This document shows positions 1 to 64,000 of a DNA stretch of 64,000 nt, in pieces. The notes beneath the pieces were generated by a model that was not told the DNA's origin, made no database searches, and saw only the letters and a list, made by a program, of their open reading frames with translations. A program made the translations under genes and the position numbers. Every line of letters starts with the position of its first letter. Position 1 is the stretch's first letter. The stretch comes from Treponema sp. (GTDB lineage: Bacteria; Spirochaetota; Spirochaetia; Treponematales; Breznakiellaceae). Location: positions 1-64,000 of the forward strand of contig WRMC01000011.1 of the NCBI GenBank assembly GCA_009777335.1, read 5' to 3'.

Positions 1-226
1 GGTCTGTACGTATGGTTTTGGATGTCTTGCCGTTACGGCGGTTCTCAGTCTCTTTATCTCCGGCTTCACTTTTCTCATAACCCAGCTCTTCAGTTAGTTC
101 TGCCTCCATCATCCGTTCTATGAGGGCTTTGCTTAGCTGTTTCATGATACCATCTGGGCCGTAGAAATCGTCAGGCCCCTTGTAGTCTTTAAGCAGTTCG
201 TCTAGTATTTTTTTGTCAAATGCCAT
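1..226 (-). mobile_element. IS256-family (Mutator) transposase, N-terminal part, cut by window edge
   Basis: The first 75 residues of a protein read off the left edge of the window. The start is ATG at 226, preceded by a strong ribosome site (CTAAGGAGGG on the minus strand). The visible sequence contains ELTEELGYEKSE and NRRNGKTSKTIRTD, the N-terminal signature of IS256/Mutator DDE transposases. The DDE domain lies outside the window, so activity cannot be judged. The AT-rich leader at about 250-290, with TTTACACAAAATTAATTA on the plus strand, resembles the terminal repeat of this family, so the outer end of the element probably falls near 270-290. It lies 100 bp from the 3' end of a toxin-like gene. 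Confidence 0.85.
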
Positions 227-326
227 ACTTCCCTCCTTAGGTAGTATAGCGTTTTACACAAAATTAATTATAGGCCCCAAAGGGAAAATAATACATGGGA
301 CCAAGTAATCCCCACCAACTATAAAT

Positions 327-833
327 TTAAATACTATTTAAAGCAATTTTTTCATTCACTAACTCGCCTATAATTTGGGCAGGGGTTTTTTTTGTTGCCA
401 AGGCACGGGTCATTATGTAATCAGCTGTTGTTGGACTTAAAATGTCTAATAATTCACGTTGTCGTAAAAAGACATCTGGCCTATTGAAATCAACTTTGGG
501 AAGGGTATTGCTTAATTCCTCATCCAAAGCATCAGCTTCTTCTTCTGTCATTTCTGCCATATCATAGACCTCCTTAAATAGATGTCTTTTTTCATGTGGT
601 AAAAGACCCTTACGACATTTCATTGCATGAAAAACATTTATTCGATCGGCATCAATCCTATTATACATTACTTCAATGGGATTACCTCTAGTATCAAAGC
701 CGATAAGCAGATACTTATTGTCATAATCCTCTAATAAACCATTAGAGATAGGGTGAAGAAATGCCCATTCAATATCAGCTTCCGAAACACCATGTTTAAA
801 GGCTGATTTATTGAAGACAGTCCCGCCATCCAT
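327..833 (-). CDS. Toxin-antitoxin-like protein; toxin half and antitoxin half in one frame
   Basis: A 168-residue protein. Residues 1 to about 75 (FNKSAFKHGVSEADIEWAF, then YLLIGFDTRGNPIEVMYN and INVFHAMKCRKG) resemble small BrnT/RelE-like toxins that are usually stand-alone proteins of about 70-90 residues. Residues from about 92 (MAEMTEEEADALDEE) to the end look like the separate antitoxin that normally follows. The two are joined by about 15 residues (LLPHEKRHLFKEVYD). No strong ribosome site precedes the ATG at 833, so the start is uncertain; an internal start at the MAEM or MTEE methionine could release the antitoxin alone. It lies beside an IS256 end and another TA-like fragment. Family assignment is by remembered resemblance. 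Confidence 0.6.
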   Translation of the reverse strand: MDGGTVFNKSAFKHGVSEADIEWAFLHPISNGLLEDYDNKYLLIGFDTRGNPIEVMYNRIDADRINVFHAMKCRKGLLPHEKRHLFKEVYDMAEMTEEEADALDEELSNTLPKVDFNRPDVFLRQRELLDILSPTTADYIMTRALATKKTPAQIIGELVNEKIALNSI

Positions 834-893
834 AATATAAGGATATCTATAAAATTACCATTTTTCAAGCTATATCTTATAGTAATTATTTAT

Positions 894-934
894 TAATATA
901 GTATGGTACTATATATTGGTACCATACTATATTA
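894..934. repeat. Perfect 16-bp inverted repeat, 9-nt spacer
   Basis: The arms TAATATAGTATGGTAC (894-909) and GTACCATACTATATTA (919-934) are exact reverse complements. The element lies between the toxin-antitoxin-like gene on the minus strand, which starts at 833, and the coupled small frames on the plus strand. It has no adjacent T-run, so an operator for the divergent genes is as likely as a terminator. Confidence 0.8.
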
Positions 935-935
935 A

Positions 936-1058
936 TTTAAATTTTCTATTTTTTGGAACACCGTTCAGAAAAATACATATTATCCAAGTGGAGATTTTGG
1001 AGAAATACCTGATGAATTGTTGACATGCTCGAAAAATATTGTTTACCGTATCATATGA
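936..1058 (+). pseudogene. 40-codon open fragment coupled to the RHH gene
   Basis: An open frame running from a TAA (933-935) to a TGA (1056-1058) with no convincing start. The end reads YYPSGDFGEIPDELLTCSKN. I do not recognise the family. Its stop overlaps the ATG of the next small gene as ATGA, the usual arrangement for translational coupling in toxin-antitoxin pairs. This suggests the 3' end of a lost or degraded partner gene. It could also be chance open sequence in AT-rich DNA. Confidence 0.3.
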
Positions 1059-1186
1059 AGGTAACCATAGATATTGATGATGAGCTAATCAACGAAATAA
1101 AAACTTATACTAATAGTTCAACTATTACTGAATCTATTACAGTTGCCTTAAAAGATTGTATAGATACTTACCAAATAAAAAAGTAA
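1055..1186 (+). CDS. Small ribbon-helix-helix antitoxin-like protein (43 aa)
   Basis: A 43-residue protein beginning MKVTIDIDDELINEI with a TITESITVALKDCID helix. This is the strand-helix-helix layout of VapB-type antitoxins (compare the usual TxIDIDDxLLxEA). It would bind operator DNA and neutralise a partner toxin. No VapC-like PIN gene follows in the next 160 bp; the next element is the terminator of the outer-membrane gene, so this looks like an orphan. A longer reading from ATG 1025 adds ten residues that do not belong to the fold. The ATGA overlap with the fragment upstream favours the start at 1055. Confidence 0.55.
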   Translation: MKVTIDIDDELINEIKTYTNSSTITESITVALKDCIDTYQIKK

Positions 1187-1294
1187 AACTTGGGAATCAC
1201 TCAAAACCCTAATCTTATCAAAGATAGCTTCAAAATTCGAAAAATCAATAGAACCTTGTAATAATACAAGAAATAGGCCTCACGCCCCCACCCC

Positions 1295-1323
1295 AAAAAA
1301 AAACCGGCCCCGAATGGGGCCGG
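1295..1323 (-). terminator. Rho-independent terminator for the outer-membrane protein gene
   Basis: The stem CCGGCCCC/GGGGCCGG (1304-1311 with 1316-1323) has a 4-nt loop and is followed, in the minus-strand direction, by nine U residues (plus-strand A run 1295-1303). It lies 28 bp past the stop at 1351. Confidence 0.9.
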
Positions 1324-1350
1324 CTTTCTTAAGTCTTCTTAGCTTACTTC

Positions 1351-2664
1351 TTAGAAGCTGACCTGCATGTCAATGTAGATCATGTTGCGGAGCCTGGTGC
1401 CCTTGTAATCCTTGGGGAAAAGGCCTTTGCCTTCGTCGTTCTGTTCTTTACTCATGTCGTAGGACATGGTGTAACCGAACTCAATCCAGGACCTGGTCAT
1501 GTTCACCCTAAGACTGGGGGCAATAGATAAGCCCATGGCGTACTTGTTCATCCCTTGTTGTGAAGTTGGATTTACAGTCATCCCAGTACCGACAGTATCC
1601 CAACCCCTTCTGAAGTTAGTGCTGGGCTGTCCATTCATGATAAAACCCGCGTCAAGACGGGGCACTAGGGAATCTATGGTGTATTGAACATGGGCAGCAA
1701 AGGCGAGTATGGGGGCATATTCTTCAAAGCCCTTATCTTCACCAGTGTCCACACCTAATAAGAAGGATTGCCTGGCCCGCAGTGCCGCATTAAGGTCACC
1801 ACTGGTATACTCTACCCTCTGACCAATTTTAAGGTCGGTCCAATCGCCGTTACCGTTGTTGTCTTTCTTCATCATTTTGTGATCCATGTTTTCAAGAGCA
1901 AAGTCAACGGCTAGCCTGGAAATACCAAGGTCAGCAAGGGCAAGGACGTTTACGCCAGCGGCAATGTCCCATTTACCATCTTGAGCTGCATCACCCATTG
2001 CATAGGGATTATTTTCGGCATGATAGGTTCCGCCAAAACCAAAGGGTGCACCATAATTAGTGCGGAATGTTACAGCACTCGAAAAGAGGTCGGGCATCCT
2101 GTAAAATGCTCCAAATCCCAACCATGTTCTTTCTACTTCCCTGAGAGAATAGGTATGACCAGCACCAAAGCCTTTAATATTGGCACCAATCAGTACATCA
2201 TCATTCCCTAATGGTCTTACTAAAACACCAAAGGTTGCTCCACCACCAGCAAGGAGATCATAACTGGTATCAATACCACCCATGGTACCAAAACCGCCAG
2301 GACCGTTCCGGCCGCCTACTACCTGAACCATTCTATCAAGGAAATAAATGAATCCATAAAATGATTCGGCACGAAGAGCAGGATTAACTGCACCATCGTC
2401 TTGGACACGCATCTGCATCTCAAACCGTACACCTGCAACACCATCATCGGTATTGAAGGTACCATTGAGGGTAAGACGACCAGGGTGTTCTGCGATGCCA
2501 GAACCCATATTAACTGTGGGCTTAAATGCATCACCCTTAGCATCTTCCCCATCTTGGAACCGCAGGTCCATACCGGTCCTGACGTTCCCCGAGAAGGTAA
2601 GACTTTGGGCAAATAATCCCCCTGCTACTGCAAGGACTAAAAGAATAATGAGAGCTTTCTTCAT
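1351..2664 (-). CDS. Spirochaete outer-membrane beta-barrel (porin-like) protein
   Basis: 437 residues with a clear signal peptide (MKKALIILLVLAVAGGLFAQ, cleavage after Gln20). Alternating-hydrophobicity strands rich in Gly and aromatic residues follow, ending in aromatic FIDMQVSF-like sequence (MIYIDMQVSF) with the C-terminal Phe expected of BAM-inserted barrels. It was probably exported by Sec and assembled as a porin or adhesin. I recognise a treponemal outer-membrane protein type but no named gene. It stands alone between a TA-like region and the broken recombinase, with its own strong terminator. No good ribosome site is visible at 2664, yet the signal peptide begins exactly there. Confidence 0.75.
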   Translation of the reverse strand: MKKALIILLVLAVAGGLFAQSLTFSGNVRTGMDLRFQDGEDAKGDAFKPTVNMGSGIAEHPGRLTLNGTFNTDDGVAGVRFEMQMRVQDDGAVNPALRAESFYGFIYFLDRMVQVVGGRNGPGGFGTMGGIDTSYDLLAGGGATFGVLVRPLGNDDVLIGANIKGFGAGHTYSLREVERTWLGFGAFYRMPDLFSSAVTFRTNYGAPFGFGGTYHAENNPYAMGDAAQDGKWDIAAGVNVLALADLGISRLAVDFALENMDHKMMKKDNNGNGDWTDLKIGQRVEYTSGDLNAALRARQSFLLGVDTGEDKGFEEYAPILAFAAHVQYTIDSLVPRLDAGFIMNGQPSTNFRRGWDTVGTGMTVNPTSQQGMNKYAMGLSIAPSLRVNMTRSWIEFGYTMSYDMSKEQNDEGKGLFPKDYKGTRLRNMIYIDMQVSF

Positions 2665-2723
2665 TTAAGAAAGCTCATCACTACCTAGATCGTGGCCCTG
2701 TAAGGAATTAGCTTGCCCAAAAT

Positions 2724-2748
2724 TTTTGACACACAAAATTGACACACC
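2724..2748. repeat. Repeat flanking the recombinase, 3' copy
   Basis: The 25-bp segment TTTTGACACACAAAATTGAC plus ACACC matches 20 of 25 bases of the segment at 3914-3938, in the same orientation, on the other side of the recombinase gene. Each copy itself contains a doubled TTgACACAC (or TTTAACACA) motif with a 13-bp step. It may be a recombinase binding site; inferred only from position and repetition. Confidence 0.6.
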
Positions 2749-2753
2749 GGTTT

Positions 2754-3899
2754 TTACCGGAAAAGTGAGACCTCGATTACCGCCAGGGCCCTTCGGGCTT
2801 CCTTTAGGAGTTCCTTTTCGCCCCGTTTGTCCTTATGGTTGTACCTCTCGCTGACCTTTCTGTTTACCTTGTGGCCCATAAAAAGTTCTTCTATGTCACC
2901 CAGGTTGTACAGATTCAGCATGGTTTTGTAGAAATGCCTGCCCGAATAGAAAGAAATGTTATGTTCAATCAAATCTTCGAGGGTTTTTCCCAGCAAAGCT
3001 CCCATATAAATGTGGGCTTTTTTGGTGGTCTTAAAAATTCTATCCTTTTCGGACTTTACAAAGAGGTAATTTTCCTCCGTAAGGCGGTGTTCCTGGATCC
3101 AAACCAGGAGATCCTTCAATAGTTTCCCGTGCAGGGGCACTGTTCGGACTCCGCTGGGGGTTTTGCTCTTTCCTATGTTCAGAAAGGCCACATCATCCCT
3201 TAGAATGATGTCCCCTGGGGTTAGGTTTTGGATTTCACTGTTCCGTAGGCCCGTCGAATAGATAAGGGCACAAAGGAGGTAGGACTTCTTGTCTTCCCAG
3301 GGGGTTTTAAAAATTCATTTCAGTTCTTCTATGGAGTAGCAGCCCCGGATTTTGTTGCTCAAGCCCCTAAGGGAGGCTATGTCCTTCATGATATTGATGT
3401 CAATAACACCGGTCATGAATAAATGACTAAAAATGGCCTTTATTCCCCCTATCTGGCGGTTAATTGACTGGGATAAGAGGCCCTTTTCCATCAGAAGATG
3501 GTTCTGAAAGCGGCTCATGGTGACGGGTTTAATGTCCTTAAAGTCCCGTATGTTGTTCCTCCTTAGGTAGGGGATAAAGGCGTTCACCACAAAGCCATGC
3601 AGGACCTTTCGGGATGTATCATTAAGCTTTCGGCCCCTGGCGGTATCAATGGCCAAATAGGGGCTGTCGGGCCGGTAGTAGTTCCGTAACACGCTGTAAA
3701 GGACCTTTCCTCCCTTGGTATTAAAGTACCGGTTTAAGATTCTTTCCTTATTCGCCTTTGCAAACTGTTCTGCCTCCTTTAAATTGTCTGTTTTGGTACT
3801 CCATTGGGAAGGTATCATCTTATTATCCTTAAAATAACGGACATAATAGACTTTTCCCTTTTTCCCGTACCGGGCAACCACACTGTACTCCTGTCTCAT
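2754..3899 (-). pseudogene. Tyrosine recombinase/integrase split by an in-frame TGA
   Basis: One reading frame encodes an integrase of about 380 residues, interrupted by TGA at 3315-3317 (after CYSIEELK). The start is ATG 3899, behind GGAGGTATGGC. The N-terminal part (residues 1-194) has the arm and core-binding helices. After the stop the same frame continues with the catalytic domain: the first Arg in STGLRNSEIQNL, the second-Arg region YSGRH, then LFMGHK and the likely nucleophile Tyr in RYNHKD. No frameshift is needed; one base change, for example from TGG, would explain the damage. It would have cut and rejoined DNA at att sites. The related repeats on both sides fit a small integrated element. 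The TGA is treated as a nonsense mutation; selenocysteine is unlikely here. Confidence 0.85.
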
Positions 3900-3913
3900 G
3901 CCATACCTCCATA

Positions 3914-3938
3914 ATTTAACACACAAATTTAACACATC
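3914..3938. repeat. Repeat flanking the recombinase, 5' copy
   Basis: ATTTAACACACAAATTTAAC plus ACATC, 20/25 identical to 2724-2748 and in the same orientation. It lies just upstream of the recombinase start and 5 bp before the likely acetate kinase promoter. Confidence 0.6.
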
Positions 3939-3942
3939 TTTC

Positions 3943-3971
3943 TTGTCTTAATGTTTTCTGTATGCTAAACT
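3943..3971 (+). promoter_or_regulatory. Likely sigma70 promoter of ackA
   Basis: TTGTCT (3943-3948), a 17-bp spacer and TAAACT (3966-3971), 38 bp before the chosen ATG at 4010. Both hexamers are imperfect, so this is a sequence-based guess. Confidence 0.45.
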
Positions 3972-4009
3972 ATCTTCGGCTATCAGTTACAATTAATGTG
4001 AGGTTTACC

Positions 4010-5347
4010 ATGGTTATTTTGACCCTTAATTGCGGTTCTTCTTCGGCTAAATATCAGGTCTATGACTGGGAGCATAAGGATGTTCTGGCGGTGGGCAATG
4101 TAGAAAAGGTCACCCAGGGGGGCTCTTTTATCAGCCACAGGGCCAAGGGCAAGGATGAATATACGGCCAACCACGACTGTCCCACCCATACCGAGGCGGT
4201 GGACCTCATCATAAAAACCCTCACCGACCCTGCCATTGGGGTGATCAGCGACATGAATGTTATTAAATCGGTCGGTCACCGGGTGGTTCACGGGGGTGAT
4301 AAATTTACCAAAAGTGTAATCGTGGACAAAAAGGTCCTGGAGGGCTTCAACGAGATGATCGATATGAGTCCCCTCCATAACCCGGCCAATATTATGGGGA
4401 TAGAGGCGGCCCAAAAGATACTGCCCCAGGTTCCCCATTGTGCAGTGATGGATACGGCCTGGCACCAGACCATGCCGGCTTCATCCTACTTCTATGCGGT
4501 GCCCCAGGAATGGTACGAAAAGTACTCGGTCCGCCGTTATGGCTTCCATGGAACCAGTTTTTTGTACACCGCCAAGCGGGCGGCGGTCTTATTGGGGAAG
4601 GATCCCTTTAAAACGAACCTTATCATTGCCCATCTGGGGAATGGTTCTTCGATAAATGCGATAAAAGACGGCTGTTCTTTCGATACTTCCATGGGAATTA
4701 CTCCCCTGGAGGGTCTGGTAATGGGCACCCGCTCGGGCGATATGGACCCGGCTCTGCCCTTTTACGTGATGCGGAAAACCGGCATGAGTGCCGCCGATGT
4801 AGAAAGTGCCCTTAACCGAAAGTCCGGGCTTCTGGGTATCACCGGGTCCCTGACTGACCGGCGGGATATCGAAGCGGCGGTTCAGAAGGGGGACGCCCAG
4901 GCGGCCCTGGCCCAGGATATAGAGGCCCACCGTGTAAAAAAATATATCGGGGCCTACCAGGCTATTCTGGGCCAGGTTGATGCCCTGGTCCTGACCGCCG
5001 GGGTAGGGGAGTTTGCCCATTTCATGAGGAAGAAAATCCTCGAGGGTCTCGAGGGCATAGGCATAATTTATGATCCCAAAAAAAACGAGATGGCCCGGAC
5101 CCGGAACACCGAAACCCTCATTAGCAAGGCGGAATCTAAAATTCCTGTCTATGTCATCCCCACCGACGAAGAGCTGGTAATGACCGAAGATGCCTATGCT
5201 CTCATGGCCGGCACCTACGAAGTGCATACTAATTTTACCTACACCTTCCAGCAGAAGGATTATGTAAACAAAAGCCGGGCCCAGGGACTTATCCAGGAAC
5301 TGGCCAAGTCGCCGGAGCTAAAAGATATCATCGCCGTGCCAAAATAA
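4010..5347 (+). CDS. ackA: Acetate kinase
   Basis: Converts acetyl phosphate and ADP to acetate and ATP, the usual last energy-yielding step of sugar fermentation. Family motifs are all present: [13 protein letters not shown] at the N-terminus, [38 protein letters not shown] and [10 protein letters not shown]. With the ATG at 4010 the protein has 445 residues, longer than the usual roughly 400 because of a C-terminal extension ending in [15 protein letters not shown]. An upstream ATG at 3962 would add 16 residues that do not match the family and would overlap the promoter. No phosphotransacetylase gene is nearby. The next gene begins 20 bp downstream, so the three genes to 7337 may form one transcript. 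Confidence 0.95.
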
Positions 5348-5367
5348 GGTTCTTGTAAGGAAGCAGC

Positions 5368-6453
5368 ATGGCCGCCAATGAAATTGACATACTCTGCATA
5401 GGGAACGCCCTGGTGGATGTCTACGCCCAAAACTCCGGGCGTCTGGATCTTCGCTTTGGTCTAACAGAGCCGGTTCAGCATGTGGATATTAATAAAATTA
5501 GAGACATCCTCCTGGTCCTTCCGGAGCTTAGCATGGTTTCCGGGGGCGGGGCAGCCAATGTGGCCAAGATTGCGGGGCTCCTAAACACCAAGGCCCACTT
5601 TACCGGATCCATAGGCAGGGACAAGCAGGGTGGGGAGGGTACTGCCTCGGCGGACCGTATAGGCCGCTTCTTCGAGAATGAACTGCACAATGCGGGGGTA
5701 AAGCTGCGGCTTTCATTAAAAGAGTCACCCACCGGGATATGTCTGGTCCTCGGGAGCGGCGATGATCATTCCTGCGTTGCCGCCGCCCCTTCGGCGGCCC
5801 TGGAGCTAAGCCCCGAAGACATCGCCGAAGAGGATATACAAAAAGCCAATGTCATGGTCATCGATGGTTACATGCTCGAAAGGCAGAATCTTATTGAGCA
5901 CCTCTTTACCCTGGCAGACCGTTACGGCACCGTGGTGGCCCTGGACTTAAGTTCCCAGGCTGTGGCCCGCCAGTTTGCTCCCCTCATTTATGACTACGCC
6001 AGGCGTTATTCGGTAATTCTTTTCATGAACGAAGAAGAGGCTGCCGCCTTTTACGCTGAGCTACTCCGGCTTAACCTCATAACAGAAAAAGCCGATGCCG
6101 ATTCCTTTTTTCTGGATCTTACCAAGAAGGACCACCTTTCATCGGACCCGGAATCTATGGAGCCCCGCTGGGGCTTCCCCATCATTTTAATTAAGCTTGG
6201 TCCCCGGGGCTCCCTCTGCATAGCCGAGGGCACTTTGTATAGGGCAGACACCAGGGCGGTGATTCCCCTGGAAACCACCGGGGCCGGCGATGCCTTTTGT
6301 GCGGCCTTCCTGGCTGCCTGGGTGCGATCTTTTTCTCTTTCCGAATGTGCCGCCTTTGGGAACAGGGCCGGGTCCCTCGTCCTTGACGGAGCCGGCACCA
6401 TGGTGGACAAGAAAAAACTGCGGACCCTGTCCCGGCAGCTTGTAAAGCCCTAG
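5368..6453 (+). CDS. PfkB-family kinase, adenosine kinase-like
   Basis: 361 residues of the ribokinase/PfkB fold. The N-terminal nucleoside/sugar-binding signature is GNALVDVYA, followed by SGGGAANVAKIAGLL and FTGSIGRDKQGG. The C-terminal ATP/anion-hole motif is ETTGAGDAFCAAF, whose Asp acts as the catalytic base. The arrangement resembles bacterial adenosine kinases more than fructokinases, but substrate cannot be fixed from sequence alone. It lies 20 bp after ackA and 8 bp before the PHP phosphatase gene, suggesting an operon. Confidence 0.8.
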   Translation: MAANEIDILCIGNALVDVYAQNSGRLDLRFGLTEPVQHVDINKIRDILLVLPELSMVSGGGAANVAKIAGLLNTKAHFTGSIGRDKQGGEGTASADRIGRFFENELHNAGVKLRLSLKESPTGICLVLGSGDDHSCVAAAPSAALELSPEDIAEEDIQKANVMVIDGYMLERQNLIEHLFTLADRYGTVVALDLSSQAVARQFAPLIYDYARRYSVILFMNEEEAAAFYAELLRLNLITEKADADSFFLDLTKKDHLSSDPESMEPRWGFPIILIKLGPRGSLCIAEGTLYRADTRAVIPLETTGAGDAFCAAFLAAWVRSFSLSECAAFGNRAGSLVLDGAGTMVDKKKLRTLSRQLVKP

Positions 6454-6461
6454 GAGTTCCC

Positions 6462-7337
6462 ATGTCCCTTGCCTGTATTCATGTACATACCAGCTTTTGC
6501 GACGGCCAGGATGATGTAGAAACCTGTTGCCGCTCGGCTTACCAAAAGGGGCTTGCCTCTTTGGGTTTTAGCGCCCACGCTCCGGTAGAAAAAAAGACGG
6601 GAATTAAAAGCTCCTGGAATCTTCTGGAAAAGGATCTGGAACCTTATCTACAGGAGGTACGGAAGGCCCAGAAACGCTGGAAGGATAAGCTGATCATTTT
6701 TCTGGGCCTGGAGGTGGATTATATCTCCGGCCTTATGGGGCCCGCCGACCGGGACTACCATGAAATGGGCCTGGACTATATCATCGCCGGGGTTCATTAT
6801 CTTGTTCCCCCCCGGGGGCCCCCCTTTACGGTGGACAATAGCCGCGAAAAGGTGGAGCAGGGCCTAAAGGAAGGATACGGCGGAGATGCCCTGGCCATGA
6901 CTGGGGCCTACTATGCCGCACTGGGGGACCTTATTAACTCCGGGGGTTTTGACCTTTTGGTGCACCCGGATCTGGTCAAAAAAAATAATGGGGGGAATTA
7001 TTTTTTCTCCGAAGAAGATGAAGGGTACATCCGGCAGCGTTCTGCCATTCCCCCCCTTCTGGCCCAAGAGGGCATCCCCGCCGAGGTAAATACGGGGGGA
7101 ATGATACGGCAGAAAATACATGATTGTTACCCCTCGGCCCCCTTTTTAAGGCAGTTCCGGGAATGCTCTGTCCCCATGGTGATCAATTCCGACGCCCATA
7201 AGGCAGAAGATCTGGACGGCTACTATAATGAGGCAATTAGGGCCATGACAGAGGCAGGCTATACCGAGACCCTGATCTTTGGGGGCCGTGAAGAGGGCCG
7301 TCCCCTATGGAGGCCCATCACCTTAGGGAGCCCTTAG
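6462..7337 (+). CDS. PHP-domain phosphatase, histidinol-phosphatase (HisK) type
   Basis: 291 residues. The PHP metal-binding motifs are HVHTSFCDG near the N-terminus, LGLEVDYISG, the VHPDLV motif and NSDAHKAEDL near the C-terminus. HisK-type members dephosphorylate histidinol phosphate, but many PHP proteins act on other phosphoesters and no other his gene is present here. The start is ATG 6462, 8 bp after the kinase stop. The stop overlaps by 4 bp the stop of the convergent DksA-like gene. Confidence 0.75.
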   Translation: MSLACIHVHTSFCDGQDDVETCCRSAYQKGLASLGFSAHAPVEKKTGIKSSWNLLEKDLEPYLQEVRKAQKRWKDKLIIFLGLEVDYISGLMGPADRDYHEMGLDYIIAGVHYLVPPRGPPFTVDNSREKVEQGLKEGYGGDALAMTGAYYAALGDLINSGGFDLLVHPDLVKKNNGGNYFFSEEDEGYIRQRSAIPPLLAQEGIPAEVNTGGMIRQKIHDCYPSAPFLRQFRECSVPMVINSDAHKAEDLDGYYNEAIRAMTEAGYTETLIFGGREEGRPLWRPITLGSP

Positions 7338-7711
7338 CGGTTTCTTTTTTCTTCGGCGCTTTTACAATCTATGCACATCAGGGCATAGGGAATGGCCTCT
7401 AGCCTTTCCCGGGGAATTTTTTTATTGCACCGTATACAGAGGCCGTATTTTCCCTGTTGGATCCTGTTAAGGGCCATGTCTATCATCCTAAGCCGGCGTA
7501 CTTCCTGGGAGCCGATGGCTTCTATCATCTTGCGATCTATATCGTCGGAGGCCACATCGGCGAGATCCTTGGGATCCATGGCATCTACTATCTCCTGGAA
7601 GTCCTCATTGCTGGCCACCAGGTTGGTGTAGATTTCCTTTTTTTGTTCGGACAGGGATTTTTCGATTTTGGCTACAAATTCACGCTCTTTGGCTGCCGCT
7701 GTTTTTGCCAT
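7334..7711 (-). CDS. DksA/TraR-family zinc-finger protein
   Basis: 125 residues. The N-terminal part is predicted helical coiled coil (AKEREFVAKIEKSLSEQKKE onward). The C-terminal C4 zinc finger reads CIRCNKKIPRERL then CIDCKSAEEK. Members bind the RNA polymerase secondary channel and tune rRNA and stress promoters, often with ppGpp. The acidic tip contains MDPKDLADVASDDID. The start ATG 7711 has the ribosome site GGAGGGAAT. It is divergent from infA. Confidence 0.85.
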   Translation of the reverse strand: MAKTAAAKEREFVAKIEKSLSEQKKEIYTNLVASNEDFQEIVDAMDPKDLADVASDDIDRKMIEAIGSQEVRRLRMIDMALNRIQQGKYGLCIRCNKKIPRERLEAIPYALMCIDCKSAEEKRNR

Positions 7712-7858
7712 ATTCCCTCCAAATATTTGATAATATCAGCGTACATTGCAGTATTCGGCTAGTTTTGTCAAGGGCTTTTTTTTGCCCCTGTGTACCCTGC
7801 CAGGGGGTTTTCCTTGGGGCTTAAACCGGGTATATTGGATACACAAAGAGGAGTGTTT

Positions 7859-8083
7859 GTGGCGAAAGAAGAAGCAATTGAAGTTGAAGGGGTAGTGCGG
7901 GAAGCATTGCCCAATACCATGTTCAGGGTAGAACTGGACAACCAAAAGGGGCATCTTATCCTGGCCCACCTTTCAGGAAAGATGCGGAAACACTACATCA
8001 GAATAGTCCCCGGAGACCGGGTGCGGATTGCCCTTTCCCCCTATGACCTCAGCCGGGGCCGCATCATTTACCGGGAACGCTAA
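7859..8083 (+). CDS. infA: Translation initiation factor IF-1
   Basis: 74 residues forming a single S1/OB-fold domain: [60 protein letters not shown]-1 occupies the ribosomal A site during initiation. The start is GTG 7859, with GAGGAG six bases upstream; a longer frame from ATG 7790 adds non-homologous residues. The stop overlaps by 3 bp the stop of the Smr gene on the opposite strand. Confidence 0.95.
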
Positions 8084-8481
8084 GTCTTTTCCTTTAATAA
8101 TACCCAGGTAGACCCTGTCCCCCCCTCTTTAGCCGAACTATAGCCGCTTTCCCCCGCAAAGGAACAGCTCTCGATAAAGCGGCGGCAAAGATCCCTTAAA
8201 ACCCCCTCTTGCCCCCCCTTTAGATGGTTCCCCTTTCCGTGGATGATCAGGATCTTTTCAAAGCCCCTTGCATGGCTCTGGGTAAAAAAGCTATCCAGGG
8301 CCCTCCAGGCCTCATCGGATGTGAGGCCGTGGAGATCAATGACCCCGTCAGGTTTTTTCTTTAAGAGCCTGGTCCGCCGGGGCCTGGGGGCGGCTTCCGG
8401 TTTACCGGCATCCTTGTCGATTATTTCCCTGTTGCCGGATTTTTTTTCCCAGGCCGAAAGGATCTCCCCAAAGTCTGCCAG
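8080..8481 (-). CDS. Smr (MutS2 C-terminal-like) domain protein, non-AUG start
   Basis: The minus-strand frame 8481-8080 encodes 133 residues with a complete Smr domain: [16 protein letters not shown], then [14 protein letters not shown], and an end reading [14 protein letters not shown]. Smr domains are small endonuclease or nucleic-acid-binding modules. No ATG, GTG or TTG lies in frame before the conserved [13 protein letters not shown]. The best candidate is CTG 8481, with AGGGGG about six bases upstream. Two 7-base G tracts lie in frame as given, so no frameshift is required. The gene begins 10 bp after batD and is probably the last gene of the Bat operon. Confidence 0.8.
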
Positions 8482-8491
8482 ATCCTGCCCC

Positions 8492-9976
8492 CTAGTAGGT
8501 GATCACCGCCTGGCGGGCGACCCAGCCAGACCTGCCGTCGGGGGTTTCGGCATAGCACCAGTCCCCCCGGGAATCTCCGATGATGACCGGCTGGCCCTCG
8601 CTAAACCGGGCATTCACGGCCCCCTTTACGTCCGGAACCCTATACCCCAAGGTGCGCTCCAGAATGGCCGTATTCCCGGCAGAGCGGCGGTGGATGGAAA
8701 AATTCCCCAGCCCCTCTTCCAGGAATATGAGGGTCACCACTATGGCGAGGATCCAGAGGACGATCCGCCTATAGCTGGCCCATTCTTTGGTGCCGGTCCT
8801 GTCCTTTGCGGTCCTTTGGCCGGGGCCGAAAAACAATAATAGGACCAGGGCAGAGAGGAAGAGGAAGATGATGATCCCCCACATAAAGAGGGGTATCCCC
8901 AGGGGCCGCCAGCTTTCGTTTTCCGTGTAGCCGAGCCCCAGGATTTCTTCCATCTCGCGGCGCAGTTCCACCAGGTAGGGCCCCGAGAGCCTGTCCCTTT
9001 CGCTGCGCCGGATCTCTGCCAGAGCCTCGGCCCGGCGTCCATCCTCCCAGAGGCTTTTGGCTCCGTTCAAGCTGCGCTGTAGTTCATTTTGCAGAAAGAA
9101 CAGGGTCTGTCCCCTAAAGTCAGGAAAGGGGAGTATATCTACCAGGGGCGGCAGGTCCTCTTGGCCGGTTTCGATTATTTCCGCTTCCCCTTCGGAGCTT
9201 CCTTGCACTTCCAGGGGAGGCAGGACCGGAATGTTGAGGCCCGGAATGGCCAGATTAAACCCCTGGACCTGGATAGAAAAGGGGGAAATTTGAATCACCG
9301 TACCCTCCAGGGCCCATACCCGGATGGGGTAATGGTAGAGGGCCTCTCCGGCCTCCTGGGGTCTGGCCTCGCTCAGGATGGCGTTCCGGGGAGACCGGCC
9401 CTGAAAAAGGGCTGAAGGCAGTTCCCGCAGGGGGTCCCAGTCAGCCAGTTCCAGGATCAGCAGGGCTTCTTCGCCCTGGGCTATGGAGGGAACGGGGCCC
9501 TGCCAGCGGAAGCGGGGATCATAACGCCTCAGGGTGGAAGGGGGCTCCCTAAACTGGATCTGCACCGCCGGGCTATGGGCTTCCCTCTCCTGGACAGTGA
9601 TGGTGAAGGAGGGAATCGTAAGCAGCTCTGCCCTCTGGGGGTTAAAGAGGTACTCCACCCGGGTCCACCTTTGGTTTCCTGCCCCCGAGCTGGGGATCAG
9701 CCGGGTTTCGGTCCGGACCCTCTCCTGTACCAGGGAGGAAGGAAGTTCCGGAACCTGGATGCTTACTTCATCGGGGTTGGGATGGTTTACCAGGATGGCA
9801 AAGGTCCAGGGTTGGTTCACCAGAGGGCTGGGGGGATCGCTTTCGACCCTTAGCTCCAGGGGGAGCTCCTGGGCCAGGACGATCTGGGCCCCCAGGCTAA
9901 AGAGAGCTATTACCTGGAGAGCTGCCCAGAGGGGGCCTAATAATCCGGTCCGCCAGGATCGCTTTCGCCGGTCCAT
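8492..9976 (-). CDS. BatD-like membrane protein with C-terminal SH3 domain
   Basis: 494 residues from ATG 9976, which has GGAGGAG at good spacing; GTG 9991 is an alternative. The N-terminus has a signal peptide ending near IVLAQ, then a large exported beta-rich region of BatD type (LRVESDPPSPLVNQPW). Two membrane spans follow (around LFMWGIIIFLFLSALVLLL and IVLWILAIVVTLIF). The last 55 or so residues form a bacterial SH3 domain (GDSRGDWCYAETPDGRSGWV). BatD proteins work with BatA and BatB in a membrane complex linked to envelope stress or aerotolerance in Bacteroides and Leptospira; the biochemical role is not settled. It overlaps batBC by 40 bp. Confidence 0.75.
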   Translation of the reverse strand: MDRRKRSWRTGLLGPLWAALQVIALFSLGAQIVLAQELPLELRVESDPPSPLVNQPWTFAILVNHPNPDEVSIQVPELPSSLVQERVRTETRLIPSSGAGNQRWTRVEYLFNPQRAELLTIPSFTITVQEREAHSPAVQIQFREPPSTLRRYDPRFRWQGPVPSIAQGEEALLILELADWDPLRELPSALFQGRSPRNAILSEARPQEAGEALYHYPIRVWALEGTVIQISPFSIQVQGFNLAIPGLNIPVLPPLEVQGSSEGEAEIIETGQEDLPPLVDILPFPDFRGQTLFFLQNELQRSLNGAKSLWEDGRRAEALAEIRRSERDRLSGPYLVELRREMEEILGLGYTENESWRPLGIPLFMWGIIIFLFLSALVLLLFFGPGQRTAKDRTGTKEWASYRRIVLWILAIVVTLIFLEEGLGNFSIHRRSAGNTAILERTLGYRVPDVKGAVNARFSEGQPVIIGDSRGDWCYAETPDGRSGWVARQAVITY

Positions 9977-11631
9977 TCCCTGCTCCTCCACTGTTGCTGT
10001 TCCCTCTCTCTTAGGTACTCAAAGATAACCGAACTGTTCTCTGCCGCCCCCCCGGGCCCCCCTTCGGCCCTTCCATCCGGTGAGGCCGTCATATGGGACT
10101 CCTCCATGGCGATGGTGATCAGGCTCAGTTCCAGGTTCCGCTTGGCCTCCAGGCGGCTTGAGTTAATCGTCAGGGCCTCCCGGAAGGCCTGGGCTGCCCT
10201 ATCGTAGTCCCCCTGTTCAAAATAGATAATCCCCGTATTGTAGCGGATCCGGTAGAGCAGCTCCTCGTGGTCCTCTATGGGCAGCCCCGAAAGGGCCCGT
10301 TCGGCCGCCAGGTAGCGGTCCAGGGCCGCCTCACCCTCCTCGAGGGAAAAGAAGACCGAGGCCAGGCCGTATTCGGCATAGGGAGCATCATGCTCCAGGG
10401 CTCTTAAATAGGAAGAAATTGCTTCGGTATAGAAGCCCCGGCTATTATAGAAGTTTCCTTCCATAATAAGTAGAATGCCCTGGGTTCTGGTGCAGGAGCC
10501 AAAGAAAATCATCATAAAAAGGGTCCCGGCCAAAAAGGCCTTGGATCTCTGCCTGGATGGGGCCTCCTCTTCGGACCTCCCCCCGGGGTTTCGGCGGCTA
10601 TAGGCCATGAGCCTCATGAGGCCCAGGCAGAGGATGGCGGCGATGACAAAGATCCGCCACCTGGGGTTTGATTCCCGCCTATGCCCCGTAAGCCTGGATT
10701 CGGCAGAGAGGGAGTCGATATATTCCCTTAAGACTAAGGCAGCATCCGGGCGGTTTCCGTCCACGTAGATCCCCCCGGTCCGTTCTGCCCCGTAGCGCAG
10801 GATGTTGGCATTTCGGGAGCTAATGATGATCCTCCCCTCCTGGTCCAGGAGCAGCCGCCCCTGGGGATCCCCCATTTCCTGTCCGGGCCCCGGGTGCAGG
10901 GGTATGGGGCCCCCTTCCTCGGAGCCCAGCCCCACGGCACTCAGGGAGATCCCCTCCCTTCGGGCCCGCTCTACGGCCCTCTGGAAGGACCCTGTGTGGG
11001 CCTCCCCATCGGTGAAGAGGATAATGCCCCGGCGGCTGGGGAAGGAATCCATAAAGGCCCGGGATGCCGCATCGATGAGGTCCTCTAAATTGGTGCCTGT
11101 GCCGCTGATGGCTTCCCGGTCCAGGCCCATCAGGAAGGCCTGGATGAGTTCGCCGTCATAGGTCAGGGGGACCGCCAGAATACCGCTGCCCCGGCCTATG
11201 GCGGCTCCTATGCGCAGGTCCCCCAAAGAGGCGCTGAGCTCCCTGGCTATTTCCATGCCCCGGTCAAAGCGGCTCATGCTTCGGGAGCTCCCTTCCCCCG
11301 AGGCAAGGCTGTCTTCCACCTCCATGCTCCGGGACAGGTCTATGGCCAGGACCACGTCTATGCCCCGGCGGTAATCGGCCACTATGCGGCTTCCCCAGCG
11401 GGGCCCCGAGATGGCGATGATTAAAAAGCTAATACAGAGGATAAAAAAGATATCCGAAAAAACCATCCGCAGCCGAAGTTCCTTCAATAAATATGGCCGC
11501 TCTTTCGAGGGGGAGGCCGCCGCAAAAAGGGCCGCCTTCTTTAAGCTTTTGTGGTAGCGGAGGAAGAGGGCCGGCAGGGCCCCCACCAGGAAAAATAGAA
11601 AGAAGAGCACCCAGGATCGGTCAAAGCTCAT
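9937..11631 (-). CDS. BatB-BatC fusion: VWA membrane protein with TPR tail
   Basis: 564 residues. Two N-terminal membrane spans are followed by a von Willebrand A domain with the MIDAS motif AIDLSRSM, GTGTNLED and ILFTDGEAHTG. A span near residues 340-355 follows, then a second hydrophobic stretch ending in FFGSC at about residue 380. From about 390 there are TPR repeats (FYTEAISSYLRALEH, NTGIIYFEQGDYDRAAQAF). BatB and the TPR protein BatC are usually separate. The internal FMMIFFGSC looks like the lipobox of a formerly independent BatC lipoprotein. It overlaps batA by 4 bp, indicating translational coupling. Confidence 0.8.
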   Translation of the reverse strand: MSFDRSWVLFFLFFLVGALPALFLRYHKSLKKAALFAAASPSKERPYLLKELRLRMVFSDIFFILCISFLIIAISGPRWGSRIVADYRRGIDVVLAIDLSRSMEVEDSLASGEGSSRSMSRFDRGMEIARELSASLGDLRIGAAIGRGSGILAVPLTYDGELIQAFLMGLDREAISGTGTNLEDLIDAASRAFMDSFPSRRGIILFTDGEAHTGSFQRAVERARREGISLSAVGLGSEEGGPIPLHPGPGQEMGDPQGRLLLDQEGRIIISSRNANILRYGAERTGGIYVDGNRPDAALVLREYIDSLSAESRLTGHRRESNPRWRIFVIAAILCLGLMRLMAYSRRNPGGRSEEEAPSRQRSKAFLAGTLFMMIFFGSCTRTQGILLIMEGNFYNSRGFYTEAISSYLRALEHDAPYAEYGLASVFFSLEEGEAALDRYLAAERALSGLPIEDHEELLYRIRYNTGIIYFEQGDYDRAAQAFREALTINSSRLEAKRNLELSLITIAMEESHMTASPDGRAEGGPGGAAENSSVIFEYLREREQQQWRSREWTGESDPGGPDY

Positions 11632-12629
11632 AAGAGGGCCCCCAGTATGTTACGCCTAACAAGCCGGAGCCCCCACAGAAGAACCATGGCTGTCAGGATA
11701 AAGATGATATGAAGGGGTTCTTCCCGCCTGATGGTCCCCGACCGGCGAACCATCATTTCCCCCTGATCGAGCTGGGCGAAGGCGGCGGTAAAACTGTCTA
11801 TGTTGGGGGCATGGATCCAGTGGCCCTGGGCTGCGGCGGCCAGGCTGCTTAAGACCGCCGGGTCGTAGCGGGAATCAAAGGTCCCGGAGCGGAACATCTG
11901 GGTGGCCGGGTCTACATAACTAAAGGGGATATCTCCGCTGGACCCGGTCCCTATGATCCAAAGGGTGATCCCCATGTCGGCGATCATGGCCGCCGCGGTC
12001 TCGGGGTGTATGGCCCCGGCATTGTTCTCCCCGTCGGTGATAAGGACTATCACCCTTCGCCCTGCCTGGGAACGGTGCAGATGAAAGGCCCCCAGGGCCA
12101 GGCCGGTCCCCAGGGCGGTGCCATCCCCTAGCTCCCCAATCTGAAGGGATTCCATCCGCTCATGGAGGCTGACCCGATCGGTGGTCAGGGGAATCAAAAG
12201 GGCCGCATCTTCCCCCACCCCGATAAGGCCTATGGCATCCTGGGGGCGCTGGTCCGCAAAGTCCAAGAGGAGTTCCCGGGCGGCATCAAAACGGTTCCGG
12301 CCCCCCATGTCTATCCCCGCCATGCTGGGGCTTATGTCGAGGACAAAGAAGATGTCCGCCCCCCGGTTAAGCCAGACAATTTCGCTGAATATCACATGGG
12401 GCCCCGCAGCGGCGCCAAAGAGGAAGAGGACCCCCGCCAGTTCCAGGGCGTTTAAAAGCTTCATTAAATATTTTAAGTTAACCGGCGATTTAAAGGGGAT
12501 CCCCCCCGGCGGCTCCAGGGGAAGCTCCAGGGCAAAGAGGGGTTTAAAGCGCCTCAGGATGAGCAAGAAGAGGGGGATGATGATCACCGCCGCCAGGATG
12601 AGGGCGGGCCGGTCAAAGCCTATCCTCAT
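11628..12629 (-). CDS. BatA-like VWA membrane protein
   Basis: 333 residues. Hydrophobic N-terminal segments at about 10-27 and 60-80, a von Willebrand A domain with MIDAS LDISPSM (Asp about 98), GTALGTGLAL and LITDGENNAG, and a C-terminal span (FILTAMVLLWGLRLV). The predicted topology places the VWA domain in the periplasm, as in other BatA proteins. The gene overlaps neighbours by 4 bp on both sides, inside the moxR-bat operon. Confidence 0.85.
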   Translation of the reverse strand: MRIGFDRPALILAAVIIIPLFLLILRRFKPLFALELPLEPPGGIPFKSPVNLKYLMKLLNALELAGVLFLFGAAAGPHVIFSEIVWLNRGADIFFVLDISPSMAGIDMGGRNRFDAARELLLDFADQRPQDAIGLIGVGEDAALLIPLTTDRVSLHERMESLQIGELGDGTALGTGLALGAFHLHRSQAGRRVIVLITDGENNAGAIHPETAAAMIADMGITLWIIGTGSSGDIPFSYVDPATQMFRSGTFDSRYDPAVLSSLAAAAQGHWIHAPNIDSFTAAFAQLDQGEMMVRRSGTIRREEPLHIIFILTAMVLLWGLRLVRRNILGALL

Positions 12630-13642
12630 GTTGGCACCCCTGGGTCGAGAACTAGCTCTGTTGTCTTTTTCGTGCTGGAGGGCAGTGGCAGGGCCTTCTC
12701 TGCCCTATCTAGGGCCAGGATAAAACCTTCGGTGTCTCTGAGGGCCTGGAAGAGATCCATCATCTTGATCCCCCCCCCGCTAAAACGAAAGGTGTCCCAG
12801 GTGCGAAAGAGGCCGCATAAAAAATCCTTCTCTGGCAGGTCTTCGTCCCCCTCCTCGTAACCCAGGGGAAGATCTTTAAACTCCCCGGCGCTTAAGGGGC
12901 GGCAGTTAATCCCCGTAAACTGGCTCAAGAATTCCCGGAACTCCGTAGAGAGGATGGTCAGGTAGAACCCCGGGTTTCCGTCTTTTTCGAGGCTGCTTTC
13001 TCTTCTTAGACGGAAGAGGAAGCGGATCATCATCCGTAAAAGATGGCGGCGCCGGAACCGTTCCCAGAGTTCTGCAAAATGACGGCGGCCCCAGATGCTT
13101 CCCCCTATCCCCAGGGAGAGGAGGAAGATAAGCAAGGCCAGGGTACCGTAGACCAAAAGGCTGGTCCCCGGAGCCGCCAGGGGAGGGGCGGGCTCAGAGA
13201 GGGTCATCTGGCCGGGGCTGAGGATGGAGGCAATCTGCAGCTCCAGGCCCTGGACGACCAGGGGCTCCGTATCGGGGGGCAGGCCCGGCATGAGGGGGAG
13301 TTCCAGGTCCGGGACCAGGAGGATCCCCGGCTCATAGGAAATAAAGTCGATGAGCAGGCGGTTTACCCCTCCCCGGCGCTCAAATTCGATCCGGCGAAAG
13401 ACCAGGTTGGGCAGCTGGGGCAAGAGGTCAGCGCTGTCCCAGACAAAGGGCTCGGCGGTGTTATACTCCAGGCCCAGGGGGACTATCAGGCGGCCCTGGT
13501 CCCCGACATAGATAGTCTGGGGTAAAAAGAAGGGAGTATCCCTGGATAGTTCCAGCCCCTGGGCCGGAAGGGGCGGGGCGGGAAAGCAGAGGACCAGTGC
13601 TATCAACATGAGGGTCTGCAATAGCAGAGTCCTGGCCCTCAT
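12626..13642 (-). CDS. Bat-operon membrane protein (BatX/DUF4381-like position)
   Basis: 338 residues: a signal peptide (cleavage near PLPAQG), a periplasmic beta-rich region, one clear membrane span around residues 160-182 (VYGTLALLIFLLSLGIGG), and a basic cytoplasmic tail with helices (RRRHLLRMMIRFLFRLRR). Its place between the DUF58 gene and batA is where many MoxR-Bat operons have a single-span assembly protein. The sequence itself shows no catalytic motif. Both ends overlap neighbours by 4 bp. Name given from position and architecture, not strong sequence motifs. Confidence 0.6.
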   Translation of the reverse strand: MRARTLLLQTLMLIALVLCFPAPPLPAQGLELSRDTPFFLPQTIYVGDQGRLIVPLGLEYNTAEPFVWDSADLLPQLPNLVFRRIEFERRGGVNRLLIDFISYEPGILLVPDLELPLMPGLPPDTEPLVVQGLELQIASILSPGQMTLSEPAPPLAAPGTSLLVYGTLALLIFLLSLGIGGSIWGRRHFAELWERFRRRHLLRMMIRFLFRLRRESSLEKDGNPGFYLTILSTEFREFLSQFTGINCRPLSAGEFKDLPLGYEEGDEDLPEKDFLCGLFRTWDTFRFSGGGIKMMDLFQALRDTEGFILALDRAEKALPLPSSTKKTTELVLDPGVPT

Positions 13643-14529
13643 TGGTGGCCCCTGAAAAAATGGATCAGCGACGAGGGGGCATCATCGGCGGTGGATAGCT
13701 CAAGGCATGCGGCACCGGCCCGGCGGCAAATGGCCTCCCAGAGCTGGGCCTTCTCCTGGTGCCAGGAGGCCCAGGCAGTTTTAAATGAAGAAAATGAGGC
13801 CGGGGCCTGGATCTTTAGTTCCGTCTCCGGGTCTTCCAGGGTGATAAGCCCCCCCTCGGGAATCTCCTCGTCCAGGGGCCCGGAGATCCTTAGGGCGATA
13901 ACATCATGTCTTCGGGATAGGTCCCCTATCTCCTGCTCCCAGTTGATGCAAAGGAAGTCGGAGATGACGATCACCAGGCTCCGGCGTTTTAAGAACCGCT
14001 CGGCCCCTATGAGGGCCTTGCCCAGGCCGCTCCCCCTTTCCAGGGGCTTGGCTTCTATGGCCGCCGAGATCCCCGCCATGGTATGGGATCTTCCCTTACG
14101 GGGGGGAAGGATCTTGGAGATCTCCTTGTCAAAGAGGATCATCGAAAGCCGCTGGTTGGCGTGCTCGGCTGAAAAGGCGATCAGGGCCGCCGCCAGCACC
14201 GCCTGTTCGTAGCGGTTAAGCTCTGTCCCCGGTGAATCAGAGAGGCTCCCCCCAGGGGTGTGCATGGAGGGGGAATTGTCCAGGATGATGCAGACCGTCA
14301 TCTCCCTTTCTTCCCGGTAGAGCTTTACAAAGGGGGTCCCAAAACGGGCGCTTACATTCCAGTCTATGGAGCGGACATCGTCCCCCAGCTCGTAGCGGCG
14401 CACCTCGTCAAACTCTATGCCCTGGCCGCGGAAGATGGCCCGGTAATCTCCCGAAAGGAGATCCTCCGCCAGGCCCCGGGCCACAAGGGGAAAGGTTCGT
14501 ATTCTGGTTAAAAGCTCCTGTCTATCCAC
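13639..14529 (-). CDS. DUF58 protein of the MoxR-Bat operon
   Basis: 296 residues with the DUF58 signature DDVRSIDWNVSARFG at about 50-64. A VWA-like core follows with LDNSPSMH (Asp about 84), and later VIVISDFLCINW. DUF58 proteins almost always accompany MoxR ATPases and are thought to be substrates or partners of that chaperone. It is soluble, with no membrane span. It starts 24 bp downstream of moxR and its stop overlaps the next gene by 4 bp. Confidence 0.9.
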   Translation of the reverse strand: MDRQELLTRIRTFPLVARGLAEDLLSGDYRAIFRGQGIEFDEVRRYELGDDVRSIDWNVSARFGTPFVKLYREEREMTVCIILDNSPSMHTPGGSLSDSPGTELNRYEQAVLAAALIAFSAEHANQRLSMILFDKEISKILPPRKGRSHTMAGISAAIEAKPLERGSGLGKALIGAERFLKRRSLVIVISDFLCINWEQEIGDLSRRHDVIALRISGPLDEEIPEGGLITLEDPETELKIQAPASFSSFKTAWASWHQEKAQLWEAICRRAGAACLELSTADDAPSSLIHFFRGHQ

Positions 14530-14553
14530 GGCTATCCTATTGAAGAGGGGATA

Positions 14554-15597
14554 TTAGGGCATCGGTACCAGGGCGAGAATTCTGCTGATTACCGTGTCGG
14601 GTTCCAGGCCATCGGCCTCGGCTTCGTAGGAAAGGACCAGTCTATGCCTTAGGACCGGAAATGCGGCGGCCTTTACATCGTCGGGGCTCACGAAGGAGCG
14701 GCCTTCCATGAGGGCCCTGATTTTAGAACAGCGGTACAGGGCCAGGCTGGCCCGGGGGGAGCCCCCAAAGGAAATATAGCGGTATATCCCCTCCCGGGTA
14801 CGGCTGCTTCCGGGCCTGAGTCCCCCCTCGGCCCCTGGAACCAGCCGGGTAGGGGCGGGCCGGGAGGCGGCCACCACCGACACTATGTAGCGCTGGATCT
14901 TTTCATCGGTAAAGATCGCATCCCCGGCCCTCCTTAGGGATTCCAGGGCCTTCTGGTCCAGGACGGTGTTGAGGTCCCTCGAGGCGGTCTCGGCGGCCCC
15001 TGGGTTTTCGAAGGGGGAGGCCAGCCCCAGGATGCTCAGTTCTTCTTCCTGGTCGGGGTAGCGGACCAGGAGCTTGAGTAAAAAGCGGTCCAGTTCTGCC
15101 TCGGGCAGGGCATAGGTGCCCTCGTGTTCTATGGGGTTTTGGGTGGCCAGCACAAAGAAGGGGGAGGGCAGCTGGTAGGACTGCTCCCCTATGGTGACCT
15201 GACTTTCTTCCATGGCCTCCAGCAGGGCCGACTGGACCTTGGCGGGGGCCCGGTTTATCTCATCCGCCAGGATTACATTGGCAAAAATGGGCCCTCGGCG
15301 CATGGAGAAAGAACTGGTGGCCTGCTCCCAGATGAGGGTCCCCGTCAGGTCCGCCGGAAGCAGGTCGGGGGTAAACTGGATCCGTTTAAATTGAAGACCT
15401 GTAATTTCTGCCATGGTTTTTACCGCCCTGGTTTTCGCCAGACCCGGCACTCCCTCCAGGAGTATATGACCCCCCGCAATGAGGGCGGTCAAAAGGCCAT
15501 CGATCATCTCGTTCTGGCCCACGATGCGTTTTGCCATCTCTTTACGGGCCCTATCGATTAAATCATGAACCTCTTTAGGTATAGTATTCTGCTCCAT
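14554..15597 (-). CDS. moxR: MoxR-family AAA+ ATPase
   Basis: 347 residues from ATG 15597, with GAGG upstream; a longer frame to 15681 reads through the promoter region. Walker A is GVPGLAKT at residues 49-56, Walker B VILADEINRAPAKVQ, sensor 1 LATQNP, and the C-terminal lid begins near YEAEADGLEP. MoxR ATPases act as chaperones that load metals or assemble VWA-domain complexes. Here the partners are the DUF58, BatA and BatBC proteins encoded next in the operon. It is divergent from the sugar kinase gene with 143 bp between starts. Confidence 0.93.
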   Translation of the reverse strand: MEQNTIPKEVHDLIDRARKEMAKRIVGQNEMIDGLLTALIAGGHILLEGVPGLAKTRAVKTMAEITGLQFKRIQFTPDLLPADLTGTLIWEQATSSFSMRRGPIFANVILADEINRAPAKVQSALLEAMEESQVTIGEQSYQLPSPFFVLATQNPIEHEGTYALPEAELDRFLLKLLVRYPDQEEELSILGLASPFENPGAAETASRDLNTVLDQKALESLRRAGDAIFTDEKIQRYIVSVVAASRPAPTRLVPGAEGGLRPGSSRTREGIYRYISFGGSPRASLALYRCSKIRALMEGRSFVSPDDVKAAAFPVLRHRLVLSYEAEADGLEPDTVISRILALVPMP

Positions 15598-15740
15598 GAA
15601 GGGTACCTCTTTATATGATGGGAGCCTGGCAGACCTCCCCCTTACATTAATCGTAAAAACATTGTACAATGAATAATCCAAAATAGACTAGTCATTTAAA
15701 GACCGCGGAGAATTTTGGTTTTTTCCTATGGAGGTGCTGC

Positions 15741-16715
15741 GTGGTAGATGTGGTAGGTGTAGGCGGGGCGGTCTTAGATCACCTGATTAATGTGGACCAG
15801 GTTCCTGCCGGGAAAGACGGGGGTGCCCGGGTCCATGAGATGTTCCTTCAGGGGGGCGGCAATGTGGCCACCGCCATGGCTGCAGCGGCCCGGCTGGGGG
15901 CCAAGGCAGGGATGCTCGCCAAGGTGGGTTCTGACTTTGCCGGTGATTATATCATTAAAGATTTTAACTACAACGGAGTGGATACTTCCCGGATGATCCG
16001 GGGGGCCCCCGATACCACCAGCCCCTATGTGGTGGCCGTATCCGAAAAGGTAAGCAACACCCGGTTTTTCATGGGCCGGGGCTCCACCATAGAACGGCTT
16101 CAGCCCGAAGAGCTGGACAAGGAATACATCGCTGGGGCAAAGATCCTACATGTGGATCACGGGGGCCCCACCCCCACGGCGGCGGCAGAATATGCCCGTT
16201 CCCAGGGCCTTCAGGTTACCATCGATGCAGGATACTACAGCCAGGACCGGGTGGACATCATCCCCCTGGTCCATGTCTACATAGCCTCGGAAATGTTCTA
16301 TGACGGCATGTTCCCCGATTCCAAGGACAAGCTGGAAGATAACTGCCGGAAGCTCCATGACATGGGCCCCGAGGTCGTCTGGGTCACCCTGGGGGAACGG
16401 GGCTGCGTGGGCCTGGTGGACGGCAAGTTCCACACCCTCCCGGCCTTTAAGATCCCCGAGGTGGTCGATACCGTCGGGGCCGGGGATGTCTTCCACGGCG
16501 CCTATGTGGCCGCCATGCTGGAGGGATTACCCCCGGTGGAATGTGCCCGCTATTCCAGTGCCGTATCTGCCCTTAAGTGCATGTATGTGGGGGGCAGGAC
16601 GGGGATCCCCAACCGGGAGACCCTGCGGCGTTTTATGGAAGAGGGGGTCATAGACCGGACAGAGCTGGATGCCCGGCTCGAATATTATCGAAAAGACTTT
16701 TTAGCCACTAGGTAA
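15741..16715 (+). CDS. PfkB-family sugar kinase
   Basis: 324 residues, GTG start with TATGGAGG upstream. Ribokinase-fold motifs: GGAVLDHLINVDQVP, QGGGNVATAMAAAARLG, KVGSDFAGDYI and the ATP-site DTVGAGDVFHGAYVAA. It phosphorylates a sugar or nucleoside with ATP; the specific substrate is not evident. The genes that follow (an aldo-keto reductase after 27 bp, then a carrier sharing one base) suggest a small sugar or polyol uptake operon. Confidence 0.85.
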   Translation: MVDVVGVGGAVLDHLINVDQVPAGKDGGARVHEMFLQGGGNVATAMAAAARLGAKAGMLAKVGSDFAGDYIIKDFNYNGVDTSRMIRGAPDTTSPYVVAVSEKVSNTRFFMGRGSTIERLQPEELDKEYIAGAKILHVDHGGPTPTAAAEYARSQGLQVTIDAGYYSQDRVDIIPLVHVYIASEMFYDGMFPDSKDKLEDNCRKLHDMGPEVVWVTLGERGCVGLVDGKFHTLPAFKIPEVVDTVGAGDVFHGAYVAAMLEGLPPVECARYSSAVSALKCMYVGGRTGIPNRETLRRFMEEGVIDRTELDARLEYYRKDFLATR

Positions 16716-16742
16716 AGAATATTTTTTAAGGAGCGTGTTAGT

Positions 16743-17699
16743 ATGAGGTTCAAAAAACTAGGAAAGACAGATGTCATGGTTTCTGAGATTACCACCGGAA
16801 CCTGGGGTTTAGGCGGCGGCGGCTGGGGCGAATTTGATAAAGCCGCCAGTTTAAAGGCCCTTAACACCATGGCTGACCTGGGGGTCAACATGATCGACAC
16901 CGCCCCGGTCTACGGCGACGGGGTATCGGAAGAAATCACCGGCGAATTCCTTAAGGGAAAGCGGGAAAAGATCATCGTTTCGACCAAGTGCGGCATCGAC
17001 ATCGATGCTCCCCGGGGCGAGAACAGAAGAAAATCCACCGAAGAAGTCATAGTCCGGGGCTGCGAAGGTTCCCTTAAGCGGCTGGACACCGACTACATTG
17101 ATGTCTTTTTTGTCCACTGGCCGGATCCGGATACACCCCTGGAAATCACCATGGGCGCCCTCAACAAGCTTAAAGAGCAGGGAAAGATTCGCTACATTGG
17201 CATGTCCAACTTTAATGTGGAGCTGTTAACCGAATGCACCAAGCACGGTGTGGTCGATGTTCTCCAGCCCCCCTTCTCCATGGTTGATCAATCCGCCAAG
17301 GACATAATGGTCTGGGCCCATCAGCAGGGCATCTCCAGTGTTACCTATGGATCTATCGGTGCCGGTATCTTAAGCGGCCAGTATCGTTCCCTTCCTGAAC
17401 TGCGTGAAAGGGATGTCCGGGGCAGCTTCTACGGCAAGCTCTTTAAGGAGCCCGGCTTCTCCAAGGTCCAGGAGCTTCTGTCCGCCATGGACAAGATCGC
17501 CGAGGCCAGGAAGGTTCCCCTTACCCAGATTGCTATCAACTGGGTCTGCCAGAAAGAGTATGTCCTTACGGCCCTCATCGGGGTAAGGACCGATGCTCAT
17601 GCCAAAGAAAACTGTGCCGCCATGGATTGGTCCTTAACTCAGGACGAAATTAAGATCCTGGATGCCGAAGTTGAACGCCTCTTTGGATCGGTAGATTAA
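16743..17699 (+). CDS. Aldo-keto reductase
   Basis: 318 residues forming a TIM-barrel NADPH oxidoreductase. The catalytic tetrad can be read: Asp and Tyr in MIDTAPVYGDG, Lys in IVSTKCGID and His in VFFVHWPDPD. Later motifs are IRYIGMSNFN and the cofactor-binding C-terminal region ALIGVRTDAH. It reduces or oxidises a sugar aldehyde or ketone; the context suggests the same substrate as the kinase and carrier. The stop TAA shares an A with the ATG of the MFS gene (TAATG). Confidence 0.9.
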   Translation: MRFKKLGKTDVMVSEITTGTWGLGGGGWGEFDKAASLKALNTMADLGVNMIDTAPVYGDGVSEEITGEFLKGKREKIIVSTKCGIDIDAPRGENRRKSTEEVIVRGCEGSLKRLDTDYIDVFFVHWPDPDTPLEITMGALNKLKEQGKIRYIGMSNFNVELLTECTKHGVVDVLQPPFSMVDQSAKDIMVWAHQQGISSVTYGSIGAGILSGQYRSLPELRERDVRGSFYGKLFKEPGFSKVQELLSAMDKIAEARKVPLTQIAINWVCQKEYVLTALIGVRTDAHAKENCAAMDWSLTQDEIKILDAEVERLFGSVD

Positions 17700-18961
17700 T
17701 GTCAGACGTAGGAGCCGGGACACAGAATCCTCCGGAACGGTCGTACCTGCGGCTGTCCATCATGCAATTCTTCTTTTGGTTTGCCGCTGCAACCGGCACC
17801 TACCTCACGATCTTTCTGATTAGGCAAGGTTTCGAGCCTAATCAGATCGGCGTTATAGTGGCCACCAACTCTGCGGTGGTCATTATAGCCGGTCCCTTCT
17901 GGGGGACCATTGCGGACAAACTGCGGTCCATACGAAAGGTCTTTCTCTTATGTATAACCATTTCCATCGTGCTTTGGACCGTGGTACCCGCATCATCCAG
18001 AATCGACTTGGGTCCCATCAACTTTCCCTGGGGTACCTTCGGGCCCCTGGCACTGATGTTTTTAATCATTCCCATTAGTGCCTTCTTTAGGATGCCCGCC
18101 CACTCCCTCATGGACGCCTTTACCGTACAGAACTGCCACCTGGGAGGAATCTCCTACGGGCATGTACGGCTTTGGGGTTCCGTGGGTTGGACGGTCATGT
18201 GCATGATCTTGAGCTATCTTCTCCCCCGCTTTGGGGTAGAGATGGCCTTCTACATGTACGGCGTCGCCTTTATCCCCCTCTACCTTCTTATGTGGAATGC
18301 CAAGGGGGTTGATGTCGCCAAGGCCTCCAAAGAAAAGCGGACCTTTAAGTCCATGGGTTTTGGCCGGCTCTTTAAGAGCTACTATTTTGTCACCTACCTT
18401 TTCTTTGCCATGATGATGCACATGCCCGTGGTGGTCTCCATGACCTATCTGCCCTTCCTGGTCCAGTCGGTTGACGGCAACCTGGAAATGATAGGCCTCG
18501 TGGCGGGCTACAAGGCCCTGCTCGAAATTCCCACCCTGCTTCTTATGCGGCCCCTTAGGGAGAAGTTCCCCCTGCCGGTGGCCATAGGGACTGCGGCGGT
18601 GCTCTACATTATCGAGGCCCTCTTTTATACCCGGGTAACCCATTTCTATCAGATCATTGCCCTCCAGACCCTCCATGGTTTGGGCGGGGGCTTTATGATA
18701 GGGGCCGCCACGAACTACATCTACACCATGGCTCCCGAGGGTCTTAACTCTACGGCCCATACCTTGCTGGGGGCGGTCAATTCTACCTCTGGTATTATTG
18801 GCAGTTTAGTGGGCGGGGTCTTAATCATGGCCGTGGGGATCAGCAGGTCCTACATGCTTATCGCCATTACGATCACCTTTGCCCTGGTTTACTTTGTGGC
18901 TACCCTCTTTATTGGAGTAAAGATTTTAAAGAAGCCTATTCCTTTTAAGAAGCTGGCTTGA
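17699..18961 (+). CDS. MFS transporter, oligosaccharide/nucleoside symporter type
   Basis: 420 residues with twelve predicted hydrophobic spans, beginning MQFFFWFAAATGTYLTIFL. The loop 2-3 motif appears as PFWGTIADKLRSIRKVFLL (G-x-x-A-D-k-x-r). The arrangement resembles the LacY/NupG-like MFS group (residues 60-420). Likely substrate is the sugar or polyol handled by the preceding kinase and reductase. Translational coupling with the reductase is seen as a one-base overlap. Confidence 0.85.
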   Translation: MSDVGAGTQNPPERSYLRLSIMQFFFWFAAATGTYLTIFLIRQGFEPNQIGVIVATNSAVVIIAGPFWGTIADKLRSIRKVFLLCITISIVLWTVVPASSRIDLGPINFPWGTFGPLALMFLIIPISAFFRMPAHSLMDAFTVQNCHLGGISYGHVRLWGSVGWTVMCMILSYLLPRFGVEMAFYMYGVAFIPLYLLMWNAKGVDVAKASKEKRTFKSMGFGRLFKSYYFVTYLFFAMMMHMPVVVSMTYLPFLVQSVDGNLEMIGLVAGYKALLEIPTLLLMRPLREKFPLPVAIGTAAVLYIIEALFYTRVTHFYQIIALQTLHGLGGGFMIGAATNYIYTMAPEGLNSTAHTLLGAVNSTSGIIGSLVGGVLIMAVGISRSYMLIAITITFALVYFVATLFIGVKILKKPIPFKKLA

Positions 18962-18971
18962 CGGTTTTTTC

Positions 18972-20216
18972 ATGAATAAGGCACTCGAAGTATTAAAAGA
19001 ACGGGGCTTTTTTGCCCAGTGCACCAACGAAGAGGGTCTCTCGCAGCTTATGAGCGAGGGGCCCGTAACCTTCTACCTTGGGGTAGACCCTACGGGGTCC
19101 AGCATACACATAGGCCATGCGGTTCCCTTCTTTGCCTTTAGGCACCTGCGTGATGCGGGGCATAAGGGCATAGCTCTAATGGGTGGGGGCACCGCCCGCC
19201 TGGGGGACCCCTCGGGTCGGGATGAGGTCCGCACCATGCTCAGCTACGAAGAGCTGGACCGGAACGCCGATTCCATACGCTCACAGCTGGAGCGTTTTGT
19301 GGGCTTTGACGGAAAAGCCGCCTGGTCCGAAAACAACAAGGACTGGCTCTCCAATCTAAACTACATTGATTTCCTCCGTGAAATTGGCAGTCATTTTTCG
19401 GTGAACCGCATGCTTAGCTTCGAGGCCTACAAAAGGCGGCTCGAGACGGGGCTCTCTTTTGTCGAGTTTAACTACCAGCTTTTACAGAGCTACGATTTTC
19501 TGGAACTCTACCGCCGAACCGGTTGCCGCCTTCAGATAGGGGGGGACGACCAATGGGGGAACTTTGTGGCGGGGGTAGAGCTGGTCAGGCGGGTAGAGGG
19601 GACAGAGGTCTTTGGCCTTACGGTCCCCCTGGTTACCACCTCCGACGGCAACAAGATGGGAAAGACCCTTAAGGGGGCCCTCTTTTTGGATCCCGCCATT
19701 ACGAGCCCCTACGAGTTTTTTCAGTACTGGCGGAACATAGCGGATGCAGACATCCGTTCCTTCCTGTTAACCTTTACCTTCCTTTCCCTGGGAGAGATCG
19801 ACAAATTAACCGCCAGCGGTGTTAACCCCAACGAGGCCAAAGAACGTCTGGCCTGGGAAGTTACCTCCCTTATCCATGGAAAGGATGAGGCCGACCGCGC
19901 CATGGCCGGTGCCAAAGCTGCCTTTGGGGGCGGCGAGGGCGGAGACCGTTCCGCCATGCCCCGGTCGGAGCTGGCCCGTTCAAAGTTTAACCAGGGCTAC
20001 AACGTGGTAGATCTTTTCTGCGATGCGGGCCTTGCAACATCCAAGGGTGAGGGGCGCCGGCTCGTAGAACAGGGCGGGGCCTTTATTGTGAGGAGCAACG
20101 AAGCCGCGGCGGTTTCAGATATTTCTGTCCTGATTACCGAAGACATGCTGGACCAGGATGGGGAACTCGTTCTTCGGGCCGGGAAAAAACGCTACTGCCT
20201 GGTACAGGCTCGTTAA
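18972..20216 (+). CDS. tyrS: Tyrosyl-tRNA synthetase
   Basis: 414 residues, a class I aminoacyl-tRNA synthetase charging tRNA-Tyr. Signatures: HIGH motif as SSIHIGHAVPF (about 42-46), tyrosine pocket LLQSYDFLELYRR and QIGGDDQWGN, and the KMSKS loop as NKMGKTLKG (about 227). The C-terminal S4 domain includes GLATSKGEGRRLVEQGG. Length is normal. It begins 10 bp after the MFS stop and converges on the HD gene 5 bp downstream. Confidence 0.97.
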   Translation: MNKALEVLKERGFFAQCTNEEGLSQLMSEGPVTFYLGVDPTGSSIHIGHAVPFFAFRHLRDAGHKGIALMGGGTARLGDPSGRDEVRTMLSYEELDRNADSIRSQLERFVGFDGKAAWSENNKDWLSNLNYIDFLREIGSHFSVNRMLSFEAYKRRLETGLSFVEFNYQLLQSYDFLELYRRTGCRLQIGGDDQWGNFVAGVELVRRVEGTEVFGLTVPLVTTSDGNKMGKTLKGALFLDPAITSPYEFFQYWRNIADADIRSFLLTFTFLSLGEIDKLTASGVNPNEAKERLAWEVTSLIHGKDEADRAMAGAKAAFGGGEGGDRSAMPRSELARSKFNQGYNVVDLFCDAGLATSKGEGRRLVEQGGAFIVRSNEAAAVSDISVLITEDMLDQDGELVLRAGKKRYCLVQAR

Positions 20217-20221
20217 TTTTC

Positions 20222-21037
20222 CTATAAATATTGGATTGTCTCCCCCCCCTGTATTTCTGCGTAGAGCTCTATGTAGGGTTTGGCGGTGTTTCGGGAAATT
20301 TTTGTCAGCAAGACCTCTTCTACCTGGAAAAGCCCCGCTTCGCTGGACATGGTGACCTTAATGTTAATGGGCTTTTCCTGCCCCCGGGACAGTTTTACCG
20401 CCTCTATGGAGTTGGCCGAGTACATATGGATATGACCGGACCGGAAGTTGTGGTCCATGGACATGGGGATCCGGGCCCGGCCCTTGGTCATGTCACAACC
20501 GTCAGCCATCTGGGTAATTCCCGCTTCTATAGAATGGATGTTCCGGGTTCCCATGTGGCCCGCTATGCCCTCGAGGATCAAGGAACGGATCATCAGGGTC
20601 TTCTGGGTGTTCTTGGGGAAGAAGAAGGGCAAGAGCCGGTCCAGGATGGGGATGGCCAGGTTGACGCTGTGCATCTCGTGGTCCTGCCTGCCTATGCTCA
20701 TCCCCAGGTCGTGGAGCAATGCGGCAAATATGACCCCCACCAGGCTGTCTTCGAAGGAGCCTATGCCCTCGCTTTCCAGGCTGGTCTTTATACTGGACCG
20801 CCGGAGCAGATCCATTAAAACAATGGCATTGTGGGTTACGATGCGCATATGTACCGGCCCATGGTCATTATAGCCCAGACGTACTATGGACACATGGTTG
20901 GCGTATTCCTGGATATCATGGATCTCTTCATCCGAGAGGATACGTTGTACCCCCGAAATTATTTTTTCGTTTATCTTATAGGCCTTAAGGGTCTTAATTA
21001 TCTTGCTATCCAGTGATTGTTCTTTAGGTGAGCGCAT
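20222..21037 (-). CDS. HD-domain phosphohydrolase, spirochaete type
   Basis: 271 residues. The metal-binding HD core is visible: His59 and His63 in DHGPVHM, and the HD pair in LLHDLGMSIGRQDHE at 109-110. The downstream acidic Asp is likely in QMADGCDM. HD proteins hydrolyse phosphoesters, often nucleotides or second messengers; no substrate is evident. The C-terminal 70 residues (INIKVTMSSEAGLFQVEEV) form a separate beta-rich tail. A divergent 58-bp region separates it from the VWA gene. Confidence 0.8.
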   Translation of the reverse strand: MRSPKEQSLDSKIIKTLKAYKINEKIISGVQRILSDEEIHDIQEYANHVSIVRLGYNDHGPVHMRIVTHNAIVLMDLLRRSSIKTSLESEGIGSFEDSLVGVIFAALLHDLGMSIGRQDHEMHSVNLAIPILDRLLPFFFPKNTQKTLMIRSLILEGIAGHMGTRNIHSIEAGITQMADGCDMTKGRARIPMSMDHNFRSGHIHMYSANSIEAVKLSRGQEKPINIKVTMSSEAGLFQVEEVLLTKISRNTAKPYIELYAEIQGGETIQYL

Positions 21038-21095
21038 GTCCCTACTATATAGAAGGAAGGATTATTATCCTAGTACTTTGATCCGATAATATACC

Positions 21096-22217
21096 ATGAA
21101 ACCCATAAGTATCTCCATAAAATCCATTGTAATAGCCTTGGTCCTTTGTGCCATGCCGGTCTTTGCCCAGGATCTCTCCCTGGGCCCCGAGGATCTTCGC
21201 ATAGAACTGCGATCAGACGGGGGCTTTCATCTTTATGTAAGGAACAAACCCGACATCTCTTCGATCCTCCTTACCGAATCAACCCGGGATCCCTCCATGG
21301 GGGCCGATAACTTCGCCTACCGGGCCGCCGAGTGGAATCCAATCAATGGGGACGAGATACGGGTCCTGGATGGCTATGTGATACCCCGGGAAAGTCAGGT
21401 CTTCTCCCTCATTTCTTCTACTCCGGTAGATCATCCCCAACTGGGTTCTGCCTTTCATATTTACATACCCTGGATACTGCATTACGGTTACGAAGGAACC
21501 AGACAGGGGGTGGTCCATGTGGGGGACGGGTTTTACGTTAACATCCGGGCCTTTAGTCTGCCCTACGGGGACTACCGGGGCCAGTTTAGCGATAACCCCT
21601 TCATGCTCCAGGTGGTTCAGGCCGCCGCGGCCCTGCCCCCCGAGGGTGACTTTTCCCCCGAGGCAGCTTCGGCCTACCAGGAGATAGCCCGGGACGGCGG
21701 CGGGGACTTCCTCTATGCCGCTACCCCTGCGGCCCTGATCGATCAGATCCAGGATATCCTGGCGGCCCAAAGCGGGGACTCCATAGATATCGTCATAGTT
21801 CTGGACACCACCGGCAGCATGGGCCCCTACATCGACGAGATCCGCCGCCGGCTCATCCCACTGCTTCAAAGTACCATTAACCGCTTTGAAGACTGGCGGC
21901 TGGGGCTGGTCCTTTTTAGGGACTACAGCGACGAATACCTTAACCGGCTCTATCCCTTTACCCGGGACTTTAATCTTTTCCAGCGGAACTTAAATGCCGC
22001 CCGGGCCTGGGGCGGAGGGGACATTCCTGAAGCGGTCTACGAGGCCCTCTATGAAGGGGCTGACAAGTTCCCCTGGGAGGCCCAAAGCCGGCTGATGATC
22101 CTTATTGGCGATGCGCCGCCCCATCCGGAACAGCGGGGGAGTATTTCCAGGGACATGGTTTTCCGCATGGTTTCTGAAAAGGAGATAAGGGTAAGCGCGA
22201 TTATACTGTCCCTTTAG
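21096..22217 (+). CDS. Exported von Willebrand A domain protein
   Basis: 373 residues, signal peptide (cleavage after PVFAQ at about 25). The first 200 residues are an uncharacterised exported region, and the C-terminal VWA domain has MIDAS VLDTTGSMG (Asp about 236), a middle Gly-rich loop GGGDIPEAVYEAL and LMILIGDAPPH. It would bind a divalent metal and protein partners in the periplasm. The gene converges on a TPR lipoprotein gene 1 bp away. It is separate from the Bat operon. Confidence 0.8.
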   Translation: MKPISISIKSIVIALVLCAMPVFAQDLSLGPEDLRIELRSDGGFHLYVRNKPDISSILLTESTRDPSMGADNFAYRAAEWNPINGDEIRVLDGYVIPRESQVFSLISSTPVDHPQLGSAFHIYIPWILHYGYEGTRQGVVHVGDGFYVNIRAFSLPYGDYRGQFSDNPFMLQVVQAAAALPPEGDFSPEAASAYQEIARDGGGDFLYAATPAALIDQIQDILAAQSGDSIDIVIVLDTTGSMGPYIDEIRRRLIPLLQSTINRFEDWRLGLVLFRDYSDEYLNRLYPFTRDFNLFQRNLNAARAWGGGDIPEAVYEALYEGADKFPWEAQSRLMILIGDAPPHPEQRGSISRDMVFRMVSEKEIRVSAIILSL

Positions 22218-22218
22218 C

Positions 22219-22629
22219 TTACATCCGGGACCGGGGTCTGCGCCGGCTTTCGATTTCGTCCATGTTGGCCAGGACTATGCCCGAGAGGATCCTGAACTGG
22301 GGCGGCAAGAGGGCCCCGTCGGGATTATCATACCTGGCCAGGATCTCTTCGAATTGCACCCTGGCGGTATCAAAACGGTTTTGCTTGTAATGAATAAAGG
22401 CGATTTCATACTCGGCGGCGATGATATTATCGATGTCAAAGGGAAAACGCTCGAGGATAGCTTCGTAGTATTGCATAGAGATCCCATACCGGTTCCGGTC
22501 CGAGGCCTCCTGGGCCCTCTGGATAAGCTCCATGGGGGTAAGATCATAGGGTATATCTATCTGTCTGGTGGCGCAGGAAACAGCCAGGGAGGCCAGTATG
22601 ATGGCCAGGGTTAGGGGGAAAACTTTCAT
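22219..22629 (-). CDS. TPR-containing lipoprotein
   Basis: 136 residues with a lipoprotein signal (ASLAVSC, Cys at about 19). Two or three TPR-like helical hairpins follow (YGISMQYYEAILERFPFD, AEYEIAFIHYKQNRFDTARV). The size and layout resemble BamD/YbgF-type helper lipoproteins, but it is shorter than BamD. It probably sits in the periplasm as a scaffold. The function is unknown. Confidence 0.7.
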   Translation of the reverse strand: MKVFPLTLAIILASLAVSCATRQIDIPYDLTPMELIQRAQEASDRNRYGISMQYYEAILERFPFDIDNIIAAEYEIAFIHYKQNRFDTARVQFEEILARYDNPDGALLPPQFRILSGIVLANMDEIESRRRPRSRM

Positions 22630-22695
22630 AGGATCTTATACTATCTATCCCAGGAAAAAACAAGGGTATTCCAGGACTTTCCTTCCTTAAAATGG

Positions 22696-22782
22696 TATAA
22701 TAATTTATGCATTTTTATGGCGGAAATCTTGACATTAATTTATAAATATGCAAAAATTACCGATTATATTGCATAAAAATGC
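22696..22782 (+). promoter_or_regulatory. argC promoter with two candidate ArgR boxes
   Basis: TATAAT at 22696-22701 preceded by TGG gives an extended -10 (TGnTATAAT). Two copies of an 11-bp element in opposite orientation, GCATTTTTATG (22709-22719) and CATAAAAATGC (22772-22782), match the general ARG-box form (AT-rich centre with TGCAT ends). The first lies at the predicted transcription start and the second 10 bases before the ribosome site AAGGAG. TTGACA at 22729-22734 could belong to a second promoter. ArgR binding is an inference. Confidence 0.55.
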
Positions 22783-22797
22783 GTAAGGAGCTATTTC

Positions 22798-23913
22798 ATG
22801 ATTGCGGGAATTATTGGGGCCGCCGGATATGCCGGAGCCGAACTAATCAGAATCCTTTCGGGGCACCCCAAGGTTAAGGGTTTTTCTCTGGGTTCCGTAA
22901 GCCTCGAGGGGGGGCTCATAGAGCAGGTCTATCCTAATTTTTTGGGGGCCTTCTCTTCTCCCCTGGTAAAGCCGGATGAGGTAATCGAAAAATCAGATAT
23001 TATTTTCTCGGCCCTGCCCCATGCGGTAGGGGAGCCCTATGCCAAGGCCTGCATAGATAAGGGGAAGACCTTTATCGACCTTTCGGCGGACTTCCGCTTT
23101 GACGATGATGAAGCCACCTATACGGCCTGGTACAGCAAAGCCTTTGCCCACCCGGAACTGCGTCAAAGGTCGGTCTATGGCCTCCCGGAGCTAAACCGCT
23201 CCCGGATAAAAGCCCTGGCCGCCTCGGGGCCCCTGATCATCGCCAACCCCGGATGCTACCCCACCGGGGCCTCCCTGGGGATCTACCCCTCCCTGGCCAA
23301 GGGCCTGGCCGCCGACGGGACCATCATCGTCGACTCCGCCACGGGTATTACCGGCGGCGGCAGGGAGCCCCAAAAGTCATTTCATTTTCCCGAGGCAACG
23401 GACACCGTGTCTCCCTACAAGGTGGGGGCCCATAGGCATCTTCCCGAAATCAGCCGGGTTATTAAAACCATGGCCAAGGAGGGGAGCGGGGCTGCGGTGG
23501 ATCTGATCTTTACCCCCCACCTGGCTCCCATGAACCGGGGCATTTTAAGTACCATCTATATACCCCTTAAGCCCCAGTGGCAGGGGCTCCCCGGGGGGGA
23601 TGATCCCCGGCCCCCCACCAAAGAGACCGAGGCCAAGGAGGCGGAGATCCGTCAATGTTACCAGGACTTTTATAAGGATGAACCCTTTGTCCGGATCCTC
23701 CCCCAGGGGGTCTTTGCCGCCACGGGCCGGACCAGGCTCTCTAACTACTGTGATATCGCCATCACCCTGGATCAGGGGGGGAAGATCCTCATCGTTACCA
23801 CCGCCATAGATAACATGGTTAAGGGGGCCTCGGGTCAGGCGGTGCAGAACATGAACATCATCCTGGGTTACCAAGAAACCGAAGGGCTGGAATTTATCCC
23901 CGCCCTCTTTTAA
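22798..23913 (+). CDS. argC: N-acetyl-gamma-glutamyl-phosphate reductase
   Basis: 371 residues; NADPH-dependent reduction of N-acetylglutamyl phosphate, third step of arginine synthesis. The N-terminal Rossmann motif is GAAGYAGAELIRIL, the catalytic Cys is in NPGCYPTG (about 153), and the substrate site lies in HRHLPEI and APMNRGIL. Start ATG 22798 has AAGGAG upstream. It is slightly longer than the typical 340-350 residues because of an insertion near 270-285 (PPTKETEAKEAE). First gene of argCJBD. Confidence 0.95.
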   Translation: MIAGIIGAAGYAGAELIRILSGHPKVKGFSLGSVSLEGGLIEQVYPNFLGAFSSPLVKPDEVIEKSDIIFSALPHAVGEPYAKACIDKGKTFIDLSADFRFDDDEATYTAWYSKAFAHPELRQRSVYGLPELNRSRIKALAASGPLIIANPGCYPTGASLGIYPSLAKGLAADGTIIVDSATGITGGGREPQKSFHFPEATDTVSPYKVGAHRHLPEISRVIKTMAKEGSGAAVDLIFTPHLAPMNRGILSTIYIPLKPQWQGLPGGDDPRPPTKETEAKEAEIRQCYQDFYKDEPFVRILPQGVFAATGRTRLSNYCDIAITLDQGGKILIVTTAIDNMVKGASGQAVQNMNIILGYQETEGLEFIPALF

Positions 23914-23923
23914 AGGAAGCATT

Positions 23924-25147
23924 ATGAAGAAAATAAACGGAGGGGTCTGTGCCCCCAAAGGTTATAAGGCCGGCGGCATCTGCTGCGGCATCAAGGCCAG
24001 CTCGAAAAAGCGGGACCTGGCCCTCATCTACTCGGAGAAACTCGCCGTGGCCCGGGCCATGTACACTACCAATAAGGTCAGGGCCGCCAGCATCATTGTC
24101 ACCGAAGAACACCTGGCGGGGGGCGAACTAAGGGCCCTCATCGTGAACTCCGGGAACGCCAATGCCTGCACCGGCGAGGCGGGGATTGCTGCCGCCCGGA
24201 GGATGTGCGATCTGGCGGCGGATCTCTTTGCCATCAGCCCAAGGCAGGTGGCGGTGGCCTCTACGGGGGTCATAGGGGTCCCCCTGAACATGGCGGTCAT
24301 AGAGGGGGGGATGGAAGCCCTGGGGAACTCCCTGAGGGCCGATGAGGCGGGCCATGCCGCTGCCCTGGAAGCTATCATGACCACCGATACCAGAAAAAAA
24401 GAAGCTTCTATCGAAATAGAAATTGATGGCATACCGGTTCGCCTGGGGGCCATGATCAAGGGGGCGGGGATGATACACCCCAACATGGCCACCATGCTGG
24501 GTTTTATCACCACCGATGCGGCCATAGAAGGGGATGCCCTGGAAGCCAGCCTCCGCAGGGCCGTGGGCCGTTCCTTTAACCGGGTTACGGTGGACGGAGA
24601 TACCTCCACCAACGATGTGGTCATCATCATGGCCAACGGCGAGGCGGCAAATAAGTCCATCAGCCTGGGGAGCCCCTCCTTTCAGATCTTCGCCCAGGCC
24701 CTGGAGGATCTGTGCATAGATCTCGCCAAGGCCCTGGCCAGGGACGGTGAAGGGGCCACCAAACTGGTGACAGTCACCGTTTCGGGGGCCCAGGACGAAA
24801 AGACCGCCGAAACCCTGGCCATGTCGGTGGCTTCCTCCAGCCTGGTCAAGGCGGCCTGCTTTGGGGCCGACGCCAACTGGGGCCGTATCCTCTGTGCCAT
24901 GGGCTACTCGGGGGCCGGCTTTGAGCCTGCCCAGGTCGATGTGGCCTTTGCAGGCTCCGGAGAAGAGGTCCTGGTCTGCCGGGGAGGGGCTTCGATTCCC
25001 TTTTCCGAGCCCGATGCCAAGAGGATCCTCCAATCGGAGGAGCTGGAAATTCGCATCCAGGCGGGAGCCGGTGCGGGAGCTGCCACCGTCTGGGGTTGTG
25101 ACCTCACCTACGATTACGTCAAAATTAACGGAGATTACCGATCATGA
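23924..25147 (+). CDS. argJ: Glutamate N-acetyltransferase / N-acetyltransferase (ArgJ)
   Basis: 407 residues of the ornithine acetyltransferase family. It recycles the acetyl group from N-acetylornithine to glutamate. Self-cleavage is expected between Ala and Thr190 in GMIHPNMATMLGF, with the new N-terminal Thr as nucleophile. NSGNANACTG and the C-terminal GADANWGRIL motif are also present. It begins 10 bp after argC, and its TGA overlaps the ATG of argB. The presence of ArgJ implies a cyclic pathway with no need for ArgA or ArgE. Confidence 0.95.
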   Translation: MKKINGGVCAPKGYKAGGICCGIKASSKKRDLALIYSEKLAVARAMYTTNKVRAASIIVTEEHLAGGELRALIVNSGNANACTGEAGIAAARRMCDLAADLFAISPRQVAVASTGVIGVPLNMAVIEGGMEALGNSLRADEAGHAAALEAIMTTDTRKKEASIEIEIDGIPVRLGAMIKGAGMIHPNMATMLGFITTDAAIEGDALEASLRRAVGRSFNRVTVDGDTSTNDVVIIMANGEAANKSISLGSPSFQIFAQALEDLCIDLAKALARDGEGATKLVTVTVSGAQDEKTAETLAMSVASSSLVKAACFGADANWGRILCAMGYSGAGFEPAQVDVAFAGSGEEVLVCRGGASIPFSEPDAKRILQSEELEIRIQAGAGAGAATVWGCDLTYDYVKINGDYRS

Positions 25148-26019
25148 GTGCAAATGTAAACGTCAGCCATCAGGACAGGGCGGCCCTTTTAATCGAAGCC
25201 CTGCCCTACATACAGCAGTTCCGGGGCAAGACCGTGGTGGTCAAGTATGGCGGCAACGCCATGACCAACGAGGACCTAAAAGCGGCGGTGATTCAGGATA
25301 TCGTGTTAATGTCCTGCCTGGGTATCCGTACCGTCCTGGTCCATGGCGGGGGCCCGGAGATAGAAGGGATGCTCAAGAGGGTGGGCAAGGAAAGCCGCTT
25401 TGTAAACGGCCTTCGCTATACCGATGAGGAGACCATGGAGATAGTCCAGATGGTCCTGGCGGGGAAGCTAAACAAGGACATCACCGCCCTTGTTCAAAAA
25501 GCCGGGGGCCGGGCCCTGGGGCTCTGCGGCATAGACGGGGGTCTCCTGGAGGCCCGCCGTATCTCCGGCGATCTGGGCCTGGTGGGGGAGGTGGTAAAGG
25601 TGAACACCGAGATCATCCACACCTCCTTAAACGAGGGCTATATCCCGGTGATCTCTTCTGTGGCCTACGGCCTGGGGGAGGACGAGGGTGCATCCCTCAA
25701 TATAAATGCGGACACCGCCGCGGCCCAGATCGCCGCCGCCCTGGGGGCCGAAAAGCTTTTATTAATGACCGACATCCAGGGCCTCCTGCGTAATGTGGAG
25801 GACCCATCATCTTTAATAAAGACCGCCCGCCGTAAGGATCTGGAGGACCTTAAAAAAGAGGGAGCCCTGAGTAAGGGGATGATCCCCAAGGTGGACTGTT
25901 GTTTCCTGGCCCTGGATGGGGGGGTAAAGCGTACCCACATCATAGACGGAAGGGAGCCCCATGTGCTCCTCATCGAACTTTTTTCTGATGCCGGTATAGG
26001 CACCATGATAGAAGAATAA
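25144..26019 (+). CDS. argB: Acetylglutamate kinase
   Basis: 291 residues. It phosphorylates N-acetylglutamate at the gamma carboxyl. Amino-acid kinase motifs: VVKYGGNAM, VHGGGPEIEGML, GRALGLCGIDGG, NINADTAAAQIAAAL and GMIPKVDCC. The overlap with argJ (ATGA) indicates coupling. An N-terminal helix precedes the kinase fold, as in arginine-inhibited forms, but sensitivity cannot be read from the sequence with certainty. Confidence 0.95.
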   Translation: MSANVNVSHQDRAALLIEALPYIQQFRGKTVVVKYGGNAMTNEDLKAAVIQDIVLMSCLGIRTVLVHGGGPEIEGMLKRVGKESRFVNGLRYTDEETMEIVQMVLAGKLNKDITALVQKAGGRALGLCGIDGGLLEARRISGDLGLVGEVVKVNTEIIHTSLNEGYIPVISSVAYGLGEDEGASLNINADTAAAQIAAALGAEKLLLMTDIQGLLRNVEDPSSLIKTARRKDLEDLKKEGALSKGMIPKVDCCFLALDGGVKRTHIIDGREPHVLLIELFSDAGIGTMIEE

Positions 26020-26052
26020 TTTTATTGAACAACCTAACAATGGAGGAATACC

Positions 26053-27234
26053 ATGAGCGACGTTTTTATGAATACCTACGGCAGGCTGCCCGTAACCTTT
26101 AACAGGGGTGAAGGGGCCTGGCTTTTCGATACAGCGGGGAAAAAATACCTGGACTTTACGGCCGGAATCGCCGTCAACTGTCTGGGCCACAATTACCCCC
26201 CCCTGGTAAAAGCCATATCGGAGCAGGCGGCAAAACTCTGCCACGTCTGTAATTATTACCTAAGCGATGTCTCCGTAGCCTTTGCGGAGGCCCTCATTGC
26301 CGCCTGCGCTGGTGCGGGGATGAAGAAACTCTTCCTGGCCAACTCGGGGGCCGAAGCCAATGAGGGGGCCTGTAAAATAGCCCGGAAGTACTCCCTGGTA
26401 AAATACGGCAAGGGCCGGCATACGATAGTAACCCTAAGGGGGAGCTTCCACGGCCGGACCATCACCACCCTCTCGGCCACCGGGCAGGAACATTTCCACA
26501 AGGACTTCGGCCCCTACACCGAGGGTTTTGTCTTTGTTCCCGGGGGGGACATAGCAGCCCTGGACAAGGCCCTGGACCCCAAGACCGTGGCGGGCTTTAT
26601 GGTGGAAGCCGTCCAGGGCGAAAGCGGCATCACCCCCCAAAGCCAGGAATACCTGGATGCGGCGGCCAAGATCTGTGCCGAAAGGGACATCCTCCTCATG
26701 TTTGACGAGATACAAACCGGGGTGGGCCGGACCGGGACCTTCCTGGCCTGCGAGGGCTACGGGATTAAACCGGACCTGGTAACCCTGGCCAAGGGTCTGG
26801 CGGGGGGCATCCCCGCAGGGGCGGTCCTGGCGGGCGAGAAGGCCGCCGATGTCTTCCAGCGGGGGGACCATGGCTCCACCTTTGGGGGGAACCCCGTGGC
26901 GGGGGCCGCGGGGCTCGTGGTCCTGGAGACCGTGACCAAACCGGAATTCCTCAAAGAGATAGGCAGGAAGGGGAACAAGATCGCCGAGGCCATCACAGGG
27001 TGGAAGCACCCCAAGGTGACGGCTATACGGCAGAAGGGCTTGATGATAGGGGTGGACCTTACAATAGATGCCCACCCCCTTTTAGAGGCCGGTATAGCCC
27101 AGGCCCAGTCTGGTTCCCCCGGCTTGCTCATGCTTACCGCCGGAGCCAAGACCCTGCGGTTCTTGCCCCCCTTCATTATCTCCGATGCTGAGATCGACCA
27201 GGGCCTGGGACTGCTTAAGAGCTTGCTGGACTAG
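26053..27234 (+). CDS. argD: Acetylornithine aminotransferase
   Basis: 393 residues, PLP-dependent class III aminotransferase. Motifs: NSGAEANEGACKIAR, FHGRT, the PLP-site Asp in LLMFDEIQTGVGRTG and the Schiff-base Lys in TLAKGLAGGIP. It converts N-acetylglutamate semialdehyde to N-acetylornithine. Ribosome site GGAGGAATACC precedes ATG 26053, 33 bp after argB. Its stop overlaps the convergent MFS gene by 20 bp. Confidence 0.94.
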   Translation: MSDVFMNTYGRLPVTFNRGEGAWLFDTAGKKYLDFTAGIAVNCLGHNYPPLVKAISEQAAKLCHVCNYYLSDVSVAFAEALIAACAGAGMKKLFLANSGAEANEGACKIARKYSLVKYGKGRHTIVTLRGSFHGRTITTLSATGQEHFHKDFGPYTEGFVFVPGGDIAALDKALDPKTVAGFMVEAVQGESGITPQSQEYLDAAAKICAERDILLMFDEIQTGVGRTGTFLACEGYGIKPDLVTLAKGLAGGIPAGAVLAGEKAADVFQRGDHGSTFGGNPVAGAAGLVVLETVTKPEFLKEIGRKGNKIAEAITGWKHPKVTAIRQKGLMIGVDLTIDAHPLLEAGIAQAQSGSPGLLMLTAGAKTLRFLPPFIISDAEIDQGLGLLKSLLD

Positions 27235-28480
27235 ACCGGGGGGCCGAAGCCTTTTCCTTTCGGGCTATGATGATAAAGATCGTCAGTATAGCCGAGAGGA
27301 AGAGGATAAGCCCCAGGCCCATGCCGGAAATAGAAAAGTGCTGATACAAGAAACCGCCCATGGCGGTTCCGGAGGCGAGGCCCGAGCCTATGATGATCTC
27401 CTGGACCGCCATATTTTTTTTGGAGCTCTTGCCGGTGGCCCCGGAATAAAAAATGCTGTTGTTGTAGCTAAGGGCATCAAAGAAGCCAAAAAGAACCACT
27501 ATTATGGCGATAATGGGGAGGCTGTTCCCGGCGATGAGGAGGAGAAGGGCCGTCACCAGGAGGGAAGACTGGACTAAGATAAACCAGTAGCCCTTAAAGT
27601 GCCAGGAGCTAAACTTGGCCAAAATGGTAAAACTCCCAAAGCTGGCCACACAGCGGAAAAAGAGGATGATCCCCGCGGTGCTTTCCGAGTAGCCTAGGCC
27701 GTCCCTGATGTGGAGGGGCATTATATTTAAGAGGGCCCCCAAAAACATGGCGGACCCAAAGACCCCAACCCAGGCCCGGTAGCGGTAGGAGTCCAGCTTT
27801 TTGTCCAGCTCCCGGATTATTTCGGGTTTCTCTTCTTCTATCGGAGTTGGGCCTGCTTCCCCCGTCCCTGGCTTAAGCGGCAAGGCCACCTTGGGTTTCT
27901 GCTGATGCCGAACTACAGCGATACATACACAGACCATCAGATAACTAAGGTTAGCCAAAATGAGGGGAGCCCCGCTGTTCCAGCGGTAGAGGTTCCCCGC
28001 AATGAGGGGGCCTATGATGTTGGCGGCCATCCAGCTCCGGTTATAGACGCTTAAGGTGCGGTTGAGCTCCAGGTTATCCAGGCCCCCGGTAAACCAGGCG
28101 GTGACGGGGGGCCAGAAGAAACCCGTAGAGAGCATGATCATCCAATAGGCCGCATAGGTCACATACTGGAAGCGGACCAGACTTAAAAGGAGGGCCGCAA
28201 TAAAAACCAGGGCCGAAGAGACCGAGAAGGTCTTTATGGGATGCACATGGGAGCCCAATTTATGGTAGAGGGTACAGCCCAGGAAAAAGGCCACCTGCCC
28301 CAGGGCCATAAAGGAACCTATCTGGGCGGGGTTAAAGCTAAACCAGTCGGTGAGGCCGTAGATGAGCGAAAACCCCAGGACCGTACCCCCCAGGACAAAG
28401 AAAAAGGCTCCCGCAAAAAGGGGGTAGTATTTTTTCAAGTTATTTCTTGCCCAGCTTGCGGATGATGGGCTCCAGGGCAT
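27215..28480 (-). CDS. MFS transporter
   Basis: 421 residues and about twelve hydrophobic spans. The N-terminal block is YYPLFAGAFFFVLGGTVLGF, with a cytoplasmic loop near residue 225 (TGEAGPTPIEEEKPEIIREL) between the two six-span halves. The start is uncertain: ATG 28480 overlaps the upstream gene by 41 bp, and a TTG four bases after the upstream stop (at about 28436) begins directly at the hydrophobic region. No substrate can be assigned. It is likely co-transcribed with the P-loop protein. Confidence 0.75.
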   Translation of the reverse strand: MPWSPSSASWARNNLKKYYPLFAGAFFFVLGGTVLGFSLIYGLTDWFSFNPAQIGSFMALGQVAFFLGCTLYHKLGSHVHPIKTFSVSSALVFIAALLLSLVRFQYVTYAAYWMIMLSTGFFWPPVTAWFTGGLDNLELNRTLSVYNRSWMAANIIGPLIAGNLYRWNSGAPLILANLSYLMVCVCIAVVRHQQKPKVALPLKPGTGEAGPTPIEEEKPEIIRELDKKLDSYRYRAWVGVFGSAMFLGALLNIMPLHIRDGLGYSESTAGIILFFRCVASFGSFTILAKFSSWHFKGYWFILVQSSLLVTALLLLIAGNSLPIIAIIVVLFGFFDALSYNNSIFYSGATGKSSKKNMAVQEIIIGSGLASGTAMGGFLYQHFSISGMGLGLILFLSAILTIFIIIARKEKASAPRSSPASS

Positions 28481-29792
28481 CTTCCATGGTGGGCTGGCCT
28501 ATTTCCTGCAGGGTGTAGCCCACCCTGGTGCTGGGTTTGCCTATCTTGATGATCCGGCCCAGATCGATGGGGGTGGCAATGACCACCGAATCGCAGGGGC
28601 ATTTTTCTATAGTCGCCGCCAGGTCATTGATCTGCTGATCTCCATAACCCATGGCAGGGAGGAGGGTGCCTATATTGGGATAGATACGATAGGTGTCTGC
28701 CAGGCGCCCCACCGCATAGGGCCGGGGGTCTACAAGTTCCGCCGCACCGTAACGCCGGGCGGCTACGATGCCGGCCCCTATCTTCATATCCCCATGGGTA
28801 AGGGTGGGGCCGTCTTCGATTACCAGGACCCGTTTTCCCTTAATGAGTTCCGGTTTATCCACACTGATAGTCGATGCGGCATCTACCACCAGGGCCCTGG
28901 GGTTTAGCTTTTCGATGTTGGCCCGGACTTGCTGTATATTGTCAAAGTCCGCACTGTCTATCTTGTTGATCACCGCCACATCGGCCAAACGCAGGGTTAC
29001 TTCCCCCGGATAGTATGAAAGCTCATGCCCCGGTCTATGGGGGTCTACCACCGTCACCATTAGATCCGGTTTATAGAAGGGAAAGTCGTTGTTCCCCCCG
29101 TCCCAGAGGATCACGTCGCAGCCCAGAGGATCATTTTCGGCGGCCTCCAGGATGGCCTGGTAGTCCACCCCGGCGTAGATTACGTTCCCCCGGACTATGT
29201 GGGGTTCGTATTCTTCCATCTCTTCTATCGTACATTTGTACTTGTCCAAATCTTCTATCGTGGCAAAGCGCTGTACCTTCTGGGCCGCCAGATCTCCATA
29301 GGGCATGGGATGGCGGATGGCGATTACCTTAAGCCCCCGGGCCATGAGGATCTCCGCAATCCGGCGGCTCGTTTGGCTCTTGCCGCAGCCCGTGCGGATG
29401 GCCCCCACCCCTATGACGGGTTTGGAGCTTTTTATCATGGTATTTTTGTGCCCTAAAAGGCTAAAGTCAGCCCCCGCGGCATTTACCTTGGCCCCCAGGG
29501 CCATCACGAACTGGTAGGGTACATCACTATAGGAAAAGACACATTCGTCCGCATCGAGCTCCTGGATAAGGCCCTCAAGCTGATCCTGGTCGTAGATGGG
29601 GATCCCCTCGGGGTAGAGGGCCCCGGCCAGGCTGGCGGGGTACTTGCGATCGGCGATATCGGGAATTTGGGCCGCCGTAAAGGCTACTACCTTGTACCGG
29701 GGATTATCCCGGTAGCAGGTATTAAAATTATGAAAATCCCGCCCTGCGGCTCCTATGATGATAATCCTGCGCTCTTGATTCCCTTTTTCCAT
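28440..29792 (-). CDS. Cyclic 2,3-diphosphoglycerate synthetase-like P-loop protein
   Basis: 450 residues. An N-terminal Rossmann-like region begins IIIIGAAGRDFHNFNTCYRD. A central P-loop follows, GVGAIRTGCGKSQTSRR (128-144), then VILWDGGNNDFPF, VDPHRPGHE and INKIDSAD (G-protein-like). This combination is that of the cyclic-2,3-DPG synthetase family of P-loop proteins. In methanogens the enzyme makes cDPG; in bacteria homologues are uncharacterised, so the biochemical role is unknown. It is divergent from a nitroreductase gene. Confidence 0.7.
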   Translation of the reverse strand: MEKGNQERRIIIIGAAGRDFHNFNTCYRDNPRYKVVAFTAAQIPDIADRKYPASLAGALYPEGIPIYDQDQLEGLIQELDADECVFSYSDVPYQFVMALGAKVNAAGADFSLLGHKNTMIKSSKPVIGVGAIRTGCGKSQTSRRIAEILMARGLKVIAIRHPMPYGDLAAQKVQRFATIEDLDKYKCTIEEMEEYEPHIVRGNVIYAGVDYQAILEAAENDPLGCDVILWDGGNNDFPFYKPDLMVTVVDPHRPGHELSYYPGEVTLRLADVAVINKIDSADFDNIQQVRANIEKLNPRALVVDAASTISVDKPELIKGKRVLVIEDGPTLTHGDMKIGAGIVAARRYGAAELVDPRPYAVGRLADTYRIYPNIGTLLPAMGYGDQQINDLAATIEKCPCDSVVIATPIDLGRIIKIGKPSTRVGYTLQEIGQPTMEDALEPIIRKLGKK

Positions 29793-29822
29793 AAACTCCT
29801 GCCTCTCTTGCGGATGCTTCTT

Positions 29823-29850
29823 TTCAAGGTCATACTTTCAAGGTCATACT
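29823..29850. repeat. Tandem 14-bp direct repeat in divergent promoter region
   Basis: TTCAAGGTCATACT occurs twice in immediate succession (29823-29836 and 29837-29850) between the P-loop protein gene and the nitroreductase gene. It may bind a regulator or be a small duplication. Confidence 0.75.
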
Positions 29851-29904
29851 ATAGCAGAAACCACAGTTTTTAAGCAATAATTCTGCACCATAAAGGAGGG
29901 TCCC

Positions 29905-30438
29905 ATGACCTTATTCGAAGCTATTAAAGAACGTTACAGCTATCGGGGCGAATTTAAGCCCAATCCGGTAAGCAGGGAGGATCTTACCAAGATCCTTGAA
30001 GCCGGCCTGGCGGCTCCCTCGGGGGGGAATGCCCAAACCACCTACCTCATCGGAGTGGACGATCCGGAACTGATTAAGTCCATGTCGGCCATTTTAAACA
30101 AGACCAGTACGGTCACCGCCCCCGCTGCCGTGGTGGTCATAAGCCATCCCAAGCCTGTGTATAAGGACATGTGTTTTAATATCCAGGACTATTCGGCGGC
30201 CATAGAAAACGTGCTTTTGGCGGCCGTTGATCTGGGTTATGCCAGCTGCTGGATAGAGGGGGAAATCACCGCCGATCCGGTCAGGCAGAAGGCCTATGCG
30301 GAGCTCCTGGGGGTCCCCGAAGGCTTCAATGTGGTCTGCTTTCTTCCCATAGGGGTCCCCGTTTCTGAGGGCAAACGGGCGGTTCATAGGCCCTTTGAAG
30401 AGCGGGCTTCCTTCAACCGCTTTACTTTCACCATATAA
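29905..30438 (+). CDS. Nitroreductase-family flavoprotein
   Basis: 177 residues of the FMN-dependent nitroreductase fold: the first FMN-binding motif ERYSYRGEFKPNPVS (R-x-S-x-R variant), AAPSGGNAQTTYLI and the C-terminal CFLPIGVPVSEGKR. The middle motif SCWIEGEI fits the family. It reduces nitro, quinone or related substrates with NAD(P)H. Start ATG 29905 follows AAAGGAGGG. Confidence 0.88.
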   Translation: MTLFEAIKERYSYRGEFKPNPVSREDLTKILEAGLAAPSGGNAQTTYLIGVDDPELIKSMSAILNKTSTVTAPAAVVVISHPKPVYKDMCFNIQDYSAAIENVLLAAVDLGYASCWIEGEITADPVRQKAYAELLGVPEGFNVVCFLPIGVPVSEGKRAVHRPFEERASFNRFTFTI

Positions 30439-30472
30439 AAAGGCTATACTTATTCTATCTTACTATACCTAA

Positions 30473-31561
<1,089 letters not shown>

Positions 31562-31569
31562 GGTACCCC

Positions 31570-33582
31570 ATGATTAAAACAGTTAAGACTGTCGATTTAA
31601 AGGGCAAGCGGATCATCATGCGGGTCGACTTTAACGTTCCCATGAAGGACGGGGTGGTCCAGGATGATACCCGCATCGTGGCGGCTATTCCTACGATTAA
31701 GTACATCCTGGCCCAGGGGGCAAAAACGGTAACCCTGATGAGCCATCTGGGGGACCCCTCCGGGGACGCAGAAAAGGCCAAGGCCAAGGCTGCCAAGGAT
31801 GGTACTTCATTCAACTTGAATGCCTATCTTAGGGGCAAACACCGCATGGCTCCGGTGGCCGATTACTTGCAAAAAAAACTGGGGAAGACCATCCCCGTAG
31901 TTTTTGCTGGGGAAGACAGCTGCTACAACAAGAAGAAGTTCATCGACTCCCAAAAGGCCGGCACGGTAATCATGCTGGAAAACACCCGCTTTCATAAGGA
32001 AGAAACTTCGAAAAACCCCGCCGACCTGGACAAGCTGGCCAAGGCCCTGGCGGAATACGGTGACATCTTTGTGAACGATGCCTTTGGCACCGCCCACCGG
32101 GATCATGCCTCCACCGCCTCCATCGCCAAGTTTGTGCCCCTTTCGGTGGCCGGCTTCCTGATGGAAAAAGAAGTTAAGTACCTGGAACCCATCGTGGCCA
32201 GTCCGATCAAACCCTTGGTGGCCATCATAGGCGGTGCCAAGGTTTCTTCCAAAATCGCAGTCTTAGAGAGCCTCTTAAAAAACGCCTCCGCCCTGGTAAT
32301 TGGCGGCGGCATGGCCTATACCTTCCTGAAGGCCCAGGGTAAAAAGATTGGCAAGTCCCTGGTCGAAGACGATCAGATAGACACGGCCAAGAAGATCCTT
32401 GAGGCCGCCAAGAAGGCCGGGGCAGAGATAGTCCTGCCCCTGGACCATGTGGGGGCCGAGAAGTTCGATGCCGCCGCCAAGGCGGTGAGCATTGCTTCAG
32501 TGAATATTCCCGACAAGCTCATGGGCATGGACGTGGGTCCCAAGACCATCGCCCGGTACAAGCAGGTTCTGGCCAAGGCCAAGACCATCGTGTGGAACGG
32601 CCCCGTGGGGGTCTTCGAGTTTAACGCCTTCTCCAAGGGCACCGAAGCGGTGGCAAAGCTAGTGGCTGCAGCTACCGCCAAGGGGGTAATAACCGTGGTA
32701 GGGGGCGGCGACTCGGTCGCGGCGGTGAATAAGTTCAACCTGGCTTCCAAGATGAGCCATGTCTCTACCGGCGGCGGAGCCTCCCTGGAACTCCTGGAAG
32801 GCAAAAAACTCCCCGGCATAGAAGTAACCCGGAGCAGGGACTACTATATCGCCGGTAACTGGAAGATGCACATGACCCGCCCCGAAGCCGCCGCCCTGGC
32901 CAAGGATCTGGTAAAGACCCTTAAGGGGGGCAAGCACCGCTACCTGGCGGTACCTTCCTTTACGGCCATAGAAACGGTGGGGGCTATTGTAGCGGGGACC
33001 AATATTCTTCTGGGGGCCCAGAACTGTTCTTCCGAAGAGCAGGGGGCCCACACCGGAGAAGTGTCGGTGCTCCAGTTAAAGGAACTGGGGGTCCAGGTTA
33101 TCATCCTGGGGCACAGCGAGCGGCGCCATGTCTACAAAGAAAACGACGCCCTGATTAACAAGAAGGTAAAACTGGCCCTTAAGCATGGCTTTGAGGTGAT
33201 CCTCTGTGTAGGCGAGACCCTGGAAGAACGTGAAAAGGGAAAGGCCGAAACGGTCTGTAAAACCCAAACCGAAAAGGGCCTGGCCGGAGTGACCCTGGCG
33301 GAACTCTCCCGGGTTACCATAGCCTACGAACCCGTGTGGGCCATAGGCACCGGCAAGACCGCCACCCCCGATGATGCTCAAAAGATACATCACTTTGTGC
33401 GGGGGGTCGTGGCCAAACTCTACGGCAGCCTGGCGGCCCGGCAGATTATCATCCAGTACGGCGGCTCGGTGCGGGGCGAAAATGCGGCCCAGCTCATGGC
33501 CATGGAAGATATAGACGGAGCCCTGGTCGGGGGTGCATCCCTTAAGGCCGAGACCTTCGCCCCTATCGCCAAGTTTTCGTAG
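31570..33582 (+). CDS. Phosphoglycerate kinase-triosephosphate isomerase fusion
   Basis: 670 residues in a single frame from ATG 31570, with AGGTACCCC upstream. Residues 1 to about 423 are PGK: MRVDFNVPMKDG, TLMSHLGDP, VNDAFGTAHRDHAST and VVGGGDSVAAV. TIM follows from about 425: YYIAGNWKMH, LGHSERRHV, the catalytic Glu in AYEPVWAIGTGKTA, QYGGSVRG and GALVGGASL. Both active sites are complete, so one chain should carry two glycolytic steps. The linker is only a few residues. Such a fusion is well known from Thermotoga; T. pallidum, as I recall, has separate genes. The order gap, pgk-tpi, secG supports conserved context. Confidence 0.93.
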   Translation: MIKTVKTVDLKGKRIIMRVDFNVPMKDGVVQDDTRIVAAIPTIKYILAQGAKTVTLMSHLGDPSGDAEKAKAKAAKDGTSFNLNAYLRGKHRMAPVADYLQKKLGKTIPVVFAGEDSCYNKKKFIDSQKAGTVIMLENTRFHKEETSKNPADLDKLAKALAEYGDIFVNDAFGTAHRDHASTASIAKFVPLSVAGFLMEKEVKYLEPIVASPIKPLVAIIGGAKVSSKIAVLESLLKNASALVIGGGMAYTFLKAQGKKIGKSLVEDDQIDTAKKILEAAKKAGAEIVLPLDHVGAEKFDAAAKAVSIASVNIPDKLMGMDVGPKTIARYKQVLAKAKTIVWNGPVGVFEFNAFSKGTEAVAKLVAAATAKGVITVVGGGDSVAAVNKFNLASKMSHVSTGGGASLELLEGKKLPGIEVTRSRDYYIAGNWKMHMTRPEAAALAKDLVKTLKGGKHRYLAVPSFTAIETVGAIVAGTNILLGAQNCSSEEQGAHTGEVSVLQLKELGVQVIILGHSERRHVYKENDALINKKVKLALKHGFEVILCVGETLEEREKGKAETVCKTQTEKGLAGVTLAELSRVTIAYEPVWAIGTGKTATPDDAQKIHHFVRGVVAKLYGSLAARQIIIQYGGSVRGENAAQLMAMEDIDGALVGGASLKAETFAPIAKFS

Positions 33583-33617
33583 GGCCCGGGGCTCAAGTTT
33601 ATCGCAAAGGAAAGGTA

Positions 33618-33974
33618 ATGGGAATTCTTAGTATTGTTTTATTGGTCTTTTTTATCATAGTGGCAGTCCTCCTCGTCCTCTTGGTTTTGGCCCAGAACGA
33701 GGAGGGGGACGGCCTGGGGGGCATCTTTGCCAGCGGCTCGGGCTCCGCCTTCGGCGCCCGGTCGGGCAATATGCTCACCCGGGTTACCACGGTCCTGGGG
33801 GCCCTCTTTCTGGTGGTCAGTCTGGGCCTCGCCCTGATGAACCGCAGCCCCACCGGGTCTGGGGTCGAAAGGGCAGGGCAGGCCATGAACCCCGGTACCG
33901 GCAGTGACTGGTTTCTCTTTGACGAGAGCCCCGGTGTAATCGAAGAGCTGATCGAACCGGAAGGGGCAGAGTAG
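33618..33974 (+). CDS. secG: Preprotein translocase subunit SecG
   Basis: 118 residues with two spans (SIVLLVFFIIVAVLLVLLVLA-type first span and VLGALFLVVSLGLALM) separated by the SecG loop GGIFASGSGSAFGAR. SecG helps SecYEG move proteins. The short acidic C-tail is typical. Ribosome site AAAGGAAAGGTA precedes ATG 33618. It follows the pgk-tpi gene by 35 bp. Confidence 0.9.
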   Translation: MGILSIVLLVFFIIVAVLLVLLVLAQNEEGDGLGGIFASGSGSAFGARSGNMLTRVTTVLGALFLVVSLGLALMNRSPTGSGVERAGQAMNPGTGSDWFLFDESPGVIEELIEPEGAE

Positions 33975-33980
33975 GACCTG

Positions 33981-34460
33981 GTGTTCCTGCACACTATATT
34001 TTCACCGGACCTAATATCCATCAATCTAGAGGCAGAAACTAAAGAAAGGGCCTTTGCAGAGCTGGTAGACATCTTCTGCGGGGCCACCGGTCTGCCCAAG
34101 AAAGAGGAGATCCTGGAGGCCCTCTGGGAGAGGGAACATAAGATGACCACGGGCATTAAGAAGGGGGTTGCGATCCCCCATGGAAGATGCCATACCCTGG
34201 ACCAGACTTATGGGGTGCTGGGGGTTTCCCGAAAGGGGGTGGAGTACCAGGCCCTGGACGGCCAGAAGGTACACTTGCTCTTTATGATTTTAACTCCCCA
34301 AGCTAACTCCGAACAGTACCTCCACCTTTTACGGCGTATAGCCCTGCTCCTGGATGAGCCCCGGTTTTCCGAGGAGCTTAAAGCTCAGGAGGATCCCCAG
34401 GGGGCCTATGGGGTCCTAAAGACCTACGAAGAACACTATATTAGTTCAGGTCACTTCTAG
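33981..34460 (+). CDS. PTS EIIA-type (fructose/nitrogen) domain protein
   Basis: 159 residues of the PTS EIIA-2 fold. The phosphorylation site His is in GVAIPHGRCHT (His67), and the C-terminal region reads LLRRIALLLDEP. The GTG start at 33981 lies 6 bp past the secG stop. No EIIB or EIIC genes are nearby, so it may be regulatory (EIIA-Ntr-like) rather than part of a sugar carrier. Its 3' end overlaps the convergent ligase gene by 15 bp. Confidence 0.85.
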   Translation: MFLHTIFSPDLISINLEAETKERAFAELVDIFCGATGLPKKEEILEALWEREHKMTTGIKKGVAIPHGRCHTLDQTYGVLGVSRKGVEYQALDGQKVHLLFMILTPQANSEQYLHLLRRIALLLDEPRFSEELKAQEDPQGAYGVLKTYEEHYISSGHF

Positions 34461-36392
34461 ACTTAGTATATCCTTTATTACCTTCCGGTTTCCCTCGGTA
34501 TAAAATTCTCCTGCTCCGGCCCTATAGATCTCTTCTATCCTGTCCATGTGAAGATCCCTTACCCGGTGGCGGACCAGCTTCATGGTGGAGTTTATCTCCC
34601 CCCTGGCTTCGTCAAAGGCAGAACCGAGAACGGCGAAGGAGGCGGGCCGCCATTGCCCCGGGATACTGCTATGCCCGCTTTGGCGGGTAAAACTGGTGAG
34701 GTCCTCCCAGATAAGGCCCAGAACCTTGTTAAGGTCCTCATCCTTTTGGGGGCTAAGGCCCTGGTTTTTTATACTGCCCAAAAGCTCTTCGGTATTAAGG
34801 GTGATAAGGGCGCTGGTAAAACGGCACTGTTCGTTATAGGCCATGATCTGGTTGATATACTTCGAGGTGCTTAAGACTGCCTCTTCGATGGTTTCGGGGC
34901 TGTACTTTTCTCCGTCCGGGGCGATGAGGAGGGCCTTCTCCCGGCCGGTGACCACCAGGAATCCGTCCTTATCCATGTAACCCAGGTCTCCGGACCAGAG
35001 CCATCCTTCCTGGAGGGTTTCTTCGGTGGCCTCGGGGTTCTTAAAGTAGCCCTTCATCACCGAGTCCCCCCGGGTGACGATTTCTCCTATCTCGCCCATG
35101 GTACATTCGGTGCTCCGGTCCTTCATGATCCGCAGTTCCAGGTCAGGCAGGACCACCCCGGAGGTGCCAAACTTATGCCGGGCCGCCGAGTTGGTGCAGA
35201 TGATGGGGGCGTTCTCGGTAAGGCCGTAGCCCTGATAGACCGGTATGCCTATGGCGTTAAAGAACTCCTGCTGCTTGAGTTCCAGAAGGGCCCCGCCCCC
35301 TATGCAGAACCTAAGGTTCTTGCCAAAGACCGATCTAAGCTTGGGAAAGATGAGGGCATTGGCCAGGGCCCAGGGAAAGAAGCTCCAGAGGCACTGTAAA
35401 AAGGGGGGCCTATTGTAGCCATCACCGGCCCGCCTTATGCCCGCCCTGAGGCCCGCATTAAAGATGCCGCGGATGAGGGCCCCCTTCTCGTTAATTCCCC
35501 CCTGCATGCGCTTCATAAAGTTTCCCGAAAGGGCGGGGACGGTTAACAGAACATCGGGGTTTACCTCCTGGAGGTTCCGGGGCAGGTTCCGTATGGCCGC
35601 CATGGGCCCCCCCTGGGCATCTACGAAGTACATGGTCATTCCCACGATGCAGAAGATATAGAGCCCCACGGTGTGGGCAAAGGAATGATCCAGGGGAAGC
35701 ATGATCAAACTCTTCCAGCCCCTTTCTACCGGCACCAGTTTCCGGGCATTGTCAGCATTGTGGATATAGTTTCGGTGGGTCAGCATAATCCCCTTGGGGT
35801 TCCCGGTGGTTCCCGAGGTATAGCTGATGGTCACGTTATCGTCCCGGTCTATGGCTTCTTCTATCTCCTGCAGACGCCGCTGGTATTCCTCCCCGGCAAG
35901 GAGGGCCTTGCCCTGGATCAACATCTCTTCGTAGTAGAGGAGCTTCTCTGCGGTCCCTTCTGTGCTGGGGTTCTTATCGCTGATCAAAATGAGCAGGGGC
36001 TTGTTTTGAATGGTCTTGAGAGCTTCGGCGGCCTTCTTTAAGTTATTTTCTGAAACTAAAAGGGCCTTCGACTCTGAATGGTTCAATCGGAAGATAAGCT
36101 CCTCTTCGGTGAGCCTGGTAGAGAGGGGTACAGAGGTACAGCCCGCCTTAAGGATGCCGAACTCGCCTATCACCCAGGAAGGTCTTCCCTCCGAGAGGAT
36201 GGCCGCATGATCCCCCTTCTTGAGCCCTGCCTTAAGGAGGGCTGCAGCGAAGGCCGACGAAAGGGCATCCACTTCCTTAAAACTGAAGGTTTGCCAGGTA
36301 TCTCCGGTTTTTCCGCCCAGATAGGCCAGGTCTCCGTGGTTTTTTGCCCCCTCATGGAGCAGTGCTATGACGGTGCTCATGCTATCCTTCAT
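34446..36392 (-). CDS. AMP-forming acyl-CoA synthetase/ligase
   Basis: 648 residues of the ANL superfamily. The P-loop motif SYTSGTTGNPKGIML lies at about 195-210, then YQGYGLTENAP and the GWLWSGDLGYMDKDGFLV, VTGREK hinge motifs. The size and the long insert around 330-380 match the long-chain fatty acid-CoA ligase group. It activates a carboxylate with ATP and CoA. An alternative start four codons in (ATG 36380) has AAGGAT just upstream. It is divergent from the response-regulator promoter. Confidence 0.85.
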   Translation of the reverse strand: MKDSMSTVIALLHEGAKNHGDLAYLGGKTGDTWQTFSFKEVDALSSAFAAALLKAGLKKGDHAAILSEGRPSWVIGEFGILKAGCTSVPLSTRLTEEELIFRLNHSESKALLVSENNLKKAAEALKTIQNKPLLILISDKNPSTEGTAEKLLYYEEMLIQGKALLAGEEYQRRLQEIEEAIDRDDNVTISYTSGTTGNPKGIMLTHRNYIHNADNARKLVPVERGWKSLIMLPLDHSFAHTVGLYIFCIVGMTMYFVDAQGGPMAAIRNLPRNLQEVNPDVLLTVPALSGNFMKRMQGGINEKGALIRGIFNAGLRAGIRRAGDGYNRPPFLQCLWSFFPWALANALIFPKLRSVFGKNLRFCIGGGALLELKQQEFFNAIGIPVYQGYGLTENAPIICTNSAARHKFGTSGVVLPDLELRIMKDRSTECTMGEIGEIVTRGDSVMKGYFKNPEATEETLQEGWLWSGDLGYMDKDGFLVVTGREKALLIAPDGEKYSPETIEEAVLSTSKYINQIMAYNEQCRFTSALITLNTEELLGSIKNQGLSPQKDEDLNKVLGLIWEDLTSFTRQSGHSSIPGQWRPASFAVLGSAFDEARGEINSTMKLVRHRVRDLHMDRIEEIYRAGAGEFYTEGNRKVIKDILSLEVT

Positions 36393-36393
36393 A

Positions 36394-36422
36394 TTGATGA
36401 TTTAATCCTTTTCTTTTATAAT
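36394..36422 (+). promoter_or_regulatory. Strong sigma70-type promoter of the receiver gene
   Basis: TTGATG (36394-36399), a 17-bp spacer and TATAAT (36417-36422). The predicted start is near 36429, just before GGGGAGG (36432-36438), so the 5' leader is only about 20 nt. Confidence 0.75.
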
Positions 36423-36446
36423 ACCCCATGCGGGGAGGTAAACCAA

Positions 36447-36818
36447 GTGGATGAAAAACCCAAGCGAATAATTGTGGTTGATGATGATATTACCAACCTT
36501 AATATAGCCCGGAATGCCCTGGTTCAAAAATACGATATCTTTACCATCCCCTCGGGGGAGAAGCTCTTCCAAATCCTCGAGCGCATCGTTCCGGATCTCA
36601 TCCTTTTAGACCTGGAAATGCCCAACATGAACGGCTACGAAGTCCTGGCGGCCCTGAAGGGCAAGGAAGAAACGGCCAAGATCCCGGTCATTTTTGTCAC
36701 CGCCACTTTGGATGCAGAACGGCGGCAAAAGGGGATAGATTTGGGGGCCGTGGACTACATTACCAAGCCCTTTAATCAGGAGCATCTTCTGGATTGCATA
36801 GCCGCCAACCTGTCCTAG
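36447..36818 (+). CDS. Single-domain response regulator (CheY-like receiver)
   Basis: 123 residues from GTG 36447, with GGGGAGG at 9-10 bp spacing. Acidic pocket in VVDDDITN, phosphoacceptor Asp in LILLDLEMPN (about 56), Thr in FVTATLD and Lys in YITKPFN. There is no output domain, so it acts by binding a partner. No histidine kinase gene is within the window. A lipoprotein gene follows 8 bp later. Confidence 0.85.
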   Translation: MDEKPKRIIVVDDDITNLNIARNALVQKYDIFTIPSGEKLFQILERIVPDLILLDLEMPNMNGYEVLAALKGKEETAKIPVIFVTATLDAERRQKGIDLGAVDYITKPFNQEHLLDCIAANLS

Positions 36819-36826
36819 GGGGTCCC

Positions 36827-37588
36827 ATGAAGCTCTCGTCCTTTTCCAAACACTGCCTATTGGGCCTGGTCTTGCTCATTCTGCTCTTGGCTTCTGGCTG
36901 TGCCAGCGAAGGGAGGGACCGGGGTTTTTACTTTACCGCCCAGCCCAGGTCCGACGGGGTCCTTATCCAGTTTTTTAACATCCCTGCCAGCACCATCCAT
37001 CTTTCTATTTCCCTGGGGGATATCACCGACGAGCAACTCCTGCTGCACCAGATCCTCCTTTGGGATAACCAGGTCTATGATTTTGTCAGCCCCCAGAATG
37101 ACCTTAGTGTCCTGGGGCCCCAGAGGACCCTGCTCTTCCCCTTTGCCCAGGCAGGGAATGAATATGAGGTCTTTGCCATCATCTATACCTCTTTGGATCT
37201 GGAAGAGTTCACCTATCATTCCGAAATGGTGGTCGCCCGGGGGGGCATACATCTGGCCAATAGGCCCGTCCTGGAATTCTCATCCGATAACCGTACCTTG
37301 CTTCTTTCTGAGGTTCCCCGGTTTACCGAGGAGCTGGAGTATTCATCCGAGGGGCGCTATAGCTACGGGGTCATGGTAATTACCAACGATGGTTATGCCT
37401 ATGGAGGGGGTGGGAACTGGGACGGCCTCTCCTTTCCGGCCCACGAGATTTATACGAGCTCCCAGGCTCGTTACGGGTTCCGGGGCCGCCTTCCCGTGGT
37501 TGGATCTCTCCAGGCTAATGTGATGCACCGGAATCTTTCGTGGCTCGTGGGAATCGCTCGGACCGAAGAGGTCCACATGTGGTTTTGA
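36827..37588 (+). CDS. Uncharacterised lipoprotein
   Basis: 253 residues with a signal peptide ending LLASGC (Cys about 21), so it is membrane-anchored. The rest is beta-rich with no catalytic motif that I recognise; it contains YGGGGNWDGLSF and a repeated pattern of short aliphatic strands. The start is ATG 36827 behind GGGGGTCCC; a frame from 36794 overlaps the receiver gene and lacks a signal peptide start. It is likely co-transcribed with the receiver. Function unknown. Confidence 0.6.
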   Translation: MKLSSFSKHCLLGLVLLILLLASGCASEGRDRGFYFTAQPRSDGVLIQFFNIPASTIHLSISLGDITDEQLLLHQILLWDNQVYDFVSPQNDLSVLGPQRTLLFPFAQAGNEYEVFAIIYTSLDLEEFTYHSEMVVARGGIHLANRPVLEFSSDNRTLLLSEVPRFTEELEYSSEGRYSYGVMVITNDGYAYGGGGNWDGLSFPAHEIYTSSQARYGFRGRLPVVGSLQANVMHRNLSWLVGIARTEEVHMWF

Positions 37589-37620
37589 GGCTCGTGCGGC
37601 AGAGAGTTGCCGCACAAGCC
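37589..37620. terminator. Hairpin between two convergent lipoprotein genes
   Basis: GGCTCGTGCGGCA/TGCCGCACAAGCC forms a 4 + 8 bp stem with one mismatch and a 6-nt loop. It lies directly after the stop at 37588 and 15 bp before the opposite stop. There is no T-run, so termination is uncertain; it may be a bidirectional stop or an mRNA end stabiliser. Confidence 0.5.
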
Positions 37621-37635
37621 CTAAGTTCTATGTAT

Positions 37636-38451
37636 TTACCAGCTTTCTGATTCGTAACCCAAAGACAGTAACAGAGCCTTGGATTCCTCGGAGATGTTGG
37701 GGCAGCCGTCAAAGACCACGCCGCCAAACTCTATGCTCGTTACCGAGGGATGGACCGTGACGGTGGTAAGGGCGTTGATCCTCTGGAAGGCCCCTTCATC
37801 GATATACCTAATGGTAGAAGGCAGGCTGATGCTGGTGATGTTGTTGTTCATCTCAAAAGCAAAGCGGCCCACCCGCTGTATCCCCTCGGGGATAACCAGT
37901 TCGCCCCGGATGGCGGCGGTGCGGAAGGTCTCGTCGGGGATATAGGTTACCGCCCGGGGCCATTCAGGCATGGTGGTAATTCCCGATGCGGAGAAAACCG
38001 AGTGGCCTATGCTCCGGATATTGGGGGGCAGGGTAATGGTCTGTAATTGGCTGGTACGGTGAAAGACCCCGTCGCCTATGACTTCCAGGGTGCTGGGGAG
38101 CCTAATTTCGGCCAGGCGGTTACAGCCAAAGAAGGCTGCCGTGTTGGCGGGTCCCATGTCCCCCTGAATCTCTACCACCCCTTCGGGGACTATGATAGAG
38201 AAAAGGGCACCCACCCTGCTGAATGATTGGGGTCCCAGGATTTTTACCGGAAGGCCCCCAAAGGTGGCGGGGATGATAATGTCCCTGGTATTACTGGTAT
38301 AACGGTCTATGATGACCCCGGTACCGTCAGGGGTGGTGGAGGTGTTAAAGTGCGCCGCCCGGGTAGGCCTGGTGGTGCCTCCTTCTCCGCAGCCCGTAAA
38401 GCCTAAAATGAGGGCCAGGGCCAGTCCAATGCTTATAAGTCTGAATTTCAT
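37636..38451 (-). CDS. Leucine-rich-repeat (BspA-like, LRR_5) lipoprotein
   Basis: 271 residues, lipobox LGFTGC (Cys about 21). It then has repeats of the LRR_5/BspA type with the pattern IxLPxxIxxIGxxxFxxx, visible as ITLPPNIRSIGHSVF, ISLPSTIRYIDEGAF and LVIPEGIQRVGRFAF. Such proteins are surface adhesins or binding proteins in treponemes and oral bacteria. About six repeats are seen. Confidence 0.85.
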   Translation of the reverse strand: MKFRLISIGLALALILGFTGCGEGGTTRPTRAAHFNTSTTPDGTGVIIDRYTSNTRDIIIPATFGGLPVKILGPQSFSRVGALFSIIVPEGVVEIQGDMGPANTAAFFGCNRLAEIRLPSTLEVIGDGVFHRTSQLQTITLPPNIRSIGHSVFSASGITTMPEWPRAVTYIPDETFRTAAIRGELVIPEGIQRVGRFAFEMNNNITSISLPSTIRYIDEGAFQRINALTTVTVHPSVTSIEFGGVVFDGCPNISEESKALLLSLGYESESW

Positions 38452-38545
38452 GGTTCTCTCCTGCCAAGTTTGCTTTTGCCCTTCGGGCTATAAAAACGGT
38501 GCCCCAGCTTAGGCAGGGACCCGGTTTTCTACCATATATTGGTTG

Positions 38546-38941
38546 CTATAAATCCACTTCTACGGGGTCTTTTCCGGCCTCGTAGACCAGACAAAGGGCC
38601 TCTTCCAAATAAAAAAAACCACACTCCGAAAGGTTACCCTGGTACATCACCTTGATCCTGGGGGCCTGGTCAAAACAGTGGTTCCTGGCTTCTTCGGACT
38701 CATCCAGGACCGCCTTGCCGTAGATCCGTATCCAGTCCCGGTTAACCTTCATGGCGGAGATGGAAATTTTTGGGTTACTGGTGATCTGCTGGAATACCTT
38801 CTTGCTCTTTCCCATACTAAAATAGAATTTCCCCTGGTATTCCATGTTAGATCCAAAGGGCCGCAGCTCCGGCTGCCCCTCATGGGAGGTGGCAATAAAA
38901 TAGACCCCCGCCTCCCTTAAGAAATCTGCACCCTTTCCCAT
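38546..38941 (-). CDS. Pyridoxamine 5'-phosphate oxidase-like flavin-binding protein
   Basis: 131 residues with the split-barrel FMN-binding fold of the PNPOx-like group: FIATSHEGQPELRPFG, YFSMGKSKKVFQQITSNP and CGFFYLEEALCLVY. It lacks the catalytic extensions of true pdxH. It is a stand-alone gene whose substrate is unknown. Confidence 0.8.
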   Translation of the reverse strand: MGKGADFLREAGVYFIATSHEGQPELRPFGSNMEYQGKFYFSMGKSKKVFQQITSNPKISISAMKVNRDWIRIYGKAVLDESEEARNHCFDQAPRIKVMYQGNLSECGFFYLEEALCLVYEAGKDPVEVDL

Positions 38942-39060
38942 TCCTTACTCCCTATAAAAATAATAACCATTATACCCGCTTTTTTCCAGACTGACAAGAA
39001 AAATTCAGCCCCTTCACCCCCTGTGAATAGTTAGCCCCCCATGTTAGACTCTGCCTTACA

Positions 39061-40425
39061 GTGAACATCCTTTCAATGAAGGAGAAATGGAACAACCGGG
39101 CCTTGTTCCACCTCCTGTGGCCCCTTATTGTTGAGCAGCTCCTGGCAGTCACCATGGGAGCCGTTGATACCCTCATGGTGAGCCCCGTAGGGGAGCATGC
39201 CGTCTCCGGGGTCAACGTGGTTGATAACATAAACAACTTTCTTATTATCGGCTTTATTGCCCTCTGTACTGGAGGGGCCGTGGTGTCCAGCCAGTATGTG
39301 GGCCGGGGGGACCATAAAAACGCCGCCTTCGCCTCGAAGCAGCTGGTTTATTTGGTGACGGTAATCTCGGTGGTAATCTGCGTGTTTGCGGTCCTCTTTC
39401 GGTCCCAGGTGGTCACCTTTTTCTACGGTGACCTGGATGATGATGTCATGGGGTCCGCCATGACCTATTTTTTCATCATCGCCCTTTCCTATCCCATGCT
39501 GGGGATCTACAACGCCTGTGCGGCCCTCTTTCGATCCGCCGGGAACAGCCAGATCCCCATGCAGGTTTCGGTGGTCCGGAACATCCTTCACATAGGGGGA
39601 AATTTCCTCTTTGTCCATGGCCTGGGCATGGGGGTGGCGGGAGTGGCCCTCTCGGCCCTGATAGTCCGCACCGCCGCAGGGCTCATCCTCTTGGTCATGC
39701 TCATCCGGGACAAAAAGATCCCCGTCACCCTTTCGGGGATCTTTAGCACCAGGTTTGATCTGGCCATGACGAAACGGATCCTCAACATGGGGGTCCCGGC
39801 GGGGCTGGAAAATTCCATGTTCCAGTTTGGCAGGCTCTTAACCCAGCGGATCTTTCCCACCTTTGGGACCCCGGTAATCGCCGCCAATGCGGTGGCGGGG
39901 ATCATTAATTCCTTTTCTTTTATGATTGGCAACGGCTACAGTGTAGCCATCCTTACGGTGGTGGGCCAGTGCATAGGCGCCGGGGACTACGAGGCCGCCA
40001 AGGGGAACACGAAGAAGCTCATCCTTCTAACCTGGTTTACCCTGGCCCTGATCAGCGGCCTTACCCTGATCTTTAGGGTCCCCCTTATCAGCCTCTTTAA
40101 CCTGAGCCCCGAAGCCATCGAAACGGCGGACCACTTTATCCGAATCCACGGGATCTCCATGATCCTGGGCTGGACCATAAGCTTTGCCTTCCCTGCTGCC
40201 CTAAGGGCTGCCGGAGATGCCCGCTATGTGATGGTGGTGGGGACCCTCTCCATGTGGATAGTCCGGGTTTCCTTTGCCTACCTTCTGACCTTTACCTTTG
40301 GCCTGGGTCCCATAGGGGTTTGGCTGGCCATGGGAGGGGACTTCATGGTCCGGGGCCTCTGCTTTTTCCTTCGCTGGCGGGGGGGACGCTGGCAGAACAT
40401 AAAAGTAATAGACACGAAGGAATAA
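39061..40425 (+). CDS. MATE-family efflux transporter
   Basis: 454 residues, about twelve spans in two six-helix halves. It contains PLIVEQLLAVTMGAVDTLMV near the N-terminus and the second-half repeat GVPAGLENSMFQFGRL. MATE carriers exchange drugs or metabolites for Na+ or H+. Start GTG 39061 or ATG 39076; neither has a good ribosome site. It lies 18 bp before the hexokinase gene. Confidence 0.88.
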   Translation: MNILSMKEKWNNRALFHLLWPLIVEQLLAVTMGAVDTLMVSPVGEHAVSGVNVVDNINNFLIIGFIALCTGGAVVSSQYVGRGDHKNAAFASKQLVYLVTVISVVICVFAVLFRSQVVTFFYGDLDDDVMGSAMTYFFIIALSYPMLGIYNACAALFRSAGNSQIPMQVSVVRNILHIGGNFLFVHGLGMGVAGVALSALIVRTAAGLILLVMLIRDKKIPVTLSGIFSTRFDLAMTKRILNMGVPAGLENSMFQFGRLLTQRIFPTFGTPVIAANAVAGIINSFSFMIGNGYSVAILTVVGQCIGAGDYEAAKGNTKKLILLTWFTLALISGLTLIFRVPLISLFNLSPEAIETADHFIRIHGISMILGWTISFAFPAALRAAGDARYVMVVGTLSMWIVRVSFAYLLTFTFGLGPIGVWLAMGGDFMVRGLCFFLRWRGGRWQNIKVIDTKE

Positions 40426-40443
40426 TGGGTTCATACTATTTGT

Positions 40444-41820
40444 ATGAGCACGAAATTTAACCCCGACGCATTGAACGAATTTGCCCGCTACCATGGGTTT
40501 CATTACGGAAAAATAGACCCCATCGATCTTCTCCAAGATTGCCTCCTGGAAATGGAGCGGGGGCTTAGGGGCTCTCCTTCGAGCCTCCCCATGATCCCTG
40601 CCTACATAAGCCCCCAGTCAAAGCTGGAGCCCGGCAAAACGGTCCTGGCTCTGGATGCGGGGGGGACCAACCTCCGGGGGGCCCTGGTAAAATTCGATGC
40701 CCAGGGCAAGGCCATCCCCGGTGAAAGCCGGCGGGCCCCCATGCCCGGCACCGAGGGGCCCCTTAGCGCCGAGGCCTTCTTTGACGGCATCGCCGCCGTC
40801 GCCGCCCCCCTTATCGAAGCATCTGGCGAAAAGGTCGAGGGCATAGGCTTTTGTTTTTCCTATAATATGGATATTACCGAAGAAGCGGATGGAATTTTAC
40901 GGGCCTTTAGCAAGGAAGTAGAGGCTCCGGATGTGATAGGCAAGCACATAGGGGCCGGTTTACGGGAGGCCCTGGTCCGGCGGAATTGCAAGGTCCCTGA
41001 CAATATTATTTTACTCAACGATACGGTGGCTACCCTCCTGTCGGGGCTGGCGGGAATCCCGGCCCCCGGAGGCCACTGGCAGGGGGAAGACCGCTTTGGG
41101 ACCGAGGGGGGACCCATGGTGGGCTTCATCCTTGGGACGGGCCTTAACACCGCCTACCCGGAAAAGCGGATCCCCAAGATAGGCTTTGATTCCCCCCAGC
41201 CCCAGATCGTGGTGGTAGAATCTGGAGGCTTTGCCCATCGCTGCATGGGCCCCCTGGATCTGGACTTTGACCGGGGAACCAGGGTCCCCGGAGCCCACAC
41301 CCTGGAAAAACTCAGTGCCGGGGGCTACCTGGGGCCTTTAAGCTTTCATATCCTCCGGCAGGCCCATAAGGAGGGGCTCCTGGTCTTTAAGCGGGCCGAT
41401 GAGTTCTTTGCCCGCCCCAGCCTGGAGGCCAAGGATATTTCGGCCTTCATGAACGAGCCCTTTTCCCAGAAGGGCCCCATAGCAGAATTGTTTGCCCAGG
41501 ACGAAGGGGACGCCATAAGCAGCATGGGTTACCTCATTGCGCTTATAACCCAAAGAGCCGGTCTAATGGCCGCGTCGGTCACCGCGGCGGCAGCGGTAAA
41601 GGCCACCGAGGCCTACAACAACCCCCGCAACCTGGACCCCTTTGTGCCGGTCCGCATAGCTGTCGAGGGGACTACCTACCTCCAATACAAGGGACTGCGG
41701 GAGGCCACCGAAGCATACCTGCAGATCATGCTGACCAAGGACGGGCCCCGGACCTATACTATAGCTCCGGTGGAACAGGCATCTCTCTTTGGGGCCGCCG
41801 TGGCCGCCCTCAGCAAGTAG
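40444..41820 (+). CDS. Hexokinase, eukaryote-type
   Basis: 458 residues. It has the hexokinase family layout of ATP and sugar motifs: LALDAGGTNLRGALV near residue 75, GFCFSYNMDI, LLNDTVATLLSG, and the ATP-binding VRIAVEGTTYLQ near the C-terminus. It phosphorylates glucose or other hexoses at the start of glycolysis. As I recall, T. pallidum has one such gene; most bacteria use ROK or glk-type glucokinases instead. ATG 40444 is 18 bp after the MATE stop. Confidence 0.85.
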   Translation: MSTKFNPDALNEFARYHGFHYGKIDPIDLLQDCLLEMERGLRGSPSSLPMIPAYISPQSKLEPGKTVLALDAGGTNLRGALVKFDAQGKAIPGESRRAPMPGTEGPLSAEAFFDGIAAVAAPLIEASGEKVEGIGFCFSYNMDITEEADGILRAFSKEVEAPDVIGKHIGAGLREALVRRNCKVPDNIILLNDTVATLLSGLAGIPAPGGHWQGEDRFGTEGGPMVGFILGTGLNTAYPEKRIPKIGFDSPQPQIVVVESGGFAHRCMGPLDLDFDRGTRVPGAHTLEKLSAGGYLGPLSFHILRQAHKEGLLVFKRADEFFARPSLEAKDISAFMNEPFSQKGPIAELFAQDEGDAISSMGYLIALITQRAGLMAASVTAAAAVKATEAYNNPRNLDPFVPVRIAVEGTTYLQYKGLREATEAYLQIMLTKDGPRTYTIAPVEQASLFGAAVAALSK

Positions 41821-41835
41821 GGTTACACGAGGTGT

Positions 41836-42252
41836 ATGATGAAGCCTAAGCTTGCCCTTGCCCTTCTGGCTTTAATTGTTTGTCTTGGCTTTCTTTCGTG
41901 CCGGACCAGCCCCGAGGTGAATACCTCCATAGAAGGCATCTGGGATCGCCGGGATATAGTCATTTCCATTAGCGGATCTACCGGAGTCTTTACCCAGATT
42001 AATCCCAACACCCAATGGCGCCGGGTCTTAGAGAGGGGCTCCATAGGCATAGGGGCCCAGAACATGCGGAACATCACCCGGACCGGCCCCCTTAGCTGGA
42101 CCGCCCAGGTCTTACGGTTCAACGAGGGGACCTACGAAATAACCGGCTGGTCCGATGCCCAGATCACCATGGCCGAAGACGGATTATCTATCCATATCCT
42201 GGTGAGCGGGGTGGCAAACCCGGAACACACCTACCGGAGAGTGGTAAACTAG
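41836..42252 (+). CDS. Small lipoprotein
   Basis: 138 residues, lipobox LGFLSC (Cys about 22). The mature part is a small beta-rich domain of lipocalin-like pattern beginning with SIEGIWDRRDIVISISGSTG and ending HTYRRVVN. I do not recognise a named family. It follows the hexokinase gene by 15 bp and converges with the DUF932 gene, overlapping it by 4 bp. Confidence 0.6.
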   Translation: MMKPKLALALLALIVCLGFLSCRTSPEVNTSIEGIWDRRDIVISISGSTGVFTQINPNTQWRRVLERGSIGIGAQNMRNITRTGPLSWTAQVLRFNEGTYEITGWSDAQITMAEDGLSIHILVSGVANPEHTYRRVVN

Positions 42253-43205
42253 GACTGCTTGGTCTTAATAAAAGTTTCGTGAATCCGCTGACTGTCGCTT
42301 ATGAATTTTGAACTAAGCAGGTTAGCGGACGATACCGTATTGGTAAAATAATTGTAGACACTCCAAAGGGAAGTATCATCCCTTAGGACCACCGTATCTT
42401 GAATAAATTCCCCCGAAAGATGGTGCTCCTTTAAGTGTGAAGCTTTCATGAGGGGTTCCCTTTTCTTGTTGGTCTTTATGTTCACATCCACATGGCCCGA
42501 ATGTTCTAAAATCGAAATAACATTCTTTCTCAAAGATAGGGGGAGCTGCTTTTCGGAAAAAATATCGTCCTTTTTTTCAGATAAGGATGAGTCATTGAGT
42601 TCATTGTAACGCCTTGACATATTGCCAAGGCTGTCAAAGGAGCGATGTATAAAGGAACGCATGTCCAGGTTTTTGAGGCCCTTCCAGTTTTTGGGAGTCA
42701 CCGCGAAAAACGAGCTCTTTACCCCTGGGTGGCTGGCCACCATCCCATTGGCACAGATCACCCTATAGGCCCCAAAATGGACCTCCAGGGCCGGCCGGGG
42801 CCCTATAATCGAAGACCTTAATATGATGGAAGGGTAGACAGCCAGACCATCGGGGGTCTCCATGTCTTCATTGAATAAGTAATGCTGAAAGAGGGCCTTT
42901 CCATCACCTTCCAGGTTAGATATCAATAACTTGGTCGGAAGGTTAATTTTGCTCAACTGGTCATTCAACCAGTCCACTGCGTCGATATAGGTAATTAAGG
43001 GCCGGTCTTTACTAACTTCTCCGTAATTGGTAAAGGTATTCTGAACAGGTGATTTAACTGAAACCATCTGGAATTTTGATACAAACTGGTTCTCCGCCGA
43101 GATAAGATCCTCCCTTAAGATATTCAAGTTGGAATATTGCTTTTTATCTGCTGTTAGTTCTACCCCTTTTAATTCGTCCCATGTAGGTTCACTGATAGTT
43201 TCCAT
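42249..43205 (-). CDS. DUF932-like protein (plasmid/phage type)
   Basis: 318 residues from ATG 43205, with GGAAGGAG eight to nine bases upstream; the upstream ATG 43223 gives 324 residues. It has the DUF932 features VICANGMVASHP near the middle and VYNYFTNTVSSANLLS near the end. DUF932 proteins are common on plasmids and phages and have no established enzyme activity. It forms the left border of the accessory island and is more AT-rich than the hexokinase region. Confidence 0.7.
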   Translation of the reverse strand: METISEPTWDELKGVELTADKKQYSNLNILREDLISAENQFVSKFQMVSVKSPVQNTFTNYGEVSKDRPLITYIDAVDWLNDQLSKINLPTKLLISNLEGDGKALFQHYLFNEDMETPDGLAVYPSIILRSSIIGPRPALEVHFGAYRVICANGMVASHPGVKSSFFAVTPKNWKGLKNLDMRSFIHRSFDSLGNMSRRYNELNDSSLSEKKDDIFSEKQLPLSLRKNVISILEHSGHVDVNIKTNKKREPLMKASHLKEHHLSGEFIQDTVVLRDDTSLWSVYNYFTNTVSSANLLSSKFISDSQRIHETFIKTKQS

Positions 43206-43338
43206 CTGGTATACTCCTTCCATTGTTTATCTTCTATATGGTAACTCATTGGTCTATCAGGGAGTGAGAGATCAAGAGGAGAATTTCTGATAAAAAAGTA
43301 TAAAACAAATTAAATTTTATGGTAAAATAGCCTATTAG

Positions 43339-43620
43339 GAGGTAGAGCAGTACCTCCAGGCAGTGGAGAATGCGGACCATAAGGAGTACGGTGGTATGTT
43401 TGAAGCGGCAATTGAAAGCATCCTTGAGGAGCGGGAAGAGGCCAGAGCTGCGGGTAAAGCTCAAGGTAAAGCTGAAGGCATTACTGAAGGAGCTGAACAG
43501 AAAGCTCTGGAGATAGCCCAAGCTATGGTGGATTTGAATCTCCCCCTTGAGACCATAGTAGTTGCTACTAAGCTAGATCCTCAGCAGATAGAAAAGTTGG
43601 TGACGAAGAAAGGGTTGTAG
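43339..43620 (+). pseudogene. Rpn-family C-terminal remnant
   Basis: A 93-codon frame with no proper start. It matches the last third of the intact Rpn gene at 44944-45945 (EEVEQYLxAVExADHKEYGG, then AIESILEEREEARA), including near-identical DNA for about 110 bp, then diverges with its own tail (EGAEQKALEIAQAM). This is the stump of a second Rpn gene, or a partial duplication. Confidence 0.8.
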
Positions 43621-43785
43621 GTTGCTGGGTATGGAAGGTATTGGAGAGTGTTTTTTGATGAGTACCACCATGGGGTCATTATCGACCGCTCTGAGTACAA
43701 TTCTGTGCTTGAAAATGTTTATTCTATCAGTGCGGGTACATTAAGTACACCAGTATTTAACAGTTACCCTGGGTGGTTTCGATGA
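43621..43785 (+). pseudogene. 54-codon fragment coupled to a secreted-protein gene
   Basis: An open frame directly after the Rpn stump's TAG, reading YGRYWRVFFDEYHHGVIIDR and ending FNSYPGWFR. It has no start codon in a good position. Its TGA overlaps the ATG at 43782 (ATGA). It looks like the last part of a larger gene, possibly a polymorphic toxin tip, followed by a coupled partner gene. No family is recognised. Confidence 0.35.
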
Positions 43786-44414
43786 AAATATTTTTTTTGC
43801 TATTAAATATATTTGTTCATAGTATGTTATTTGGGCAACGTATAACTATTAATGAATTCCGCGAATTGTCATTGGAAAATAAAGTTGAATACTATTTTGA
43901 TAACTTTGTTGGTATTCCTCATAGAACAAGTCATTCATTATGGGCTGGTACCATTGTTTCCCATCATGGCAAGGCTGTAGTCCCATATATTAAAGAACAA
44001 CTAAAAACAGCAACTTATTTCACGTATAGAGAAGAGCCAATAGATGACACTTTATCACTGATAGCTTATATATTATCAAGTTTAAACAGGGCATCTCTTT
44101 ACCCTCAATATTATCTATCAAGTGGTGTACCAGAATTTATATTATATGAAGAAGAAATTCGATGGTTTTACAATGAATACATGAAACGTATCAATGAGTA
44201 TGTTTTATTATATAGAATAATAGATGAAAACGTGATGCTTAATATGATTCATATCAGTTTTATTGCTAGAAATCAAGAGGACCTTTTTCAATTTTTTGGT
44301 TATCCTTATTATCGAGGTATACCCGTAAATTTACAAGGTAATGAAATGAAAAAATTTTTTGAAGAAAGACTTGGCATTCAGAATTTATTAATTACCATTC
44401 CTTATATAGAATGA
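43782..44414 (+). CDS. Exported protein of unknown function, possible immunity protein
   Basis: 210 residues. The N-terminus is a short signal peptide (MKIFFLLLNIFVHSMLFGQ), and the mature part is helical and aromatic-rich (YYFDNFVGIPHRTSH, IRWFYNEYMKRI). It is very AT-rich and lies in a toxin-like neighbourhood. The ATGA overlap with the preceding fragment is the usual arrangement of a toxin with its immunity protein. Three upstream codons (ATG 43773) are alternative. No known domain is recognised. Confidence 0.5.
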   Translation: MKIFFLLLNIFVHSMLFGQRITINEFRELSLENKVEYYFDNFVGIPHRTSHSLWAGTIVSHHGKAVVPYIKEQLKTATYFTYREEPIDDTLSLIAYILSSLNRASLYPQYYLSSGVPEFILYEEEIRWFYNEYMKRINEYVLLYRIIDENVMLNMIHISFIARNQEDLFQFFGYPYYRGIPVNLQGNEMKKFFEERLGIQNLLITIPYIE

Positions 44415-44493
44415 ATTCTTAAATCTATTTTTAATATATAATCTTGATGTAAATTACATAGTCAAGTTAAATAAAAGATCTAAGGAAGAAAAA

Positions 44494-44667
44494 ATGATTA
44501 GTGGATTTTTAATGATAACAATTGGAATTAATTTTTTATTAATAGGATATAATATTGTTAAAATGAAATGGAAAGATGAGAAAATAAAGATGAAACATGA
44601 ATCCAAATTTAGGAAATTAGGATTTTTGTTCTTAATTTTTGGTATATTTCGAATTATTTTGAATTAA
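44494..44667 (+). CDS. Small two-span membrane protein (57 aa)
   Basis: 57 residues: a first hydrophobic span (FLMITIGINFLLIGYNIV), a basic loop (KMKWKDEKIKMKHESKFRK) and a second span (LGFLFLIFGIFRIIL). Ribosome site AAGGAAG precedes ATG 44494. It is in the AT-rich part of the island, 79 bp after the exported protein. It could belong to the same toxin/immunity cassette. Function unknown. Confidence 0.5.
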   Translation: MISGFLMITIGINFLLIGYNIVKMKWKDEKIKMKHESKFRKLGFLFLIFGIFRIILN

Positions 44668-44687
44668 AATAAAAACAGCTATAATAA

Positions 44688-44843
44688 TCAAGGTAGCTTC
44701 TCAGATAGATATGCACCAAAAACCCATGCTTCTTGATCTTCTATTTTATACCAATGGTCTACATGTCCATCGATAGTATCAGATCCCAGGGGAATTAAAT
44801 TTGCTTTTATATTTCCATTTTGTATTAGAAAAATCAAAAAACT
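44688..44843 (-). pseudogene. Remnant resembling the end of a bacterial SH3-domain protein
   Basis: A 51-codon stop-to-stop frame with no start. It ends DGHVDHWYKIEDQEAWVFGA, which fits the end of bacterial SH3_3 domains (WYKV...GWVFGxYLS). Upstream the frame is broken by a stop. This is probably a decayed lipoprotein gene cut by rearrangement of the island. Confidence 0.4.
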
Positions 44844-44943
44844 CTAATTTATCCAATGAAGAAGGATGTATAAAAATATTTAGAAATTCCTTCAATTTCG
44901 AAGTAAAATGCAATTTCTCCTCCGTATAGGTATAGGAGGATAT

Positions 44944-45945
44944 ATGGCTCTCTACCATACAGCGGACAACACCTTTAAACGGATCTTTAGTAATAACCAG
45001 CTCTTTGCTGAGTTCATTAAGGACTTCATCCACATTGACCTATTACAGGACATTCAACCCGAGGACATCGAGGATCTAAGTGAACGGTTCCTGCCTCTCT
45101 TCCAGGAACAGAGGGATGCGGATACGGTAAAGCGTATCAATTTAAAGACAGAAACTCCCCTCTTTGTCATAACCATCCTGGAACATGAGTCAAAGGTAAA
45201 TTACCGGGCCAGTTTTAAGATGCTCCAGTACATAAGCCTGGTCTTAGATAACTGGGAAAAGGAGGCAGAAAGAGAAGATCCTGGCTCTTCCTTTCGAAAA
45301 GACTTCAAGTACCCTCCAGTATTGCCTATTGTGTTCTATGACGGGAAGGATACCTGGACAGCGGAGCGAAATTTTCTTAACCGGACCCATCTAAGCGATG
45401 TTTTTGAGAAATATATCCCCAAATTTGAGTATGAACTGGTTAACCTAAATGACCATAGCGTAGAAGGGGTAATGAATTTTAAGGATGCCTTGTCGTTACT
45501 GCTCTTGGTTGATAAAATCCGAAAGTCCAATGATCCTAATCTATTACCCCTACCTTCTGATTACCTTGAGGCATTACGCTTGCAAATTCCTGACAATCTG
45601 GGTAAGCTTATTAATGATGTAATTAGGGTTTTCTTGGCTCAGAGCGGCATAGCCCGGGAGGAGGTAGAGCAGTACCTCCTGGCAGTGGAGAAGGCGGACC
45701 ATAAGGAGTACGGTGGTATGTTTGAAGCGGCAATCGAGAGCATCCTGGAAGAACGAGAAGAAGCCAGAGCTGAGGGTAGAGCCGAAGGCAAAGCTGAGGG
45801 TAGAGTTGAAGGCGAAGCCGAGGGTGTGGAAAAACAAAGACGAGAGGTTTTGGATTTAATTGCGAGCGGTAAGACACTGGAGGAGATTCAAGCTCTACTA
45901 ACCGGAGGACAGAATAATTCTGGCCATAACTTGCCGTTACAATAA
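44944..45945 (+). CDS. Rpn-family nuclease/transposase-like protein
   Basis: 333 residues from ATG 44944, with GGAGGATAT upstream. N-terminal PD-(D/E)XK-like domain: ADNTFKRIFSNNQLFAEFI, then FVITILEHESKVN and PPVLPIVFYDG. The C-terminus carries the Glu-Ala-Gly low-complexity repeat (EARAEGRAEGKAEGRVEGEA) common in Rpn proteins, then a short helix (DLIASGKTLEEIQALL). Rpn proteins promote recombination and show nuclease activity in E. coli RpnA; their roles vary. The stop is followed directly by the truncated RHS gene, which suggests insertion into it. Confidence 0.8.
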   Translation: MALYHTADNTFKRIFSNNQLFAEFIKDFIHIDLLQDIQPEDIEDLSERFLPLFQEQRDADTVKRINLKTETPLFVITILEHESKVNYRASFKMLQYISLVLDNWEKEAEREDPGSSFRKDFKYPPVLPIVFYDGKDTWTAERNFLNRTHLSDVFEKYIPKFEYELVNLNDHSVEGVMNFKDALSLLLLVDKIRKSNDPNLLPLPSDYLEALRLQIPDNLGKLINDVIRVFLAQSGIAREEVEQYLLAVEKADHKEYGGMFEAAIESILEEREEARAEGRAEGKAEGRVEGEAEGVEKQRREVLDLIASGKTLEEIQALLTGGQNNSGHNLPLQ

Positions 45946-45946
45946 A

Positions 45947-46996
45947 TACCAGCTAAGCAACACCCGGACCAGCGGAAGGTCTGTGACCCTTTATGCCCGC
46001 GGCGAGGCCGTGGCGGTGTCCTACAGCAGCAGCAGTACGAATAGGTCTGTCTACCTGGGCAAGGACATTATGGGGAGTGTCCGTTCCACCAGCACTGCCA
46101 CGGGGGTAATAGATGACAGGTTTGATTACACTGCCGGGCCCGCTAGGGCCCCTTCAATCCTTCCTATCGGTGCGCGGCCCGAAGGGACGCACGATGTCTT
46201 TGGGCAGCCCTTCCAGGGGGACTTAGATGGCCTTATGAACCTGGGCTACATGAGTAAGCCCTACGAGAGTGTTACAGGGCTCTACAACTATGGCTTTAGG
46301 GACTACCGGCCCCAGCAGGCCCGCTTTACCACCCCAGACCCCATTAGGGATGGGAACAACTGGTTTGCCTATGTTAACAATGACCCGGTGAACTATGTCG
46401 ACTTGTGGGGGTTGTGTAAGGAGGATGTAAGACAATTTAAATTTAATTCATTTCAAGTTGGTCAAGATTTGACTGGTTCAAATTTTATTGACTATTTTAT
46501 TAACAATGGCAATACAGCAAAATTTATATATGACGGTGGTGGAGGTTCTATGTATGTTGAACCGTCTTATGCGCTACCCTCTTCATCTTCACCACAAACT
46601 CCACAAAATAATCCAAATTCTGAAAATTTTGAACGGCTACTTGCTGGTAGATTAGGTTTTATATCTAATCATAACGAAAGTATCTTATATGATAATAATG
46701 GCAACCAAATAGCTATAATTCAACATGATTATAATACTAAGCAAATTGGTTTTACAGACGACGAAAAATATTTATGGTTTGTATCAAATAGACTACGGCC
46801 GATACTGCCAGGTGAACAACCCTTTTATCCTTTTATTCCAAATTTTCCTTCTATTCCTTGTAACTACATAATGATCTTTAATGTTACTGATGGTGAATTT
46901 ATACAAGCTTACTCCACCATGGAAAATGATTTTATATTTAAAATTGATGATAACCAATATAGAATAAACACAACACCGCCTGATTTACCGGGTTAG
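45947..46996 (+). pseudogene. RHS/YD-repeat C-terminus with variable tip; 5' end missing
   Basis: The frame has no proper start and opens directly after the Rpn stop with YQLSNTRTSGRS. Residues of the RHS core follow: YLGKDIMGSVRSTS, and GLYNYGFRDYRPQQARFTTP with NNDPVNYVDLWGL near 46400. After that point the DNA turns AT-rich, and the rest (190 or so residues, ending TTPPDLPG) is an unrelated tip. This is the standard layout of a polymorphic toxin. The N-terminal shell is missing, so it cannot be exported as such. The tip has no recognised toxin domain. Confidence 0.75.
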
Positions 46997-47462
46997 GTAC
47001 TGCCAAGTATCTTTCGCAAATTGATTTGCAGCCATATGAAAAATTAAGCTACATAAGGCGGCTTTCTTCTATCACCTTACTATGGATAATGACGGTACTA
47101 CATTGGCTATACCATGCAGGCAGTATTCGATGATCATCTTCTATCGAACCACCCGTATCTTTCAACGCTGGTGCTGCAAAAATACCTGGCGGCGATTTCG
47201 CCTGACTACACAACCAACGTGAAAGTGAAGCCAAGGCAAATCACAGAAATACGTTTGAATACCAGTTGTGTAGTCAGGGCGCTGGAGCCGACAGGAACCC
47301 CCACCGAACGAGTGTATACGAGTGAGGTTCCCTTCTGGCGATTGTTTGCTGACCAGCGAGAGGGGACTTGGTGGGTGTTCGTTAAATTAGGCATGTTTTT
47401 GTCCAGCGGTGAAGGGATAATGAGGTCTTGGCTTAGATGCGCTGTATTTAAACCTGCCTACC
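46997..47462. other. Intergenic tail of the island; no intact gene, inverted repeat inside
   Basis: About 465 bp with no convincing gene in either strand. Short fragments (such as KYLSQIDLQPYEKLSYIRR near the start) may be decayed coding sequence. The inverted repeat CCTGACTACACAAC (47201-47214) with GTTGTGTAGTCAGG (47265-47278) is perfect over 14 bp with a 50-nt gap. Confidence 0.5.
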
Positions 47463-48920
47463 CTACTTTGGAGCCCGTCTTTGTACTAAACCCTTGTTCT
47501 GCCATTTCCCCGAGATAAAGTAGATCATTATCAAAGCGCCTCCGAAGGCCATGGAGATGCCCATGGCGTGGAAGAGGCCCATGTAGTGTTCCAGCCCCGC
47601 CCCGGCGGCCCTGGCCAGTTCGGCGGTGGCATAGAGCCCCGCAGAAACTGCTTCTTCGACAGAATGAAGGAGGGGCAATACGGCCATGAAGTAGGCCAGG
47701 GGGATCCGGATGAGGCTTCCCAGGATAGCTACCACCGCAGGATAATTGGCTTCCCCGGCACCCCGGATGGCACCCCCGGCGGTGGCGTTAATGCCCATGC
47801 AGATATAAAAAAAGGCAATAAATCTAATGCCGTTATACCCCATCTCGAGGACCGGGACATTGTCGGTGAAGGCCCGCATCAGATAGAACCCGAAGTTGTA
47901 CATCACCACCCCCATAAGGAGGGAGAGGCCGCTGACAATGAGGAGGGAGATATGGGCCCCCCGCTTGGCCCGCTCTATATCGCCGGCCCCTATGTTCTGG
48001 CCCACGAAGGTGGTTACCGCCATCCCCAGGCCCATGAAGGGCATCATGACAAAGCCGTCTACCCGCTGGATGATCCCCTGGGCGGCTATATAGTTGGAGC
48101 CAAAGTTGTTGGCCAGGGACTGGATGATCACCATCCCCAGAGACATGGCGCCGTTTTGGATGGAGGTGGGGATCCCCAGCCGAAAGATGATCTTGATGAT
48201 CGCCTTGTCAACATTCCTCATCCCCGTCAGGGTAAGGCGGAAGCCATACTTGCCGGTGATAAACCGGGACAGGAGGATCATCCCCGATACAAAGTGGGAA
48301 AGCATGGTTGCAATAGCCACCCCCGGCACCCCCCAGCCAAAGACGATGACAAAGAGGAGATCCAATAGGATGTTTAAGACGCTGGAAATAATAAGGGAGT
48401 AGAGGGGCCAGCGGGCGTCCCCCAGACCCCTTAGAAGGCCGTTACCCAGGGCAAAGAAGACGTTCCCGGTGGTGCCGATGAAGACTATCATTAAATACAT
48501 GGCCGAGTCGTTGAGTATATTGTCGGGGGTTCCCAGAAGATGGAGGAGGGGCCTTGAGGCCACCAGGCCCGTCATGGAGACGCAGAAGCCTATGACCAGG
48601 CAGAGGGTAAAGGTGGTGTTGATGGCCCTCTCGGTGGCCTCGTGATCCCCGGCCCCCCGGTACTGTGAGATGAGGATGTTGGCCCCCATGGAAAGCCCCA
48701 TGAAGAGGGCGTTAAAGAGCATCATGATGGGAAAGCTCACCGCCACCGCCGCCAGGGCATCGGAGCCCACAAAGTTACCGACGATGATAGAGTCAGCCAC
48801 ATTGTAAAGCTGCATGATAATATTCCCCGCGATGATGGGCAGGGCAAAGCCGATAAGCTTTTGGGTAATGGGCCCCTTGGTGAGATCGGTGCGCGGTGAC
48901 ATCCTTATGGCTGATGACAT
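47463..48920 (-). CDS. MATE-family efflux transporter
   Basis: 485 residues, twelve spans in two halves. The first half begins GFALPIIAGNIIMQLYNVAD and the second contains RLGIPTSIQNGAMSLGM. Start ATG 48920 has GGAGGATTTC upstream. It lies 16 bp after the marR gene and is expected to be controlled by it. It is not closely related to the carrier at 39 kb. Confidence 0.9.
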   Translation of the reverse strand: MSSAIRMSPRTDLTKGPITQKLIGFALPIIAGNIIMQLYNVADSIIVGNFVGSDALAAVAVSFPIMMLFNALFMGLSMGANILISQYRGAGDHEATERAINTTFTLCLVIGFCVSMTGLVASRPLLHLLGTPDNILNDSAMYLMIVFIGTTGNVFFALGNGLLRGLGDARWPLYSLIISSVLNILLDLLFVIVFGWGVPGVAIATMLSHFVSGMILLSRFITGKYGFRLTLTGMRNVDKAIIKIIFRLGIPTSIQNGAMSLGMVIIQSLANNFGSNYIAAQGIIQRVDGFVMMPFMGLGMAVTTFVGQNIGAGDIERAKRGAHISLLIVSGLSLLMGVVMYNFGFYLMRAFTDNVPVLEMGYNGIRFIAFFYICMGINATAGGAIRGAGEANYPAVVAILGSLIRIPLAYFMAVLPLLHSVEEAVSAGLYATAELARAAGAGLEHYMGLFHAMGISMAFGGALIMIYFISGKWQNKGLVQRRAPK

Positions 48921-48936
48921 GAAATCCTCCAGTATC

Positions 48937-49362
48937 CTATTTTAGGGCGTCGTATATTTTTTCCAGTAAAAGCTGCAGGGCCGGTTTTTCCTTCTCGCCC
49001 AGGCCCGACAGGAGCCGGGATTCGGCCGCCGCCATGTGCTCTTCGCCGGAGCGGCAGAACTGCTCGCCCAGGGGGGTAATGTTTACCATCTTGATACGCC
49101 GGTCACAGCTGACCGCCGAGGTCTGGACCAGGCCCTTTTGCTCCAAGCGCAGGATGATCCCCGCGGTGGTGGACTGGGCCACCCCCATGATCCGCTCCAG
49201 TTCTTTCAGGGTTGCGGCTTTTCCGGGAATGCGGTTTAGCTTTCCCAGGGCCACTGCCTGGGACATGGTAAGGCCCTGCTGGCGAAGGTTATTATTGGCT
49301 TCCTTTTCCAGGGTGTCATGGATCCGTTTGATCAACATGCCTATGGACTGGTGTTTCTGCAT
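48937..49362 (-). CDS. MarR-family transcriptional regulator
   Basis: 141 residues, winged helix: recognition helix region AATLKELERIMGVAQSTTAG and wing RLEQKGLVQTSAVSCDRRIK. It probably represses the MATE gene that follows and its own promoter. A candidate palindromic operator lies in front of it (49406-49423). No ligand can be read from the sequence. Confidence 0.9.
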   Translation of the reverse strand: MQKHQSIGMLIKRIHDTLEKEANNNLRQQGLTMSQAVALGKLNRIPGKAATLKELERIMGVAQSTTAGIILRLEQKGLVQTSAVSCDRRIKMVNITPLGEQFCRSGEEHMAAAESRLLSGLGEKEKPALQLLLEKIYDALK

Positions 49363-49380
49363 ATGGAGCTCTTAAGGGCC

Positions 49381-49423
49381 ATATTGCCTTATGGAGCCGG
49401 AAATGTCAATAGTATGCTATTGA
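49381..49423 (-). promoter_or_regulatory. marR-MATE promoter with palindromic operator
   Basis: On the minus strand: TTGACA (49409-49404), a 17-bp spacer, CAATAT (49386-49381). The perfect palindrome TCAATAGTATGCTATTGA (49406-49423, 7-bp arms, 4-bp centre) overlaps the -35 hexamer. Such a site in front of a marR gene is usually the autoregulatory operator. Confidence 0.65.
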
Positions 49424-49479
49424 TTTTATTCCCCCCTGGACTTCCTTTTTAGCTCCAGGCTTGGTAAAATATCTTTGGG

Positions 49480-50562
49480 ATGAAACAGACAAACGGCATT
49501 TCAATATTATGGAGGCCCCTCTACCTTTTTAGGACCAGGGCTCCCCTCCTCTCCTTCATCCTCGGAAGGCTCCTGGTCATGCTCTTTATGCTCTTCCTCC
49601 TGGGTTTTGCGGTCTTCGGCCTCATGGCCCTGGCCCCCGGGGACATCGTAGGGCAGGTGATGCTCCAGCAGATCATGAGCTCCACCGAGGGCCGGGCGGC
49701 GGTGGCCCAGCATGATATTTCCGGCGAATGGGCCGATACCATGCGGGAAGACCTGGGGCTGGACCAGCCCTTTTACGTCCAGTACGGCCGCTGGCTAAGG
49801 CAGGTGATCCTTCATCAAGATCTGGGTATAGGCCTTATCTCCCGGGCACCGGTGGGCTTTTTAATCCGCAGCCGGATAATAAACTCCCTCATTTTAAACC
49901 TTATTTCCCTGGTCCTTATCACCTTCTTTTCCTTCCTCCTGGGGGTTTATTTTTCTTCCAAGGCCGGGTCCCGCCTGGATCTGGCGGTCTCCTTCTTTTC
50001 CCTAACCCTCCATGCCTTTCCGGGGATCCTGATGCTCATCCTTTTACAATTATTTGCCTCCCTCACGGGGCTCTTCCCCGTTACCGCCTACCCGCCCTTT
50101 CCCTTCCAGGACGAGCCCCTACGCTTTGTCTTTTCCTATGCCCATCATATCTTCCTGCCCCTCTTGGTGGCCTTTTTGGGGGGCATAGGGGGGACCCTCA
50201 GGTTTATCCGGGCCACCATGCTGGACCAGCTGGGGCAGCCCTATATTACCAGCATCAGATCCAGGGGCATCGCCGAATGGCGGATCTACCTGGCCCATGC
50301 CTTCAGGAACACCCTTAACCCCTATATCACCGGGGCCGCCAACATGCTGGCGGGGCTCTTTTCCGGGTCCCTGATCCTGGAAATAATTTTTGCCTACCCG
50401 GGCATAGGCCGCCTTATGTACGAGGCGGTGATGCAGCAGGACGTAAACCTGGTCCTGGCCAACATCATGTTTATCTCCTCTTTGGTCCTGGTGGGTATGC
50501 TGATCAGCGACATCTGCCTGGCCCTGGTGGATCCCCGGATCCGCTACGGGAGGGAAACATGA
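49480..50562 (+). CDS. Peptide/nickel-type ABC transporter permease (OppB/DppB-like)
   Basis: 360 residues, six spans. The EAA-like loop is GIAEWRIYLAHAFRNTLNPY near residue 270, typical of the DppB/OppB family. An N-terminal span (LLVMLFMLFLLGFAVFGLMA) with a long periplasmic loop is also typical. The ribosome site is weak. It overlaps the next gene by 4 bp. Confidence 0.88.
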   Translation: MKQTNGISILWRPLYLFRTRAPLLSFILGRLLVMLFMLFLLGFAVFGLMALAPGDIVGQVMLQQIMSSTEGRAAVAQHDISGEWADTMREDLGLDQPFYVQYGRWLRQVILHQDLGIGLISRAPVGFLIRSRIINSLILNLISLVLITFFSFLLGVYFSSKAGSRLDLAVSFFSLTLHAFPGILMLILLQLFASLTGLFPVTAYPPFPFQDEPLRFVFSYAHHIFLPLLVAFLGGIGGTLRFIRATMLDQLGQPYITSIRSRGIAEWRIYLAHAFRNTLNPYITGAANMLAGLFSGSLILEIIFAYPGIGRLMYEAVMQQDVNLVLANIMFISSLVLVGMLISDICLALVDPRIRYGRET

Positions 50563-52688
50563 GGCGCTTTTTAATCTACCTCAAGGGCCGGCCCCTGGGC
50601 ATGGCCAGCGTCATCGTAATCCTCCTCCTCTATATCATGATGTTCTTCGCCGAGTTCGTGGCCCCCTACGGGCCTACCCGGACCTTTCCGGAGTACACAA
50701 GCCATCCCCCAAACCTGCGCTTTTCCGGAGGTTTCCAGGCCCAGGAGCATCGTATAGTTAACACCGTTAACTGGCAGTATGTGCGGATCCGGGACAGTTA
50801 CAGCCCCCTGAAATTCTTTGCCCCCGGGGAACCCTATAGGCTCTTTGGTCTTATCCCCATGGAGAGGCGGCTCTTTATAACTGAAAGAAGCGAGTATCCC
50901 ATCTTCCTCATGGGGACCGATACCCTGGGGCGGGATCTCTTTTCGCGGATCATCTACGGGGCCCGGATCTCCTTAACCATAGGCTTTATCGCCACCGCCC
51001 TCTCCATGTCTTTGGCCATCATCCTGGGGGGCCCGGCGGGCTTCTTCGGGGGCAAGACCGACTGGGTGGTGATGCGCATGGCCGAGTTCCTTATGCTCAT
51101 CCCGGGGCTCTACCTGATCCTCTTTCTGCGATCCCTCCTCTCCTCCTCCATGGACACGGGCCAGTCCTTTATGGTGATAACCCTGATCCTCTCATTGGTG
51201 GGCTGGCCCGGCTCGGCCAGGACCCTCAGGGGGATGATCCACGCCATCAAGCGGGAGGACTTTATCCAGAACGCCCAGCTAGAGATGATCCCCTGGCCGG
51301 TGATTGTCTTTCGGCATATCATCCCCCAGATAGCGAGCCTTTTGATCGTCAGCATAGCCCTTTCGGTCCCGGGCTTTATCATGACCGAGACCGCCCTGTC
51401 CTACTTAGGGATTGGCATCGCCGACCCGGCGGTAAGCTGGGGCTCCCTTATCCGGCGGGATATTTCTACCCTGGCAAACCTCATGGCCTTTCCCTGGCTC
51501 TTAAGCCCCGTCTGGTTCCTCTTAACCGTCACCCTGGCCTTTAACTTTTTGGGGGATGCCCTCAGGGATTATTTTGATCCCTACCATACGGTGTTTAAGA
51601 GAAGGAAACTAACAAGAATTTTTTCTCACGGCCTTAGTCCGCTAATGCGGACTAACGGCAGCACGGAGAGCACGGAGGGCACAGAGAGCGCAGAGGGAGA
51701 CAAGAACACTGAAGCTAATCTATTAGAGGTGAGAGATCTTGCTGTAAGCTTCCAGGTCCTCAGGGGCAAGGAGACCCTCATAGTCGAGGCGGTTCGAGGG
51801 ATTAGCTATACCCTCCATAGGGGGGAGGTCCTCGGGATCGTCGGCGAATCGGGGTCGGGGAAAAGTGTCAGCACCCAGGCCATCCCGGGGCTCCTTCCAG
51901 GAAGTGCCGCCGTACAAGGCTCGGCCCGCTATGAGGGGGCGGAGCTCATAGGCTTAAGCACCAGGGAACTCAGGGCCTACCGGGGAAAAAAGATAGGGAT
52001 GATCTTCCAGGAGCCGGGCCGCTCCTACGACCCTCTGCAGAACATGGCCAAGGCCTTCCTGGAAACCTTCAGAAACAGCGAGCCGGAAATCACCAAAGAG
52101 GAGTCCCAGAATAAAGCCGCGGCCCTTCTCGCCGAGGTCGGGCTCCCTGATGGCAGGGAGCGGCTCTCGAACTTTCCCCACCAGTTCTCCGGGGGCCAGC
52201 TTCAGCGCATAGGCATAGCCCTGGCCCTGGCCCAGGGCTGCGAGCTCCTGGTGGCAGACGAACCTACCACCGCCCTGGACGTGACCATTCAAAGGCAGAT
52301 CATCAACCTCTTAAAAGCCCTCAAGGAAAAACGTAATCTTTCGATCATCTATATCAGCCATGACATCGATCTGGTGGCCGAACTGTCGGACCGCATTCTG
52401 GTCATGTACGGGGGCCTGGTGATGGAAGAGGCCTCTTCCCAGGCCATCCTTACTTCCGCGGCCCACCCCTACACCCGGGCCCTCCTGGAGGCAAGCCCCC
52501 GCTTTGGGAGCCACTACAGCCAGGAGAAGCTCAAAGTGATCCCCGGCCGGGTGGCAGACCCCTCCCGCCTGGAACCGGGCTGTCCCTTTGCTCCCCGCTG
52601 TGCCCTGGCCTCGGAAGAATGCCGGCAGGCCCTGCCCTCCCTTTCGGGGACCGGGCAGAAGATCCGCTGTATTAAAGGAGGGATCTAA
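50559..52688 (+). CDS. Fused OppC-like permease and OppD-like ATPase
   Basis: 709 residues. Residues 1 to about 350 are an OppC/DppC permease (LMGTDTLGRDLFSRIIYGAR, then SYLGIGIADPAVSWGSLI). A linker of about 35 residues (STESTEGTESAEGDKN) follows. Residues from about 386 form an ABC ATPase: Walker A GESGSGKSVST at about 428, signature FSGGQLQRIGIALAL, Walker B LLVADEPTTALD and the peptide-ABC Cys motif CPFAPRCALASEEC. OppC and OppD are normally separate. The single frame has no stop. Confidence 0.88.
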   Translation: MRRFLIYLKGRPLGMASVIVILLLYIMMFFAEFVAPYGPTRTFPEYTSHPPNLRFSGGFQAQEHRIVNTVNWQYVRIRDSYSPLKFFAPGEPYRLFGLIPMERRLFITERSEYPIFLMGTDTLGRDLFSRIIYGARISLTIGFIATALSMSLAIILGGPAGFFGGKTDWVVMRMAEFLMLIPGLYLILFLRSLLSSSMDTGQSFMVITLILSLVGWPGSARTLRGMIHAIKREDFIQNAQLEMIPWPVIVFRHIIPQIASLLIVSIALSVPGFIMTETALSYLGIGIADPAVSWGSLIRRDISTLANLMAFPWLLSPVWFLLTVTLAFNFLGDALRDYFDPYHTVFKRRKLTRIFSHGLSPLMRTNGSTESTEGTESAEGDKNTEANLLEVRDLAVSFQVLRGKETLIVEAVRGISYTLHRGEVLGIVGESGSGKSVSTQAIPGLLPGSAAVQGSARYEGAELIGLSTRELRAYRGKKIGMIFQEPGRSYDPLQNMAKAFLETFRNSEPEITKEESQNKAAALLAEVGLPDGRERLSNFPHQFSGGQLQRIGIALALAQGCELLVADEPTTALDVTIQRQIINLLKALKEKRNLSIIYISHDIDLVAELSDRILVMYGGLVMEEASSQAILTSAAHPYTRALLEASPRFGSHYSQEKLKVIPGRVADPSRLEPGCPFAPRCALASEECRQALPSLSGTGQKIRCIKGGI
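51634..51696 (+). repeat. Stem-loop and 9-bp tandem units within the OppC-OppD linker
   Basis: TTAGTCCGC (51634-51642), a TAAT loop and GCGGACTAA (51647-51655) form a perfect 9-bp stem. It is followed by four 9-bp units at 51661-51696: GCACGGAGA, GCACGGAGG, GCACAGAGA, GCGCAGAGG. Both look like former intergenic sequence now translated. Confidence 0.75.
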
Positions 52689-53656
52689 TGGAAGCGGTCA
52701 TCTCCGTAAACAATCTCCACAAGCGGTTCAATCTGGAAGCCGGCTTCTTTGCCCGCCAGGGCCGCTATGTTCATGCCCTCAGGGGGGTCTCTTTTCATAT
52801 AGGCCGGAACGAAACCTACGGCCTGGTGGGAGAATCGGGCTGCGGCAAGACCACCACCGCCCGGCTCATGGTCAGGATGTACGAGGCCGACCAGGGGGAG
52901 ATCCTCTTTAACGGAGGAGATGGCGGGTCTCTGAACGTGGGGGCCCTTAAGGGGGATGACCTGCGAAGGTACCGCGAAAAGGTGAAGTACATCTTCCAGG
53001 ACCCCGCCCGGTCCCTAAACCCCCGGATGACGGTCCAGGAGATCCTAAGCTCCGGGCCCCGGTGGTCATCCCGGGGGGCCATGAGCTCCAGCGAACTGAG
53101 GGCCCAGGGGGCAGAGATCCTCGAAGAGGTGGGCCTTTCGGCATCGGACCTGGACCGGCGGCCCGCAGAATTTTCCGGGGGCCAGCGTCAGAGGATCTCC
53201 ATAGCCCGGGGCCTTTTAATGAAGCCCAACCTCCTGATCTGTGACGAAGTAGTCTCGGCCCTGGATGTCTCTATCCAGGGACAGATCTTAAACTTGTTAA
53301 TGGAACTCCGGGATCATAGACGGTCCACCGCAGAAGAAATTTCCTTTCTGTTTATAGCCCATGATCTAAAAGTAGCCTCCTACTTCTGCGACCGCATAGG
53401 GGTCATGTACGGGGGGGAAATCATGGAAGAGGCCCCGGCCAGGGATCTCTACAAGGAACACTACCACCCCTACACGGAACTCCTCTTTTCGTCGATAGAC
53501 GGAGAAAGGGAGCTCCAGGAAGGGCGGGGCACCAATCCCGGCCCTGAGGGCTGTGCCTTTGCGGACCGCTGTCCCCACTGCGAACAGCGCTGCAGAGACG
53601 AGAAGCCCCAGCTAAGGGAAGCAGGGGAAGGGCATTTCCTTAGGTGCTGGAGATAG
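52688..53656 (+). CDS. Peptide ABC transporter ATPase (OppF-like)
   Basis: 322 residues: Walker A GESGCGKTTTARL, Q-loop FQDPARSLNPRM, signature FSGGQRQRISIARGL, Walker B LLICDEVVSALD and the C-terminal Cys motif CAFADRCPHCEQRC. It shares one base with the preceding stop (TAATG). It should pair with the OppD half of the fused protein. No substrate-binding protein (OppA) gene is near, so either it lies elsewhere or the system does not use one. Confidence 0.9.
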   Translation: MEAVISVNNLHKRFNLEAGFFARQGRYVHALRGVSFHIGRNETYGLVGESGCGKTTTARLMVRMYEADQGEILFNGGDGGSLNVGALKGDDLRRYREKVKYIFQDPARSLNPRMTVQEILSSGPRWSSRGAMSSSELRAQGAEILEEVGLSASDLDRRPAEFSGGQRQRISIARGLLMKPNLLICDEVVSALDVSIQGQILNLLMELRDHRRSTAEEISFLFIAHDLKVASYFCDRIGVMYGGEIMEEAPARDLYKEHYHPYTELLFSSIDGERELQEGRGTNPGPEGCAFADRCPHCEQRCRDEKPQLREAGEGHFLRCWR

Positions 53657-56600
53657 ATTCCCTCCCCTTTCACCCCCTCATTAAACGCTGGTTCTCGAAC
53701 ACCTATGGGAGTCCCACGGCGGTCCAGAAAGAGGCCTGGCCCCTTATCGCGGGGGGGGAGCATGTCCTGGCCCTGGCCCCCACGGGGAGCGGCAAGACCC
53801 TGACGGCCTTTCTGGGGGCCCTTTCCCGCTTTGTGGAGGGGGAATACCCGGTAGACCAGTGTGCGGTCCTCTATGTGTCCCCCCTTAAGGCCCTCAACGA
53901 GGACATCAAGCGAAACCTCCTCTCTCCCCTGGGGGGCATAAAAAAAGAATTTACCGCCGCCGGCCTCCCCTTTCCGGAGATCCGGGTAGAGACCCGCTCA
54001 GGGGACACCCCCCAATCAGAACGCCGGCGCTTCCTCCACAAGCCCCCCTCCATCCTGGCCCTGACCCCCGAAAGTCTGGCCCTCATCCTTTTAAATCCCC
54101 GGGGACGGCGGGTCCTCTCGGCGGTCCGCTGCCTCATCCTGGACGAGATCCACACCGCCCTGGGGAGCAAGCGGGGCTCCTACCTTTCCTGCCAGATAGA
54201 CCGGCTCGCCGAAACCGCCGGGGAGTTCCAGCGCATAGCCCTCTCGGCGACGGTGAAGCTGCCCCAGGAATGCGCCGACTTTGCCGGGGGCCTAAGGCTC
54301 AACCCCCAGGGGGAATATGAAAAGCGGCCCTTCCGCATCGTAGCCCCGGCCTCAAAGAAGGATCTGGAGATTAAGGTGATTTATCCCCAGAGGTGGGAAG
54401 AAGAGGAAATCACTCCAGGGCAGAGCCGCTTTGGGCGGGCCTACGCCGCCCTGGTAAACTTTATCCTGGAGCGCATCAGGGCCCGCCAGGGGGGGACCAT
54501 CCTGGTCTTTACCGATTCCCGGCGGCGCTCCGAAAGGATAAACCGGCTCTTGAATACGGCCGCTCAATCCATGGGACCCGAGTCCATGGGACATCAGCGG
54601 GGGCTCATCTCCTACTGCCACCACGGCTCCCTCTCCAAAGAAGTCAGGCGGGAGGTAGAGAAGGCCCTGGTCAACGGAGAGGTCCCCTGCGTGGTGGCCA
54701 CGGGCTCCCTGGAACTGGGCATAGACATAGGACAGGTGGACGAGGTGATCCTGGCGGGGACCCCCAACAGCACCGGGGCAGCCCTCCAGCGGCTGGGCCG
54801 TTCGGGCCACGGGGTGGGGGAAGTAAGCCGGGGCTGGATATTCCCCTTCCACGGCATGGACCTTTTGCAAGCCGCAGCCCTGGCAGGGGCCCTGGAAGAG
54901 AGGGAGCTGGAACCGGTCTATTCCATAGAGAACCCCCTGGACATCCTGGCCCAGATCATCATGGCCCTGGTGGCCGAAAAGGACAGGGACGAGGATGAGC
55001 TCTACCGCTGCCTCCAGGGCTACTATATCTTTCGAAACCTGCCCCGGCAAAGCTACGATGAGGTCCTGGCCATGCTCACCGGGGCCTTCGAGGGTATACG
55101 GCTCCGGGAACTCCAAAGGCGGATCTTCAGGGACGAAGAAAGCCGTATCTTAAGGGCCAGTCCCTCCCTTCTGGGTATCCTCTATACCTCCGGGGGGGTC
55201 ATAAGCTCCCGGGGTTATTTTACCATGCGGATCTCTTCGGGGGCCCCGGTGGGAGGAAGGACCAAGATAGGGGAGCTGGACGAAGAGTTTGTCTGGGAAC
55301 GCCGGGTGGGGGACTCCTTCGATTTTGGCAACAAGAGCTGGAGGATCACCGCCATAGGGAACGAGGCGGTGGAGGTGGTCCCCCTGCGATCCAACACCGA
55401 CAATACCCCCTTCTGGAAGGGCGAAGCCCTCTATAGAAGCGATCCCCTTTCTTATAGGATGCTCCAGATCCTCCAGTCCTGCCAGGAGAAGGATTGGCAG
55501 AGGGGCGCCGAAAAGGAGCTCCTTAAGCACCTGGACCCTGCTGCCCTAGAAGCCCTGGATGGCTTTCTGAGTTTACAAAAAACCATGCAGGGAAGCAGCC
55601 CCCTTTCGAACCCCGCCCATGGGGCCATAGAAATCATCGATGATATGGACGGCCGCCAGGATGCCTTCCTGGTGATCCTCCATACCTTTAGGGGCGGGGC
55701 CCTTAACGCTCCCTTGGCCATGGCCCTGACCCGGGAACTGGAAAGCCACTGGAATATACGGATGGAAGGAAGCTCCGACAATAACGGGGTCTTTCTTCGG
55801 ATCCCCCGGTCCATCACCGCCGAACCTGAGGCGGCCATCCGGGAATCCCTGCGGCGGCTCTGCCAAAAGGGAGAGGGAGAACGTTGCTTTAAAGAGCGGC
55901 TGGAATCTTCCGGGGTCTTTGGAGCCGCCTTCCGGGAAGCTGCAGAGAGGTCCCTCATCCTCCGGCGGGCCCCCTTTGGAAAGAGAACCCCCCTCTGGGT
56001 GATGAGGGAAAGGTCCCGCCGCCTCTTCGATGCCCTGACCTCGTCGAAAAAATCAGAGGGGGCTTTTCCGGTCATCACCGAGGCCTGGCGGAGCTGCCTC
56101 CACGATCAATTTGCCATGGATGACTTCCGGAGCTACCTGGACGAGATCGATCAGGGCCTTATCAGCCTGGGCTTTTTTAGGAGCCCCCGGATGAGCCCCT
56201 TTTCGGGAACCATGGGCTGGATCGAAACCAATGCCCTCATGTACCAGTACGATGACCGGCCGGACCTCATGGGGCCCCACCGGACCAAGGCGGTCTCTGT
56301 GCCGGATCAGGTGGTGATGGATGCCCTGGGGGCCCCCTCCCTCAGGCCCCTCTTAAAAGAGGAGCTTCTGGATGACTTTGTCTCCCGTTTAAAGAGGGAA
56401 ATTAAGGGCTGGGCCCCCGAAGACCCCCTCTCCTTAAGCGAATGGGTGAAGGAGCGGGTGGCCCTGGGCCAGGAAGGGGACTGGAAAAGGCTCCTTTCTG
56501 TTCTCGGCCCCCCTTTACTCGAGGCCCTGGAAGAAGATCCTTCCCTGGGAGGTACTCTGGTTTACCTCCGCCGGGAGGGGGCCGGGGAGGATCTGGTGAC

Positions 56601-58161
56601 CCACCGGGATTGGGTAAAAAGATGGAAGGACCCGGAAGATGATTCATCCTACCTGGCCCAGTGGCTCAGGTACGAGGGCCCGGTTTCCTCCGAGCAGATC
56701 CTATCCCTCTTTGGGCTGGATGAAGGGGCCGCAGAAGAAGCTCTGGAAGCTCTATCTGAAGAAGAGGTCCTGGTCAGGGATGTATATATAGAAGGAATGG
56801 AGGCCCCCCTCATCTGCGATAAGGAGAACCTGGAACTCCTCTTGCGGCTCCACCGCCGGGACCGCCGCAGGGAGGCCCAGCCCCTCCAGGAGCAGAAGCC
56901 GGACCTCCTTGTCCCCCTCTTGGCCCGCCGCCAGGGCCTTTTGGGGGGGGATCTGGTCTGGGACAGCCTCAGCGGGATCTTTGCCTCCTTTAAACTCTGG
57001 GAGACCGAATTCCTCCCCGCCCGCATCGGGGGCTATACCGCCGAGATCCTGGATAGGGAAATCTCCCAGGGGAGGATCCTCTGGTCCGGAGGGGGGAAGG
57101 AAAGGATCTGTTTTAGCCGCCTGGAAGACATGGACCTGGTCCTGCCGCCGGCCCCTCCCCCCTTTCAAAAAAAGCAAGGCCCTTATATTCGAGAAGATTT
57201 TTTTGACCTCCCCAAGAGTTTTTGGGAACTAAAGGATGCCCTGGCCGGGGCTTCCCCCGGGGAGGACAGCATCAAAGCTACGGTCCGCCTTATCTGGGAA
57301 GAAGTCTGGCGGGGGAGCCTCTCGGCGGACAGTTTTGAGCCCCTGCGGAGGGCCCTGGCGGAGGGTTTTGCCCAGGAAGAGCCGCCTGAGCCTGTAGCCC
57401 CGGAACTGGGCTTCGCCAGCGGGGCTTCTTCCCGCCGGGGAGCGGCCCGCCGGATCCCCCGGCATCTGAGCCAGAGGTGGAAGCAGGGAGCCCCCCTTAA
57501 GGGTGCCTGGTTCTCCTTGGGGGAGGACCCTTCAATGGAGGAGCCGGAAGAGCCGGACCTCTTGGGGGAGCACGAACTAAACCGAAGCAGGGTTCAGATC
57601 CTCTTAAAGCGCTGGGGTATCCTGGCCCGGCCCCTTCTGGAACGGGAGCAGCCCCTCCTCTCCTGGTCCCGGCTCCTCCCCACCATGCGGAGGATGGAGC
57701 TGTCGGGGGAACTCCTGTCGGGCTACTTTTTCACCGGCATCCCCTCCCTCCAGTATGCCTCCCCGGTTATAGGGAGGGATATCCAGGAGGCCCTGGAAGA
57801 AAAGAGGATCTACTGGATGAACGCCATGGACAGCGCCAGCCCCGCGGGGCTCGAGATAGAGGGCCTCCTGGCCCGGCCCATCAGGCGGCTCCCCAGCACC
57901 CGGCTCTGCTACCGGGGAAGGGAACTGGCGGCGGTCTCCTACCGGAATGGCAGGGAGCTAGAGGTCCTTATAGAGAGTGAAGATCCAGATCTAAAGGCTG
58001 TGCTGGAATTTATTAAGATCCCCCGGACCAGGGCCATACAGAGGGAAACCAAAATAACGATAGAAAAAATAAACGGCCAGAACGCCCACCTAAGCCCCTA
58101 CCTGGGGACCCTCCTGGACCTTGGTTTTATTAAAGACCGCAGTAAATTAGTATACTGGTAA
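53644..58161 (+). CDS. Large Lhr-type DEAD/H helicase
   Basis: 1505 residues, near the length of E. coli Lhr (1538). The N-terminal SF2 core has Walker A ALAPTGSGKTLTAFLGA (about 44-51), DEIH box LILDEIHTALGSKRG, motif III LSATVK, and motif VI region QRLGRSGHGVG. The winged-helix and Lhr-core regions follow, and the C-terminal third carries the extension found in the long bacterial form. Lhr unwinds RNA-DNA hybrids and is linked to repair. The GTG start overlaps oppF by 13 bp. Being in an operon with a peptide transporter is odd. Confidence 0.92.
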   Translation: MLEIDSLPFHPLIKRWFSNTYGSPTAVQKEAWPLIAGGEHVLALAPTGSGKTLTAFLGALSRFVEGEYPVDQCAVLYVSPLKALNEDIKRNLLSPLGGIKKEFTAAGLPFPEIRVETRSGDTPQSERRRFLHKPPSILALTPESLALILLNPRGRRVLSAVRCLILDEIHTALGSKRGSYLSCQIDRLAETAGEFQRIALSATVKLPQECADFAGGLRLNPQGEYEKRPFRIVAPASKKDLEIKVIYPQRWEEEEITPGQSRFGRAYAALVNFILERIRARQGGTILVFTDSRRRSERINRLLNTAAQSMGPESMGHQRGLISYCHHGSLSKEVRREVEKALVNGEVPCVVATGSLELGIDIGQVDEVILAGTPNSTGAALQRLGRSGHGVGEVSRGWIFPFHGMDLLQAAALAGALEERELEPVYSIENPLDILAQIIMALVAEKDRDEDELYRCLQGYYIFRNLPRQSYDEVLAMLTGAFEGIRLRELQRRIFRDEESRILRASPSLLGILYTSGGVISSRGYFTMRISSGAPVGGRTKIGELDEEFVWERRVGDSFDFGNKSWRITAIGNEAVEVVPLRSNTDNTPFWKGEALYRSDPLSYRMLQILQSCQEKDWQRGAEKELLKHLDPAALEALDGFLSLQKTMQGSSPLSNPAHGAIEIIDDMDGRQDAFLVILHTFRGGALNAPLAMALTRELESHWNIRMEGSSDNNGVFLRIPRSITAEPEAAIRESLRRLCQKGEGERCFKERLESSGVFGAAFREAAERSLILRRAPFGKRTPLWVMRERSRRLFDALTSSKKSEGAFPVITEAWRSCLHDQFAMDDFRSYLDEIDQGLISLGFFRSPRMSPFSGTMGWIETNALMYQYDDRPDLMGPHRTKAVSVPDQVVMDALGAPSLRPLLKEELLDDFVSRLKREIKGWAPEDPLSLSEWVKERVALGQEGDWKRLLSVLGPPLLEALEEDPSLGGTLVYLRREGAGEDLVTHRDWVKRWKDPEDDSSYLAQWLRYEGPVSSEQILSLFGLDEGAAEEALEALSEEEVLVRDVYIEGMEAPLICDKENLELLLRLHRRDRRREAQPLQEQKPDLLVPLLARRQGLLGGDLVWDSLSGIFASFKLWETEFLPARIGGYTAEILDREISQGRILWSGGGKERICFSRLEDMDLVLPPAPPPFQKKQGPYIREDFFDLPKSFWELKDALAGASPGEDSIKATVRLIWEEVWRGSLSADSFEPLRRALAEGFAQEEPPEPVAPELGFASGASSRRGAARRIPRHLSQRWKQGAPLKGAWFSLGEDPSMEEPEEPDLLGEHELNRSRVQILLKRWGILARPLLEREQPLLSWSRLLPTMRRMELSGELLSGYFFTGIPSLQYASPVIGRDIQEALEEKRIYWMNAMDSASPAGLEIEGLLARPIRRLPSTRLCYRGRELAAVSYRNGRELEVLIESEDPDLKAVLEFIKIPRTRAIQRETKITIEKINGQNAHLSPYLGTLLDLGFIKDRSKLVYW

Positions 58162-58306
58162 AAAAAGTCCAACGTTGGACTTTTTTGTTTTAAGAATTCT
58201 CAACGTTGGACTTATTCATTTCAAAAATTCTCAACGTTGGACTTATTCATTTCAAAAATTCTCAACGTTGGACTTTTTAGTTTTGGAAAGTCCAACGTTG
58301 GACTTT
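58161..58306. repeat. Five palindromic CAACGTTGG sites with 31-31-31-30 bp period
   Basis: CAACGTTGG starts at 58170, 58201, 58232, 58263 and 58293. The 31-bp units 2 and 3 are identical. Copy 1 is the centre of a perfect 26-bp palindrome (58161-58186, with A6 and T6 ends), and copy 5 of a 20-bp palindrome (58287-58306). Copies 2-4 keep only the right half as CAACGTTGGACTT. The array fills the gap between the convergent lhr and lolE genes. Copies 1 and 5 would work as bidirectional terminators; the spacing is close to three helical turns, so protein binding is also possible. Confidence 0.9.
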
Positions 58307-59589
58307 TAGTATTTTCTAAGGAGATCCAGGGGGCGTAACTTCCCGGCCCTGTGGGCGGGGATCCAGGAAGCCAGGACGGAACTTAGGATCGTGCAGATCC
58401 CTATGACAGCCAGGGCGGGGACATTTATTAGGATGGGGATGGTGTCCACATAATAGCTGGAATCGAAAAAATCCAGCTCCCCTCCAAAAAAGACCTGGGA
58501 AAAAAAGTGTAATGCCGACTCCAGGGTCCTGATAATTCCGTTCACCGAAACGCCCAAGATTAATCCCGCGCTAAGACCCAAGATAGTCCCCGTAAGGCCC
58601 GTGAGAAAGGCTCCCCACAAAAAGATGCTGCTCGTAAAGGCCGGCCGGGCCCCGGAAGCTTTTAAGACCGCGATGTCCCGCTGCCGTTCTATGACCAGCA
58701 TGCTGGTGGCCGAAGACACGTTCACCGCCGCCACCAGGACGATGAGGGCCATGATAAAAATGAGGAGCTGCCGGGTGGACATGTAGGAACTGTACTGGGC
58801 ATGCTGGAGGGTCATCCAGGGAAAGACCCCATAACCTGAGCCCAGTTCATCATAGAGGGTCTGGACCATGGCCTGGGAACCATTATAGGGGTCCTCGATT
58901 TTAATCAAAAGATGGGCCCCCCCGGTGTCGCTTAGGGTTTCTAGGCCCGCCTCGTAGGTCATGATGCACCAGAGGGCATCCAGCTCCCGGTAGCCCGAAC
59001 TGACTATGCCCCGGACCGTAAAGACCCCCATCCGGGGATAGTAGCTTTCACCTGCCCCTAACTGCAGGGTCATGATCCGTATGGTGGACCCCGCCGCAGC
59101 CCCTATGGAGCGGGCCAGTTCATCCCCCAGGAGGATGTCCCGGTTTCCCTGGGGTTTCCCCTCCCCCTCCAGGACTTGCAAGTAACGCATGGAGCCCTCA
59201 TCTTCCCAGAAGGAGGGTTCTATGGCCCGGATCATGGCAGCCCGGGACCCTCCCGTCCCCAGGATCACCCCCAGGCCGTTCCTCTCCATCCAGGCCCCCC
59301 TAACCCCTTCCAGGTCCTCCACATGGGGCAGAGCCTCCTCGGGGTCCCGGTCCCCCAGGAAGTTATGGACCTGGATGTGCCCGGTCCCCAGTTCCAGAAA
59401 GCGGTCGGTGATGCCCCGGATCATTCCATCGGCCACGATGAGGGTCACCACGATGGGTACCAGGCTCAGAGCTATCCCCGCTGCGGCCCCCCGTAAATAG
59501 CGCCCCCCTTCCTTGGCCCGGCCCAGGAGGTAACGGAGGGCGATAAAGAAGGCCGAGGGAATAAGCCGGCAGAGACCCCGGAGAATCAT
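58306..59589 (-). CDS. LolE/LolC-like ABC permease, last gene of the operon
   Basis: 427 residues. FtsX-type permease layout: an N-terminal span (SLVPIVVTLIVADGMI), a large periplasmic MacB-like domain (residues about 45-265), three C-terminal spans (LLIFIMALIVLVAAVNVSSA onward) and the family motif ERQRDIAVLKASGARP. With LolD and the other permease it would extract lipoproteins from the inner membrane. Its start overlaps lolD by 4 bp. Confidence 0.8.
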   Translation of the reverse strand: MILRGLCRLIPSAFFIALRYLLGRAKEGGRYLRGAAAGIALSLVPIVVTLIVADGMIRGITDRFLELGTGHIQVHNFLGDRDPEEALPHVEDLEGVRGAWMERNGLGVILGTGGSRAAMIRAIEPSFWEDEGSMRYLQVLEGEGKPQGNRDILLGDELARSIGAAAGSTIRIMTLQLGAGESYYPRMGVFTVRGIVSSGYRELDALWCIMTYEAGLETLSDTGGAHLLIKIEDPYNGSQAMVQTLYDELGSGYGVFPWMTLQHAQYSSYMSTRQLLIFIMALIVLVAAVNVSSATSMLVIERQRDIAVLKASGARPAFTSSIFLWGAFLTGLTGTILGLSAGLILGVSVNGIIRTLESALHFFSQVFFGGELDFFDSSYYVDTIPILINVPALAVIGICTILSSVLASWIPAHRAGKLRPLDLLRKY

Positions 59590-60302
59590 GAGAGGACCTC
59601 TCCCGGGCCCCAGGGGATTAAGAGGCCCTCTTCCAGGGTGTAGCGTATCTTGGCCCGGCTGGCCACTCCCTCGTCGTGGGTTACCACCATGAGGGTCTTA
59701 CGCCACCTCTGGGCCCCCGCAAAGAGGAGTTCCGCCACCATGGCACTGTTCCGGGGGTCCAGGTTTCCCGTGGGCTCATCGGCCAGGATGATGTCCGGGT
59801 TGTTCACCATGGCCCGGGCCACTGCCACCCTTTGGCGTTCCCCCCCGGAGAGCTGGGAGGGGTAGTGGCGGGCCCGGTCTTCCAGCTTCATGTCTATCAA
59901 AAGCACCTGGGCCAGATCCAGGGCCTCTTTTTTCCCCAGGCCCCTCATGTAGGCCGGGAGCATCACGTTCTCCAGGGCGGTAAAATCTTTTAGCAGAAAA
60001 TGGAATTGGAAGATAAACCCCACCTGAACCTGCCGGTAGGAAGAAAGGGCGGTCTCTGAAAGCTGGGTAATCTCCTGGGAAGAGACCTGGACGGACCCGG
60101 AGTTGCAGCGGTCCAGGCCTCCCAGGATATTGAGGAGGGTGCTCTTGCCGCTGCCGCTTTGCCCCGAGATGGCAATGGTACTCCCCTCTTCTACATCGAA
60201 GGAAACCCCCCTTAGAATATTGAGGGTTTCGCTTCCGGAGCTATAATTTTTTACCAGATCCCGGACCCGCACCAGGGGGGGGAAGCTCGACATATCACTC
60301 AT
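59586..60302 (-). CDS. LolD-like ABC ATPase
   Basis: 238 residues: Walker A SGQSGSGKSTLLNILG, signature LSGGERQRVAVARA and Walker B IILADEPTGNLD, as in the MacB/LolD subfamily. It would power the two permeases around it. It overlaps both neighbours (4 bp and 8 bp), so the three proteins are probably made together. Confidence 0.85.
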   Translation of the reverse strand: MSDMSSFPPLVRVRDLVKNYSSGSETLNILRGVSFDVEEGSTIAISGQSGSGKSTLLNILGGLDRCNSGSVQVSSQEITQLSETALSSYRQVQVGFIFQFHFLLKDFTALENVMLPAYMRGLGKKEALDLAQVLLIDMKLEDRARHYPSQLSGGERQRVAVARAMVNNPDIILADEPTGNLDPRNSAMVAELLFAGAQRWRKTLMVVTHDEGVASRAKIRYTLEEGLLIPWGPGEVLS

Positions 60303-61629
60303 AACGCAGGACCTCCGCGGGTTTCAGAACAGAGACCCTCCTGGAGGCAAACCAGGAGGCTAACAGGGCCGATAAAAAGCCAAAGAGGAAGATGAAGAAG
60401 GCCTCACGGGGGATGACCCGGGAGGGGATCTCGGTGATATAAAAAATCTGGGGAGAGAAGACCGCAAATTCGCCCCCCGCCCCCTGGACCCCCAGGCTGT
60501 GGAAGAGGGAGTTCAAAAGGCCGATGAAGCTATTCACCAGGGCTTCCATGGCCTGAAAGAAACTTTGAATTCGATACGATAAAAGGAGCCCCAGGCCCAG
60601 GCCCATTCCGGCTCCGCTTAAGCCTATGATAAAACCATCGACCACAAACACCAGCCGGACCGAAAGCTCCGAGGCCCCCAGGGCCCTTAAGAGCCCTATC
60701 TCTTCCCGCCGTTCGAGGACTATGCGCCGCTGGGCCTGGTAGATGTTCAATCCCACCACGATGAATATAAGGCCCACCAGGATGAACATCATGAGCTTTT
60801 CGGTCCGAAGGGCGCTAAAGAAGGCCCGGTTATAATCCCTCCAGGAAGAGAGCTTGTAGTCCGCCTCACTATAGCCCCGGGAAGAAAGGAGAGCGCCCAT
60901 GAGTTCCAGGGCCCTCCTGTCCTGCCAGCGGTTCTCGAGCTTCACCCCCAAGAGGGGGCCAAAGTTTTCCCCCGAAAGGGCCGCCCCGGTTTCCATGTTG
61001 ATAAAGGCCCAGCCCAGATCGTACTCATAAAAATGGGATCGAAAAATACCGGTGACCACGAAGAGATCGCTCCCCTCCTCCTCCTGGTTGCCCAGGCCCC
61101 CGGTAATGGAAAGGAGGTGTATCTCGTCCCCCACCCGGACAAAGAGGTGCCGGGCCAGCTCGGCCCCCAGGACTATGCTGTTTCGGGCCCGGAGGTCAAA
61201 GCTGCCCCCCTCCATTTCCAGCCGGGAGGCCAGGCCCGGGTCCAGGCTCAAGGCATCGGGGGGAAGGGCCCGCAGGAGGGCTCCCCGGGGGTTGGTGTGC
61301 CGCCCCCGGAGGAGGACATGGAGCTCCCTAAAGGGGATGGCCGACCCTACCCCGGGGAGGGAGCTGATATCCCGGCCCAGGCTGTCCAACTCGGAGGGAG
61401 AGGGGCCCTGGAGCCGCACATGATAGGAAGAGATCTCCAAAATGCTCTCGATAAAACCCAGTTGAAAACCGTTCATCACCGCGATGATGACCACCAGGGC
61501 CAGGACCCCCGTGGCGATCCCCAGAACCGAGAGGATGGTCGAGGGGGAGCTTCCCCGGCGGCGGGACACATAACGGGCGGCCACAAAGCCTATCCAGCGT
61601 CTGATTTTAAAAAAATGTACATTCATCAC
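60295..61629 (-). CDS. LolC/E-like ABC permease
   Basis: 444 residues. N-terminal span (STILSVLGIATGVLALVVII) and MacB-like periplasmic domain to about 275, then three spans and the signature ERREEIGLLRALGASE. The paired copy is at 58306-59589. It overlaps the gene upstream by 4 bp. Lipoprotein release from the inner membrane is the likely role in an organism with many lipoproteins. Confidence 0.8.
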   Translation of the reverse strand: MMNVHFFKIRRWIGFVAARYVSRRRGSSPSTILSVLGIATGVLALVVIIAVMNGFQLGFIESILEISSYHVRLQGPSPSELDSLGRDISSLPGVGSAIPFRELHVLLRGRHTNPRGALLRALPPDALSLDPGLASRLEMEGGSFDLRARNSIVLGAELARHLFVRVGDEIHLLSITGGLGNQEEEGSDLFVVTGIFRSHFYEYDLGWAFINMETGAALSGENFGPLLGVKLENRWQDRRALELMGALLSSRGYSEADYKLSSWRDYNRAFFSALRTEKLMMFILVGLIFIVVGLNIYQAQRRIVLERREEIGLLRALGASELSVRLVFVVDGFIIGLSGAGMGLGLGLLLSYRIQSFFQAMEALVNSFIGLLNSLFHSLGVQGAGGEFAVFSPQIFYITEIPSRVIPREAFFIFLFGFLSALLASWFASRRVSVLKPAEVLRYE

Positions 61630-62840
61630 GGGCTCAGCCCCGGGGCAATCCGTTCTTCTGCCACCTTAAGGCCCCCCTCCCAATAGGCCCTGAGGATGAG
61701 GATGCCGTTCATATAAATTTCTTCGGTGTCCGAGTCATCGTGGCTAATCACCAGGCGCTCCAGGACCCCCTGATTAAAGTTGCGTTCGGCGATGCGGTTT
61801 CCCTCCCGGTCGTAGTCAAACTCTACGATCCGCTCCTGGCCCGGGGCGGTCCAGATAATGCTCATGAGCCGGTCATCGGACCAAATGTTGTTTAATTCCC
61901 CCAGGAACTCCCCCTCCGGGTTCCTCCAGAGTTCATGCAAGACCCGGCCCCGGCTGTCCAGAGTATAGCTAATCTGGGCTCCGTCGTAGCCCCGAAGATG
62001 GAACATAAAATCAGAACTATAGCCAAAGCCCCGGACCAGAAAATCATCCCCAAAGGAAAAACCCATCCCTGCCTGGGGAAAGCTCAGGCGGCTTATGAGG
62101 TCCCCCGCCCCTTCGGCCAGGTTACGGTCTATAGCCCGGAGGGAACCGGAGCGGCTGTAGCGGTAGAGATCCCGGGTGAGCAAAACAAAGTCCTGGGAAG
62201 CATCCCCTTCATCTTCAGGGGGGGGGCTGTACCAGGTCTCGGAGCTTAATAAAAGATTATCTGCATAGGAATAATAATAGGCCCACTGGGAGGCGTCTTC
62301 CTCATAACGAATCTCGGCGGTCACCGAACCCTCTTCGTTTCGGACCTCGATAAAACCCAGGGGCGAATCTTCCCCCCCAAAAAAGAGGGCCCTATTCCCC
62401 GAAGAGGTGATCCGCACGAGGCCCCCCTCCTCCCGGAAGATCCACTGGTCCCTGAACTCTTCTCCATCCTGGTAGAGCTGCCGCCGCTCTACCTCGTAGC
62501 TTATATCATAGTAGGGGAGGAGGATCTCGGGGATGATTAAGAGATGCTGGGAGGGCTCTATGGTTTCTATGGAAAGGGCGTACTGGTTTCTTAAAGCTGC
62601 CATGGGGGAAGGGTTCAATTCCAGGGCCATGCCTGAGCGGTTGGACCGGTACCAGCTTGGTTCCCCCGCCTGGGCCCTGGTCTGCTCGAAGGTAGAGACC
62701 GCCCCCAGGGAAGGAGGACCCTCCTGGGCAGAGAGCACCGCTGGGCCCCCCAGAAGGACCAGGAGGAGGAAGAGGCTGCTAAATAAGGCCGGCAAATTCT
62801 TCGGCATAGAGCCGGGGATCGAAGGCCCTGATATCCCCAT
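61626..62840 (-). CDS. Exported protein of unknown function in the lol operon
   Basis: 404 residues, signal peptide ending AVLSAQ (about 39). The mature region is beta-rich with short repeated strands (YSYADNLLLSSETW, YDREGNRIAERNF and YTLDSRGRVLHELW), resembling YD-type repeat proteins but without the RHS signature. The start at 62840 has GGGGG five bases before it; ATG 62807 is an alternative. It overlaps ftsY by 62 bp (29 bp with the inner start). The position before lolC suggests an envelope role. Confidence 0.6.
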   Translation of the reverse strand: MGISGPSIPGSMPKNLPALFSSLFLLLVLLGGPAVLSAQEGPPSLGAVSTFEQTRAQAGEPSWYRSNRSGMALELNPSPMAALRNQYALSIETIEPSQHLLIIPEILLPYYDISYEVERRQLYQDGEEFRDQWIFREEGGLVRITSSGNRALFFGGEDSPLGFIEVRNEEGSVTAEIRYEEDASQWAYYYSYADNLLLSSETWYSPPPEDEGDASQDFVLLTRDLYRYSRSGSLRAIDRNLAEGAGDLISRLSFPQAGMGFSFGDDFLVRGFGYSSDFMFHLRGYDGAQISYTLDSRGRVLHELWRNPEGEFLGELNNIWSDDRLMSIIWTAPGQERIVEFDYDREGNRIAERNFNQGVLERLVISHDDSDTEEIYMNGILILRAYWEGGLKVAEERIAPGLSP

Positions 62841-63660
62841 AAGTTTCCCCCGTACAAAGATAGATCACCGGAAGCTTGAGTTCCTCTGCCAGAGAGAAGA
62901 CCGTCCCTCCCCGGGCGCTGGAATCGCATTTGGTAAGGATGATCCCGTCCGGCGACACGGCCTGGCAGAAGATCTCTGCCTGGGCCAGGGCATTTCTTCC
63001 GGTGGTGGCATCCAGGACCAGGTATTTCAGGTAACGGCAGCCGGCAGCCCGGGACTCTATGACCCGGTCGATTTTTTTTAATTCCTCCACCAGGCTATTC
63101 TTGGTATGCATGCGCCCGGCGGTATCGGCGATGATGAGATCGCCCCCCCCTGCCTGGGCGGCCTCCAGGGCGTCGAAGATCACCGCCGCGGGATCTCCCC
63201 CCTGCTTGTGGGCCACCAGGCGCACCCCCAGCCTCTGGCTGTGGACCCTAAGCTGGTCTATGGCGGCGGCCCTAAAGGTATCCCCCGCCGCCAGGATGGG
63301 GCGCCGATTATGAAGGGTCCGGTGAAGCTCCGCCAGCTTGGCGGCACTGGTGGTTTTGCCCACCCCGTTAACCCCCAGCATGAGGATGATGCAGAGCTTA
63401 TTCGGCTCAAGCTCCAGGGGAGCCGGCTTGGCCTGGCGCAGTATTTCTTCCAGAAGCTGGGCAAGCCGGGCCCTGGCCTCCTCCCCGCTGGAGATCCTTT
63501 CTTTTTCGCAGAGGGTCCTTAAAGATTCACTTAAGGCATAGGCCCCGGCGGCTCCAAAGTCCCCTTCCACCAAGAGATCGGAAAGATCATCAAAGAGCTC
63601 ATCGGAGAGCTGGGGGCGCAGACCGAAAAAGTTTTTTAACTTCGCCGCAAAGGGGTTCAT
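62779..63660 (-). CDS. ftsY: Signal-recognition-particle receptor FtsY
   Basis: 293 residues of the SRP GTPase NG type without the long acidic N-terminal domain of E. coli FtsY. N-domain helices occupy the first 85 residues. G motifs are LMLGVNGVGKTTSAAKLA (P-loop), GDTFRAAAIDQL, IADTAGRMHTKNSLVEEL, LTKCDSSARGGTVF and YLCTGETYGDIRAFDP. TKCD replaces the usual TKLD. It delivers ribosome-nascent chains with SRP to the Sec channel. It is joined to the lol operon by overlap downstream and to a membrane protein gene upstream (4 bp). Confidence 0.95.
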   Translation of the reverse strand: MNPFAAKLKNFFGLRPQLSDELFDDLSDLLVEGDFGAAGAYALSESLRTLCEKERISSGEEARARLAQLLEEILRQAKPAPLELEPNKLCIILMLGVNGVGKTTSAAKLAELHRTLHNRRPILAAGDTFRAAAIDQLRVHSQRLGVRLVAHKQGGDPAAVIFDALEAAQAGGGDLIIADTAGRMHTKNSLVEELKKIDRVIESRAAGCRYLKYLVLDATTGRNALAQAEIFCQAVSPDGIILTKCDSSARGGTVFSLAEELKLPVIYLCTGETYGDIRAFDPRLYAEEFAGLI

Positions 63661-64000
63661 GGGCTCACCACCGGAACTATGGGAGTCGCTTCGCCCCCGG
63701 AAACAAAGAGGTAGCGGAAAATATAGAAGAAGGTGATGCCAAAGGAGAGGCCCATGACTCCGTAGGCCCCATAGGCAATATTCCGGGCCCTGATGGCATC
63801 ATCGTAGATCCGGGCCTGCATGTCCGGGTCATCCTGGTAGTAGCCTATGGCCACCGAATAATTATTGGCCGCTATATAGGTGCTGGCCACCCCGGCGGTT
63901 AGGACCGCCGCGGGCAGCAGGAACCAGAGGACCCCATAGGAGCGGTAAAAGTTCCGCCGGGCCCGCTCTACGGGGCGGGCATTGGGGTCCGCAGGCAGGG
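63657..64000 (-). CDS. Membrane protein, C-terminal part, cut by window edge
   Basis: At least 113 residues, open to the right edge. It has two spans (SYGVLWFLLPAAVLTAGVAS and GAYGVMGLSFGITFFYIFRY) separated by a hydrophilic region (YYQDDPDMQARIYDDAIRAR). It has no recognised family. Its stop overlaps ftsY by 4 bp, so it is probably in the same operon. Confidence 0.65.
   Translation of the reverse strand, partial: LPADPNARPVERARRNFYRSYGVLWFLLPAAVLTAGVASTYIAANNYSVAIGYYQDDPDMQARIYDDAIRARNIAYGAYGVMGLSFGITFFYIFRYLFVSGGEATPIVPVVSP

Follow-up and report, generated by a model that had tools for sequence, protein, structure and literature searches.

The window, by which we mean the whole 64,000-nucleotide stretch of Treponema sp. 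DNA that was analysed, lies on contig C11 of genome G000, a 77%-complete assembly in 28 contigs. Between an Rpn gene and a dispersed repeat it carries an open reading frame made up of a fragment of RHS core and a variable tip, with the following features.

44944..45945, plus strand: Rpn gene (PF04754), 333 aa
45902..46996, plus strand: RHS open reading frame, open to its stop at 46994-46996, in a frame different from that of Rpn
45941..46414, plus strand: RHS core fragment, up to 158 aa, with DLWGL at its end (46414)
46127..46189, plus strand: in-frame insertion of 21 aa (63 bp) in the core
46415..46630, plus strand: opening 72 residues of the tip, rich in AT, unplaced, pLDDT ~30
46631..46993, plus strand: final 121 residues of the tip, with homology to free-standing exported proteins (their C-terminal half)
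47049..47467, no strand assigned: dispersed repeat in the flank, outside the cassette

The Rpn gene and its joint with RHS

The upstream gene belongs to the Rpn family by PF04754 (E 3.8e-19; 69.5 bits, above the gathering score of 21) and is up to 58% identical to its relatives. Its start was set at the ATG near which the homologues start aligning; the longer open reading frame has 345 aa, and the better relatives align from residue 8-20 of it, with C-termini that end similarly. Four-residue AEGx repeats stand close to the C-terminus, whose length is normal and within the range of the relatives; in several of these the protein stops at the aligned end or runs on for up to ~15 residues. The gene stops with TAA at 45943-45945, and the RHS frame, open from 45902, enters there in mid-protein, as the initial annotation had described. 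The first start codon listed in this frame is a GTG at 45983, with the Rpn stop 38 nt upstream, and some translation behind Rpn from this codon is possible; the frame is uninterrupted for 337 codons. The point at which RHS homology sets in varies with the relative compared, between 45941 and ~46001 (45965 or 45971 against the 1872-aa RHS protein of genome G034), and because a variable linker stands just before the homology, the joint between Rpn and RHS can be resolved to ~60 nt at best. A scan of 44650-47500 gave nine promoter-like sites, against a shuffle mean of 5.9, and on the minus strand a single terminator-like site, against a mean of 3.1, and is uninformative.

Upstream of Rpn, on the minus strand at 44688-44843, there is a short open remnant that resembles the end of an SH3-type domain. 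The AT-rich open reading frame at 43773-44414 (213 aa) has an exported-type N-terminus and a sub-threshold Pfam match to DUF7222 (E 0.0085), and is perhaps another orphan immunity-type gene. A separate 85-aa open reading frame (43363-43620) matches only the C-terminal part of Rpn, the stretch 43321-43533 being 66% identical to residues 246-316 of the neighbouring Rpn with one internal stop; it resembles a solitary RpnS, which the accessible text of PMC10327210 describes as the small C-terminal antitoxin of Rpn.

The RHS core fragment and a second copy

The RHS core was recognized by TIGR03696, by tblastn matches to relatives and by a near-identical second copy in the same genome (G000:C16:1-279). 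TIGR03696 covers residues 86-158 of the frame with 58.6 bits against a curated cut-off of 32.5, and the relatives of the core that carry names come from Treponema, Spirochaetaceae and Spirochaetia records. The N-terminal delivery region and repeat shell of a full-length RHS protein are missing, the homology starting at residue 1514 of the 1872-aa protein, and searches of three congeners and of the 77%-complete genome itself brought up no RHS body. Searched against Pfam up to E 1, the frame (45902-46996) had no family listed. In PHROGs the matches were weak and to families of unknown function (E 0.0032 at best, for the core, and one of E 0.075 for the tip), the viral contigs searched returned 0 matches, and a plasmid search returned two distant ones, both to the RHS core and one of them annotated as RHS. 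Flank searches in 19 genomes, the own genome included, gave only partial, gene-level matches.

Alignment showed that both G000 copies of the core have the 63-bp insertion and that five copies chosen from other species are without it. The insertion holds short palindromic stretches, and contig C16 begins within it. The C16 copy, which starts at base 1 of its contig, is identical to the window core at 266 of 279 bases; the first 87 bases are the same as in the window and mismatches occur only after them. With TIGR03696 it scores 59.5 bits. Its tip, unlike that of the window, is an M23 peptidase (PF01551, E 3.6e-11) and is followed by a 200-aa open reading frame with a lipoprotein-like start. We regard core, tip and following frame (locus L003, 1-1500) as a candidate RHS toxin that would degrade peptidoglycan, paired with an exported protein for immunity. 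The initial annotation had named an intact RHS gene elsewhere, with the same upstream sequence, as the sign of a simple duplication; the sole second core copy in G000 starts at a contig edge.

Truncated RHS copies in related spirochaetes

A search of 145 family genomes for the RHS frame gave matches in 12, of which 10 match the core and two the tip only. As a yardstick we used the G034 protein, the longest RHS frame among the loci read. At 14 other loci, which include the second copy of G000 and two that overlap, the core pieces start at G034 residues 1273-1598, compared with 1514 for the window copy, except for three weaker matches at 1021-1245 (one each at L033, L035 and L036); several of these loci are cut by contig edges, so some of the starts are no true truncation. 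At L033, L061, L062 and L063 upstream sequence is present and the core still begins late (G019 and G051 were left out of this reading), and at L061 (G056) and L036 (G032) there are arrays of truncated core, tip and a small protein with an exported-type start. The RHS copies read in related spirochaetes are thus for the most part 5′-truncated, with tips of their own and in most cases a small, frequently exported protein behind them; truncation is ordinary for these cassettes and not special to Rpn.

L061 (G056:C21:30001-50000) holds six truncated RHS cores with differing tips and a small open reading frame behind each, four of the six passing our hydropathy rule for an exported start. Its open reading frame at 15904-17151 places a signal-like start ahead of an RHS core, a chimera of the reverse kind. 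The clustering of 5′ ends at G034 residues 1509-1540 is partly due to the variable linker that precedes the homology, and we claim no recombination site there.

Composition and build of the tip

Behind DLWGL the GC content drops from 0.56 (46100-46399) to 0.33 (46400-46699), and Pfam, NCBIfam and PADLOC gave no match besides the RHS core, in agreement with the sharp composition change and the lack of a recognised domain noted initially; the C-terminal half of the tip alone has a sub-cut-off Pfam match to DUF3823 (E 0.13). The description of the tip as an orphan has to be given up: three relatives have exported proteins whose C-terminal half is matched by the last 121 of the 193 tip residues. 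Searches with the single protein aligned residues 228-348 with a protein of G088 (42% identical) and residues 228-347 with one of G133 (36%), with E-values of 3.2e-24 and 2.1e-16, and a profile search added G237 as the third exported relative. Across the aligned tip the identity to the relatives is 33-36%, and the RHS frame ends where the exported proteins end. A four-row profile at E 0.01 matched four of 195 family genomes, the own genome included, and a three-row profile at E 0.001 matched five of 390 genomes of the order, one of them weakly. Weak profile matches to G328 (E 5.7e-4) and to an exported-type open reading frame in G000:C14 (E 0.003) carry no weight in the argument. No other RHS protein among the 195 family genomes searched carries the window tip.

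Pairwise comparison separated the two parts of the tip. The C-terminal half scored 238, 183 and 205 against the three relatives, and the N-terminal halves of these relatives scored 77, 92 and 162 against each other, none of 1000 shuffles being as high in any of the comparisons. The first 72 residues scored 19, 22 and 21 against the N-terminal halves of the relatives, values that 1882, 1333 and 1971 of 2000 shuffles reached as well; read in its two other frames, the same DNA did no better than chance (214-651 of 1000 codon shuffles as high). With no signal in any of the three frames, no frameshifted remnant is seen in this part, which by sequence also matched nothing in the PDB up to E 1. The window tip thus has neither the signal peptide nor the N-terminal half of the exported family, and, as far as alignment can tell, it is shown to be a chimera in which 72 unplaced residues precede a C-terminal half belonging to an exported protein family. 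The boundary would lie near 46631, its exact place depending on the method: single-protein matches begin at residue 228 (~46622), and in profiles that include the tip as a row its alignment begins further upstream, at 46484 or 46511. Less weight is given to the latter starts because the profile alignment forces the first part of the tip in.

We discard a likeness between the first tip residues and the beginning of the G034 tip, as 40 of 1000 shuffles were as high. A match of the G034 tip in G000:C3 sits in an apparent phage lysis region.

The exported relatives and the downstream flank

The free-standing proteins of G088, G133 and G237 have 219-238 aa and a hydrophobic N-terminal segment that is signal-peptide-like or lipobox/lipoprotein-like. 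Their Pfam matches lie below the cut-offs (DUF6079, E 0.23; DUF5711, E 0.031), those of G088 and G133 had no match in NCBIfam, and no RHS gene was seen by eye beside any of the three genes in the stretches read. To see what usually stands behind an RHS tip, we took the longest open reading frame starting within 300 bases: at 25 of 25 tips examined elsewhere there is one of at least 60 aa, although a few look like chance frames and were kept in the count. By a crude hydropathy rule 17 of these 25 have a strongly hydrophobic N-terminus, compared with 33 of 112 other open reading frames of the same loci (Fisher p 0.0005). The exported relatives of the tip fit these proteins in size and N-terminus, and we infer that their family either is the immunity partner that usually stands behind a tip or is similar to it.

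The predicted structures of the tip and of the G088 protein consist of beta-strand repeats. The tip model, of 189 residues, has a mean pLDDT of 57.8, its residues 1-74 being below 50, and the G088 model has 76.1; in Foldseek neither matched the PDB at E 0.001 or less. Among the best 20 fold matches of the low-confidence tip model, six are chains of the Tse1/Tsi1 complex (E 0.017-0.053, TM below 0.3, which of the two proteins being unstated), and those of the G088 model are mostly beta-propellers, all with VIA Z under 8. The family profile searched against PDB sequences up to E 1 gave one match (E 0.83), with Tsi1 absent. A Tsi1-like fold of the tip is therefore a hint only, taken from predicted models.

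Behind the tip no plausible immunity gene follows, as the initial annotation had stated: the dispersed repeat begins at ~47049, and beyond it lies an opposite-strand gene, which from its sequence we presume to encode a MATE protein. The repeat has at least 79 further partial matches in its own genome, all within query positions 620-1038 and with 40 of 67 candidate places scored; some are split into two pieces on opposite strands, and within the repeat 47201-47214 and 47265-47278 form a perfect 14-nt inverted repeat. A 134-aa open reading frame (47114-47518) that spans the repeat had no Pfam match.

Discussion

The window holds a 3′ RHS fragment, with up to 158 aa of core and without the delivery part, of a kind common in the family. 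We give about an even chance to this locus being a degenerate orphan rhs cassette whose core has been fused in frame to the 3′ half of a gene for an exported, immunity-like protein. Arrays in the family run from truncated core to tip to a small, often exported protein; from such an arrangement, a deletion or an illegitimate recombination would have removed the toxin body, and the same event would have cut the signal peptide and the N-terminal half off the 5′ end of the exported gene, leaving the remaining 3′ half joined in frame to the RHS core. By this deletion model the remains of the immunity gene lie within the tip, and for that reason none follows the cassette. The 337 open codons, which are unusual for an old pseudogene, count against the degenerate state. 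As the product of the frame has neither delivery part nor signal peptide, it would be neither delivered nor exported and is probably non-toxic, and the cassette has most likely lost its function as a weapon; its core stretch could still provide the homology needed to recombine with another RHS gene.

The open frame and the sharp change in composition behind DLWGL, as in normal tips, together with the 33-36% identity to relatives over the aligned tip, would also suit an intact orphan RHS toxin tip whose C-terminal module is the effector or part of it, the exported proteins being secreted versions. We consider this unlikely, since no plausible immunity gene stands behind the tip while an open reading frame follows all 25 tips elsewhere, the homology to the relatives stops inside the tip, and the 195 family genomes are without such a tip on another RHS protein. 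At the other end of the core, the initial annotation had put the loss of the 5′ part down to replacement by the Rpn gene, or by DNA that carried it, which would have recombined with an intact RHS gene. What stands of this is that the 5′ part is missing and that Rpn DNA now occupies its place, the Rpn stop and the RHS homology abutting within ~60 nt, and the title of PMC5350276 links Rpn proteins with RecA-independent horizontal transfer. Rpn as the cause is improbable: RHS copies in the family are commonly truncated without Rpn, the other contigs with an RHS match in the family search had 0 Rpn matches, the Rpn C-terminus is normal, and rpn genes, according to the accessible text of PMC10327210, move horizontally but encode no conventional transposases. 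The Rpn gene is probably a neighbour that arrived independently.

The core being a repeat with at least two copies, the assembler may have attached the wrong upstream part to the window tip, joining the Rpn side of one copy to the tip of another. The assembly is ambiguous around 46136-46222, and the C16 copy, starting at base 1 with 87 identical bases, begins as a contig would at a branch of the assembly graph, so the link between the Rpn side and the tip rests on the assembler. Such an artefact is nevertheless quite improbable as an account of the locus, because the ambiguous stretch is followed by the chimeric tip, which would stand regardless, and preceded by the joint of Rpn and RHS, which is not at the contig edge. 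Very improbable, finally, is a functional new architecture in which the core, joined to an immunity-like module in place of a toxin, is translated behind Rpn from the GTG at 45983 and acts as a carried antidote or as a sponge for incoming toxins.

An unrecognised tip behind an RHS core thus need not be a new toxin; here one half of it is related to exported proteins of immunity type, and catalogues of tips that take whatever follows the core would class it as a toxin. Because the small proteins behind them often look exported, the family arrays point to an action outside the cytoplasm for many of the RHS tips of these spirochaetes.

The degenerate cassette that we favour can be set beside the orphan rhs-CT/rhsI modules of enterobacteria, as these are described in the accessible parts of PMC3150448 and PMC3967940. 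In both, a displaced 3′ rhs fragment keeps some of the conserved core and ends, past a sharp boundary, in a variable tip, and both are without the delivery part and the usual start signals, which orphan rhs fragments mostly lack. By the latter source, expression of the Salmonella orphan rhs frame requires recombination with the main rhs gene. The window cassette differs in having no small immunity gene directly behind it, for which reason we file it as a degenerate cassette only, in that the search of the assembly, which is 77% complete and has its second copy cut by a contig edge, found no main rhs gene, and in the relation of the C-terminal half of its tip to exported proteins. Tsi1 of Pseudomonas aeruginosa, in the accessible text of PMC3391265 an exported immunity protein with a fragmented beta-propeller, comes to mind because the tip model weakly resembles, in its fold, chains of the Tse1/Tsi1 complex, in which the Tsi1 chain is not specified; the window tip, in contrast, has no signal peptide and no known cognate toxin, and Tsi1 is not among the PDB sequence matches up to E 1. 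With the Rpn family (PF04754), as far as the available text of PMC10327210 describes it, the neighbouring gene shares the four-residue repeats near the C-terminus, whereas the RHS frame contains no Rpn part and Rpn is a separate gene. Orphan rhs cassettes are well known, and the window locus is an ordinary remnant of this sort except for one joint, that of an RHS core with half of an exported, immunity-like protein, which in these data is unusual.
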